Shown here: positions 1-35,088 of the stretch, in pieces
How the letters are laid out: the number at the start of each line of letters is the position of its first letter
How positions within the stretch are numbered: the stretch's first letter is position 1
Virus record (IMG/VR): IMGVR_UViG_3300034073_002089
Span: 1 to 35,088 of that record
DNA: 35,088 nucleotides
Origin: a virus
Direction: 5' to 3' (one strand)
Notes under the pieces: generated by a model
Database searches by the model: none
What the model saw: only the letters and a program-made list of their open reading frames with translations
Told to the model about the DNA's origin: nothing
Translations under genes and position numbers: made by a program

Positions 1-77
1 CAATCCGTCCGCAAGAGGATGCTTATCGAGCATCTGTCGGTCTTAAAACCGAACTTCGCAAAAAGGACGCTGCCTAA
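1..77 (+). CDS. 3' end of glycosyltransferase (duplicate of the end of the gene at 34362)
   Basis: The frame with stop TAA at 75-77 encodes the last residues (ending KTELRKKDAA) of the glycosyltransferase-like protein that is complete at 34362-35072. This piece exists only because the window repeats its ends and is not a separate gene. Confidence 0.9.
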   Translation, partial: IRPQEDAYRASVGLKTELRKKDAA

Positions 78-93
78 TCATGGCGCTTGGCAC
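1..93. repeat. Terminal direct repeat, left copy (circularisation overlap)
   Basis: Bases 1-93 are identical to the last 93 bases of the window. The repeat spans the 3' end of one glycosyltransferase gene and the first codons of the adaptor gene, so it is cut at an arbitrary coding position. This is what an assembler overlap from a circular or circularly permuted genome looks like. A true short terminal repeat is possible but less likely, because it would begin and end inside coding sequence without any border signal. Confidence 0.95.
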
Positions 94-706
94 TTATTCG
101 GAACTTAAAACGTCGATTGCCGATTGGCTGAACCGGTCGGACTTAACGTCTGCCATAGCCGATTTCATCACGTTGGCGGAAGCCGAGTTCAATCGAACCG
201 TACGCGTGCGCCAAATGATCGTCCGGGCCAATGCCACGCTTGATAGCGAATACACGCAACTTCCATCCGATTTTCTGCAAATGGAAAATCTTGTTTTGCT
301 CACGACAACGCCAACCAAATTGGAGTTCTTGAGCGATGAACAAAGTGATGACTTTTATACGCGTTACTTTTCGGCGGCTGGCACGCCGCGTTATTACACA
401 ATTGTTGGTGACACGTTCAAAGTTGTGCCATCGCCTGGAACAGATACGACGCAAGTTCAGATGACTTACTACGGCAAGATCGCCGCGTTGTCTGACAGCA
501 ACACAACAAACTGGTTGCTAACCAAGCATCCTGATCTTTACCTATATGGCGCACTGCTGCAATCGGCGCCTTATTTGCAAGATGACTCGCGCATTCCCGT
601 TTGGAATGCCGCTTATGAACGTGGCATTGAGGCCATGAAACTTGAGCAAGAACGCGCCAATTACAGTGGAACAACGCCACGCGTTCGCGCCAAACCAATG
701 GGGTAA
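80..706 (+). CDS. Phage adaptor / head-tail connector protein
   Basis: A 208-residue protein that probably forms the ring beneath the portal and joins the head to the tail. The N-terminal part (TYSELKTSIADWLNR, then DLTSAIADFITLAEAEFNR) followed by a helical middle and the motif ASPYLQDD-like SAPYLQDD near residue 160 matches a small adaptor family found in many podo- and siphoviruses next to capsid genes. The context fits: portal, scaffold and capsid genes lie upstream across the genome junction, and tail genes follow. AAGGA lies 12 bases before the ATG. Assignment is from remembered family sequence and position; no search was made. Confidence 0.7.
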   Translation: MALGTYSELKTSIADWLNRSDLTSAIADFITLAEAEFNRTVRVRQMIVRANATLDSEYTQLPSDFLQMENLVLLTTTPTKLEFLSDEQSDDFYTRYFSAAGTPRYYTIVGDTFKVVPSPGTDTTQVQMTYYGKIAALSDSNTTNWLLTKHPDLYLYGALLQSAPYLQDDSRIPVWNAAYERGIEAMKLEQERANYSGTTPRVRAKPMG

Positions 707-709
707 TCC

Positions 710-1096
710 ATGGCTAATTCATTCTCCGACTATCTCGAAAATAAAGTGCTTGGTCATGTATTTGGCGGATCAGCCTATTCGGCGCCTGCCACTGTTTATG
801 TGGGCCTGTTTACCGCTGACCCTGGCGAGTCAGGCTCAAGCAACGAAGTGTCTGGCAACGGCTATCTTCGACAATCCATGGCGTTTACGGTATCGGGATC
901 AGCCGCAACCAACACATCAGCCGTTGAGTTTCCAACCGCCACGGGTTCGTGGGGAACAGTAACGCATACCGCACTTTATGACGCATCAACATCAGGCAAT
1001 ATGCTTGCCGTTGGGCAATTGAGCGCATCCAAATCAATCGGCACCAATGACGTGTTCCGATTCAATGCCGGTGATTTCGACATCACCCTTGACTGA
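710..1096 (+). CDS. Phage structural (tail-associated) protein, conserved family
   Basis: A 128-residue protein beginning MANSFSDYLENKVLGHVFGG and continuing with TVYVGLFTADPGESGS, a mid-region SWGTVTHTALYDA and a C-terminal DVFRFNAGDFDITLD. This pattern is typical of a short beta-rich family common in phage genomes and usually annotated as a tail or structural protein. Its place between the adaptor and a repetitive fibre-like protein agrees. The ATG lies 3 bases after the upstream stop, and its own TGA overlaps the next ATG (TGATG at 1094-1098). Exact role in the particle is unknown. Confidence 0.65.
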   Translation: MANSFSDYLENKVLGHVFGGSAYSAPATVYVGLFTADPGESGSSNEVSGNGYLRQSMAFTVSGSAATNTSAVEFPTATGSWGTVTHTALYDASTSGNMLAVGQLSASKSIGTNDVFRFNAGDFDITLD

Positions 1097-1809
1097 TGTA
1101 CGGGTACGGCGCTGGCGTCTATGGCAAGAACATTTATGGGCTAACGGCCTATAAAGATGCAGCCGTAGCGATTGCCGCGCAAAGCGCGGTTGCGGCAGTA
1201 GGCAAAAGAGTTTTTTCAAGCAGTGTTGCTGTATCGGCAGCATCAACGGTTAGTCCAGCAGGCCAGCGCATTGGACTTGGCGCTGTAGCGGTTAACGCAA
1301 CATCAAGCGTTAGTCCAACAGGGCAGCGGATTGCGCTTGGCACGGTAACAATCAGCGCAGCGTCAAGCGTTAGTCCAACAGCGTCAAAAGTTGTTTTCGG
1401 AAGTGTTGCAATCGCCGGTGCGTCAGCGGTTGTGGCAGCGGGTAGTGAAGTTCACGAAGGCGCCGTAGCCATTGACGCATTGGCGGTGGTTGCAGCAAGC
1501 GCCAACAGAATTGCGGCTGCAAGCGTTACGATAACGGCTCAAAGCCTGGTTGAAGCGTCAGGCGGTGTGCGTCAGTTGGCGGCAGTAACGATTACGGCAA
1601 CGTCAAGCGTTAGCGCCACGGGTGTCGAGAAGTGGGAACCGGTGCCAGGCCCAACGGATAGTTGGTCAACGATTGTGGTGGGGCCAGCAACGTGGGACGA
1701 TCAAACCGACCCAACGGATACCTGGACGCCGCAAACCGTAGTGGCGCAATCCTGGTCAACACAAACAACCCCAAGCAAATCTTGGACACCGCAAGTGTCC
1801 CCCTACTGA
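1096..1809 (+). CDS. Repetitive tail/fibre-like protein with eight 20-residue repeats
   Basis: A 237-residue Ala/Val/Ser-rich protein of unrecognised family. Residues 1-15 are a Tyr-Gly stretch (MYGYGAGVYGKNIYG). Residues 23-182 form eight tandem units of exactly 20 residues with a consensus near (A/S)V(A/T)I-x-A-x-SxVSPxGxRI-xLG, where alternating hydrophobic residues suggest stacked beta strands. Residues 183-237 hold five Trp-containing segments spaced about 10 residues apart (DSWST, ATWDD, DTWTP, QSWST, KSWTP). A repeating beta rod ending in a Trp-rich tip would suit a fibre or tail-surface protein, and it sits immediately before the main tail fibre gene. The start overlaps the previous stop by one base. 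Function is inferred from architecture and position only. Confidence 0.6.
   Translation: MYGYGAGVYGKNIYGLTAYKDAAVAIAAQSAVAAVGKRVFSSSVAVSAASTVSPAGQRIGLGAVAVNATSSVSPTGQRIALGTVTISAASSVSPTASKVVFGSVAIAGASAVVAAGSEVHEGAVAIDALAVVAASANRIAAASVTITAQSLVEASGGVRQLAAVTITATSSVSATGVEKWEPVPGPTDSWSTIVVGPATWDDQTDPTDTWTPQTVVAQSWSTQTTPSKSWTPQVSPY
1162..1641 (+). repeat. 8 x 60-bp in-frame coding repeat
   Basis: Eight consecutive 60-bp units encode the 20-residue repeats (residues 23-182 of the protein starting at 1096). Units 2-4 are the most alike at DNA level, sharing GGTTAGTCC or GCGTTAGTCCAACAG words exactly 60 bases apart. Units 5-7 are more diverged. This suggests recent duplication in the middle of the array. 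Confidence 0.85.
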
Positions 1810-1817
1810 GGTGAAAC

Positions 1818-3260
1818 ATGGCTGATACAACAACCACTAATTTAAGTTTGACGAAACCAGAGGTTGGTGCGTCAACCGACACATGGGGCAACAAACTTAA
1901 TACGAACCTTGATACGCTGGACGCTATTTTTTCAGCGTCAGGCACAAGCGTTTCGATGAACGTTGGCAGCGGCAAGACGCTAACGCTTGGCGGAAACATG
2001 ACCGGATCAGGAACGATCAATGGCGTATCAATTGGTCAATCCGTTGCTGGTGCAGGATCGTTTACAACGTTAACTGCGTCAGGCAATACAACGTTTACCA
2101 ACGCGCCAATCCTCTCATCGCTTACAGCGTCAAAGCCTGTTTTCACAAGCGCAAGCAAAGCTTTAACGTCCAGCGGTGTTGTTCCCATTGACCAGGGCGG
2201 AACCGGTGCAAATCTAACCGATCCAAACGCTGATCGCATTTTGTTTTGGGATGACTCAGCAGGCGCATTTACGTTTTTGGAGGCTGGAACAGGCTTATCG
2301 ATTAGCGGGACAACCTTGTCAACAACGGGTGGTGCATCAATCTCTGCTGGTGACTCTAACGTAACGGTTAGCGATACAGGATCAAATGGTATTGTTACTG
2401 TGCAGACTGATGGCTCCGAGCGGATGCGTATCGACTCCTCCGGCAACGTGGGGATTGGTACTACATCCCCATCACAAGAACTTGAAGTTAGAAAAGATCA
2501 AGGAAGTGGCACCTTAATTAAGGTAACTAACAAAACCAACAATAATAGTGCAGTGGCTGGCATTCTGTTTGAAAACAGCACGTCAAATACCGCAGATATT
2601 GCCCTTTGGGATGTCGGTGCAATTGAACCGGCTTCAGCTTACGGGCTAAACATTAGCAACAGCGGAACAGGCGGCGTAAACCTTATTGCTCTTAACGCAT
2701 CAGGAGTCATTAAGTTTGGCACTGGAGGCTACAACGAGCGGATGCGGATCAACGCAGATGGAACAATTAAAACCTTGTCAACCATCTCCGTCGGCAACGC
2801 CACCCCATCAACCTCTGGCGCAGGCATCACCTTCCCAGCCACGCAATCCGCCTCATCCGACGCGAACACGCTGGATGATTATGAGGAGGGGACTTGGACG
2901 GGGACATTGACGGGTAGTACCTCTAATCCAACAACGCCAGTAACGGCTACAGGGTATTACACAAAAATTGGCCGTCAAGTAACGGCTTCAATATACTTTT
3001 CTAACGTCAACACAACAGGAGCAAGTGGAAGCGTAGCCATTACTGGTCTTCCTTTTTCTTCAAACGCATCAATAAGAAACGCAGGCAGCGGATTTTCAAA
3101 TTTGTTTACGTTTTTCACAAATACAACTGCTTGGTCCACCAGTGCTGATGGCACTACTATATATTTTGACTGTTATGGGTCAAATGTTAGTGGGTCAAAC
3201 CTACAGCACAGTGCAGGCACTGGTAGATATTTACGAGCGCAAGTGTCGTATCAAGTTTAA
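1818..3260 (+). CDS. Tail fibre protein
   Basis: A 480-residue Ser/Thr/Gly-rich protein. Residues 1-40 ([18 protein letters not shown], then [12 protein letters not shown]) are the widespread phage fibre attachment segment. The middle holds fibre-type repeats, including [20 protein letters not shown] at about 200-220 and a second [10 protein letters not shown] near 305. The C-terminal third begins [17 protein letters not shown] at about 350 and looks like a compact beta domain suited to receptor binding. It has no S74 chaperone of its own. RBS GAGGTGA lies 5 bases before the ATG. Codon and base texture changes from about 2400 onward, consistent with domain exchange in the distal part. It probably determines host recognition. 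Confidence 0.85.
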
Positions 3261-3306
3261 CCACGCCGGATAACTAGCGCGGTCGGATTTAACGAAAGGA
3301 AATCAA

Positions 3307-3579
3307 ATGATTACCAAACAAACGGTCATTGACCAGATTACCATCACCGAGAACGGCATCGTGCTTTATCGTGAAGCCACTCGCATTATTGAAGATGAAA
3401 AGGTACTGACACAAACCTATCACCGCTCATCTCTAACACCAGGGCAAGACCTCACAGGGCAACCAGGGAAGGTGGTAGCGATTGCTCAAGCAGCGTGGAC
3501 ACCAGAGGTTGTAGCAGCTTATGAAGCAACGCAGTTGGCATCGCAGCAGACGATGCAACCTGTGCAGCCAACTGAGTAA
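3307..3579 (+). CDS. Small protein after tail fibre, unknown function
   Basis: A 90-residue protein (MITKQTVIDQITITENGIVLYREATRI...) with a strong RBS (AAAGGAAA, 5 bases before the ATG). The first half looks like beta strands (ITITENGIVLYREATRI). The C-terminal 20 residues are Gln/Pro-rich and probably disordered. Similar short proteins following fibre genes are known in tailed phages and may be fibre accessory or assembly proteins. I do not recognise a specific family. Confidence 0.6.
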   Translation: MITKQTVIDQITITENGIVLYREATRIIEDEKVLTQTYHRSSLTPGQDLTGQPGKVVAIAQAAWTPEVVAAYEATQLASQQTMQPVQPTE

Positions 3580-3587
3580 GGTGCGTC

Positions 3588-3758
3588 ATGACCTCTGGTG
3601 ATTCCGAAGCCTTAAAGCGCATTGAGGTTCACGAAGCGGTGTGCGATGAACGATATGCTCAGATCAACGCCAGGCTTAAGCGTTTGGAGATGATCCTTAT
3701 GACCACGGCAGGAACAAGCATTCTTTTGCTGATCAACTTGGCGTTCAAGCTGAAATAG
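3588..3758 (+). CDS. Small single-span membrane protein, probable lysis accessory (XhlA-like)
   Basis: A 56-residue ORF beginning at the ATG at 3588, 8 bases after the previous stop. Residues 1-34 are charged and helical (SEALKRIEVHEAV, then YAQINARLKRLE), with a heptad look. Residues 36-53 form one hydrophobic span (MILMTTAGTSILLLINLAF), followed by a KLK tail. This layout (N-terminal helix in the cytoplasm, one C-terminal membrane helix) is that of XhlA/hemolysin-type lysis accessory proteins. It lies directly before the holin (1-base gap) and endolysin. Assigned from architecture and context. Confidence 0.65.
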   Translation: MTSGDSEALKRIEVHEAVCDERYAQINARLKRLEMILMTTAGTSILLLINLAFKLK

Positions 3759-3759
3759 C

Positions 3760-4242
3760 ATGATGACGCTTTTATCAACGCTCTTGTCATTCTTGGCCGG
3801 GGGCGTGCCTAAGTTGCTTGATCTTTGGCAGGACTCTAAAGACAAGGCGCATGAGCTGGAACTTGCCCGTATGCAAAACGAGCGTGAGCGCGAGTTAGCC
3901 GCCATGGGATTGCTTGCGCAGCAACGCATCGAAGAGATTCACACCGAGCAAGTTGCGATGCAAACGCAATCCGAAGAGATGAAAGCCCTTTACGCTCATG
4001 ACATTGCGATTGGCGAAGGAACAAGTCAGTGGGTCAAGAACGCTAGAGCATTGGTGCGTCCAGTGCTTACCTATGGCATGTTCATGTTGCTTGTATTTGT
4101 TGAGATTGGCGGATTCTGGTACGCGTGGACAACCAATGTGCCATTCGATTTGATGCTTGATCAGCTATGGGATGACGATACGCAGCAGATTTGGGCCGCG
4201 ATTGTGGCCTTTCACTTTGGGTCACGAGCATTTGCGAAATGA
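3760..4242 (+). CDS. Holin, GTA 3TM type
   Basis: A 160-residue protein likely to permeabilise the inner membrane and release the endolysin. It has a hydrophobic amphipathic N-terminus (residues 1-20) and a long charged helix (25-85, rich in Glu/Gln/Arg). A membrane segment preceded by NARALVRPVL follows at about 96-120, then a C-terminal hydrophobic stretch (QIWAAIVAFHFGSRAF). The TSQWVKNARALVRPVLTY region and final FHFGSRA resemble the gene-transfer-agent holin family (GTA_holin_3TM). Its TGA overlaps the endolysin ATG (ATGA at 4239-4242), so the two are probably translationally coupled. Confidence 0.75.
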   Translation: MMTLLSTLLSFLAGGVPKLLDLWQDSKDKAHELELARMQNERERELAAMGLLAQQRIEEIHTEQVAMQTQSEEMKALYAHDIAIGEGTSQWVKNARALVRPVLTYGMFMLLVFVEIGGFWYAWTTNVPFDLMLDQLWDDDTQQIWAAIVAFHFGSRAFAK

Positions 4243-4715
4243 TCAGCGAACGCGCCCTCCAAATGATCAAGCATCACGAAGGTGTGCGCGTGCGCCCTTA
4301 TCGCTGCCCGGCGTTGCTTTGGACCGTGGGTGTGGGCCATGTCATTGACCCATCGCACATCAACGTCAAAGTTGAAGAGCGCAAAGCCTTGCCTATTCCA
4401 CCAGGTTGGGATCGCACGTTATCTATGGCGGAAGTTGACGAGATACTTACAAAGGACTTACGCCGCTTTGAAGCTGGCGTACTACGATTATGTCCTGCTG
4501 GTCTTACTCAGCCTCGCATTGATGCACTCACATCATTTTCGTTCAATGTGGGACTAGGCAACCTTCAGCGATCAACGTTAAGGATGCGACATAATCGCGG
4601 TGACTATACGGGCGCTGCACTTGCGTTTAAGATGTGGACTAAAGCGGCAGGGAAAGAGTTGCCGGGCCTGGTCAAACGCCGCCGCGATGAAATGGCCCTT
4701 TACATGAGCAACTAA
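4239..4715 (+). CDS. Endolysin, GH24 lysozyme with Glu-Cys-Thr active site
   Basis: A 158-residue peptidoglycan hydrolase. The start chosen is the ATG at 4239 (MISERALQMIKHHEG); an upstream in-frame start is possible but would lie inside the holin gene. The catalytic pattern is Glu14 (HHEG), Cys23 (YRCP) and Thr29 (WTVGVGH). The spacing of 9 and 6 equals T4 lysozyme Glu11/Asp20/Thr26, with Cys replacing Asp as in P1-type lysozymes. ALTSFSFNVGLGNL and the C-terminal KELPGLVKRRRDEMALY are also family hallmarks. No signal or SAR segment is visible, so export depends on the adjacent holin. Confidence 0.92.
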   Translation: MISERALQMIKHHEGVRVRPYRCPALLWTVGVGHVIDPSHINVKVEERKALPIPPGWDRTLSMAEVDEILTKDLRRFEAGVLRLCPAGLTQPRIDALTSFSFNVGLGNLQRSTLRMRHNRGDYTGAALAFKMWTKAAGKELPGLVKRRRDEMALYMSN

Positions 4716-4717
4716 TC

Positions 4718-6205
4718 ATGCCACTTGTCCCCATCAAATTACCGCCAGGCATTTACCGAAACGGAACTGAATATCAGTCTCAAGGGCGTTGGTATGACGC
4801 AAACCTTGTGCGTTGGTTTGAAGGTACGCTTCGCCCTATGGGCGGATGGCGTAAATGGACAACCGCTCAGGCTTCAGGCGTTCCTCGTGGTATGTACGCC
4901 TGGCGCGATAACTCAGCAAATATTTGGCTCGCAGTTGGAACGGCTTCAAAACTTTACGCTTACCAGGGCGATGGCGATCAGGCTGACATTACGCCAACAA
5001 GTTTCAGTGCAGGGCGCACTGACGCTTTAGGGTCGACCGGTTACGGCAATCAAGATTACGGCGAACAAGCCTATGGTGTTGCACGCATCCCTTCAAGCGT
5101 TAACGGCGTGCTGCCTGCCACCACTTGGTCAATGGACAACTGGGGCCAATATCTTGTGGCGTGCTCAGACTATGACGGAAAGTTATACGAGTGGCAGTTA
5201 GACTTTGCCACGCCAACCAAAGCCGTTGCCATTACCAATGCGCCAACGAGTTGCAAAGGATTGATTGTCTCTGAAGAGCGTTTTCTGTTTGCGCTTGGCG
5301 CTGGCGGCGATCCGCGCAAAGTGCAATGGTCCGACCAGGAAGACAACACCGTATGGACGCCAGCAGCAACGAACCAGGCCGGTGACTTTATCCTTTCAAC
5401 GCCAGGATCAATTATTTGCGCTAGGCGCGTTCGCGGTGGCGTATTAATCTTGACGGATGTGGATGCCCACTTGGCGCAGTACCAGGGTCCGCCATACGTT
5501 TACGGGTTTGAGAAGGTTGGAACAGGGTGTGGCGCAGTGGGCGTGTTAAGCGTTGCTGCTGCCGACACGTTTGCCGTATGGATGGGATCATCCGGGTTTT
5601 GGGTTTATGACGGTTACGTCAAACCGCTCTCCTCTGATGTTTCTGACTATGTATTTAGCAACATCAATCGCGGGCAAATCAGCAAAGTCAACGCGATCCA
5701 CAATTCAAAGTTTGCAGAAATCATTTGGTTTTATCCGTCATCCGAATCAAACGAAATTGACAGTTATGTGGTGTGGAATTACAGAGAAAATCATTGGACA
5801 ATCGGAACGCTTGCACGCACTGTCGGTACAGGTCAAGGCGTATTCACATCGCCATTGATGTGTTCCGTTGATGGTTATGTTTATGAGCATGAGGCCGGAT
5901 GGAACTATGATGGCAGCGCACCATACGCTGAATCGGGGCCATATCAAATTGGCATGGGCGACAATTTGCTTGTGGCGGATCAACTCATACCGGATGATTT
6001 AACACTTGGCGACGTTACGGCAACGTTCAAAACGCGCTTGTATCCTACCGCTACAGAAACAACGCATGGTCCGTATTCGTTAGCCAACCCAACGTCAGTG
6101 CGCTTACAGGGCAGGCAAATGAAGGTCCGCGTCAATGGCAATAACAATACCGATTGGCGAGTTGGCATCATGCGATTCAACGCCAGGCAAGGCAGCAAGC
6201 GATGA
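4718..6205 (+). CDS. Tail hub / DNA-stabilisation-like protein (P22 gp10-like beta-propeller)
   Basis: A 495-residue protein beginning MPLVPIKLPPGIYRNGTEYQ and SQGRWYDANLVRWFEGTLRP, an opening seen in many podovirus tail-tube/nozzle proteins. The rest is beta-rich with repeated Trp/Tyr/Gly blades (PRGMYAWRD..IWLAVGT, WSMDNWGQYLVAC, VWNYRENHWTIGTL). This fits a propeller-like tail hub that seals the portal channel, comparable in size to P22 gp10 (about 470 residues). Such genes normally mark a short-tailed phage, and no tape-measure gene is present here. There is only a weak RBS; the start follows the lysozyme stop by 2 bases. Confidence 0.7.
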   Translation: MPLVPIKLPPGIYRNGTEYQSQGRWYDANLVRWFEGTLRPMGGWRKWTTAQASGVPRGMYAWRDNSANIWLAVGTASKLYAYQGDGDQADITPTSFSAGRTDALGSTGYGNQDYGEQAYGVARIPSSVNGVLPATTWSMDNWGQYLVACSDYDGKLYEWQLDFATPTKAVAITNAPTSCKGLIVSEERFLFALGAGGDPRKVQWSDQEDNTVWTPAATNQAGDFILSTPGSIICARRVRGGVLILTDVDAHLAQYQGPPYVYGFEKVGTGCGAVGVLSVAAADTFAVWMGSSGFWVYDGYVKPLSSDVSDYVFSNINRGQISKVNAIHNSKFAEIIWFYPSSESNEIDSYVVWNYRENHWTIGTLARTVGTGQGVFTSPLMCSVDGYVYEHEAGWNYDGSAPYAESGPYQIGMGDNLLVADQLIPDDLTLGDVTATFKTRLYPTATETTHGPYSLANPTSVRLQGRQMKVRVNGNNNTDWRVGIMRFNARQGSKR

Positions 6206-6411
6206 AACTACCGCGCCCTGGTGTTGAATACAACCAAATCGAGGAGCAATCGTTTCGGCGTGCTTTGGAGTTGGCTGACGCAATCAATCGCAAAAAGAAC
6301 GCCAACATCGAAATGGGTCAGGATGAACTGATTGTTATTCGTTCGCCCAATGGCACGCGGTACTCACTGGCGGTATCAAATGCTGGCGTCTTGAGCGCCA
6401 CCACCATGTAA
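6202..6411 (+). CDS. Small conserved phage protein, unknown function
   Basis: A 69-residue protein starting at the ATG that overlaps the previous stop (ATGA). A longer reading from 6154 is unlikely because it would run inside the tail hub gene. The first half is helical (EYNQIEEQSFRRALELADAINRKK) and the second half is a short beta unit (ELIVIRSPNGTRYSLAVSNAG). The SPNGTRY-LxVSNxGxL pattern recurs in small podovirus proteins next to the tail hub gene. Possibly a tail-assembly or minor virion protein. Confidence 0.6.
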   Translation: MKLPRPGVEYNQIEEQSFRRALELADAINRKKNANIEMGQDELIVIRSPNGTRYSLAVSNAGVLSATTM

Positions 6412-6421
6412 GGAATTTGAA

Positions 6422-7672
6422 ATGGCAATCCTTTATCCGTTTGCAACTTTTAAGTGGGACACGACCGCATCACTTGGTGCAAAGCAAAATCTTGTCCAGG
6501 ATATGATCGATTCGGGATATGGCGTTGCCGACATTCGCGCTGAGATTTCAAGACTTGAGCCAAACAAAGCGGCACTCACCGAATCAAATTTCAATTTACT
6601 TGGGTTAGCGCTTCCAGAAACAAATGCTGGAGGAGCAACCGCTGGCGGGGCAACAAGTGGTGCAACAACTACAACGACAACAACGGCAAAGCCAGCAGAG
6701 TCGCGCACACTGAAGATTTTTGGCCTTGATTGGAATCGTGACGCATCGCTTGAAACGAAAAAAGGCTATGTGCAAACTTTGCTCAAGCAAGGTTACTCGC
6801 CAGCGCAGATTCGTGGGGAAATCGCAAGGCTCGACCCAACGCCAGTTGAGGCCACGTCATTTGAGCAACTTGGCATTCCTATCCCAAGAACGGGACGCAG
6901 CACGACCGAGCGCACTGGCGGCACACGCCTTGAGTCAGGCGAAATGCAGTACAACATTGCGCCGCTTGGCGACTACGAAGCACGCGCAGGGTTAGCACCA
7001 ACGGGTTTGCTCGGCTATGGTTACGGCCAGGAGCAAGGGCTTTTTAGCGATATTCCAACGGCATCCGAAGTGCGGCAAACGCAGGCGGCAAATCTTGCCG
7101 CCATGCAAGCGGCAGCGCCAACCGCAAACATTGTGGCGGGCATGGTGAATCGTGGATTGCTCGCCAATGAATCGCCAACGGCTGGATTGTTGGCGCAGAA
7201 TCAAGCATTGATGAATCAAGTGCGTGATGTGTCCACAAAAACGGCGCTTGATAAAGCTGCGTTTTACAACAATTTACGCGGCCAGGGTTACAGCGATCAG
7301 GAAATTCAAAACATTGTTGGTTCATCGATTGGCTTTCAAACGCCGCAGCAGTTTAACTATCTCCGCCAGCTTGGTCAGACTGTACAGATGGCGCCAGAAC
7401 TGCAAAGGCGTGACGCTGAAGGCAAAGCGTCTTACTTTAATGATTTGCTCAATAGCGGTTTGAATTACGATCAGGCGTTGAGCGTGATCAACACGGGCGT
7501 TGGTCAGCAAAAGAATGAGGATTTGTTAGAGCTTGCGCGTATAGCGTCCGCTCAACGCGCACAACCGATGGCAATGCTAGGCACTGCGCCAGGCGCGTTT
7601 AGCCAAGGCTTATTGGCTGGCGGGTTCCCATCAGTGGCAGGGCAAACCCTGTTAGGTTTTGGCGCGGCGTGA
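6422..7672 (+). CDS. Putative internal virion/ejection protein with an internal duplication
   Basis: A 416-residue protein with RBS AAGGAA. Residues 10-65 and 100-155 are two copies of the same 56-residue module: FKWDTTASLGAKQNLVQDMI matches FGLDWNRDASLETKKGYVQT, and DSGYGVADIRAEISRLEP matches KQGYSPAQIRGEIARLDP. They are joined by a Gly/Thr linker (66-99) with a run of seven Thr. Residues 190-416 are Ala/Gln-rich and helical, and include another related element (NNLRGQGYSDQEIQNIV at about 285 and NDLLNSGLNYDQALSVI at about 340). The position after the tail hub and before other helical proteins suggests an ejection protein. No family is recognised. Confidence 0.55.
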   Translation: MAILYPFATFKWDTTASLGAKQNLVQDMIDSGYGVADIRAEISRLEPNKAALTESNFNLLGLALPETNAGGATAGGATSGATTTTTTTAKPAESRTLKIFGLDWNRDASLETKKGYVQTLLKQGYSPAQIRGEIARLDPTPVEATSFEQLGIPIPRTGRSTTERTGGTRLESGEMQYNIAPLGDYEARAGLAPTGLLGYGYGQEQGLFSDIPTASEVRQTQAANLAAMQAAAPTANIVAGMVNRGLLANESPTAGLLAQNQALMNQVRDVSTKTALDKAAFYNNLRGQGYSDQEIQNIVGSSIGFQTPQQFNYLRQLGQTVQMAPELQRRDAEGKASYFNDLLNSGLNYDQALSVINTGVGQQKNEDLLELARIASAQRAQPMAMLGTAPGAFSQGLLAGGFPSVAGQTLLGFGAA

Positions 7673-8043
7673 GTGATTTAGCGCATTGGGATCGATGTTC
7701 GCCATACCTTGAGGCGGCGTTGCGCTTTAGCCATGGAACGCATACCATTGAAGACATACGCAAAGCGGTGATTGACAAGGCGATGCAATTCTGGCCTGGT
7801 CAGCAGTCCGCAGTCATCACTGAAGTCCACGTTTACCCGCAAAAGAAATGCCTCCATTACTTTTTGGCTGGCGGCAAACTGGAAGAACTCTCAGCGATGC
7901 GTCCAATTATTGAATCGTGGGCGCGTCACATCCAATGCGACATGATCACGTTATCCGGCAGACGAGGTTGGATTCGTTCGTTTTTGGCGGGTGAAGATTA
8001 CAAGGAACGTTGGACGGTTATGTCCAAGGAGTTATCACTATGA
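7669..8043 (+). CDS. Phage protein with GNAT-like pattern, probable virion accessory
   Basis: A 124-residue protein starting at the GTG at 7669 (GTGA overlap with the previous stop); a second GTG lies at 7673 in another frame. Residues 72-106 (GGKLEELSAMRPIIESWA, then MITLSGRRGWIRSFL) resemble a short family in podovirus tail/ejection modules sometimes called acetyltransferase-like. The pattern is strand (SAVITEVHVYPQKKCLHYFLAGG), helix (LEELSAMRPIIESWARHI), strand (DMITLSG), as in the GNAT core. The acetyl-CoA loop (RxxGxG/A) is not clearly present, so enzymatic activity is doubtful. The TGA overlaps the next gene's ATG. Confidence 0.5.
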   Translation: MSDLAHWDRCSPYLEAALRFSHGTHTIEDIRKAVIDKAMQFWPGQQSAVITEVHVYPQKKCLHYFLAGGKLEELSAMRPIIESWARHIQCDMITLSGRRGWIRSFLAGEDYKERWTVMSKELSL

Positions 8044-9224
8044 GTAAGAGCGGCGGCGGATCAACAACTCGCGTTGAACTTGATCCTGAATTCAAAACGG
8101 CAGCGCTTGACGTATACGGCAGAGCGCAACAGATCGCCAATCAGCCTTATACGACTTACCAAGGCCCGCGTATTGCGGCGCCTACGCAAGCAACACTTAC
8201 CGGATTGCAGCGCTTGGCGCAAGTTGAGCCTACTGCCGCCACAACGCTTGGCTTGCAACAGTTAGCACAAGCCGGTCAGGTTGGGCCTGGTACTGCAACC
8301 GTTGATTACGCAACATCATTGGCGATGCAACCAACCGGTATTGCGCAAAACATTGGTCAGTTTGTGAATCCATTTCAGACGCAAGTGATCAATACGGCGC
8401 TGCAAAACATTGAGATGCAACGCCAGCAACAACAACTTGGAAACTTAGCCGCCGCCACTCGCGCCCGTGCCTTTGGCGGATCGCGCCAAGGCATTGTTGA
8501 AGGATTGACGAATCAAGCCGCACTCATGGCCGCAGGCCAAACGGCTGGAAATTTGGCTTACCAGGGTTTTGGTCAAGCCGCGCAACTTGCGCAACAAGAC
8601 GTTGCGGCCCGCCAGGCGCAGGCTGCGCAACTGGCAGGATTGGGCGCACAACAACAAGCGATTCGTAGTCAACAAGCGCAGCAACTGCTTAGTGCTGGCG
8701 GTGCTGAAGATGCGTTACGCCAAGCGCAAGCGCAACAACTTATGCAAGTTGGCGGGATTGAGCAAGGCTTGCAACAACAGCAACTTGATTTGGCGTACCA
8801 AGACTTTTTACGCCAACAAGCTTACCCGTTGCAACAACTTGGCATCCTTCAGGCTGGCCTTGGGCAGTTTCCTGCGCAAAACGAGCAAGTCACATCGCAG
8901 CGCATGTCACCAGGTCAGCAGATCGGCCAGGGCGTTAGCACATTGGCGTCATTGGCTTACTTGTTTGGGTCAGACAAGCGCATGAAGGAAAACATTGATC
9001 GCATGGATTCGCCGCTTTCCCAAATTGGAAAACTTGCTGGCTATGACTACAACTATAAGGGTGATGACCAACGAACGGGCGGCGTGATGGCGCAAGACGT
9101 TCGCCGCGTTATGCCCGAAGCCGTTGTGCAAGGCGATAACGGCATGATGGCGGTGAACTACCCGAAAGTGACGGGGTTACTGGTCGAAGCGGTTAAGGAA
9201 CTTGACCGTAGAACAAGGGGTTAA
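8040..9224 (+). CDS. Gln-rich virion protein with C-terminal S74 autoprocessing chaperone
   Basis: A 394-residue protein; the start is the ATG at 8040, 8 bases after AAGGAG. Residues 1-300 are helical and extremely Gln/Ala/Leu-rich (LGNLAAATRARAFGGSRQGI, AQLAGLGAQQQAIRSQQAQQ). The last 84 residues begin SDKRMKENIDRMDSPLSQIG and end NYPKVTGLLVEAVKELDRR, the hallmark of the Peptidase_S74 intramolecular chaperone. The predicted catalytic pair is Ser311 and Lys316 (five apart, as in phage endosialidases), with cleavage expected before Ser311. S74 domains normally trimerise beta-helical tailspikes; here it caps an alpha-helical protein among the ejection genes. This suggests a trimeric helical tail or internal component. 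Confidence 0.8.
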   Translation: MSKSGGGSTTRVELDPEFKTAALDVYGRAQQIANQPYTTYQGPRIAAPTQATLTGLQRLAQVEPTAATTLGLQQLAQAGQVGPGTATVDYATSLAMQPTGIAQNIGQFVNPFQTQVINTALQNIEMQRQQQQLGNLAAATRARAFGGSRQGIVEGLTNQAALMAAGQTAGNLAYQGFGQAAQLAQQDVAARQAQAAQLAGLGAQQQAIRSQQAQQLLSAGGAEDALRQAQAQQLMQVGGIEQGLQQQQLDLAYQDFLRQQAYPLQQLGILQAGLGQFPAQNEQVTSQRMSPGQQIGQGVSTLASLAYLFGSDKRMKENIDRMDSPLSQIGKLAGYDYNYKGDDQRTGGVMAQDVRRVMPEAVVQGDNGMMAVNYPKVTGLLVEAVKELDRRTRG

Positions 9225-9226
9225 AC

Positions 9227-10651
9227 ATGGCGTCTTTATTGGACTTTTTTACGGGCAGCGGAAGCTACAGCGGTCAGCAAGTGCCGAACTCGCCTGAAGC
9301 TGCATCACAAGGTTATGTACCTAACTTGCTTGAACGTTTTGGATCAGGTCTTGATCGGTTGCAGCAATACCCTGGCTTGCCCGCCATGCCTATGGATGAG
9401 GAAGAACGCCGCAGGCAGCGATTTTTAACGCTTGCGCAATTAGGCTCAACCGTTGCGCGTGGCGGTACATTGGCTGAAGGCTTGCAAGGTGTGCAGCAAC
9501 AAGGGTTGCAAAGGCAGTTGTTTCAAATACAACTGAACGAGCAGCAACGTAAGTTGCTTGAGCAACAGCAACTGTCACAGCGTATGGCGGCACTTCGCCA
9601 ACGTTTGCAAGGATTGCCAACCGAAATAACGCCATCCATGGCGCTTGCTGGTGGCGGCGGTCCAACAGAGCAGGCCGCGCAAATGATTGGTCAGCGCATA
9701 CCTGAAGATGAACGCCAACGAATGAGGGCTGACTTGTTACGCGGTGTGGCGTCAGAATTAGCACTTGAACCTGGCGGTGCGCCACAGGCCAAAGCTTTGA
9801 CCGAGCTTGCGCAAAATATCAGCGAAGTGCAAAAGCCAACTGTACTTTCGCCTGGAGCAAGAGCGGTTAGCGCGACAGGAAGGGTGATTGCTGAAGCGCC
9901 ATTTGCTCCAAAAGAACCAAAGCAACTTAGTTTTGAACAACGTGTTTTGGAAGACCCAACTTTTGCCACAAGTCCCGCCGGAATTGCTTGGTTGAACATA
10001 AAGAAACAAATTGCTGCCGAAGGAAGGCCAAGTGTTACGGTGCAAACTGGAGAAACATTTGCCAAGGAGATGGCGAAGGGTGCCGCTGGTCAGGCTCAAG
10101 AGCAAGTCGCGCAAGGGCAGTCAGCAGCAAGCCAGATTGAAAATAGCAACCGAGTTAGGGCATTGCTTGATCAAGGTGTGATTAGCGGTTTTGGTGCTGA
10201 AGGAAGGCTTAAGCTTGGACAGGCCGCACAAGCACTTGGCTTTAACCAAAATGATCCAAGGATTGCAAACACCGCCACACTGATTCCGCAACTGGCTCAA
10301 CGCACGCTGAACAACGCATCAAAGATGAAAGGTGTGTTATCTGATTCAGATATTTTGTTGCTTACAAAAGTATCTAACGCTGATATTTCGGTTGGCGAGG
10401 CGGCATTACGCCAGGCATTAGACATTTCTGACCGTGTTGACAAAGAAGCAATTAAACGTGGTCGCAATGCGGCTCAAACCATCCTTGCAACGCCAGGAAT
10501 GTCACAGTTTGCGCCGCTGTATCAAATCAATGAGCCAAAGCCTTACTCCAAACAGGTCACGGTTCGAGGCAAGTCAGTGACCGCCACACAAGGAACTGAT
10601 GGCAATTACTATGTCACTGTTGACGGCAAACGTTACCGCGTAGAGGAATAA
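9227..10651 (+). CDS. Putative internal virion (DNA ejection) protein
   Basis: A 474-residue protein. Residues 55-125 form a long Gln/Arg/Leu-rich helix (DEEERRRQRFLTLAQLGSTV, then LFQIQLNEQQRKLLEQQQLS). The middle is Ala/Gly/Gln-rich, and residues 360-395 (NNASKMKGVLSDSDILLLTK) and 405-430 are helical. The C-terminus (YSKQVTVRGKSVTATQGTDG, then YYVTVDGKRYRVEE) is a small beta hairpin unit. Such soluble, coiled, low-complexity proteins between tail hub and terminator are typical of podovirus ejection proteins. No catalytic motif was seen. It starts 2 bases after the upstream stop. Confidence 0.6.
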   Translation: MASLLDFFTGSGSYSGQQVPNSPEAASQGYVPNLLERFGSGLDRLQQYPGLPAMPMDEEERRRQRFLTLAQLGSTVARGGTLAEGLQGVQQQGLQRQLFQIQLNEQQRKLLEQQQLSQRMAALRQRLQGLPTEITPSMALAGGGGPTEQAAQMIGQRIPEDERQRMRADLLRGVASELALEPGGAPQAKALTELAQNISEVQKPTVLSPGARAVSATGRVIAEAPFAPKEPKQLSFEQRVLEDPTFATSPAGIAWLNIKKQIAAEGRPSVTVQTGETFAKEMAKGAAGQAQEQVAQGQSAASQIENSNRVRALLDQGVISGFGAEGRLKLGQAAQALGFNQNDPRIANTATLIPQLAQRTLNNASKMKGVLSDSDILLLTKVSNADISVGEAALRQALDISDRVDKEAIKRGRNAAQTILATPGMSQFAPLYQINEPKPYSKQVTVRGKSVTATQGTDGNYYVTVDGKRYRVEE

Positions 10652-10654
10652 ATC

Positions 10655-12751
10655 ATGGCTGAAGCCAGACTCATACCCGTTGAGGATGAAGAAGAAAAGC
10701 GCGAAGTGCGTTTGATACCTGTTGAAGCACCACGCATGGAACGCCCGCCATCACCAACCATTGGCGAGCGAACGATTCGAGGGTTTCTCGACGTTGGGCA
10801 AGGTATTAAACAGTTGTACTTGATGGCGACCGATCCAGATGAGGCCGCTAAGTACACGCAAAAAGTCAATAGAGATTTGGCGTTATACGAGGCCGCAATT
10901 GGTACTGCGCAGCCGCCTAGTATTTACGGCGAGCGTGGTATGCGTACCGATGCAGGACCGGCGGCAGATATTCCGCGCATGGTTGGCAATGTCGTGGCAA
11001 CTGCGCCCGCCATGCTTATACCTGGTGGCCGCGAGTTGACGCTTGCGGGCATGACTGCGCGAGCGGCGCAGGGTGCCTTGCCAGCCGCAGCGATGTATAG
11101 CGAAGCAGGAACACCTGAAGCTAAACTTGCACAGGCGGCAACCGGCGCCGTTGCCGGTGTGGTGGCGCCTGAAGTAGCGAAAGGCGCAACGCGTCTTGCA
11201 TTAGGCACAAGAGATGTGGTGAGTGGCATGGCCCGCCAGGCGGTTACGATGCCACCGGCGCAAGTGCGTGTTGAAATCAACAATTACATCAAATCGCTTG
11301 ACCCGCAAGCTGATATTTCGCAACTTACGGCAACCGCGCAAGCGCGATTGGCTGAAGGTGCAAAGCAACAGTTACGCGCCACAGGAAATCTTGATCCGGC
11401 ATCGCTGATGCGCCGCGAGGATTTTGAAAAGCTTGGTATGCCTTACACAGCAGGGCAAGTAACGCGTGACCCAAGACAGTTTGCAATGGAGCGCAACTTA
11501 GCCGCCATCGAACAATCGGGCCAGCCATTGCTTGATATTTTCACGCAGCAACCGCGTCTGTTGCGCGAACGGCTTGAAGCAATACGCGGCCAGGCGCAAC
11601 CAACGCCATTGGCAACGGGCGAAGCGGTAACAGGTGCTATTGGTCAGCGCCAAGATCGAAGTGGTATTTTCGGCGCGTTGGGTGCTGATATTGATGCGGC
11701 TTACAACGCAGCGCGTGGATTGCCTGGCGCAAAAGATCAAATACCTTTTGGCGATTTTCGCCAGCGCATTCAAGCAACGCTTGATGACTTTGAAGACGTT
11801 ATTCCTGCGCCCGTCAAAAAGAGAATTGATCAGTTTGCGATTGGCGGTGAAGCTGGGCGCCCATTTAGCATTGAAGAGGCGATCAAATTTCGTCAGTTGC
11901 TTACGCAACGAGCTGGGGAAAATCCAGGTTCCGCCAAAGCAATGGGTGACATTAAGCGACAACTCGACGCTTACTTGGCCGAAGCCACGCAAGGGTTGGA
12001 GGCAAACCAAGCCGTTCAAAAGTTCCGCGAAGGCATTAACCTGTCAGCCGCCAGGGCAAAAGAATTTGACCCGTTCAAGCCAATCGTTGCCGGTCAGGCC
12101 AATCAAGATCAGTTTTTCCAGCGCTTTATCATTGGCGGGCAAACAAAAGACGTAATTGCATTGCGCGATACGCTTACCAAACCGCGTGGCGGTAAGATTG
12201 ATCAAGCCGTACTTGATCAGGCCAAAGCCGCATGGGATGACGTAAGAGCGCAAACGGTGCAATGGTTGATTGACAGTGCCGTTGGAACATCAGGCGCATT
12301 CAGCCAGGCAGGATTTAATGCGGCGCTGAAACGCATTCAGCCAAAGCTTGAAGTGTTGTTCAACAAGGAAGAGGTTGATCAGCTAAAACGTATTGGCCGC
12401 GCATCAACCGCAGCATTTGGCGAGCCAGCAACGGGCGGCGTGCCACTTATCAATCGATCAGGCACAGCGCCAACACTTATGAATATCGTTACGCGTGGTG
12501 TTGGCGGCAATGTGCCATTGGTTGGCCCGATGGCGCAAAACATTTCACAGCGTATGCAAACCGCCGCCAATGTGGAAGCGACACAAGCTGCGGCGCAAGG
12601 CGGTGTGGTATCGCCTGCCGCTGCGCTTGAGCGCGAGAGGCAGCGAAGGATGCTTGCACAGCGCATGTCCGGTCCGTTCCAGGTAGGCCCATTTCAAGTT
12701 GCGCCGTTCCCTGTGATGGGGGGTCTTCTCACCGAGGAATATCGAAGGTAA
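10655..12751 (+). CDS. Large putative internal virion (ejection) protein with membrane-active segments
   Basis: A 698-residue protein, the last gene of the structural operon, with RBS GAGGAA overlapping the previous gene's end. After an acidic N-terminus with a repeated RLIPVE motif (residues 5-10 and 19-24), residues 110-180 are rich in Gly/Ala and hydrophobics (MVGNVVATAPAMLIPGG, AQAATGAVAGVVAPEVAKGA). These resemble glycine-zipper helices that could insert into the host membrane. The remainder is long-helical and ends with FQVGPFQVAPFPVMGGLL. Size and position match the largest ejection protein of short-tailed phages. It ends 49 bases before a strong terminator. Confidence 0.6.
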   Translation: MAEARLIPVEDEEEKREVRLIPVEAPRMERPPSPTIGERTIRGFLDVGQGIKQLYLMATDPDEAAKYTQKVNRDLALYEAAIGTAQPPSIYGERGMRTDAGPAADIPRMVGNVVATAPAMLIPGGRELTLAGMTARAAQGALPAAAMYSEAGTPEAKLAQAATGAVAGVVAPEVAKGATRLALGTRDVVSGMARQAVTMPPAQVRVEINNYIKSLDPQADISQLTATAQARLAEGAKQQLRATGNLDPASLMRREDFEKLGMPYTAGQVTRDPRQFAMERNLAAIEQSGQPLLDIFTQQPRLLRERLEAIRGQAQPTPLATGEAVTGAIGQRQDRSGIFGALGADIDAAYNAARGLPGAKDQIPFGDFRQRIQATLDDFEDVIPAPVKKRIDQFAIGGEAGRPFSIEEAIKFRQLLTQRAGENPGSAKAMGDIKRQLDAYLAEATQGLEANQAVQKFREGINLSAARAKEFDPFKPIVAGQANQDQFFQRFIIGGQTKDVIALRDTLTKPRGGKIDQAVLDQAKAAWDDVRAQTVQWLIDSAVGTSGAFSQAGFNAALKRIQPKLEVLFNKEEVDQLKRIGRASTAAFGEPATGGVPLINRSGTAPTLMNIVTRGVGGNVPLVGPMAQNISQRMQTAANVEATQAAAQGGVVSPAAALERERQRRMLAQRMSGPFQVGPFQVAPFPVMGGLLTEEYRR

Positions 12752-12800
12752 ACTACAATCTGGACTCCTCCTGTGTTGTCATTCTCCCCCTGAGAGTGTT

Positions 12801-12828
12801 TGCCGCCTGCCGCTGGCGGCATTTTTTT
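12801..12828 (+). terminator. Rho-independent terminator of the structural operon
   Basis: Arms TGCCGCC (12801-12807) and GGCGGCA (12815-12821) pair perfectly around a 7-base loop and are followed by a run of seven T. It ends the long tail/ejection operon and separates it from the replication genes. Confidence 0.92.
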
Positions 12829-12857
12829 GACCGTCCGTCTGAAATGCGCTGGTCATT

Positions 12858-12876
12858 TCATGCACTTCGTGCATGA
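12858..12876 (+). promoter_or_regulatory. Perfect 8-bp hairpin/palindrome before the RuvC-like gene
   Basis: TCATGCAC and GTGCATGA (12858-12865, 12869-12876) are perfect inverted repeats around TTC, ending 9 bases before the start codon of the resolvase gene. A TTGACC at 12827-12832 could be a -35 box, but I see no convincing -10 at normal spacing. The palindrome could be an operator or an mRNA hairpin covering the weak ribosome site. It is the only stretch between the structural terminator and the replication operon, so a promoter for that operon is expected here. Confidence 0.5.
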
Positions 12877-12885
12877 TGGCAAGTT

Positions 12886-13362
12886 ATGAAAATCATTATC
12901 GGTATTGATCCAGGGTTGAGCGGTGCCATTGCTGCCGTTCAAGGTCAAAAATTAGTTAGCGTATTCGACATGCCAACGGTTGAACGCAAGGTTGGCAAGT
13001 CAGTCAAACGCTTTGTTGCGCCGCACGAACTCCATACGGAGTTGGCGGCATTCTTAATTGATCACGAGTGCGAATGCTACATCGAGCAAGTGTCCGCCAT
13101 GCCAGGCCAGGGCGTCACGAGCATGTTTAACTTTGGACGCTCGCTTGGCAACGTGGAAGGCGTACTGGCAAGTCTGAAGATTCGCTACCACTTTGTGCCG
13201 CCACTGACATGGCAACGCGCTGTGCGCCTAACAGGTGGCAAGGAAGGCGCACGCGCTTTAGCGATGCAAATGTTTCCCGAAATGAGTTCAGCGTTTAGCC
13301 GTGTCAAGGATAACGGACGTGCTGATGCTGCGCTGATTGCTTTATATGGTTCGATGCAATAG
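12886..13362 (+). CDS. RuvC-like Holliday junction resolvase
   Basis: A 158-residue RNase H-fold endonuclease expected to cut branched DNA and Holliday junctions before packaging. Asp8 in the first strand (IIIGIDPGLSGA), Glu67 (CYIEQVSAMPGQG) and Asp142/Asp147 (KDNGRADAALIAL) match the RuvC acidic tetrad in order and spacing. MFNFGRSLGNVEGVL after the second motif and FVPPLTWQR are also typical. The length fits RuvC (about 170). It opens the replication block after the terminator, and is followed by small genes read in the same direction. Confidence 0.88.
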   Translation: MKIIIGIDPGLSGAIAAVQGQKLVSVFDMPTVERKVGKSVKRFVAPHELHTELAAFLIDHECECYIEQVSAMPGQGVTSMFNFGRSLGNVEGVLASLKIRYHFVPPLTWQRAVRLTGGKEGARALAMQMFPEMSSAFSRVKDNGRADAALIALYGSMQ

Positions 13363-13373
13363 GAGTTATAACG

Positions 13374-13565
13374 ATGGGTACACAGGAAGTGGAGAACCTG
13401 AAGGAGTTGCTGGCGTATACCCGCCAAATCGCAGCCGATTCAGATCGCAAGTTACGCACCGCTAGGCAATTCATTGGCGAGTTAACCGACGTTGAACGCC
13501 TTGGCGGTCAAGTGACGGACCAGGTGCGTGGTCAAGCCATGACCGTTTTGCAAAGGATCATGTGA
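13374..13565 (+). CDS. Small helical protein, unknown function
   Basis: A 63-residue protein with a clear RBS (TAGGAGT, 7 bases upstream of the ATG). Nearly the whole chain is predicted helical and charged (MGTQEVENLKELLAYTRQIA, then RKLRTARQFIGELTDVERLG). It lies 11 bases after the resolvase, and its TGA overlaps the next gene's ATG. No family is recognised. Confidence 0.6.
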   Translation: MGTQEVENLKELLAYTRQIAADSDRKLRTARQFIGELTDVERLGGQVTDQVRGQAMTVLQRIM

Positions 13566-13813
13566 TGCTAGTGCAAGTCAATGGTGAAACCGTGGTTGTC
13601 GTAGATCGGCCAAAGATTGGATCAGCCTATGAACCGCCAAAGCCAAACTATTTGGCGGATGATCAATTGTGGATTCAGTCTGTCTTTACGTTTAAGCGCG
13701 TACCGGCTTATGCGATCCGCGACAGGCAAGCCAAGTTGCTTTTGCTTGGTTCGCTTTACTTTGGCGGCGTCTTAATGCTTGGACAGATTGCACGTTACCT
13801 GTTACAGCGATGA
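13565..13813 (+). CDS. Small membrane protein, unknown function
   Basis: An 82-residue protein. The ATG at 13565 overlaps the previous stop (TGATG); a GTG one codon earlier is an alternative start. The first 50 residues are soluble with an N-terminal strand pair (MLVQVNGETVVVVDRPKIG). Residues 57-80 form one hydrophobic helix (LLLLGSLYFGGVLMLGQIA) with a positive C-terminal tail, so the protein is probably anchored in the inner membrane. It is not near the lysis genes, so a lysis role is not suggested. Confidence 0.6.
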   Translation: MLVQVNGETVVVVDRPKIGSAYEPPKPNYLADDQLWIQSVFTFKRVPAYAIRDRQAKLLLLGSLYFGGVLMLGQIARYLLQR

Positions 13814-13888
13814 AGATGCCTTTTGTCAAAAACTTTTCACTTAACGCTTTATGGCGGGCATTGTCTCGCCAACCTGAAAGGGATCGCA

Positions 13889-14182
13889 ATGGAACAAAAA
13901 GTGACGATTGTTGCAACGGGAACTGTAACCAGGGAAGAGAATGTCCGCTCAGAACAGGCAGACGAAACGTTTGGATTCGAGGCGATAGTGCCCAAAAAAG
14001 GTAGAACACCAAAAGCCAGCGCTGAAGTAAGCGAGCTGGAAAAGCGGCTAAACGTCGCTCTTGAGAATTTGGCCGACTGTGTTGAAACGCTCAAAGGTTT
14101 AGAAAGCTATGGACGTTTTAACGATTCAGTTGTTCGACGTCGCGCACTTGAGTGCCTAAAAAGGATTGGCGAATGGGCATAA
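13889..14182 (+). CDS. Small protein with coiled-coil C-terminus, unknown function
   Basis: A 97-residue protein; the start at ATG 13889 is set by AAAGGGA 6 bases upstream. The same frame is open to 13823, but the extra residues have no ribosome site. Residues 1-35 look like beta strands (KVTIVATGTVTREENVRSEQ). Residues 45-97 are helical with Leu heptads (AEVSELEKRLNVALENLADC, then VETLKGLESYGRF). Its end overlaps the next gene by 10 bases. An overlapping reading frame at 13810-14004 is discussed under rejected items. Confidence 0.55.
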   Translation: MEQKVTIVATGTVTREENVRSEQADETFGFEAIVPKKGRTPKASAEVSELEKRLNVALENLADCVETLKGLESYGRFNDSVVRRRALECLKRIGEWA

Positions 14183-14835
14183 AAATGATCGTGTCAACGA
14201 TCAAGCCTGATAAGGGATCGTTACACGTTTTAGCGGCAAGCATTGACGCCTATGCACCAGACATTGATCTTTGCATTGAAAACGGTAAAGGGCCAACGTT
14301 TGGTGATGACTACAACCGAGCGATTGAGCGCTTTATGTCCAAGGATGACGAAGGTGTAATCATCGCCAATGATGACATTGTGCTTACGCCTTATTCGTAT
14401 CGATTGCTGATGGAAGATGTTCAGGCGCTTGGAAAACTTTGCGGTCACAAATTGGGTCTTGTTGCAGCGCGTTCCGACTATGTAAGGCCAAACCAAAACA
14501 TTCGCGTTCCGATAGGCGATCGTGATCAGTTTGTTGGTATGCGATGGAAGAGCGAAGGAGCGGTCAGGAAAGTTGCTGTTGTATCGCCTTTGTTTGCATG
14601 GTTGCCGCGTGGCGCGTTTGAGCAAGTTCAATTCCCGCCACTAAATTGGTTTAGCGATGATGTGATGTGCGCCGATCTTGCAGAGATTGGCTTTAAGCAT
14701 TGGATCAGCCGAAGCTACATACATCACGTTGGTTCCATGACGATTGGCGTTGACATGCAATCAAATCTTGAACAATCAATGCCATGGCTTAAAGAGAACA
14801 GGCCAAATTACGTTGAAAAATGGGGGCTCGAATGA
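14173..14835 (+). CDS. Glycosyltransferase-like protein (GT-A fold) 1
   Basis: A 220-residue protein starting at the ATG at 14173, 7 bases after AAGGA. It shows the GT-A layout: first strand MIVSTIKP, helix LHVLAASIDAYAP, and GPTFGDDYNRAIERFMSKDD before the strand VIIANDDIVLTP, whose NDD takes the DxD place expected to bind a nucleotide-sugar and metal. The later PLNWFSDDVMCADLAEIGFK, then HHVGS, is a common GT2-like acceptor-side pattern with His. The gene is followed with ATGA overlap by a second glycosyltransferase. Substrate unknown; likely acts in the cytoplasm on a carrier, protein or DNA. Confidence 0.7.
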   Translation: MGIKMIVSTIKPDKGSLHVLAASIDAYAPDIDLCIENGKGPTFGDDYNRAIERFMSKDDEGVIIANDDIVLTPYSYRLLMEDVQALGKLCGHKLGLVAARSDYVRPNQNIRVPIGDRDQFVGMRWKSEGAVRKVAVVSPLFAWLPRGAFEQVQFPPLNWFSDDVMCADLAEIGFKHWISRSYIHHVGSMTIGVDMQSNLEQSMPWLKENRPNYVEKWGLE

Positions 14836-15512
14836 TTCCGATAAGAATCGTGGCGTGTACTCGCCATAACAGGAAGGATTTTGCAGGAACGCCGTTAGGC
14901 GTAACGATTCAACGTTTTTCACATTTAAGTTTTATCGAAGCGCAGTTATTTACCAACAACACCGTAGGGCTTTGCCAGCGCTATAACGAAGCGATTGAAG
15001 CCGCCAGGCATGATCCAGCGTTGCTGGTGTTTGTGCATGATGATGTTGAAATCACGGATTGGTTTTGGTATCAGCGTTTGGCGGCAGCGCTTGATGACCA
15101 CCATTTGGTAGGTCTTGCCGGGAACGCTCATCCATCGCCTGGTCAAACATCATGGGCGATTACTGATACGGAAGGCACGCTATCGGATCGCATGTCATGG
15201 GCCGGTTGCGTAGCGCGTGGCAACGGTGAGTTCATGACGAATTGGGATGTGTTTGCGTCGCCAAATCGTGAAGTGAAACTAATTGATGGTTTGTTCATGG
15301 CGGCTTACTCAAAGACGTTTCATGACAACGATATAAGGTTTGATGAGCAATTCACCTTCCATCATTACGACATGGACATTTGCCGCCAATTTACAGCTAA
15401 GGAACTGTCAATCTATGTGTCATCGATTTCCGTGATCCATCACTCGCAAGGCGTGATGGGTGCATCATGGAAAGAATCAGCGCAACGCTACTTGGATAAA
15501 TGGAAAGCATGA
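14832..15512 (+). CDS. Glycosyltransferase-like protein (GT-A fold) 2
   Basis: A 226-residue protein; start ATG 14832 (ATGA overlap). The N-terminal strand IRIVACTRH, the segment GLCQRYNEAIEAARHDPALL and strand VFVHDDVEITDW, with HDD at the DxD site, indicate a GT2-like/STELLO-type glycosyltransferase. The second half has LIDGLFMAAYS, then FDEQFTFHHYDMDIC, the usual D-x-H/Y-D acceptor motif, and VIHHSQG. It shares overall design but little identity with the gene just upstream, so the two may add successive sugars. Substrate is not predictable from sequence. Confidence 0.8.
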   Translation: MIPIRIVACTRHNRKDFAGTPLGVTIQRFSHLSFIEAQLFTNNTVGLCQRYNEAIEAARHDPALLVFVHDDVEITDWFWYQRLAAALDDHHLVGLAGNAHPSPGQTSWAITDTEGTLSDRMSWAGCVARGNGEFMTNWDVFASPNREVKLIDGLFMAAYSKTFHDNDIRFDEQFTFHHYDMDICRQFTAKELSIYVSSISVIHHSQGVMGASWKESAQRYLDKWKA

Positions 15513-15742
15513 ACATCAACAACAGCGATAAAAAAGCCGAACTGCATCCAATGCCCGTGTACATGTTGGAGGGTATGCCGTATGTGCCGCATTACATCAA
15601 GCCATACCATTGGGTTGCGCCAGGCGGCGTAACGAGGACAACGACATGGCTTGAAGAGCGGCACGCCAAGCAAATCACGCTCCCCTTGTGGATGCGCACT
15701 TGGGTGCTTGAGCGTTTCGTTGATTCGACACAAAACTTATAG
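15509..15742 (+). CDS. Small protein after glycosyltransferase pair, unknown function
   Basis: A 77-residue protein; the ATG at 15509 overlaps the stop of the glycosyltransferase (ATGA). It is rich in Pro, His and Trp (YMLEGMPYVPHYIKPYHWVAP) with a TTTWLEERHAKQITLPLW segment. No motif recognised. Tight coupling suggests it works with the glycosyltransferases or is simply part of the same operon. Confidence 0.5.
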   Translation: MNINNSDKKAELHPMPVYMLEGMPYVPHYIKPYHWVAPGGVTRTTTWLEERHAKQITLPLWMRTWVLERFVDSTQNL

Positions 15743-15771
15743 CATAATCATGGGGTTCACGAGGATGCTTT

Positions 15772-16215
15772 ATGTTTCGGATCAAGCGGGCGACAGAAAT
15801 GTCACAGAGTACCGAGCAAGCCATACGCTTTCTTCAGAAAGAATGCTTGCCATTGGACACGGTACTAAGTCCGAAAAACGGTTGGTGGTGGATCGCCTAT
15901 TGCGATGGACGGTTGGCGGGATTTGCCGCCATGCTGCAATCCAGCAAAACGCCGCAAGCGGTGTATCTAGCCAGGGCAGGTACGCTGGAAGCGTTTCGTG
16001 GCCGTGGGCTGCAAAAGAAGTTGATCCGAGAGCGTCTGAAGTTTGCCAAGGACTTGGGTATGACGCAAGCAGTCACGGATACAACAGACAATGTGGCGTC
16101 CGCCAATGCGTTGATTGCCACAGGGTTTCGGCTATTCGACCCGGACGATCCTTGGGGTTTGCCCAACACTTTGTACTGGAGAAAATCGATTGCCGTACAA
16201 AGACCCACAAGTTAG
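15772..16215 (+). CDS. GNAT-family N-acetyltransferase
   Basis: A 147-residue protein with the GNAT core: the strand WWIAYCDGRLAGFAAML (48-64), YLARAGTLEAFRGRGLQKKL (78-98) containing the acetyl-CoA loop RGRGLQKK (RxxGxG/A pattern with flanking Arg), helix LIRERLKFAKDLG, then strand AVTDTTDNVASANALIATGF typical of motif B. Acceptor unknown: small molecule, protein or amino sugar are all possible. The ATG follows GAGGATGC. The next gene begins inside its 3' end at 16190 in another frame. Confidence 0.85.
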   Translation: MFRIKRATEMSQSTEQAIRFLQKECLPLDTVLSPKNGWWWIAYCDGRLAGFAAMLQSSKTPQAVYLARAGTLEAFRGRGLQKKLIRERLKFAKDLGMTQAVTDTTDNVASANALIATGFRLFDPDDPWGLPNTLYWRKSIAVQRPTS

Positions 16216-16576
16216 AGCAGCAAAGCAAAAGATTTACGCCAGGCGGCATTACGAGAAAAACCGCGAAAAGACCCTTAAGAAAAATATCGCCTCAAAACGC
16301 GTGTTGCGTGCAAAGTGGCGAGCATTCAAAGCATCACTTCATTGCGAGCGCTGCGGCATTCAGCACGAGGCAGTTATTGACTTTCACCACGTTGACCAAA
16401 CGCCGCCAAAGCGAAACATCAACGAACTTGTGGGGCAAGGTGCGTACAGAAAAGCATTTGAGGAAATCAAAAAGTGCATTGCTGTGTGCTCAAACTGCCA
16501 TCGCATCTTGCATCACGACGAGCGCAAGCTAAAACGTAAAAAACACAAACTGAAGCACAAGAGGAAAAAGTCATGA
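16190..16576 (+). CDS. HNH endonuclease-like zinc protein
   Basis: A 128-residue basic protein. The best start is TTG 16190, set by GGAG 8 bases upstream; it gives MPYKDPQVRAAKQKIYARRH, the usual opening of this small HNH group. A longer reading from 16115 would overlap the GNAT gene further. Cys52/Cys55 (CERCG) and Cys100/Cys103 (CSNCH) form the zinc site. FHHVD (His66/67) provides the HNH core, and His108/109 lies at RILHH. The Lys-rich tail (about 20 residues) should bind DNA. It may be a packaging-associated nuclease or a free-standing homing-type nuclease. Confidence 0.82.
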   Translation: MPYKDPQVRAAKQKIYARRHYEKNREKTLKKNIASKRVLRAKWRAFKASLHCERCGIQHEAVIDFHHVDQTPPKRNINELVGQGAYRKAFEEIKKCIAVCSNCHRILHHDERKLKRKKHKLKHKRKKS

Positions 16577-17643
16577 GTCAGCATTCAGAATGGTCACCAT
16601 CAGCCGCCGAGCGATGGATAGCGTGCCCGGCATCAATCAAACTCTCACGAGGTGTGCCGCCACGCGAAGCAGGAGACGCTGCAAAGATAGGAACAGCGGT
16701 ACACGCATTGGCGGAAACGGTGATGCTGACAGGTTCAGCGCCGAATACATTTGTTGGAAAGGAATTTGAAGGTGTTGAGATTAGCGAGGAGATGGCGTCT
16801 TGGGCCGAGGTCTATACGGACTTTGCGGGCGAACTGGAAAAGCGCATGGAAAGTTCTTGCCTCATCGAAGAGCGTCTTCGCATTCCTAATTACGCTGGCG
16901 CTGATGTGTATGGGACTGCCGATCTTATTTGCTTTAACGATGTTGACTTGGTTGTTGGAGACCTTAAAACTGGTCGGATTAAGGTGGATGTTGAAGGTCC
17001 GCAACTTAAGATTTACGCGTTAGGCGCACTGCAAAAGGCACCAGCAAGCGTGAAGAACATTACGCTTGCGATCATTCAGCCAACACAGGAACCGCAGATC
17101 AGTTTGGCGTTCATGACTAAAGCCGAACTTATCGATTGGTCCGCCAATGTGTTTGAACCGGCATTGCGTGACACGCTGGCGCCATTTCCGCCAACACATG
17201 AAGGTGAGCATTGCCGCTGGTGTCCGGCCAGGTCAAAGTGCCCGGCAAAAATAGCGCGTGTTGAATCGTTTGCTGGCGTTACGCCAAAGCAAATCGATGA
17301 AGCCACGGAAGATGAATTGAACGCCATGATGAACGTAGCTGACGATGCGTTGCACACGATTGATGCCATCAAAGAGCGCGTCACAAACGCGCTGCAAGCA
17401 GGGCGTGAGTTGCAGGATTGGACGCTTGTGCCGAAGCGTGCAACGCGCAAATGGCAAAACGATGAACTGATGGCGGGATTGCTTAGTGCGCACAAAGGTG
17501 CCGTGAAAACAGTACCGATCACGCCAGCGCAGTTGGAGAAGAAATTGCCAGATGTTTATGAAGCATTCGCGGATAAGGTCACCGCCGAATCAAGTGGCTT
17601 AACACTTGGGCGCAAACCAGCGCCAAATTTGACCTCACTTTAA
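16573..17643 (+). CDS. DUF2800 Cas4-like PD-(D/E)XK nuclease
   Basis: A 356-residue predicted exonuclease. Motifs in order: N-terminal Cys18 (WIACPAS); His44 (GTAVHALAE); Asp117 (VYGTADLI); Asp130-x-Lys132 (VGDLKTGR); QxxxY at 144-148; and Cys214, Cys217, Cys223 (HCRWCPARSKCPAK). The Cys set C-n-CxxC-x5-C equals the iron-sulphur site of Cas4/AddB nucleases. This is the DUF2800 family, often found beside a phage ssDNA-binding protein as a recombination pair, as here. It is expected to resect dsDNA ends. ATGA-type overlap with the HNH gene; GAGG lies 9 bases upstream of the ATG. Confidence 0.9.
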   Translation: MSQHSEWSPSAAERWIACPASIKLSRGVPPREAGDAAKIGTAVHALAETVMLTGSAPNTFVGKEFEGVEISEEMASWAEVYTDFAGELEKRMESSCLIEERLRIPNYAGADVYGTADLICFNDVDLVVGDLKTGRIKVDVEGPQLKIYALGALQKAPASVKNITLAIIQPTQEPQISLAFMTKAELIDWSANVFEPALRDTLAPFPPTHEGEHCRWCPARSKCPAKIARVESFAGVTPKQIDEATEDELNAMMNVADDALHTIDAIKERVTNALQAGRELQDWTLVPKRATRKWQNDELMAGLLSAHKGAVKTVPITPAQLEKKLPDVYEAFADKVTAESSGLTLGRKPAPNLTSL

Positions 17644-17658
17644 CTAGGAAACTTTGAC

Positions 17659-18195
17659 ATGCTAGGACTTACAGGTGGTGGATCAGGACTTCCCTACATT
17701 CGTTTCTCGCCATCCATGAATATGTGGAGCGACAAGACGGGCCAGGAAATCCAACTCAAAAAAATGTTGTTTGACATTGATAACGTGCAAACGGGTTGGT
17801 TATTGCTCGAAGCCGGTGTGCGCGATTGGCAACCGGATCAAGAGTTAGGCAGGCAAGGACCAAAGCCAAGCGATGCGCATAAACGTGGGTTTGTGGTGCG
17901 TTTCTTTAGCCGAGAAATGGGTTGGGTTGAATGGTCATCGAATGGCGCAGGGCCGAACATGGGTTTGGAAGCGCTTTACACCTCAGCCGCCAAGGATCGC
18001 AATGCGAACGCTGGCAAGTTGCCGATCATCGAGTACGTAGGCGCTGAGGCCATGAAGGTTGGCAAGGGCAATACGCGCAAGCCCAAGTGGAACATCACTG
18101 GTTGGGCGCCAAGGCCAGCGGATGATGCTGGTGCTGCGCCCGTTGCTGCGCCTGAGCCTGTGGCCGCTGCGCCTGCTAAGGGTGAAGAGTTTTAA
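17659..18195 (+). CDS. Probable ssDNA-binding protein
   Basis: A 178-residue protein, RBS AGGAA. Residues 10-140 are beta-rich with several aromatic residues (LPYIRFSPSMNMWSDKTGQ, RGFVVRFFSREMGWVEWSSN). The C-terminus is a Pro/Ala-rich disordered tail (PADDAGAAPVAAPEPVAAAP) ending in acidic GEEF. An OB-like body plus flexible tail with an acidic-aromatic tip is the design of phage and bacterial SSBs. It follows the DUF2800 nuclease by 15 bases and ends just before a terminator. No direct family match is claimed. Confidence 0.55.
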   Translation: MLGLTGGGSGLPYIRFSPSMNMWSDKTGQEIQLKKMLFDIDNVQTGWLLLEAGVRDWQPDQELGRQGPKPSDAHKRGFVVRFFSREMGWVEWSSNGAGPNMGLEALYTSAAKDRNANAGKLPIIEYVGAEAMKVGKGNTRKPKWNITGWAPRPADDAGAAPVAAPEPVAAAPAKGEEF

Positions 18196-18215
18196 GTAAT
18201 CACTTATTCACAAAA

Positions 18216-18242
18216 CCCGGTCTTTTTAGGCCGGGATTTTTT
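18216..18242 (+). terminator. Rho-independent terminator after the SSB-like gene
   Basis: CCCGGTC (18216-18222) pairs with GGCCGGG (18229-18235), seven pairs with one G-T, around a TTTTTA loop, followed by A and six T. It separates the recombination genes from the aminotransferase/acyltransferase/primase genes. A new promoter is likely nearby, but none is convincing in the 18 bases before 18261. Confidence 0.88.
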
Positions 18243-18260
18243 GACTCTTAAGGGGATGAT

Positions 18261-18902
18261 ATGGCAGAGGGCGTTTACAAAATCACGGAATCGTTTGAAG
18301 AAAAGGTTGCCGAATACACCGGCGCACCATACTGTGTGGCGGTAGATAACTGCTGCAACGCTTTGTTTTTAGCGCTGACCTATGAACGTGTGGCGGGAAC
18401 GACGATCAGGTTGCCAGCTAGAACTTACCCAGGCGTGCCTTGCGAAGTGATTCATGCCGGTGCGAAGGTCGACTTTTATCCGGTTGAAGGCAGGGCGATT
18501 AAGGGCGCGTATCAATTAGCACCCACGCGTGTGTGGGATGCTGCGCTTTCGTTTACCTCCAACATGTACATCAAAGGCTCGCACATGTGCGTGTCGTTTA
18601 CCGGGCCTTATAAGCACTTAAAGCTAGGCAAGGGCGGTGCGATTCTTACCGATGACTATGCCGCCATGCTGTGGTTCAAGCGTGCGCGTTTCAGCGGGCG
18701 GCGCGAGTGTTCTTATCACGACGATTATTTCGACATGATCGGCTGGAACTTTTACATGATGCCGGATGTGGCAGCTCGTGGTTTATTGCTCATGAATCAA
18801 TTTTGGGATCGTGATGGCTCGCCAAAAGTGATGGAGGACATTGAGATGAGCTACCCGGATTTGTCAAAGTTTCCAATTTACGCGTTTGGGGGTGACAAAT
18901 GA
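18261..18902 (+). CDS. DegT/DnrJ-type sugar aminotransferase, short form
   Basis: A 213-residue PLP-enzyme-like protein. It resembles the large domain of DegT/DnrJ/EryC1 nucleotide-sugar aminotransferases: SFEEKVAEYTGAPYCVAVDN (11-30) with CCNALFLAL; LPARTYPGVPCEVIHAGAKV; Asp93 (VWDAALSF) for the PLP ring; Lys118 in SFTGPYKHLKLGKGGAILTD for the internal aldimine; and IGWNFYMMPDVAARGLLLMN. Full-length relatives are about 370-400 residues, so the C-terminal small domain is missing. There is no sign of a frameshift, and the next ORF begins with ATGA overlap. A keto-sugar transamination role is inferred, with the acyltransferase two genes downstream as the natural next step. RBS AAGGGGAT. Confidence 0.8.
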   Translation: MAEGVYKITESFEEKVAEYTGAPYCVAVDNCCNALFLALTYERVAGTTIRLPARTYPGVPCEVIHAGAKVDFYPVEGRAIKGAYQLAPTRVWDAALSFTSNMYIKGSHMCVSFTGPYKHLKLGKGGAILTDDYAAMLWFKRARFSGRRECSYHDDYFDMIGWNFYMMPDVAARGLLLMNQFWDRDGSPKVMEDIEMSYPDLSKFPIYAFGGDK

Positions 18903-19438
18903 GCCGTGAAGCTATGAAGCAGGCGCTGGAGGCTTTGGAAGGATTGCAAACTTGGTCAAATGGCTGGCTAAAGTTTACCGATGAAATCCAAGCACTACGC
19001 CAAGCACTTGTCGATGCCGACGACACATCGCAAAAACGTGTCGATGAAATGGTGAAAACTGAACACGACCGTGCCGTCGAGTTAGGGCAAGCGTATGAGC
19101 GTGGCTGGAATGCAGCATTAGCGCAGCGTGAACCGGTGGCGTGGATGCACACAACCGGAACAGGGCATGTGTATTTCCGCAAAAAGCCACAGGATAAAGT
19201 GTTCAACCCACAGCCTGTGTTCACATCGCCACCAAAGCGTGAATGGGTTGGGCTGACGGATGAGGAGATACAAGATTTAGGTTATCTGTCCGAAAAGTTT
19301 GATGCAAGTAATTCAGAGTGGTTTGATCGATGGGGATTTGCCAGAGCCATTGAAGCCAAGCTAAAGGAGAAGAACGGCGGTGAATATCGTAACGGGGCTA
19401 CGACTGAAAGAACCAGGCTAAAGGAGAAGAATCAATGA
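18899..19438 (+). CDS. Phage protein of unknown function with duplicated C-terminal tail
   Basis: A 179-residue protein. Residues 1-60 are helical (REAMKQALEALEGLQ, then TDEIQALRQALVDADD). Residues 75-110 carry REPVAWMHTTGTGHVYFRKK and NPQPVFTSPPKREWVGLTDE, a mosaic seen in many hypothetical phage proteins. The end repeats a short motif (KLKEKN and RLKEKN, 19 residues apart). The underlying 15-base repeat provides the ribosome site of the next gene. It sits between the aminotransferase and acyltransferase with overlaps on both sides. No enzymatic role can be given. Confidence 0.6.
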   Translation: MSREAMKQALEALEGLQTWSNGWLKFTDEIQALRQALVDADDTSQKRVDEMVKTEHDRAVELGQAYERGWNAALAQREPVAWMHTTGTGHVYFRKKPQDKVFNPQPVFTSPPKREWVGLTDEEIQDLGYLSEKFDASNSEWFDRWGFARAIEAKLKEKNGGEYRNGATTERTRLKEKNQ

Positions 19439-20091
19439 GTGGCGATCACAACATGTATCAAAAGGCAAAACGCAAAAACCAGTACATCATCTTTGGTTCA
19501 GGAGGGCTTGCCAAGGAGTTGATTGGCTACATCGAGGAAGAAGGAACGCACGAGATTGTGTGTGTTGTTTCAACGCAACCGTTTAACAATAAGCGTTATG
19601 CCGCCAAGTATCCCGTGGTGGAAAGCATCAGAGAGGGCGCGTTTCCTGGCGCTGAATTCTTGCTTGCTGTGGCGGACCCTGATGCAAAGCAAGCCATTGT
19701 TGTTAAAAACGAAGAAAGATGGGGGACGTACATACACAGCACAGCCACGGTATCGCCTTACGCGAAGATTGGCGAGGGTTGCGTTTTAGCGCCGCAAGTG
19801 ATCGTTACGGCGGATGCCTGGATCAACGATTTTGTGTTTATGAATACCAATGCAACGGTTGGGCATGACTCGGTGATTCATGGATGGACAACGATGTTTC
19901 CCAATACGGAAGTGTGCGGCGATTGCGTGATTGGCGTGGCGGTGATCATGGGCATTGGGTCTTATGTATTACCGGGTAAGCAAATAGCTAACCGCGTGAA
20001 GATTTCAGCGGGGTCGATTGTCCGCCATGACTTCAAAGGGCCGGTGCATGAAGGCATTGTGCTGCAAGGAAATCCGGCGGCGCCAAGATGA
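19435..20091 (+). CDS. NeuD/PglD-type left-handed beta-helix sugar acyltransferase
   Basis: A 218-residue protein in two domains. Residues 14-95 are Rossmann-like (QYIIFGSGGLAKELIGYIEE, LLAVADPDAKQ) and would bind the UDP-sugar. Residues 98-218 are hexapeptide repeats of the left-handed beta-helix (STATVSPYAKIGEGCVLAPQ, FVFMNTNATVGHDSVIHGW, GVAVIMGIGSYVLPGKQIAN). The His in VGHD is the expected general base. This is the NeuD/PglD design, which acetylates an amino sugar (or sialic acid) from acetyl-CoA. The DegT-type aminotransferase two genes upstream gives a matched pair, as in PglE-PglD. AAAGGAG is 9 bases upstream of the ATG. Confidence 0.88.
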   Translation: MSGDHNMYQKAKRKNQYIIFGSGGLAKELIGYIEEEGTHEIVCVVSTQPFNNKRYAAKYPVVESIREGAFPGAEFLLAVADPDAKQAIVVKNEERWGTYIHSTATVSPYAKIGEGCVLAPQVIVTADAWINDFVFMNTNATVGHDSVIHGWTTMFPNTEVCGDCVIGVAVIMGIGSYVLPGKQIANRVKISAGSIVRHDFKGPVHEGIVLQGNPAAPR

Positions 20092-22142
20092 ACGCAGAAC
20101 TATTAGCCGCAGCGCTTGGTAACGCCAAGCGTTACAAGAGGGGGTGGCTTGCGTCTTGCCCGGTGCCCGGGCATGGCAATGGCAAAGGTGATCGGCATCC
20201 ATCGCTTGCAATTACGCAACTCGGTGAGAAGTTTCTCTTTAAGTGCTTTGGCGGGTGCGATCAGGAGGATGTGTTTGCCGCCATCAAGCCGCACTTGCCT
20301 AATTCGCTGAACTGGAACCGTCCCTTAGTTGCGCGTGATCCTTTATCGGGTATCAGACCGATTGTGCCGCCAACGATGAAAGAGGTGATGGCGTGGGACT
20401 ACATCGATGAGAACGGTGAAGTTACAGCGCAAAAAGTAAGGTATGACGTTGAAGGTGGTGGTAAGACGTACCGCCAGTACCACCTTATCAATGGCGAGCG
20501 CGTACCAACGATCCGTAATTGGACGCCCATACCGTTTGGCTTACCGCTCATGATCGCAAGACCCATGGCGCCAGTATTTGTGACCGAGGGCGAAAAGGCC
20601 GCTGAGTTTTTGGTTGGCATGTTCGATGTGGTCGCCATATCGGCGCACGCGGGGTCGAGCGAATGGCCTGCCGCCATCACGCCATGGTTTCATGGTCGAT
20701 TAGTGGTTGTGCTGCCTGATAACGACAGACCTGGTTGGAAGTACGCCAAGCGCGTTGTGAGGGACTTGCAAGGTGTAGCGCAAGCGATCAAAGTGGTTGA
20801 TTTAGCCGATGACGAGTCAGCGATTGGTGATGACGCTGAGGAGTTTATCGGACGCGGGTTCACGTTTGAGGAGTTCGTTAAACGCGTGGCGGAAGCCAGC
20901 GTGATTGACGATTTCGAGCTAGTTACACCGCCACAGCGATTAGTGATTGATGAGAGCGCAGAAACAGAACCGGAATCCGTTGTGCCAGAAAAAGAACCGT
21001 TTGCCGAAGTCATCGAGGCGCAAGAAGCGCAGCGGTACCGCGTTGAGATGTGGCGTGACGCCAAGGATGAGCCGGTTAAGTGGTTGGTGGATAGGATCGT
21101 GCCGGAGAAGGGATTCATGGCGCTGTACGGCCCGCCTGGCACGTTCAAATCGTTCATCGCGTTGCACTTAGCCGCCATGATTGCCAGTGGGGATTCGTGG
21201 CTAGCGCACGAAGTGCCGAGTGCGGGTGAAGTCTTATACATCGCCGGTGAAGGGCATGGCGGGATTGGCACAAGGATTTCGGGTTTACGCCATGCGTATG
21301 AACTCAAGGATATTCCCGTTGGCGTCATTCGTTCACAAGTCAACTTAAGGTCATCTGATCAGGACTTTGCTGATTTGATTGCCGCCATCAGAGCGTCCGA
21401 AATTCAGCGTCCGAAATTGATCATTATTGACACCTTAGCCCGCGCCTTTGGCGGCGGCAACGAGAACGCGTCCGAGGATATGGGAAGTTTCATCAGTAAC
21501 TGTGGACGCTTGCAGGAAGCCACGGGCGCAGCACTCCTGGTTGTCCACCACTCAGGTAAGGATGCTTCATTAGGGTTGCGCGGTCACTCCAGCTTTCTAG
21601 GTGCAGTGGATACGCAAATTGAGATTACCCGCCATATCGATCAGATGTCAGGCACGCTCAAAGTGACCAAGCAAAAGGATGGCAAGGACGGTGTGGAGAT
21701 TCACTTTTCTATGGAAACGGTGAACTTTGATGAACCAACAACGTCTGCCGCCAAGCTCAACCTGGGGTTCGAGGATGACTTAGCCAACACGCTCGTGGTC
21801 AAACCATTTGAGGGTGAGTTACCCGATGGCGTTGGATATAAGCCGCCACAAAGCGCAAAGCCCAACGCAGGAAGGGGTAAGCATCAGTCGATGGGCAGGG
21901 AAGCGTTACGCCATGTCATTAAGACGGAAGGGCAATACCAGATCGTGCAAGGAGAACGCCATCGCGTGGTGACGCTTGAGCGTTGGCGGGATGAGGTATA
22001 CGCCAGGCTTGGAAGCGATGTTGAGGAAAGCGATAAGAGGAAGCGTTGGAAGGAAGTGAAGGACAAGTTAGTTGAGCTTGAGTTTGCCGCCATAAGAAAC
22101 GATTTGGTGTGGATTAAGCCGATCAATCAAGAAGGATTTTGA
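20088..22142 (+). CDS. Primase-helicase (zinc/TOPRIM/RecA-like AAA_25)
   Basis: A 684-residue replication protein. Zinc-binding primase domain: Cys24, His29, Cys53, Cys57. TOPRIM: Glu167 (TEGEKAAEF) and Asp211/Asp213 (VLPDNDRPG), the metal site for primer synthesis. RecA-like ATPase: Walker A GPPGTFKS with Lys354, and Walker B IIIDTLARAFGGG with Asp448, followed by VVHHSGKDASLGLRGHS as in RepA/AAA_25 helicases. A C-terminal helical region (about 590-684) may bind DNA. With no polymerase gene present, the phage must recruit the host replicase. It ends with TGATG overlap at the repeat-rich region that probably holds the origin. Confidence 0.92.
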   Translation: MNAELLAAALGNAKRYKRGWLASCPVPGHGNGKGDRHPSLAITQLGEKFLFKCFGGCDQEDVFAAIKPHLPNSLNWNRPLVARDPLSGIRPIVPPTMKEVMAWDYIDENGEVTAQKVRYDVEGGGKTYRQYHLINGERVPTIRNWTPIPFGLPLMIARPMAPVFVTEGEKAAEFLVGMFDVVAISAHAGSSEWPAAITPWFHGRLVVVLPDNDRPGWKYAKRVVRDLQGVAQAIKVVDLADDESAIGDDAEEFIGRGFTFEEFVKRVAEASVIDDFELVTPPQRLVIDESAETEPESVVPEKEPFAEVIEAQEAQRYRVEMWRDAKDEPVKWLVDRIVPEKGFMALYGPPGTFKSFIALHLAAMIASGDSWLAHEVPSAGEVLYIAGEGHGGIGTRISGLRHAYELKDIPVGVIRSQVNLRSSDQDFADLIAAIRASEIQRPKLIIIDTLARAFGGGNENASEDMGSFISNCGRLQEATGAALLVVHHSGKDASLGLRGHSSFLGAVDTQIEITRHIDQMSGTLKVTKQKDGKDGVEIHFSMETVNFDEPTTSAAKLNLGFEDDLANTLVVKPFEGELPDGVGYKPPQSAKPNAGRGKHQSMGREALRHVIKTEGQYQIVQGERHRVVTLERWRDEVYARLGSDVEESDKRKRWKEVKDKLVELEFAAIRNDLVWIKPINQEGF
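21392..21418 (+). repeat. Two intragenic copies of AGCGTCCGAAATT
   Basis: AGCGTCCGAAATT occurs at 21392-21404 and 21406-21418 inside the primase-helicase gene, 14 bases apart. It is the same core word as the cluster at 22148-22335 downstream of this gene. It encodes ASEIQRPK in the helicase, so coding constraint alone could explain one copy. Confidence 0.7.
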
Positions 22143-22348
22143 TGTTAAGCGTCCGAATGTCCGAAAGTGATGTTTTAGCGTCCGAATTAGGGTGTCCTAA
22201 AGTTGATGTTTTGTCCTTTAAGCGTCCGAAAACGCGTACGAAGTTGTCCGAAAGCGTTGTAGAACAAGAAGTGAACGCGTCCGAAATGTGTGTGTGTCTG
22301 AAAGACACACATTCGGACGCTTCAATGTTTCGGACGTTTGATGTGTGA
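22142..22348 (+). CDS. Possible small ORF overlapping the repeat cluster
   Basis: An ATG at 22142 overlaps the primase-helicase stop (TGATG) and has GAAGGA 5 bases upstream, the usual coupling in this genome. The 68-residue product (MLSVRMSESDVLASELGCPK...) has no recognisable domain. Its sequence is dominated by translation of the GTCCGAA repeats, which fall in two of the three frames (giving SE, and RP in another). It is either a real small gene or an accidental opening across an origin; the DNA repeat looks like the selected feature. Confidence 0.35.
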   Translation: MLSVRMSESDVLASELGCPKVDVLSFKRPKTRTKLSESVVEQEVNASEMCVCLKDTHSDASMFRTFDV

Positions 22349-22360
22349 TGTGTGATGTAA
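22148..22360 (+). repeat. Iteron-like GTCCGAA cluster, candidate replication origin
   Basis: Exact GTCCGAA at 22151, 22159, 22180, 22224, 22246 and 22279; one- or two-base variants at 22194, 22213, 22236 and 22296; exact inverted copies (TTCGGAC) at 22312 and 22329. The fuller form AGCGTCCGAA is seen at 22148, 22177, 22221 and, inverted, at 22312-22321. Then a 7-base tandem GATGTGT GATGTGT GATGTAA (22340-22360). A dense set of short repeats directly after a primase-helicase gene is the classical setting of an initiator-binding origin. No AT-rich unwinding stretch is obvious. Confidence 0.65.
22277..22320 (+). other. Large bulged hairpin within the iteron cluster
   Basis: GCGTCCGAA (22277-22285) pairs with TTCGGACGC (22312-22320). 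A 5-base bulge (22286-22290) follows, then TGTGTGTCT (22291-22299) pairs with AGACACACA (22303-22311) around a GAA loop. Eighteen base pairs in all. There is no following T-run, so it is not an ordinary terminator. It combines a direct and an inverted repeat copy of the iteron motif, and could be a single-strand initiation site or primase signal. Confidence 0.75.
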
Positions 22361-22378
22361 AGAGAAAGGATTTGGGTT

Positions 22379-23038
22379 ATGGCGGCAAAAGATAAGCGCG
22401 GGAAGGTGAGAGATGGTTTGTATGGCGGATCAGAGGATCGGTTAAGGAATCCGTTTGAAGAGGATGATCCGATTGTGTTGGCGATGAATAGTGTGGCGGT
22501 CAGTGTGATGAAGCGAAAGCGTGAGGCGGATAAGGTTTGGGGATTAGATCGTTTGGCGGAACTCGTGAGCGAGGAAACGCGTTTACGGTTTTGGCGGCAA
22601 CTGTTGCGTTGTAGGGAAGCGAGGAAATCGAGAGACGTTGAGGCGTATCGGTCAGCTTGTGGCGGCATGCTTAGAGCGTATGACGTGTTGGAGGCTGAAG
22701 CGAAGGCGGTGAACGCTGAACCGTTACAGGTGAATGTGATGGAGGGTCAGCGGGATGATGGGAGCGTATTTGCGATTTGCGCTGATCCAGCAACTGTCCA
22801 CGCCTACGCGCAGATGCGTCCTGAGTGTGATTGCTGGACAATGGACGAGGTGGCGTTGATCTTGCAGCAGGAGTTTTTTACGCAGGCGGTGAACATCAAA
22901 CGGGTGATGCCAGGTGCTGAAGTGTTGACGCTGATGGAGGAGCAGGATATTGGTCCGGTGTACAAGGGAAACAGTGAGCAGGCTTACGCGTTGAGCAAGG
23001 ACGCGTTAGAGGCGATGGAACAAGCGAAAGGTAGGTGA
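22379..23038 (+). CDS. Phage protein of unknown function upstream of small terminase
   Basis: A 219-residue, mostly helical, charged protein (RBS GAAAGGA, 11 bases upstream). Features: a basic N-terminus (MAAKDKRGKVRDGLYGG), RLRFWRQLLRCREARKSRDV at about 68-90, and NVMEGQRDDGSVFAICADPA at about 119-140. The C-terminal part ends GNSEQAYALSKDALEAMEQA. It lies just before the terminase small subunit, a place where packaging or replication accessory proteins occur, but no family is recognised. Confidence 0.6.
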   Translation: MAAKDKRGKVRDGLYGGSEDRLRNPFEEDDPIVLAMNSVAVSVMKRKREADKVWGLDRLAELVSEETRLRFWRQLLRCREARKSRDVEAYRSACGGMLRAYDVLEAEAKAVNAEPLQVNVMEGQRDDGSVFAICADPATVHAYAQMRPECDCWTMDEVALILQQEFFTQAVNIKRVMPGAEVLTLMEEQDIGPVYKGNSEQAYALSKDALEAMEQAKGR

Positions 23039-23041
23039 GTA

Positions 23042-23623
23042 ATGATGAAAGCAGAAAATCGAACTGAGGGCGATCTGACGCGTTTGAGCGGTATTGATGA
23101 TGCGCAAGGTGATGAAGGCGCGGTGCGCGAAGCGCGTGGCGCGGGATTGAGCAACGCGAAGCGTAGAGAACTTAGGTCGATTGTGAATCGTGCGGTGCAT
23201 AAGTTTCCAGGCGGCGAAGAGGGACTGTTTGAGCAGATCGGGAGCGGCGTAAAAGTGTCCGAGTTAATAGGCGCACTTGGCGTTAGCGAGGGCGCGTTTT
23301 ATTCGTGGACGGAAACGACTCCCGAGCGCAGCGAAGAATTTACGCGTGCACGCGCGAGGGCGGCACACGTTTTGGCGGAGCAAGGGTTGGCGATTGTTGA
23401 TGGCGCTGACGCGATTACAGCGAACCTGGCGAACGTCAGGGCGCGTTACCGTCAATGGCTCGCTGGCAAGTGGAATCAGCAAGCCTATGGCGAGAACAAG
23501 ACGCAAGTAAACGTCCAGGTGAACATTACCGATGCGCACCTGATGGCGAATCGATACCGCGAAACAGTCAACGCCGTAAACGTCGATGACAACACCATTG
23601 ATGTTGCGCCGCACAACGAGTAA
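23042..23623 (+). CDS. terS: Terminase small subunit
   Basis: A 193-residue DNA-recognition subunit of the packaging motor. The helix-turn-helix LIGALGVSEGAFYSWTETTP at about 77-96 is followed by SEEFTRARARAAHVLAEQGL (helical oligomerisation part) and NVRARYRQWLAGKWNQQAYG at about 133-155, which equals the RxDxRKWLAxKxxPKxYG hallmark of phage small terminases. A VNVQVNITDA strand and an acidic tail follow. The N-terminal 45 residues are charged and variable. It lies upstream of a repeat-bearing intergenic block that may be its binding site, and is separated from the large subunit by a recombinase gene. Confidence 0.8.
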   Translation: MMKAENRTEGDLTRLSGIDDAQGDEGAVREARGAGLSNAKRRELRSIVNRAVHKFPGGEEGLFEQIGSGVKVSELIGALGVSEGAFYSWTETTPERSEEFTRARARAAHVLAEQGLAIVDGADAITANLANVRARYRQWLAGKWNQQAYGENKTQVNVQVNITDAHLMANRYRETVNAVNVDDNTIDVAPHNE

Positions 23624-23639
23624 AGCGTTGTACTGACGC

Positions 23640-23679
23640 AACGCGTGTCGCGTTTCAACCACGTTGCGTTCGCGCAACG
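23640..23679 (+). other. Two hairpins just after the small terminase gene
   Basis: AACGCG-TGT-CGCGTT (23640-23654) and CGTTGCG-TTCG-CGCAACG (23662-23679). The second has a very stable UUCG tetraloop in RNA. Neither has a T-run (a C-run follows), so they are not standard terminators, but they could stall transcription or protect mRNA ends. This is the start of the longest non-coding stretch of the genome (23624-23922). Confidence 0.7.
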
Positions 23680-23740
23680 CCCCCCCGGCAGCATTTCGAG
23701 GGGGCGGCGTTGGCGCGGCACTCCGCACGCGCCCACCTAT

Positions 23741-23805
23741 GCTTCGCATCACGGGCCTCGCATAACGGGCCTGATGCCTTGCATAACTAGCCTCGCATAC
23801 CGCCC
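23741..23805 (+). repeat. Four 16-bp repeats between terminase genes, candidate packaging site
   Basis: GCTTCGCATCACGGGC (23741), GCCTCGCATAACGGGC (23755), GCCTTGCATAACTAGC (23776) and GCCTCGCATACCGCCC (23790) share the core GCxTxGCATxAC. Spacings are 14, 21 and 14 bases. They lie in non-coding DNA 117 bases after the small terminase gene and before the large terminase. The location and short directly repeated words suit a pac-type small-terminase binding site; origin or recombinase sites are alternatives. Confidence 0.6.
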
Positions 23806-23882
23806 CCCCACCATCACCGCTCATCCGTTCGTCGGCTACCAAAAAAAATTTTTGCGTCAACGTCACCCATGACCGTAAACGC

Positions 23883-23898
23883 GGTGTACAGTTACACC
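23883..23898 (+). promoter_or_regulatory. Palindromic operator-like site GGTGTA-CAGT-TACACC
   Basis: Perfect 6-bp arms around CAGT, 25 bases before the ATG of the membrane peptide that leads into the serine recombinase. A TTGCGT at 23852-23857 could be a -35 box, with a weak -10 (GTAAAC, 23875-23880) at 17 bases; then the palindrome would sit around the transcription start, as a repressor operator does. The regulator is not identified. The upstream A8T5 run at 23841-23853 could act as an UP-like element. Confidence 0.45.
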
Positions 23899-23922
23899 AC
23901 TGACACAAACACAGGAAACGAG

Positions 23923-24006
23923 ATGAAGTCCAGCACAACAACATTGATCATTGGCGGTGCCGCATTCGGCGCGTTGTATGCACTGATGATTTGGGTGGCG
24001 TTATGA
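23923..24006 (+). CDS. 27-residue membrane peptide coupled to serine recombinase
   Basis: ATG at 23923 with AGGAAA 5 bases upstream; the peptide is MKSSTTTLIIGGAAFGALYA followed by LMIWVAL, almost entirely one membrane helix with a Lys at the N-terminus. Its TGA overlaps the recombinase ATG (ATGA at 24003-24006), so its translation probably sets recombinase expression. It could be a functional micro-protein or a leader peptide. No family can be given at this length. Confidence 0.5.
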   Translation: MKSSTTTLIIGGAAFGALYALMIWVAL

Positions 24007-24659
24007 ATTACGGTTATTTGCGCGTAAGCACTGACGAGCAGGTCAATGGCACAAGCCTTGATACGCAACGCAGGGAAGTGACCGGCAACGCGTTAACGCA
24101 TGGATTGACGGTTGATCGGTTTATTGAGGATGCCGGAGTTTCAGGGCATTTGAATTTTCTTGATCGATTGGCGGCAAACGGTGTAACGCCACAACCTGGT
24201 GATGTGATCATTGTGGCAAAACTGGATCGGTTTAGCCGCAACTCGATGGATACGCTGAATACCGTTCATGCGTTTAAGGAGCGCGGTATTCGTTTGATCA
24301 TCAACGGGCATGGCGATGTGACCGATGAGAAGAATATTTATGGGCAGTTGATGCTTGAGATTATGGCGGCATTTGCTACGCACGAGCGGCGCGTGATTAA
24401 GGACCGTCAGCGCGTAGGCCAGGCGGCGAAGCGTCAGGCAGGCGGGCATGTTGGTGGATTGCCGCCTTTTGGGTATCGCGTTGTGGGTGCTGGCAAGGCA
24501 GCAACCCTTGAGCCTGTTGCCGAGCAGCAAGCCGCCATTGCTACGATCAAAGCGTTGAAGGGGTCCATGTCATTGCGCCAGATTGCCGGTGAAGTGATGA
24601 AATTGCATGGTGTGACGATTACGCACGCTGGCGTTGCAAAGGTGCTTGGCCGTGAATGA
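24003..24659 (+). CDS. Small serine recombinase (resolvase/invertase family)
   Basis: A 218-residue site-specific recombinase. Resolvase domain: YLRVSTDEQ with nucleophile Ser9, then SLDTQRRE, AKLDRFSRN (Arg76, Arg79), and GQLMLEIMAAFATHERRVIK (helix E region). A short second part (GGLPPFGYRVVGAGKAATLE, then SLRQIAGEVMKLHGVTITHA) resembles the start of the large-serine-recombinase domain followed by a small helix-turn-helix, far shorter than phage integrases (450+ residues). It might resolve genome multimers or invert a segment; no obvious crossover repeat was seen beside a fibre gene. Its position between terS and terL is unusual. It overlaps terL by 8 bases. Confidence 0.88.
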   Translation: MNYGYLRVSTDEQVNGTSLDTQRREVTGNALTHGLTVDRFIEDAGVSGHLNFLDRLAANGVTPQPGDVIIVAKLDRFSRNSMDTLNTVHAFKERGIRLIINGHGDVTDEKNIYGQLMLEIMAAFATHERRVIKDRQRVGQAAKRQAGGHVGGLPPFGYRVVGAGKAATLEPVAEQQAAIATIKALKGSMSLRQIAGEVMKLHGVTITHAGVAKVLGRE

Positions 24660-26076
24660 AGATTTGAAGAACCATGAACTGGTGAAGTTGTTTGCGCGTG
24701 CCTTGGATCGGTACGCGAACAACGCACCGCTTTTTGTGCGTGAAGTGATTGGTGTTGAGCCTGACGTTTGGCAGATTGAGTTTTTGCAGGCTATTTCGGA
24801 TGGCGAGCGAAAGATTAGCGTCAGGTCCGGTCACGGTGTGGGTAAATCAACCGCAGCGTCATGGGCCATGATTTGGTTTGTGCTGTGCCGTTATCCGGTG
24901 AAAGTGGTGGTGACCGCGCCAACGACAAGCCAGTTGTATGACGCACTGTTTGCTGAGTTGAAACGTTGGGTGAAGGAATTGCCTGATGTGTGGCGGCAGT
25001 TGCTTGATCCGAAGACAGATCGGATTGAGTTGAAGTCTTCGCCTACGGAAGCGTTCATCTCCGCCCGTACATCGCGTGCCGAGCAACCTGAAGCGTTGCA
25101 AGGTGTGCATTCGGACCATGTGATGCTTGTGGCGGATGAAGCTTCAGGTATTCCTGAGTCCGTGTTTGAGGCGGCGGCGGGTTCCATGTCAGGCCATAAC
25201 GCTGTGACGATTCTGTTGGGGAATCCGACGAAATCCAGCGGATTTTTCTTTGATACGCATAACCGGTTGAAGGATGAGTGGTGGACACGCCGCGTGTCTT
25301 GCTATGACTCCAAAAGAGTCAGCGATGCCTACATCAAGGATATGGCGTCACGCTATGGCGAAGAGTCCAATGCTTTCCGTGTTCGCGTGTTGGGCGAGTT
25401 TCCGCGTACCGATGACGATACCTTGATTGGCGTTGAGCTGGTTGACAGCGCTTTTCACCGTGATGTTGAAACGACGGATACACAAACGGTGTGGGGGTTG
25501 GATGTGGCGCGATTTGGGACGGACGCCACGGCGTTGGCAAAGCGCAGGGGTAATGCGGTGACCGAAATACGCAAGTGGCGTGGGTTGGATTTGATGCAGA
25601 CCACGGGCGCGGTGGTCGCTGAATACGAGGCCATGAAGCCAGAAGACAGGCCCGTTGAAATACTTGTCGATTCAATTGGCTTAGGGGCCGGTGTTGTGGA
25701 CCGCCTGCGCGAATTGAACCTTCCTGCGCGTGGGATTAACGTTTCCGAGTCCCCTGCCATGGGAACGATTTACACGAATCTTCGTGCCGAGTTATGGGGC
25801 AAGATGAAAGCGTGGTTGGAGAAACGCGATTGCAAGCTGCCTAAAGATGAGTCCTTGTTGGCGGAACTAGTGGCACCGCGTTACGCGTTCAATTCCAACG
25901 GAAAGATGAAACTGGAAAGCAAGGACGAGATGCGCAAGCGCGGTTTGGGTTCGCCCGATATGGCTGACGCATTGGCGTTAACCTTTGCCAGCGATGCAGG
26001 CGTGGCGTTGTACGGCAAAGCGTACAACTCGCAATGGGGTAAGCCGATTAAAAGAAATTTGAGAGCGGTTGTTTAA
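24652..26076 (+). CDS. terL: Terminase large subunit
   Basis: A 474-residue packaging ATPase and nuclease. GTG 24652 is chosen as start because AAGGTG lies 7 bases upstream; an in-frame TTG at 24634 is less likely. Walker A is RSGHGVGKST (Lys65), and Walker B is VMLVADEASG (Asp162, Glu163). GNPTKSSGFFFD is probably the coupling motif. The RNase H-like nuclease domain has Asp284 (WGLDVARFGTD), Asp340 (EILVDSIGLGAG) and Asp439 (GSPDMADALAL). The length is typical. It translocates DNA into the prohead through the portal encoded 3.5 kb downstream. Confidence 0.95.
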   Translation: MNEDLKNHELVKLFARALDRYANNAPLFVREVIGVEPDVWQIEFLQAISDGERKISVRSGHGVGKSTAASWAMIWFVLCRYPVKVVVTAPTTSQLYDALFAELKRWVKELPDVWRQLLDPKTDRIELKSSPTEAFISARTSRAEQPEALQGVHSDHVMLVADEASGIPESVFEAAAGSMSGHNAVTILLGNPTKSSGFFFDTHNRLKDEWWTRRVSCYDSKRVSDAYIKDMASRYGEESNAFRVRVLGEFPRTDDDTLIGVELVDSAFHRDVETTDTQTVWGLDVARFGTDATALAKRRGNAVTEIRKWRGLDLMQTTGAVVAEYEAMKPEDRPVEILVDSIGLGAGVVDRLRELNLPARGINVSESPAMGTIYTNLRAELWGKMKAWLEKRDCKLPKDESLLAELVAPRYAFNSNGKMKLESKDEMRKRGLGSPDMADALALTFASDAGVALYGKAYNSQWGKPIKRNLRAVV

Positions 26077-26089
26077 CAAAGGGGTAGCC

Positions 26090-26410
26090 ATGGCAAAGCG
26101 AAAAATGCTTAGATCAGAAAGCAAGAAGATGATTTTTGATTACTTAAAAGGATTGAAGAACCCTGTCAATGCTTGGCATTTGGCGGCAAAGTTTGATATG
26201 ACCACCAAGAGGATTGATCAACTTATGACCGAGATGGCGGGAGACGATCTGATCGTCAAATCCAAGGGCATAAAAAACGTCGACATACCTTGGAAGAAAG
26301 TGATGGTGAACTATTTCGAGGTGAAAGAGGAGTACAAAACTTTCAAGCCGCGTAAGCCTAAAGCACCCATGCTGTGGCATAACCCATTTGGATTGGGGGC
26401 AAGAGTATGA
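26090..26410 (+). CDS. Small helix-turn-helix-like basic protein
   Basis: A 106-residue basic protein; the ATG at 26090 has AAAGGGG 6 bases upstream. Residues 10-65 look like a winged helix: ESKKMIFDYLKGLKNPVNAW, HLAAKFDMTTKRIDQLMTEM as a helix-turn-helix, then a DDLIVKSK wing. The C-terminal half is basic with Trp and Pro (KTFKPRKPKAPMLWHNPFGL). It may be a small DNA-binding regulator of late genes. It follows terL by 13 bases. Confidence 0.6.
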   Translation: MAKRKMLRSESKKMIFDYLKGLKNPVNAWHLAAKFDMTTKRIDQLMTEMAGDDLIVKSKGIKNVDIPWKKVMVNYFEVKEEYKTFKPRKPKAPMLWHNPFGLGARV

Positions 26411-26628
26411 TTAAAGAAGACATTATCCGCATGGCGCGGGAGGCTGGATTTGATCCTCACGACATGAGCGATGACTTTACCTGCAACCTTGAAGACATTG
26501 AACGCTTCGCCTCCCTTGTTGCTGCTGCCGAGCGTGAGGCGTGCGCCAAAGTTGTTGAAGCAATAGAACGTAATGGTGCTTGGGTTACGAAAGCAGAAGC
26601 TGCCGCCGCCATACGAGCAAGATCATGA
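26407..26628 (+). CDS. Small helical phage protein (paralogue A)
   Basis: A 73-residue protein; ATGA overlap with the previous gene. MIKEDIIRMAREAGFDPHDM at the N-terminus and AAEREACAKVVEAIERNGAW in the middle form a pattern common in small uncharacterised phage proteins. A related sequence is encoded at 26807 (DVMGIARNTGFDPHAENL), so the two are likely paralogues separated by one gene. Function unknown. Confidence 0.6.
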   Translation: MIKEDIIRMAREAGFDPHDMSDDFTCNLEDIERFASLVAAAEREACAKVVEAIERNGAWVTKAEAAAAIRARS

Positions 26629-26810
26629 AAGACTACCTAGCGGGCCAGGCCACCTGGCGCACGCCCGAAGATGACCCGCCGCCATTGGGCGTGAAGATGC
26701 TATTGCTGAATCCTGCTGGTGTATGTGTTATTGGCACCTGGTCGGAGTGGGCGATAGCCTGGGCGCCACTGCCCAAGCTTCCCGATCACATCAAGGAGGT
26801 ATTGAAGTGA
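26625..26810 (+). CDS. Small DUF551-like protein
   Basis: A 61-residue protein; start ATG 26625 overlaps the previous stop (ATGA). TWRTPEDDPPPLGVKMLLLN at the start and the closing W-x-E-W-A-I-A-W-A-P-L-P-K-L-P resemble the DUF551 pattern in which a short beta unit ends with HWMPLPEPP. Such proteins are common in phage accessory gene runs, with unknown function. Its 3' end holds a perfect ribosome site (AAGGAGGT) for the following gene. Confidence 0.55.
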   Translation: MKDYLAGQATWRTPEDDPPPLGVKMLLLNPAGVCVIGTWSEWAIAWAPLPKLPDHIKEVLK

Positions 26811-27001
26811 AAGACTTAACGATTGGCGATGTCATGGGCATCGCCAGAAACACAGGGTTTGATCCGCACGCAGAGAATCTTTTTATCTTTGCTGCGCAGA
26901 TCGAGTTTGTTGCAGGCGAAGCACGCTTAAACCATTGCATTGAGTTGCTGGAGAAAAACGGCTATGACGATGCGGCGGAACTATTGAAAGGACAGGGATG
27001 A
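26807..27001 (+). CDS. Small helical phage protein (paralogue B)
   Basis: A 64-residue protein starting at the GTG at 26807 (GTGA overlap), set by AAGGAGGT at 26793-26800, the strongest Shine-Dalgarno site in this region. DVMGIARNTGFDPHAEN and the GEARLNHCIELLEKNGYDDA helix align with the protein at 26407, indicating duplication and divergence. Function unknown. Confidence 0.6.
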   Translation: MKDLTIGDVMGIARNTGFDPHAENLFIFAAQIEFVAGEARLNHCIELLEKNGYDDAAELLKGQG

Positions 27002-27180
27002 ACCTGAACGATATGGCGAGAAAAGCTTGGGTGAATGGTTTGCTCGAAAACTTTCCACGAGGCGAGTACGAAAAGCTGCAATGGGAAGTGCTTGAAGAGA
27101 TGATGATCGAACTTGAGCGCCAAACGCGTGAACTGGTGCGGATTGCCGAGCTTGAGCGTAAGCGTTGGGGTAAGCAATGA
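26998..27180 (+). CDS. Small coiled-coil protein, unknown function
   Basis: A 60-residue, highly charged, wholly helical protein (MNLNDMARKAWVNGLLENFP, then EVLEEMMIELERQTRELVRI). Both ends overlap neighbours by the ATGA arrangement. No family recognised; it could be a small partner protein. Confidence 0.5.
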   Translation: MNLNDMARKAWVNGLLENFPRGEYEKLQWEVLEEMMIELERQTRELVRIAELERKRWGKQ

Positions 27181-28115
27181 GAACCGTAACGATTCTTGTT
27201 CCAGCCTTTAAGTCCAAGCACCTGTACACCACGCTTGCCAGCATTGACGCGCAGACTTACCCGAAAATTCAAGTGATCATTGGCAACCATTGCCCGGATG
27301 ATGAAGAGCATCACATGATCAATGACATAGCGCAATGCTATGACTTTGAAGTCATTGACACGCATTTGATTTGTCCTGGCGATCAAGTGGCGCATTACGC
27401 GTACCTTTGGAAGAAGGCCCAATCGGACCTGGTGCGGTTTGTGTATGACGATGATGTGATTTATCCATCATCAACGTCCTACCTGGTTGATTTGGCGGAC
27501 CACCACCGCGATGCAACCATGTTTTGGCATCAGCGCCATTGGATCAACGACGAAGGGCGATTCCTTCGTGCGCCAGGCTTGATCAGTCAAGATGAACTCA
27601 TTAAGTCATCACGCGAAAACGTGCTGCGATTGATGGCAATGCACAAGAACTTCATAGGCGAGCCTTCGTTTGTGATGATGGATCGTTCCAAGTGCGCATT
27701 CACCATGACCTATTCGCCCCTTGGCGAGCTGGCACCAAGGCACTATTTGGGTGACGTGACCTGGTACTTGGAAGCCACGCGACACGGGCCAGCGGTAGGC
27801 GGTGGGGCGCACTTGGGGGCGTTTCGCTTGCACGCTAACCAAGACTCCAATAAGGACAACCCGCGACACACATTGGGGATTGTCGATTGGGAAATGTTTA
27901 TGCGCTATGAATACTTTGGCGGCAACATCAACCGCGTAACCGCAGAGGATTGGGGGCGTACGATCTTGCAAACCTATTGGGCTGAGATGGATCGCAGACC
28001 GCCATTGCGTTTATTTCACTCACGCCTGTCAGCAGATATGGCGTTTAACAAACTCGCCAGCATGAGCGGTTTCCTTGAGGATTACCACGCTTTGCGCATG
28101 AATCTTGCGCATTGA
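27177..28115 (+). CDS. Family 2-like glycosyltransferase 3
   Basis: A 312-residue GT-A enzyme. TVTILVPAFKSKHLYTTLAS with IDAQTYPKIQVIIGNHCPDD is a typical GT2 first half. VRFVYDDDVIYP carries the DxD metal/sugar-nucleotide site at about residue 86-88. The second part has GEPSFVMMDR and HYLGDVTWYLEATRHGPAVG, which includes the D-x-x-W-x-L acceptor-side motif, and AFRLHANQDSN. It is the largest and most typical glycosyltransferase here. It has no membrane segment, so it acts in the cytoplasm. It follows a small coiled-coil gene with ATGA overlap and precedes the head genes. Substrate unknown. Confidence 0.85.
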   Translation: MRTVTILVPAFKSKHLYTTLASIDAQTYPKIQVIIGNHCPDDEEHHMINDIAQCYDFEVIDTHLICPGDQVAHYAYLWKKAQSDLVRFVYDDDVIYPSSTSYLVDLADHHRDATMFWHQRHWINDEGRFLRAPGLISQDELIKSSRENVLRLMAMHKNFIGEPSFVMMDRSKCAFTMTYSPLGELAPRHYLGDVTWYLEATRHGPAVGGGAHLGAFRLHANQDSNKDNPRHTLGIVDWEMFMRYEYFGGNINRVTAEDWGRTILQTYWAEMDRRPPLRLFHSRLSADMAFNKLASMSGFLEDYHALRMNLAH

Positions 28116-28158
28116 TGCGCGAATGTGCTAGTGTCTGCCCCCAAATAGGGGTGCTGAC
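28105..28158 (+). promoter_or_regulatory. Candidate late promoter and hairpins before the head genes
   Basis: The 43-base gap before the head operon holds TTGCGC (28105-28110) and an extended -10-like TGC-TAGTGT (28126-28134) at an 18-base spacing. A GCGCA-TTGA-TGCGC hairpin (28107-28120) spans the glycosyltransferase stop. CCCC-AAATA-GGGG follows, and its right arm contributes to the ribosome site of the next gene, so translation may be structurally controlled. The promoter is tentative: the -10 matches consensus only partly. Confidence 0.35.
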
Positions 28159-28317
28159 ATGAAAGCAAAGCCAGTGTGGGATAAGGCGCGTCCAAAGTCA
28201 TTGGGCAAAAGCGAACCGTTATCCAAGAAGCAAAAGGCCAGCGCTAAAGCCATGGCGAAATCCGCAGGCAGGCCATACCCTAATTTGATTGACAATATGC
28301 GTGCGGCTAAGAAGTGA
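28159..28317 (+). CDS. Small basic phage protein at the start of the head operon
   Basis: A 52-residue Lys-rich protein (MKAKPVWDKARPKSLGKSEP, then MAKSAGRPYPNLIDNMRAAK). The GRPYPNLIDNMRAAK ending recurs in small proteins preceding portal genes in environmental podoviruses. Likely a small nucleic-acid- or prohead-associated protein; role unproven. Its TGA overlaps the GTG start of the next gene. Confidence 0.6.
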   Translation: MKAKPVWDKARPKSLGKSEPLSKKQKASAKAMAKSAGRPYPNLIDNMRAAKK

Positions 28318-28646
28318 GCAAGCAAGTACGCGATTCAGCCGGTCACTTGTGGCCGCAAATTGTTGGCCGATTTGGCACGACAACGATGCTTACAACGTCA
28401 GACGAAAGCCAGCAATCGCACGCCGCCGCAACCGGTGTAACGCTAATGCGTATTGCTAATGGTTCCGATGACGGCAAGCATTTGCACTTTACAGTTGGCA
28501 CCGACCCAACGGCCACAACAAGTCACCCAATTGTTCCCGCTTATCAAGTGGCGTATGTTGCTGTTGCTCCGGGCGAAAAGGTTGCCATTATTTCAGGACA
28601 CAACCACAACTTTCACGTCACCATCACGGACATCCTTGCATCATGA
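28314..28646 (+). CDS. Putative virion-associated beta-sandwich protein
   Basis: A 110-residue protein starting at GTG 28314 (GTGA). From residue 44 on it follows VTLMRIANGSDDGKHLHFTV, GTDPTATTSHPIVPAYQVAY, VAVAPGEKVAIISG and FHVTITDI. This beta-strand pattern (variable FxxGxDPTATxxxxxxPA, then PGEKVAxI) recurs in phage head modules and may be a capsid decoration or minor head protein. It lies among prohead genes. Exact role inferred only. Confidence 0.6.
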   Translation: MSKQVRDSAGHLWPQIVGRFGTTTMLTTSDESQQSHAAATGVTLMRIANGSDDGKHLHFTVGTDPTATTSHPIVPAYQVAYVAVAPGEKVAIISGHNHNFHVTITDILAS

Positions 28647-28804
28647 TGAAAAAGACCAAAGCGGAGAAGAAAATCTCCAAAGTTATGCGCGAATACAAGG
28701 CGGGTAAGTTGCATTCCGGTAGCAAAAAAGGACCGGAAGTGACCAATCCAAAGCAGGCCATTGCCATTGCATTGTCTGAAGCCGGTAAGTCGAAGAAGAA
28801 ATGA
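28643..28804 (+). CDS. DUF6496-like small basic protein
   Basis: A 53-residue protein; ATG 28643 overlaps the previous stop. KISKVMREYKAGKLHSGSKK, then VTNPKQAIAIALSEAGKSKK, match the small DUF6496-type pattern (KVMxEFKxGxLxSxxGxxVxxxKQAIAIALSEAGxS) found in phages and bacteria. It probably binds nucleic acid, judging by charge. ATGA overlap with the following gene. Confidence 0.75.
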   Translation: MMKKTKAEKKISKVMREYKAGKLHSGSKKGPEVTNPKQAIAIALSEAGKSKKK

Positions 28805-29301
28805 TGGAATGCCCTATTGAAACCAAAGACCCGGTTGCGAACCTAAAAAATCGCAATTGGGCGTTTGCCAATGTGGGTTATGGGCCTGCTAATCCTGAGT
28901 TGCCTAACCGTGAATTCTGGAATGCCAAAGCCGAAACGTGGAACACGGACCTGGCGCAAGCCAAGTCGATGCGTTGCGGTAACTGCGCCGCTTTCATTCA
29001 AACGCCTGAAATGATTGAGTGCATCACAGGCGGTATGGAGGATGAAAGCGACGAAGAGAACGGCGAAGAGAACGGCGAATCGTACGAAGAAGGCGAAAGT
29101 GAAGAGAACGAAGACTTAGAGATGGCGGTGCAAGATGCCGCCGATCTTGGTTATTGTGAACTATTTCACTTTAAGTGTGCAGCGGCACGCACATGCGACG
29201 CCTGGTTAGTTGGCGGGCCTATTACATCAATGGCGAACTCACGCCGCCAGCGCGAAGCCGTTGAGTTTCAGCGCGTCAATTTTATGCGTGAGGAAGATTG
29301 A
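28801..29301 (+). CDS. Cysteine-motif protein with acidic insert, upstream of portal
   Basis: A 166-residue protein. NRNWAFANVGYGPANPELPN opens a conserved part. RCGNCAAF (Cys59, Cys62) and GYCELFHFKCAAARTCDAWL (three Cys and one His) probably form a zinc or iron-sulphur site. Between them, about residues 80-104 are a Glu-rich insert with a 12-base tandem repeat (GAAGAGAACGGC at 29053 and 29065), of the kind that varies in length between relatives. The end is GGPITSMANSRRQREAVEFQ. Known to me only as a phage head-module protein of unknown role; the acidic insert might help assembly. Confidence 0.65.
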   Translation: MMECPIETKDPVANLKNRNWAFANVGYGPANPELPNREFWNAKAETWNTDLAQAKSMRCGNCAAFIQTPEMIECITGGMEDESDEENGEENGESYEEGESEENEDLEMAVQDAADLGYCELFHFKCAAARTCDAWLVGGPITSMANSRRQREAVEFQRVNFMREED

Positions 29302-29597
29302 TGAAAACGCCAGCGTGGCAGCGTAAAGAAGGTCAAAGTCCAAGCGGTGGATTGAACGCCAAAGGCCGCGCATCGTACAAAGCAGAAACAGGCGGCACAT
29401 TGAAAGCGCCTGTGAAGTCTGGAGATAACCCAAGACGCGCCAGCTTTCTTGCGAGAATGGGCAACATGCCCGGTCCAGAATACAAAAATGGCGAACCAAC
29501 GAGACTTTTGTTAAGCCTAAAGGCTTGGGGTGCATCAAGCAAAGCCGATGCACGAGCAAAAGCCAAAGCCATTAGCGCAAGAAATAAGGGTAAGTAA
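29301..29597 (+). CDS. Small basic head-module protein (DUF6321-like)
   Basis: A 98-residue basic protein; start ATG 29301 (TGATG overlap), RBS GAGGAAG. PAWQRKEGQSPSGGLNAKGR, then LKAPVKSGDNPRRASFLARM and GNMPGPEY, then PTRLLLSLKAWGASSKADAR, is a conserved pattern of a small phage family adjoining portal genes (DUF6321 as I recall it). The high positive charge suggests DNA binding or assembly. It ends directly against the portal start. Confidence 0.65.
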   Translation: MKTPAWQRKEGQSPSGGLNAKGRASYKAETGGTLKAPVKSGDNPRRASFLARMGNMPGPEYKNGEPTRLLLSLKAWGASSKADARAKAKAISARNKGK

Positions 29598-31742
29598 ATG
29601 GACGTTGAAATGAATCTTGCCACCGGCGTTAAGTCCGGTGAACCTATGGACGAAACAGAGATTCAGGCTATTGTTGCGGCTGAACTTGTTGATGCCACCA
29701 ATTTCATTGACTTAGAGATTGGCAACCTTCGCGCCCGCGCCACGGAATACTATTTTGGCGATCCATTTGGCGATGAAGAAGAGGGACGCAGCCAGGTTGT
29801 TTCGATGGACGTGCGCGATACTGTGCAGGCCATTTTGCCAAGCCTGATGCGCATTTTCTTCTCATCAGAGAACGTTGTTCAGTATGTACCGCGCAGCATG
29901 GAAGATGCGCCGATGGCAGAGCAGGCCACCGATTATGTGCGTTACATATTGAACGAAGACAACAATGGCTTTGTGCTGTTTCACTCCATATTCAAAGACG
30001 CTTTGGTGCGCAAGACGGGCGTTTGCAAGTGGTGGGTTGACGAGCACATTGAAGTCAAAAACGAAAATTACACCGGTCTTGATGACACGCAACTATCACT
30101 GATCCTTGGTCAGGAAGGCGTTGAGATGGTGGATTTAATGTCCACCGAAGACCCGTCAGCGCCGCCACCGGTGATTGATCCGCTAACCGGCCAGCAACTA
30201 ACGCCAACGATCATGATTCATGACGTGACGGTTAGCCGCAAGATCATCACCAAACGTTTCCGCGTCGAAAGCCTGGCGCCTGAAGAGTTCATTGTTGATC
30301 GCAGAGCGCGAACGCTTGAAGACGCAGACATTGTGGCGCACAGAAAGCTTGCCACCGTGTCTGAGTTGGTCGCCATGGGTTATGACCAAGAATTGGTTGA
30401 GTCCAACACGGGCGAAGACGAACTCGACACGAACATTGAGCGCATTGCGCGTAATCCTGCGCAAATGATGTTTGGTGAGTCCGCCAACAATCCGGCGCAA
30501 CGCCGCGTGCTTTACACCGAGTCCTATATCCGCATGGATATGGACGGTGATGGTGTGGCGGAACTGCGCAAAATTTGCACCATGGGACCGTCTTACAAGA
30601 TCGTTGCCAACGATCCGGCAGATGATGTTCCCTTTGCTTATTTCTGTCCTGATCCTGAACCGCACACACTTTTTGGCATGTCCACGGCAGATGTAACCAT
30701 GGACATTCAACGCATCAAGTCAGTCATTCTGCGCAATATGCTTGACTCATTGGCGCAATCCATTCATCCGCGCACAGGCGTGGTTGAAGGCCAGGTCAAT
30801 CTTGATGATGTACTGAATAACGAAAACGGCGCCATCATCAGAATGCGTGCGCCTGGCATGGTGCAGCCGTTCACCACACCATTCGTTGGCGGGCAAGCCT
30901 TTCCGATGATGGAGTACATGGATCAGGTGAAAGAGGCCCGCACCGGCATGTCCAAAGCCTCAATGGGACTTAACGCTGATGCGCTGCAATCCACCACTAA
31001 GTTGGCGGTACAGGCCACGGTCCAGGCCGCGCAGCAACACATTGAGTTAATTGCTCGCGTGTTTAGCGAAATCGGTATGAAGCGGTTATTCAAAGGATTG
31101 CTGCGCCTGATTACGCGCCACCAGGACAAGCCACGCGTCATCCGTTTGCGTAACCAGTGGGTGCAAATTGACCCGCGTGGTTGGGATGCCTCGATGGACG
31201 TTAGCGTCAACGTTGGCTTAGGCACTGGCGGTATTGACGAGAAGATTCAATTCTTGCAGGCCATTGCCGGTAAGCAAGAGCAGTTGCTTCAAACGCTTGG
31301 CACCAACAATCCCATTGTGACGGTTGGTCAGTACGCCAACACGTTATCAAAGCTTGTGGAAATGGCCGGTTACAAGGACTCGACGCAATTCTTCAATCAA
31401 TTGCCGATGGGCTTTTCACCGCCACCGGCGCAGCCACAACCTGATCCAACGCAGGCTTTGGCGCAAGTTCAGATTCAATCGATTCAGGCTGACATTCAAA
31501 AGAAAGCCGCCGAACTTGCCCTTGAGCGCGAGAAGATGATTCGCGCAGATGATCGTGAGCGTGATCGCATTGCGCAAGATGGCATCCTGAAACGTCAGGA
31601 AATGGAGTTAAAGTATCAAGTTGACTTAGCGGCAACGCAGGCAGAGATTGATGCCAGAGTTGCGATGGACCGTGAACGATTGCAGATGCAGGCGATTAAC
31701 CAGGCACAACAAGCCGTTACAGCGGCACAACCCATGCAATGA
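29598..31742 (+). CDS. Portal protein (P22/SU10-like)
   Basis: A 714-residue portal, which forms the dodecameric DNA gateway and terminase docking ring. ATEYYFGDPFGDEEEGRSQV, VSMDVRDTVQAILPSLMRIF and VVQYVPR near residues 45-98 are typical of large podovirus portals of the P22/SU10 type. DLTGQQLTP-like PLTGQQLTPTIMIHDVTVSR, SLAPEEFIVDRRARTLEDAD and LFGMSTADVTMDIQRIKSVI follow. The C-terminal 120 residues form a long Gln/Glu/Arg helix (barrel-like). Length agrees with P22 gp1 (725). ATG follows the previous stop directly; AAGGGT is upstream. ATGA overlap with the next gene. Confidence 0.9.
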   Translation: MDVEMNLATGVKSGEPMDETEIQAIVAAELVDATNFIDLEIGNLRARATEYYFGDPFGDEEEGRSQVVSMDVRDTVQAILPSLMRIFFSSENVVQYVPRSMEDAPMAEQATDYVRYILNEDNNGFVLFHSIFKDALVRKTGVCKWWVDEHIEVKNENYTGLDDTQLSLILGQEGVEMVDLMSTEDPSAPPPVIDPLTGQQLTPTIMIHDVTVSRKIITKRFRVESLAPEEFIVDRRARTLEDADIVAHRKLATVSELVAMGYDQELVESNTGEDELDTNIERIARNPAQMMFGESANNPAQRRVLYTESYIRMDMDGDGVAELRKICTMGPSYKIVANDPADDVPFAYFCPDPEPHTLFGMSTADVTMDIQRIKSVILRNMLDSLAQSIHPRTGVVEGQVNLDDVLNNENGAIIRMRAPGMVQPFTTPFVGGQAFPMMEYMDQVKEARTGMSKASMGLNADALQSTTKLAVQATVQAAQQHIELIARVFSEIGMKRLFKGLLRLITRHQDKPRVIRLRNQWVQIDPRGWDASMDVSVNVGLGTGGIDEKIQFLQAIAGKQEQLLQTLGTNNPIVTVGQYANTLSKLVEMAGYKDSTQFFNQLPMGFSPPPAQPQPDPTQALAQVQIQSIQADIQKKAAELALEREKMIRADDRERDRIAQDGILKRQEMELKYQVDLAATQAEIDARVAMDRERLQMQAINQAQQAVTAAQPMQ

Positions 31743-31999
31743 CACCTGACGAAAAAGTAAGACGAGCACAGGAAGCCGAACGAATCATTAACTCCACGCT
31801 TTACCAAGAGGCGTGGCAACGAATTAGAGAATCGTTGTTTGAAGAGTGGACCGCTTCGCAGGATGCCAAGCACCGCGAAATGATCTTTCATGACTTCAAA
31901 GCCATGGATCGCCTTCAAACCTATTTTGGAAGCGTGATAACTGACGGTACGTTGACCCGCATGGCGGCTGATCGCCAACGGAAACTGACCAAATCTTGA
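31739..31999 (+). CDS. Small head-module protein between portal and scaffold
   Basis: An 86-residue helical charged protein (MTPDEKVRRAQEAERIINST, then DGTLTRMAADRQRKL). The EKVRRAQEAERIINSTLYQEA and HDFKAMDRLQTYFGSVITDG patterns are seen in short proteins between portal and scaffold/capsid in other phages; the function is unknown. ATGA overlap with the portal gene. Confidence 0.6.
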   Translation: MTPDEKVRRAQEAERIINSTLYQEAWQRIRESLFEEWTASQDAKHREMIFHDFKAMDRLQTYFGSVITDGTLTRMAADRQRKLTKS

Positions 32000-32012
32000 T
32001 GGAGCGCAATAA

Positions 32013-33029
32013 ATGAGTGACAATGTAGCAACCGTTGAAAGCGATAGCACAGCGGGCATGACGGTGGCGCAAGCCGCCAAAGCCTTTGAGTCGATGTTTG
32101 CCGAACCCGGAGAACAAACAGAAGCCCAGGCGCAAACGGACGAGGTGCAAGCCGAATCCGATGATGTTGGCGATGCAGAGACAGGCGCGGAAGAGCAAGG
32201 CGAAGTGTCCGAAGACGTTGAAGCATCGAGCGAATCAGACGAAGACGCTCAAGAACCAGAGCAATCCAGCGAGCCACCAAAGTTCACCGTCAAGATTGAT
32301 GGCAAGGAACAAGAGGTTGAACTTAATGAGTTGATCAACGGTTACCAGCGAACGGCTGATTACACGCGCAAAACGCAAGCATTGGCTGAACAGCGCAAGG
32401 CCGCTGAAGCCGAGCTGAACGCGGTGCGCGAAGAGCGGCAGACTTACGCTCAATTGCTTACGGCGTTGCAACAGCAACTCCAACAGCAACAGGAAAACCC
32501 GGTCGATATGGAGAGTCTATACAGAGACGATCCGATTGAGTGGGTGCGGCAAACCGAGTTGCAACGTCAGCGCAACGAGAAATTGGCGGCATCGCAAGCC
32601 GAACTCCAGCGTTTGAACCAGTTGCAGCAAGCTGAATCGCAACGAGCCATGAAAGCCAGGCTTGAGCAAGAGGCGCAACTTCTTGTGGAGGCCATTCCAG
32701 AATGGAAAAACGCTGACACGGCAAAGGCTGAAAAGGCCGCGTTGATTGAATTTGGATTGAAGGAAGGTTTTCAGGAAGACGATTTGAAGGGCGTGGCTGA
32801 TCACCGCGTTGTCAAATTACTTCGTAAAGCAATGCTATACGACAAAATCGCGGCAAAACAGGCAACGATTAAGCCTAAACCGCCCGTTGTACAGCAAGCC
32901 AAAACCATTACGCCTGGTAATCCAAAAGCCGCCAAAGTTTCCACGAGTGAGTTAGTCCGCGCCAAACAGCGCCTTGCAAAAACCGGCAACGTTCGTGACG
33001 CTGCCAAATTGTTTGAACATCTCATCTAA
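32013..33029 (+). CDS. Capsid scaffolding protein
   Basis: A 338-residue protein; RBS GGAG. Residues 30-90 are very acidic (Glu/Asp/Ser-rich). PPKFTVKIDGKEQEVELNEL, INGYQRTADYTRKTQALAEQ (about 90-128) is the conserved scaffold segment seen in T7-like and SU10-like phages. A long Gln/Glu/Arg coiled coil follows (130-230), then a short C-terminal domain with basic tail (AKVSTSELVRAKQRLAKTGN). Placement between portal and major capsid, acidic N-terminus and coiled coil all fit scaffold function; it should leave the prohead on maturation. Confidence 0.85.
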   Translation: MSDNVATVESDSTAGMTVAQAAKAFESMFAEPGEQTEAQAQTDEVQAESDDVGDAETGAEEQGEVSEDVEASSESDEDAQEPEQSSEPPKFTVKIDGKEQEVELNELINGYQRTADYTRKTQALAEQRKAAEAELNAVREERQTYAQLLTALQQQLQQQQENPVDMESLYRDDPIEWVRQTELQRQRNEKLAASQAELQRLNQLQQAESQRAMKARLEQEAQLLVEAIPEWKNADTAKAEKAALIEFGLKEGFQEDDLKGVADHRVVKLLRKAMLYDKIAAKQATIKPKPPVVQQAKTITPGNPKAAKVSTSELVRAKQRLAKTGNVRDAAKLFEHLI

Positions 33030-33040
33030 AGGAAACCCAA

Positions 33041-34000
33041 ATGACTATCGCAACAAACACCTTCCTCACTTACTCTGCAAAGGGTATCCGTGAGGATTTG
33101 AGCAATCAGATTTACAACATCAGCCCGGAAACCACACCGTTCATGAACAACATTGGACGTGGCACAGCAAGCAACACGCTGTTCCAGTGGCAGACCGATT
33201 CGTTGGCGGACAACACCACCGCGAACGCGCAACTGCAAGGTGATGACATCACTTCGTATGATGCTGTAACGGCAACCGTTCAACTAACCAATTACACCCA
33301 AATCTCCCGCAAAACGGTTGTGATCTCCGGTACGGTTGAAGCAGTCAACAAAGCAGGCCGCAAGTCGGAATTGGCCTATCAGTTGGCAAAGCGTGCGGCT
33401 GAACTGAAGCGCGACATGGAAACCATCATGCTTGCCAACCAGGCTGCAACCGCTGGTGACTCAACAACGGCTCAGAAAACCGGATCGTTGCTTGCGTTCA
33501 TCAAGACCAACACCGACAAGGGTACGAACGGTGCTGATCCTTCTTACACCACGCTGCCTAACGATGACCGCAGCGATGGCGTAACTCGCGCATTCACTGA
33601 AACCATTCTCAAGAGTGTGCTTCAGAAAGTGTGGGAGCAGGGCGGCGATCCTTCGATTGTGATGACCGGTGCCAAAAACAAGCAAGTTGTTTCTGGCTTC
33701 AACGGCATCGCAACGCGCTATCGTGATGTGCCTGCTGGCAAGCAAGCGCAGATCATTGGCGCGGCTGATGTGTATGTTGGTGACTTTGGACAAGTCAACA
33801 TTGTTCCTAACCGTTTCCAGCGTGATCGTGACGCGTTTGTTTTGTCACCTGATTACGCTGGCGTGCATTTCCTTCGTCCGTTCCAGCAAGTCGAGCTTGC
33901 AACAACGGGTGATGCTGAAAAGCGCTTGCTCCTCGCTGAATATGGCCTTGCCATTTACAACGAGAAGGCGCACGGTTTGGCGGCTGACCTTTCGACCTAA
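33041..34000 (+). CDS. Major capsid protein (SU10/DUF5309-type, HK97 fold)
   Basis: A 319-residue protein with RBS AAAGGAA, 11 bases after the scaffold gene. TFLTYSAKGIREDLSNQIYN, ISPETTPFMNNIGRGTASNT and FQWQTDSLADNT at the N-terminus, TNYTQISRKTVVISGTVEAV, YQLAKRAAELKRDMETIMLA, and VYVGDFGQVNIVPNRFQRDR near the C-terminus define the SU10 major-head/DUF5309 family with the HK97-type fold. The gene ends in a strong terminator, as expected for the most highly expressed gene of the operon. No N-terminal protease or delta domain is visible. Confidence 0.92.
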   Translation: MTIATNTFLTYSAKGIREDLSNQIYNISPETTPFMNNIGRGTASNTLFQWQTDSLADNTTANAQLQGDDITSYDAVTATVQLTNYTQISRKTVVISGTVEAVNKAGRKSELAYQLAKRAAELKRDMETIMLANQAATAGDSTTAQKTGSLLAFIKTNTDKGTNGADPSYTTLPNDDRSDGVTRAFTETILKSVLQKVWEQGGDPSIVMTGAKNKQVVSGFNGIATRYRDVPAGKQAQIIGAADVYVGDFGQVNIVPNRFQRDRDAFVLSPDYAGVHFLRPFQQVELATTGDAEKRLLLAEYGLAIYNEKAHGLAADLST

Positions 34001-34012
34001 CTAGCAACAAGG

Positions 34013-34039
34013 AACGGGGGCGGAAACGCTCCCGTTTTT
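34013..34039 (+). terminator. Strong terminator after the major capsid gene
   Basis: A ten-pair stem (34013-34022 with 34027-34036, one G-T) capped by GAAA and continuing into a five-T run (34035-34039). It directly follows the capsid gene and ends 2 bases before the next ATG, so it may reduce rather than stop transcription into the connector/tail genes. Confidence 0.92.
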
Positions 34040-34041
34040 AC

Positions 34042-34362
34042 ATGGAATCAAAACTTTTCGAGCATGATCCACTTCTTGGCCTAACGCGCATTTGGCACTA
34101 TGACGAGGCTACAGACACAGCGGTGATTGAAACGATTCAAGATGCAACGCCCATTGTTGAAACCAACAAAGCAGAGTTCGCCGCCATCGACGAACGCGCC
34201 AGGTGGGGCGGTGAAGGTCTTGGTTTACGAGTTGCATCCATCCCCATGAACATTTACATGGACTTGGTGAGCAAGGGCATCACGCGCACAGAAAAAGATT
34301 TTAAGAAGTGGCTTAATGATCCCGATAACCGATTTTTCAGGACTCGACCAGGAAGGGTGTGA
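34042..34362 (+). CDS. Conserved phage protein after capsid, probable head-tail accessory
   Basis: A 106-residue protein. SKLFEHDPLLGLTRIWHYDE, TDTAVIETIQDATPIVETNK, RWGGEGLGLRVASIPMNIYM and the closing KKWLNDPDNRFFRTRPGRV are strongly conserved in phages of this kind, where the gene lies after the major capsid gene. Probably a connector or head-completion factor; role unproven. The ATG comes 2 bases after the T-run of the terminator, and no Shine-Dalgarno sequence is available outside the stem, so it is presumably translated inefficiently or from a different mRNA. Confidence 0.65.
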   Translation: MESKLFEHDPLLGLTRIWHYDEATDTAVIETIQDATPIVETNKAEFAAIDERARWGGEGLGLRVASIPMNIYMDLVSKGITRTEKDFKKWLNDPDNRFFRTRPGRV

Positions 34363-35072
34363 TGGAAACCAAACGATTGATTAGTGTATGCGTCCCTGCG
34401 AGGGACGAAGTGCATTCAGACTTTGCATTTGATCTTGTGAACGCTGTGGCGTTTCACGTTGCGCATCATCCGCATGACGTGGTGAATGTGAACATCAGCA
34501 AGGGAACATTGCTTGTAAGCCAGCGTTCAGAATTGGTGATGACCGCCATGGAAAACAACGCTGACGTGGTGCTGTTTATTGATAGCGATATGCGCTTTCC
34601 GCAGGACACCATCAAGCAATTGCTTGACCGTGACTTGTTAGTGGTTGCCGCCAACTGCCCGCGCAGGCGAATGCCAGTGGGGCCAACGGCTGCGAACTAT
34701 GATCCAGAAACGCAGCGCAAGGTTCCTGTATATACAGGTGAGCACGACACGGGCGTTGAGCAAGTTGACGCGGTTGGAACGGGCGTCATGATGATTGACA
34801 CGAACGTGTTTCGCGCTATTGAGATGCCTTGGTTTGCTACGCCATGGGATGTGGCGGCAAAAGGTTACATGGGCGAAGACATTTATTTTTGCAAGTTATT
34901 GCGCGACAATGAGATTCCGTTGTATATTGATCATGACCTGTCCAAGCACATTGGACATATAGGAACCTGGGAATACAAGCATCAGCACACCTGGGCAATC
35001 CGTCCGCAAGAGGATGCTTATCGAGCATCTGTCGGTCTTAAAACCGAACTTCGCAAAAAGGACGCTGCCTAA
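34362..35072 (+). CDS. Glycosyltransferase-like protein (GT-A fold) 4, within the virion operon
   Basis: A 236-residue protein; ATG 34362 overlaps the previous stop (TGATG) and has GGAAGGG 4 bases upstream. ISVCVPARDEVHSDFAFDLV, VNISKGTLLVSQRSELVMTA and VLFIDSDMRFPQDTIKQLLD (DxD-type DSD at about residue 73) define a GT-A fold. VDAVGTGVMMIDTNVFRAIE and GEDIYFCKLLRDNEIPLYID with HIGHIGTWEY complete the acceptor and C-terminal His motifs. Its place between capsid-accessory and adaptor genes makes it a candidate for glycosylating virion proteins. The gene crosses the window junction; its 3' end is repeated at 1-77. Confidence 0.82.
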   Translation: METKRLISVCVPARDEVHSDFAFDLVNAVAFHVAHHPHDVVNVNISKGTLLVSQRSELVMTAMENNADVVLFIDSDMRFPQDTIKQLLDRDLLVVAANCPRRRMPVGPTAANYDPETQRKVPVYTGEHDTGVEQVDAVGTGVMMIDTNVFRAIEMPWFATPWDVAAKGYMGEDIYFCKLLRDNEIPLYIDHDLSKHIGHIGTWEYKHQHTWAIRPQEDAYRASVGLKTELRKKDAA

Positions 35073-35088
35073 TCATGGCGCTTGGCAC
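34996..35088. repeat. Terminal direct repeat, right copy (circularisation overlap)
   Basis: Exact 93-base copy of the window start. Removing one copy gives a unit of 34,995 bp in which the gene beginning at 34362 runs to its stop and the adaptor gene follows after two bases (TAA, TC, ATG). Gene order is continuous across the junction, which supports a complete genome. Confidence 0.95.
35075..35088 (+). CDS. First codons of the adaptor gene (duplicate of 80-93)
   Basis: ATG and the next bases are identical to the start of the adaptor gene at position 80. This is the edge of the circular overlap, not an additional gene. Confidence 0.9.

Follow-up and report, generated by a model that had tools for sequence, protein, structure and literature searches.

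We report that a 35,088-nt viral genome (IMG/VR record IMGVR_UViG_3300034073_002089, analysed over its whole length and hereafter called the window) encodes a compact DegT-superfamily aminotransferase candidate, mini-DegT, and a putative sugar N-acyltransferase, NeuD, which together would make an N-acyl 4-amino-4,6-dideoxyhexose in two steps, probably a sugar of the GDP-perosamine type. We give this reading a probability of about 0.6. It builds on the genes themselves, on the conservation of their residues for PLP binding and acetyl transfer, on the fold, on the pairing of the two genes and on the purifying selection acting on them. Given how widely mini-DegT is distributed among viruses, many of them seem to make an unusual amino sugar, and to do so with a remarkably small enzyme.

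The genome and its sugar genes

The record carries a 93-bp direct terminal repeat at its ends, indicating that the genome is complete. A preliminary description of this DNA had proposed six genes for amino-sugar formation and glycosyl transfer, occupying about 10% of the genome. All six ORFs are real (Table 1): five are backed by family matches, the one of GT4 being weak, and GT1 by its predicted fold alone. Together they take up 4,329 nt, or 12.3% of the record. The starts given earlier were internal or a few bases off (GT1, 14152 or 14173; GT2, 14820 or 14832; GT4, now 34359). The six genes are conserved in sister phages, with synteny holding where tested, and the dN/dS values of GT1, GT2, mini-DegT and NeuD in comparisons with these phages (0.04-0.10) indicate purifying selection. 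The set is not a chance pattern of ORFs. None of the six has a match in the nearest database relative, MW202879.

Table 1. Coordinates of the genes and sequence features discussed in the text
Feature	Position	Strand	Basis
GT1, predicted GT-A-fold glycosyltransferase, NDD metal motif at residues 73-75	14152..14835	+	AF2 and Foldseek
GT2, GT-A glycosyltransferase (Glyco_tranf_2_5), HDD motif at residues 73-75	14820..15512	+	PF13712, 4.9e-13
mini-DegT, half-length DegT/PerA-type PLP fold-type-I protein, predicted sugar aminotransferase	18261..18902	+	PF01041, AF2, Foldseek, 65-row alignment, dN/dS
Asp93 codon, context V-W-D-A-A	18537..18539	+	aligns with the DegT aspartate binding PLP N1
Lys118 codon, context SF-TGPYK-HLKLGKGG	18612..18614	+	aligns with the PLP Schiff-base lysine
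G-W-N-F-Y motif at residues 161-165, corresponding to DegT GyNyR	18741..18755	+	alignment
O179, variable small ORF between mini-DegT and NeuD, 4-nt overlap with each	18899..19438	+	sister comparison
NeuD, NeuD/PglD/PerB-type hexapeptide sugar N-acyltransferase, 218 aa	19435..20091	+	Hexapep, TIGR03570, PerB match, dN/dS
His144 codon, VGHDS	19864..19866	+	aligns with the catalytic His of PerB/PglD, which is N in mutant entry 4eaa
GT3, family-2 glycosyltransferase between the terminase and portal genes	27177..28115	+	PF00535, 1.8e-8
GT4, Anp1-like/phrog_1574 glycosyltransferase, inserted downstream of the major capsid gene	34359..35072	+	phrog_1574, 2.9e-13

A half-length DegT protein with conserved PLP residues

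The known fold-type-I sugar aminotransferases are two-domain proteins of about 380 residues. Mini-DegT is only 213 aa long, compared with about 370-390 aa for the known sugar aminotransferases, a feature on which the preliminary description was silent. It matches PF01041 in Pfam (2.8e-15; 56.8 bits, above the curated cut-off of 19.8), and its AF2 model is of high confidence (pLDDT 95.7, pTM 0.92). The best Foldseek match of this model is GDP-perosamine synthase 3bn1 (1.9e-10, TM 0.66 by query length), and the top eight PDB folds are all GDP-perosamine synthases. A PDB profile search placed 9bgp first (3e-17) and the perosamine synthetase 3bn1 second (2.4e-16), and NCBIfam ranks LegC and PseC first, with weak scores.

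The residues that hold the cofactor are conserved throughout. In an alignment of 65 diverse mini-DegT homologues, all of the same length, D93 and K118 are invariant (65/65), as are S112, G125 and G126; both D93 and K118 align with their counterparts in full-length DegT proteins, and K118 also with the lysine of 3bn1. The nearest solved fold is that of PerA/RfbE (3bn1, 3dr7; PF01041), with which mini-DegT shares the aligned PLP lysine and aspartate as well as the N-terminal FE...TG.y...TnAL and GG motifs. It differs from these enzymes (about 370 aa) in that the C-terminal small domain is missing and a central strand-helix unit within the large domain has shrunk to about 10 residues, and this holds for the whole clade. 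Two substitutions are likewise clade-wide: GyNyR has become GWN-[FM]-Y, with Tyr replacing the Arg in 63/65 homologues and the Asn retained in 52 (His in the other 13), and GEGG has become G-K/R-GG, Lys or Arg replacing the Glu. Because of the missing parts and these replacements, the activity or the substrate of mini-DegT may differ from that of its full-length relatives.

Distribution of mini-DegT

Mini-DegT forms a single clade separate from full-length DegT (support 100/100), and the viral relatives that were extracted fall in the same length class. It is encoded on at least 590 viral contigs and found at 43 cellular loci in 84,980 genomes. Among annotated phage records, only 7 of 50,697 carry it. 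The view that such genes are rare in phages therefore holds for annotated records but not for environmental viruses. Our searches of open-access literature met with no account of a half-length DegT in phages.

Pairing with an N-acyltransferase

NeuD consists of a left-handed beta-helix of Hexapep repeats preceded by a PglD-like N-terminal domain. It matches Hexapep in Pfam (7.4e-10), PglD_N below the cut-off (0.0084), and TIGR03570 (NeuD/PglB/VioB) with 1.3e-41 over residues 17-215, at a score of 142.4 that is lower than the curated cut-off of 160.8. Its nearest solved relative is the GDP-perosamine N-acetyltransferase PerB (4ea7, NeuD/PglD/VioB group), which it resembles in length, in domain architecture, in the retained catalytic histidine, His144, and in the location of its gene beside that of an aminotransferase, although the two are distant (5.1e-16 over residues 18-202). 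The dN/dS of NeuD is 0.049, and that of the pair 0.04-0.05.

In the window, O179 separates the two genes. Some sister phages lack this ORF, and there the two genes overlap directly, by exactly 4 nt in two of these phages (L004 and L027); the distance between the genes among the sisters ranges from -4 to 1382 nt. The idea that O179 supplies the missing half of a split enzyme was rejected, as O179 is unrelated, variable, and present in several copies or absent in the sisters.

The pairing extends well beyond this phage group. A hexapeptide N-acyltransferase adjoins mini-DegT in 32 of 57 unrelated viral lineages, compared with 1.5 expected at random and a maximum of 8 in 2000 trials, with an acyltransferase profile in whose construction some of these neighbours had been used. 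When this circularity was removed by using the window NeuD as the sole query, adjacency was found in 25 of the 57 lineages (random 0.9, maximum 6). In 19 of the lineages in which the two genes are adjacent, they overlap by exactly 4 nt. The earlier proposal of an aminotransferase-acyltransferase pair with PglE-PglD or PerA-PerB logic is thus supported by the invariant PLP residues, the perosamine-synthase fold, the PerB match with its histidine, and an adjacency, in many unrelated phages, that far exceeds chance.

Proposed route and identity of the sugar

We propose that mini-DegT is a PLP-dependent 4-aminotransferase whose substrate is a 4-keto-6-deoxy nucleotide sugar and that NeuD would acylate the newly made amino group. 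No 4,6-dehydratase was detected in the window and, consequently, the host would have to supply the substrate. The starting compound would be a host-made NDP-4-keto-6-deoxyhexose, most likely GDP-4-keto-6-deoxy-D-mannose from the host Gmd, and the product an NDP-4-acylamino-4,6-dideoxyhexose (GDP-N-acyl-perosamine), which a phage- or host-encoded glycosyltransferase may then transfer to the virion or a surface glycan.

The nucleotide is probably GDP, judging from the similarity of the fold and of the neighbouring genes. At 51 diverse mini-DegT loci, the downstream gene encodes a hexapeptide protein in 13 cases and a Gmd-like dehydratase in nine. The four dehydratase neighbours tested (320-324 aa) best match GDP-mannose 4,6-dehydratase (1e-100 to 1e-108), with scores below the NCBIfam equivalog and subfamily cut-offs. 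These Gmd-adjacent loci are cellular operons and not the window phage, and the majority of mini-DegT loci lack a recognised dehydratase gene as neighbour. On the upstream side, the adjoining genes include those of the GT2, FkbM and formyltransferase kinds.

The glycosyltransferases

GT1 has no match in Pfam, PHROGs or NCBIfam, and its assignment as a glycosyltransferase follows from the predicted fold only. Its AF2 model is of middling confidence (pLDDT 79.5) and has 88 Foldseek matches at E<=1e-3, mostly GT-A enzymes, including majastridin-UDP; the NDD motif is invariant in 21 homologues. GT1 has 136 viral homologues. GT2 is conserved next to GT1 in the sister phages, and a profile comparison of the two gave no significant match (E 0.053). 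GT4 matches Anp1 weakly (1.6e-5; 24.9 bits, below the Pfam cut-off of 28.8) and phrog_34859 with 9.6e-5, and it is missing from the syntenic place in MW202879. GT3 and GT4 are retained in 7 of 8 sister records with 84-99% identity. None of the four glycosyltransferases has a PDB sequence match.

Alternative readings

The small size of mini-DegT invites other explanations. It may be a PLP enzyme that does not act on nucleotide sugars, the loss of the lid domain admitting a larger or different acceptor, such as a lipid- or polymer-linked keto sugar, or allowing another PLP reaction. This is an unlikely alternative, in keeping with the loss of the C-terminal domain and the central strand-helix unit, the two clade-wide active-site substitutions, the separation of the clade from full-length DegT, and the presence of a full-length DegT at 14 of 193 mini-DegT loci. 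However, the adjoining PglD/PerB-type acyltransferase and Gmd genes belong to nucleotide-sugar pathways, and LegC, an enzyme of a different pathway, is the best match of both cellular full-length DegT neighbours that were tested. The more specific version, in which a lidless and chiefly viral enzyme of about 200 aa uses its open active site to aminate keto sugars that a lipid carrier, a glycan chain or a protein already bears, instead of free nucleotide sugars, seems somewhat less probable still. Half the normal length could also be taken to mean a decayed or truncated remnant without function, or an artefact. This is ruled out for practical purposes by relatives on at least 590 viral contigs, those extracted being of the same length class, by the invariant catalytic residues and by a dN/dS of 0.041; the predicted fold is well packed and the proteins form one clade.

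Two further readings concern the set as a whole. The preliminary description took all six genes to serve a single pathway dedicated to making and transferring one glycan, a view which the shared conservation and synteny in sister phages and the common absence from MW202879 would favour. We consider this doubtful, since homologues of GT1 (38-47% identity) occur in a second phage group in which searches found mini-DegT, PglD and GT2 in none of 14 records (positive controls in the matching search were detected), distant GT2 homologues are also found on contigs without a detected mini-DegT, and GT3 and GT4 are located among the structural genes, far from the mini-DegT/NeuD pair. It is very improbable that phage DNA bases carry the sugar, as they do in phages with glycosylated hydroxymethylcytosine. 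Glycosyltransferases and a sugar-making gene do occur in the DNA-modifying phage Thanatos, but that phage carries a hydroxymethyltransferase (PMC12838424), and its DNA modification is a pentose according to a later Thanatos paper. Scans against Pfam and PHROGs, run on the longer ORFs of the window (some ORFs <130 aa being outside the scans), found no gene for a dCMP hydroxymethylase, a thymidylate-synthase homologue, TET/JBP or a base kinase. Given that no hydroxymethyl-base synthase or base-modification gene appeared in these scans, DNA is the least likely of the three targets offered, the others being the virion and the host surface.

Relation to other phage systems

Flavobacterium phage immuto (NC_055915), whose laboratory host is Flavobacterium sp. 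LMO8, has among a series of glycosyltransferase genes a mini-DegT with 66% identity, and the gene of this protein overlaps the PglD-like gene after it by 4 nt. Immuto, however, is a 160-kb phage with a large cluster that includes a full-length DegT, an epimerase and methyltransferases, whereas the set of the window is split among other genes. Cyanophages also carry glycosyltransferases together with sugar-nucleotide genes, in clusters for LPS or capsule modification whose suggested role is to alter the surface of the host and prevent superinfection (PMC7824862). The genomes concerned are jumbo or T4-like, unlike the 35-kb phage described here, and the text of that review names neither an aminotransferase nor an amino-sugar route.

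A clade at half the usual size, with invariant PLP residues, present on so many viral contigs and often located beside an N-acyltransferase gene, suggests that viruses have pared a sugar aminotransferase down to its core and use it widely for making amino sugars. Mini-DegT and NeuD thereby offer a concrete enzyme pair for studying the sugars with which phages decorate their virions or the surface of the host, and mini-DegT may serve as a minimal scaffold for PLP enzymology. At two loci (L100 and L101), mini-DegT is naturally fused to a group-1 glycosyltransferase and an FkbM methyltransferase.

Six glycan-related genes in a complete phage genome

The record is complete, comprising 35,088 bases with a direct terminal repeat of 93 bases, and its structural proteins match phrog_1216 (portal), phrog_3927 (scaffold) and phrog_1328 (major capsid). 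The six genes named in the preliminary description are present and together occupy 12.3% of the record. Significant curated-family matches were obtained for GT2, GT3, the DegT protein and the acyltransferase; the Anp1 match of GT4 is weak, under the Pfam cut-off, and this protein also matches phrog_1574. GT1 had no family match in the three libraries searched. The fold matches of its AF2 model (pLDDT 79.5, pTM 0.82) in the PDB are mostly GT-A enzymes and include UDP-bound majastridin and N-acetylglucosaminyltransferase I, and its NDD motif is invariant (21 homologues).

Coordinates of features in the window
Feature	Position	Strand	Description
Tail-fibre-like gene	8010-9224		Peptidase_S74 C-terminus
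GT1	14152-14835	+	glycosyltransferase
GT2	14820-15512	+	glycosyltransferase
GNAT gene	15772-16215		acetyltransferase
HNH-like ORF	16115-16576		
Comparison gene	17659-18195		used for dN/dS
mini-DegT	18261-18902	+	DegT/PerA-type protein
O179	18899-19438	+	variable small ORF
NeuD	19435-20091	+	hexapeptide sugar N-acyltransferase
Serine recombinase	23991-24659		phrog_95 / DNA invertase
GT3	27177-28115	+	glycosyltransferase
GT4	34359-35072	+	putative glycosyltransferase
GT4 flanks	34042-34362; 80-706		homologues adjoin in MW202879

None of the six genes (0/6) found a match in MW202879, the nearest relative of the window within the annotated phage collection, despite related main structural genes (about 46-66% identity); they are therefore accessory genes of the window's phage group. 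GT4 lies at an insertion point relative to MW202879, since the homologues of its flanks adjoin each other there. The serine recombinase gene, which overlaps the terminase large-subunit gene, is also conserved in MW202879, where it is labelled 'gamma delta resolvase'. In the tail-fibre-like protein, a stretch resembling DNA-ejection protein precedes the Peptidase_S74 endosialidase chaperone domain. The 3' end of the GNAT gene overlaps the HNH-like ORF by about 100 nt, and this pair is kept in most sister phages (close relatives) and missing in a few (L003, L005).

A half-length DegT protein and its probable partner

Mini-DegT has 213 residues, compared with about 360-440 in solved DegT members. 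Aligned with full-length DegT, it is missing the C-terminal domain, and the segment from the third strand to the PLP aspartate (strand 4 plus helices) has shrunk to about ten residues. Lys118 aligns with the Schiff-base lysine and Asp93 with the PLP-N1 aspartate; both, together with Ser112, Gly125 and Gly126, are invariant across 65 diverse homologues. Two active-site motifs are altered throughout the clade: GWN-[FM]-Y stands in place of GyNyR (Asn replaced by His in 13/65), and G-[KR]-GG in place of GEGG. The AF2 model (pLDDT 95.7, pTM 0.92) retrieved GDP-perosamine synthases as all of its top eight PDB matches. Mini-DegT has the sequence and PLP features of the DegT superfamily but departs from its domain architecture.

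The best PDB match of NeuD is the GDP-perosamine N-acetyltransferase 4ea7 (5.1e-16), followed by VioB and PglB/PglD-type enzymes; the catalytic His is retained as His144 (the mutant entry 4eaa has Asn at this position). In the window, mini-DegT, O179, NeuD and the primase gene form a chain with a 4-nt overlap at each junction, and in sister phages L004 and L027, which have no O179, mini-DegT and NeuD overlap directly. Among 57 unrelated viral lineages outside the window's phage group, a hexapeptide acyltransferase adjoins mini-DegT in 32, against 1.5 expected from random placement, with an exact 4-nt overlap in 19; with the window's NeuD as sole query, the pairing was found in 25/57 (0.9 expected). 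Five of the six phage-collection records with a NeuD relative also carry mini-DegT. Median dN/dS values against sister phages are 0.041 (mini-DegT), 0.049 (NeuD), 0.096 (GT1) and 0.087 (GT2), and 0.044 and 0.097 for the comparison gene and the exonuclease.

The fast-varying O179 family has 0-3 copies between mini-DegT and NeuD in sister loci; members also lie on the upstream side of the GT1 homologues of a second phage group (L252-L298), and MW202879 has one at 34220-34675. This pattern resembles that of a mobile or diversifying phage gene.

Gene neighbourhoods, proposed pathway and possible targets

At 51 diverse loci, the gene immediately downstream of mini-DegT encodes a hexapeptide protein (13), a Gmd-like dehydratase (9), WbqC (4), a fucosyltransferase-like GT11 (2) or others. 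Genes adjoining it on the upstream side encode GT2, methyltransferases, hexapeptide proteins and formyltransferases. Two contigs encode a single protein of about 870 aa combining group-1 glycosyltransferase, FkbM methyltransferase and mini-DegT. Because of these neighbours and this fusion, mini-DegT is tied to glycan synthesis. The WbqC-family neighbour may be an alternative N-modifying partner. For four of the cellular dehydratases of 320-324 aa, the best match is GDP-mannose 4,6-dehydratase (1e-100 to 1e-108, under the equivalog cut-off). Two full-length DegT neighbours from cellular loci were also compared; both match LegC, which belongs to a different pathway. In L078 (Synechococcus phage S-SCSM2R), mini-DegT is annotated as 3-amino-5-hydroxybenzoic acid synthase and accompanied by at least four glycosyltransferases, radical-SAM proteins, 2OG oxygenases and an inosamine amidinotransferase, which suggests an elaborate sugar or secondary metabolite as product.

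The best-supported reading is that mini-DegT and NeuD are a PerA-PerB-like pair, in agreement with the two-step route initially proposed: mini-DegT would carry out PLP-dependent amination of an NDP-4-keto-6-deoxyhexose, and NeuD would N-acylate the product. Fold, acyltransferase similarity and Gmd neighbours, each indirectly, point to a GDP-linked perosamine. The keto sugar would be supplied by the host, since no dehydratase was detected in the window.

The view that all six genes form one pathway was not supported. GT1 and GT2 are kept side by side in sister phages. However, GT1 homologues with 38-47% identity make up a second set of viral contigs; there, mini-DegT was detected in 0 of the records searched, while positive controls were detected. 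As these records may be fragments, absence is not proven, but the result is an argument against GT1 depending on this amino sugar. The location of GT3, flanked by the terminase and portal genes, and of GT4, immediately behind the capsid genes, would suit virion decoration; an equally good fit would be modification of the host surface leading to superinfection exclusion, which has been proposed for cyanophage clusters (PMC7824862). DNA is an unlikely target, since no primed-base synthase was found in Pfam/PHROGs scans of the window's longer ORFs.

Distribution and phylogeny of mini-DegT

Glycosyltransferases of phages and perosamine-synthetase annotations in viruses are already known (PMC8226683); in the open-access literature searched, we found no account of DegT proteins of half length that form a mostly viral clade and are coupled to an N-acyltransferase. 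Relatives occur on at least 590 viral contigs, compared with 43 loci in 84,980 cellular genomes; many of these loci come from metagenome assemblies and may lie on phage contigs. Only 7 of 50,697 annotated phage records carry a relative (four Flavobacterium phage immuto, one Synechococcus phage, two huge phages). In a maximum-likelihood tree, all 65 mini-DegT separate from 14 full-length DegT genes taken from the same loci (support 100/100). Viral and cellular copies interleave, with at least 7 forced changes, suggesting repeated transfer or viral contigs within cellular assemblies. Two viral contigs carry two mini-DegT genes each, L110 (6605-7240, 8001-8636) and L043 (5986-6627, 11436-12026); those of L043 fall on separate deep branches, with 49% and 31% identity to the window's protein.

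Follow-up and report, generated by a model that had tools for sequence, protein, structure and literature searches.

A candidate phage replication origin of iterons and a hairpin beside a RepA-type primase-helicase gene

The Rep protein of SaPI and the Cch2 protein of SCCmec carry a C-terminal domain that recognises short iterons directly downstream of their own helicase gene (PMC7581432). The phage locus described here comes from IMG/VR record IMGVR_UViG_3300034073_002089, the whole of which (35,088 nucleotides, referred to as the window) was analysed. It resembles the SaPI Rep kind in that short direct repeats are clustered far above chance, lie directly downstream of a helicase/initiator gene and are conserved across relatives. 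By description, however, SaPI Rep belongs to another helicase family and has no fused primase, whereas the phage helicase is RepA/RecA-like and primase-fused; furthermore, the present case occurs in ordinary phages, and its array ends in a hairpin.

The helicase of the P4 alpha protein is of the SF3 class. Alpha combines a TOPRIM primase, a helicase and winged-helix origin binding in one protein, together with iterons (PMC4234260, and in part general knowledge). The phage protein likewise appears to unite primase, helicase and winged helix, and has iterons, but its helicase is RepA/AAA_25 and not SF3, and in P4 the ori/crr layout does not consist of a single array immediately following the gene.

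The oriV of RSF1010 contains iterons and the primase-recognised hairpins ssiA and ssiB (PMC4234260). The phage helicase is of the same hexameric RepA type, and the RSF1010 RepA helicase is the sole relative of the protein with a solved structure (PDB 1g8y, E 7e-6). RSF1010 uses three proteins, RepA, RepB' and RepC, of which RepC is a separate iteron binder, whereas here a C-terminal domain of the primase-helicase would bind.

In pRN1, the origin lies in a non-coding stretch directly after the gene for a primase-helicase with a C-terminal winged helix, and includes an essential stem-loop (PMC4234260). The phage has a similar stretch with a stem-loop after its gene, and a predicted winged helix in the protein; pRN1 differs in lacking iterons and in its two enzymes, the primase being of archaeal type and the helicase SF3. 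For the RepA of PLE, the DNA-binding domain covaries with the iterons, and an origin-cutting nuclease has been proposed as the driver (PMC8263062). That protein is a RepA_N satellite initiator and is swapped as modules, whereas here the layout is kept and the repeated word changes in place. Unlike a lambda-type origin, in which the iterons lie inside the initiator gene, the array begins after the primase stop. Layout and logic are shared with known iteron origins beside their own initiator, and the protein family differs.

The array and hairpin after the primase-helicase gene

The window is a complete, circularly mapping phage genome of about 34,995 bp (35 kb), because its ends repeat 93 bp directly (1–93 is identical to 34996–35088) and relatives are cut elsewhere. 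The primase-helicase gene (20088–22142, plus strand) encodes 684 amino acids, with a RepA/AAA_25 hexameric helicase core and a predicted C-terminal winged helix, and is the proposed initiator. Its match to Pfam is AAA_25 (1.5e-41), with no other family listed, and its matches to PHROG are primase/helicase families. Motif reading suggests that the N-terminal half is zinc/TOPRIM-like. Just upstream of the primase (18261–20091) there is a match to DegT/DnrJ-type aminotransferases and a hexapeptide acyltransferase-like protein, a pair that gives the neighbourhood an unexpected look of sugar modification.

The array starts a few bases past the primase-helicase stop. The heptamer GTCCGAA, referred to here as the word, occurs in eight exact copies within 185 bp (22151–22335), six direct and then two inverted. 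The direct copies (22151–22285, plus strand) start at 22151, 22159, 22180, 22224, 22246 and 22279. They are accompanied by near-copies at 22194 (GTCCTAA), 22213 (GTCCTTT), 22236 (GTACGAA) and 22296 (GTCTGAA). The first inverted copy (22312–22318, minus strand) lies in the 3' arm of the hairpin, and the second (22329–22335, minus strand) just past it, where some relatives have GTCCGGA or similar. All six exact, four near and two inverted copies that the initial annotation had counted within about 200 bases were thus located. The comparison with a shuffled model that it had proposed shows a strong excess: the word is present 14 times across the whole window, against 3.44 ± 1.83 in dinucleotide shuffles, and 0/100 shuffles reach 14. 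It also clusters more than any other 7-mer in the genome, with eight copies in 250 bp, while unrelated 7-mers reach at most four in the same span.

The hairpin (22277–22320), described beforehand as an 18-pair bulged structure built from a direct and an inverted copy, is indeed present. It consists of 9 + 9 pairs, with basal arms 22277–22285/22312–22320, upper arms 22291–22299/22303–22311, a 5-nt bulge ATGTG (22286–22290) and a GAA loop (22300–22302). Each basal arm holds an iteron, and the near-copy at 22296 lies at the tip. As DNA it folds with −21 kcal/mol (z −4.3), a value matched by 0/200 shuffles.

Two other features pointed out at the start are real, and probably do not belong to the element. 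A 7-base tandem, GATGTGT twice, is present at 22340–22353 (plus strand) and is not kept in relatives. Two further copies of the word lie inside the primase gene, at 21395 and 21409, and are probably incidental because they are missing at that place in 65%-identical relatives. A 68-codon open frame (22142–22348, plus strand) runs across the array. It is broken in relatives, which speaks against an explanation in terms of the encoded peptide, and it is probably not a gene.

The array is only mildly AT-rich (45% GC, compared with 52%) and lacks a pronounced AT-rich unwinding element; the 60 bp richest in AT begin shortly ahead of it. Most of the genome has a positive GC skew, which peaks locally at 22–23.5 kb, and the change of skew at the array that was to be looked for is not seen. 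The genes seem to share one orientation, and the skew is therefore uninformative on the origin. There is a strong local AT skew (0.31–0.32) at 31501–33000.

Conservation of the layout in close and distant relatives

Dozens of relatives with primase identities of about 64–98% are present in IMG/VR, and 96 of their loci gave 47 distinct arrays. In all the close relatives checked, represented by these 47, the array and hairpin directly follow the primase-helicase gene, with 7–12 GTCC words ahead of each hairpin. The words are mostly GTCCGAA (243), GTCCTAA (69) and GTCCGGA (43). No frame across the array is kept in all relatives, and it is therefore the DNA rather than a peptide that is conserved. 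This is the reverse of the outcome named in advance as counting against an origin, namely that the peptide would be kept and the repeats lost.

The hairpin is kept as well, and two of its pairs have changes on both sides. The compensating changes are GTCCGGAT/ATCCGGAC in loci L014 and L020, and the stem is rebuilt in L058. Such covariation is sparse (3 cells); besides, words in inverted orientation are enough to generate inverted repeats.

Searches with the helicase domain provided a more distant set of 146 loci with a readable primase end. An array was scored when the 430 bp following the primase stop contained at least four copies of one 8-mer. By this measure 112/146 distant loci (77%) have an array, compared with 47/3862 control windows from the same loci (1.2%). 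When six members of the window family and near-duplicates are removed, the figures are 74/100 at 90% identity and 61/85 at 80% (72–74%). The word itself is lineage-specific, there being 54–63 different words among the deduplicated arrays, including TGTAGAAA, GTATGAAA, GTCCTAAA, ACAAATGG, GGTCAAAT, GTCGGGTT and CAACTCCC. The positions of the copies are nevertheless alike between relatives with different words (L469, L462, L443). An inverted repeat or hairpin with a word in each arm can be formed by 78/100 of the distant arrays, which is partly due to the inverted words themselves.

Among isolates, the layout is found in Rhizobium phages 16-3, X2_25 and N65 and in Roseobacter phage CRP-831, and more weakly in BcepGomr. 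Many other phages with a RepA-type primase have no array, among them mycobacteriophage Imvubu, the Guernseyvirinae, Vibrio phage 1214 and GB2A. A DNA search of phage records with the array region gave no match. GTDB genome contigs, in which a host or prophage context was sought, matched neither the hairpin core nor the primase profile.

Reading of the word by the primase C-terminus

An AlphaFold2 (AF2) model of the C-terminal region, built with 54 sequences, has a pLDDT of about 80 in the domain, and the last 114 residues model as a winged helix; a full-length model built from eight sequences was poor (pLDDT 54). In the window protein the modelled domain covers residues 598–676 (21879–22115, plus strand), with a predicted recognition helix at residues 647–663 (22026–22076, plus strand). 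Its structural neighbours by VIA-align are the winged helices of CAP/CRP, ORC/Cdc6 and MukF, at Z values of 7–9.6, a range common for small folds. Foldseek returned nothing for this domain with E below 0.001, and a profile search of PDB sequences with it gave no significant match.

In the aligned sequences, the changes of word track this C-terminal domain, most strongly on a single side of its predicted recognition helix. Among the 40 loci of cluster A, the distance between words correlates with C-terminal distance when helicase distance is held constant (partial r 0.31, p 0.0005), and the converse correlation, with helicase distance given C-terminal distance, is −0.10 (p 0.93); the p-values of such partial Mantel tests are optimistic for related sequences. 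The 40-column stretch of the alignment with the highest r (0.36) spans helix 2–3 and the wing. Four of the top-covarying columns correspond, by alignment A5, to residues 648, 652, 655 and 656 in the protein of the window, which share one face of the helix predicted to recognise DNA. Within the window family all four residues are invariant, and so is the word.

A change of word can be followed in two primases that are about 95% identical, those of loci L496 and L491. Helix 3 and the wing differ at 9/27 residues and the rest of the protein at 25/616 (p 2.6e-6), and at most array sites the word switches from GT(A/C)GGAAA to a GGAGGAAA-like form. Differences between the two arrays amount to 26/86 in the words against 21/128 in the spacers. 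A third locus, L495, has the same word as L496; the two differ at 1/27 residues in helix 3 and wing, and have the helix in common. Taken with the predicted fold, this covariation suggests that the C-terminal winged helix may recognise the repeats.

Origin function and alternative explanations

The candidate origin proposed in the initial annotation, beside the primase-helicase gene, has gained support from the enrichment of the word, the conservation of the repeats without the peptide, the layout across the lineage and the tracking between word and winged helix. We consider it likely that 22143–22345 is the phage replication origin, read by the primase-helicase encoded immediately upstream. 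The binding, helicase loading, hairpin priming and origin activity in the following scheme are all inferred steps. The winged helix would bind the GTCCGAA iterons beside its own gene and so gather several protomers there; a RepA-type helicase ring would then be loaded and the DNA unwound. The hairpin with its flanking iterons, once single-stranded, would offer the protein's primase portion a site for loading or priming. This role of the hairpin is likely, on analogy with the ssi hairpins of RSF1010. A separate observation is that hairpin tips after the primase often have the sequence CTTTAG, as in CCCTTTAGGG, in lineages whose words differ widely (L365, L423, L477, L496, L509, L512, L515, L359, L361 and L522), and this could be a constant priming signal.

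Iterons of plasmids often have control roles. The primase might accordingly bind the array for autoregulation, for handcuffing or for an early-to-late transcription switch, the array not being a start site, and its position between the replication and terminase genes would suit this. We regard such a role as unlikely, given that the array lies after the gene and not at its promoter, and that promoter and terminator scans of the array gave no signal.

It is quite improbable that the reader is instead the downstream protein or another factor, such as a late-gene regulator, with the link to the primase being physical linkage only. The gene in question (22379–23038, plus strand; 219 aa, function not assigned) is common to many, though not all, array-bearing phages. 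In cluster B the word is tracked by the downstream gene (0.26) at least as well as by the primase C-terminus (0.18), and when both predictors are modelled together, significance is kept by the downstream gene alone; the array sits between the two genes, and linkage is probably the explanation, though a second reader may act there. In cluster A the loci with the gene number eight, too few for interpreting covariation. Arrays, however, are equally frequent where the gene family is absent (41/56, compared with 71/90 where it is present), including in Rhizobium 16-3, X2_25, N65 and BcepGomr, and the downstream genes pair L491 with L495, against the grouping by word. That the top covarying residues share a face of the primase's predicted recognition helix also points away from the downstream protein.

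A packaging (pac) site for the terminase small subunit, TerS, is a very unlikely identity for the array. The TerS gene (23042–23623) is only 0.7 kb downstream, and the genomes of the group are circularly permuted, as expected with headful packaging, but the array is independent of TerS being found in the locus sequence (38/47 with, 74/99 without), and phage 16-3, a cos phage, has its array after the primase and its cos end about 4 kb away. We give equally little credence to an mRNA element (a terminator, processing or antitermination hairpin). Strong as the hairpin is on the transcribed strand, there is no U-tract after it, the GC-rich hairpin followed by a T run of an intrinsic terminator is not found, and the array has no match in Rfam; in many relatives, moreover, the words are on both strands and change in concert, as fits DNA binding sites. 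Resolvases act at clusters of inverted sites, yet it is barely credible that the array serves as a recombination site for the serine recombinase, whose gene (23991–24659) separates those of the small and large terminase subunits, a homologue of the recombinase being present in just 7/112 array-bearing distant loci within the locus sequence examined.

A literature search of incomplete coverage did not turn up any account of such a layout for the RepA-type primases of phages. Evenly balanced, in our judgement, is the broader proposal of a large, apparently undescribed class of phage replicon, whose RepA-type primase-helicase acts as its own initiator, whose origin directly follows that gene, and whose word and recognition helix have repeatedly been rewritten in concert within an unchanged array layout. 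Nucleases that target origins, satellites or rival phages may have supplied the pressure. If this is right, the origins of many uncultivated phages could be read from sequence as a cluster of words after a RepA-type primase, and dozens of lineage-specific words paired with recognition helices would form a natural data set on DNA choice by winged helices. The question is raised of why origin words change so fast between related phages. The isolates that share the layout (Rhizobium 16-3, X2_25 and N65, and Roseobacter CRP-831) open the system to laboratory work.

The word GTCCGAA was also noted in other phages. In an unrelated one (L209, 11161–11424) GTCCGAA words and a hairpin directly follow the gene of a 996-aa TOPRIM-like primase. 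In two more (L219, 11970–12150; L240, about 2080–2260) GTCCGAA repeats lie inside genes that directly precede helicase-loader or DnaB-like helicase genes.
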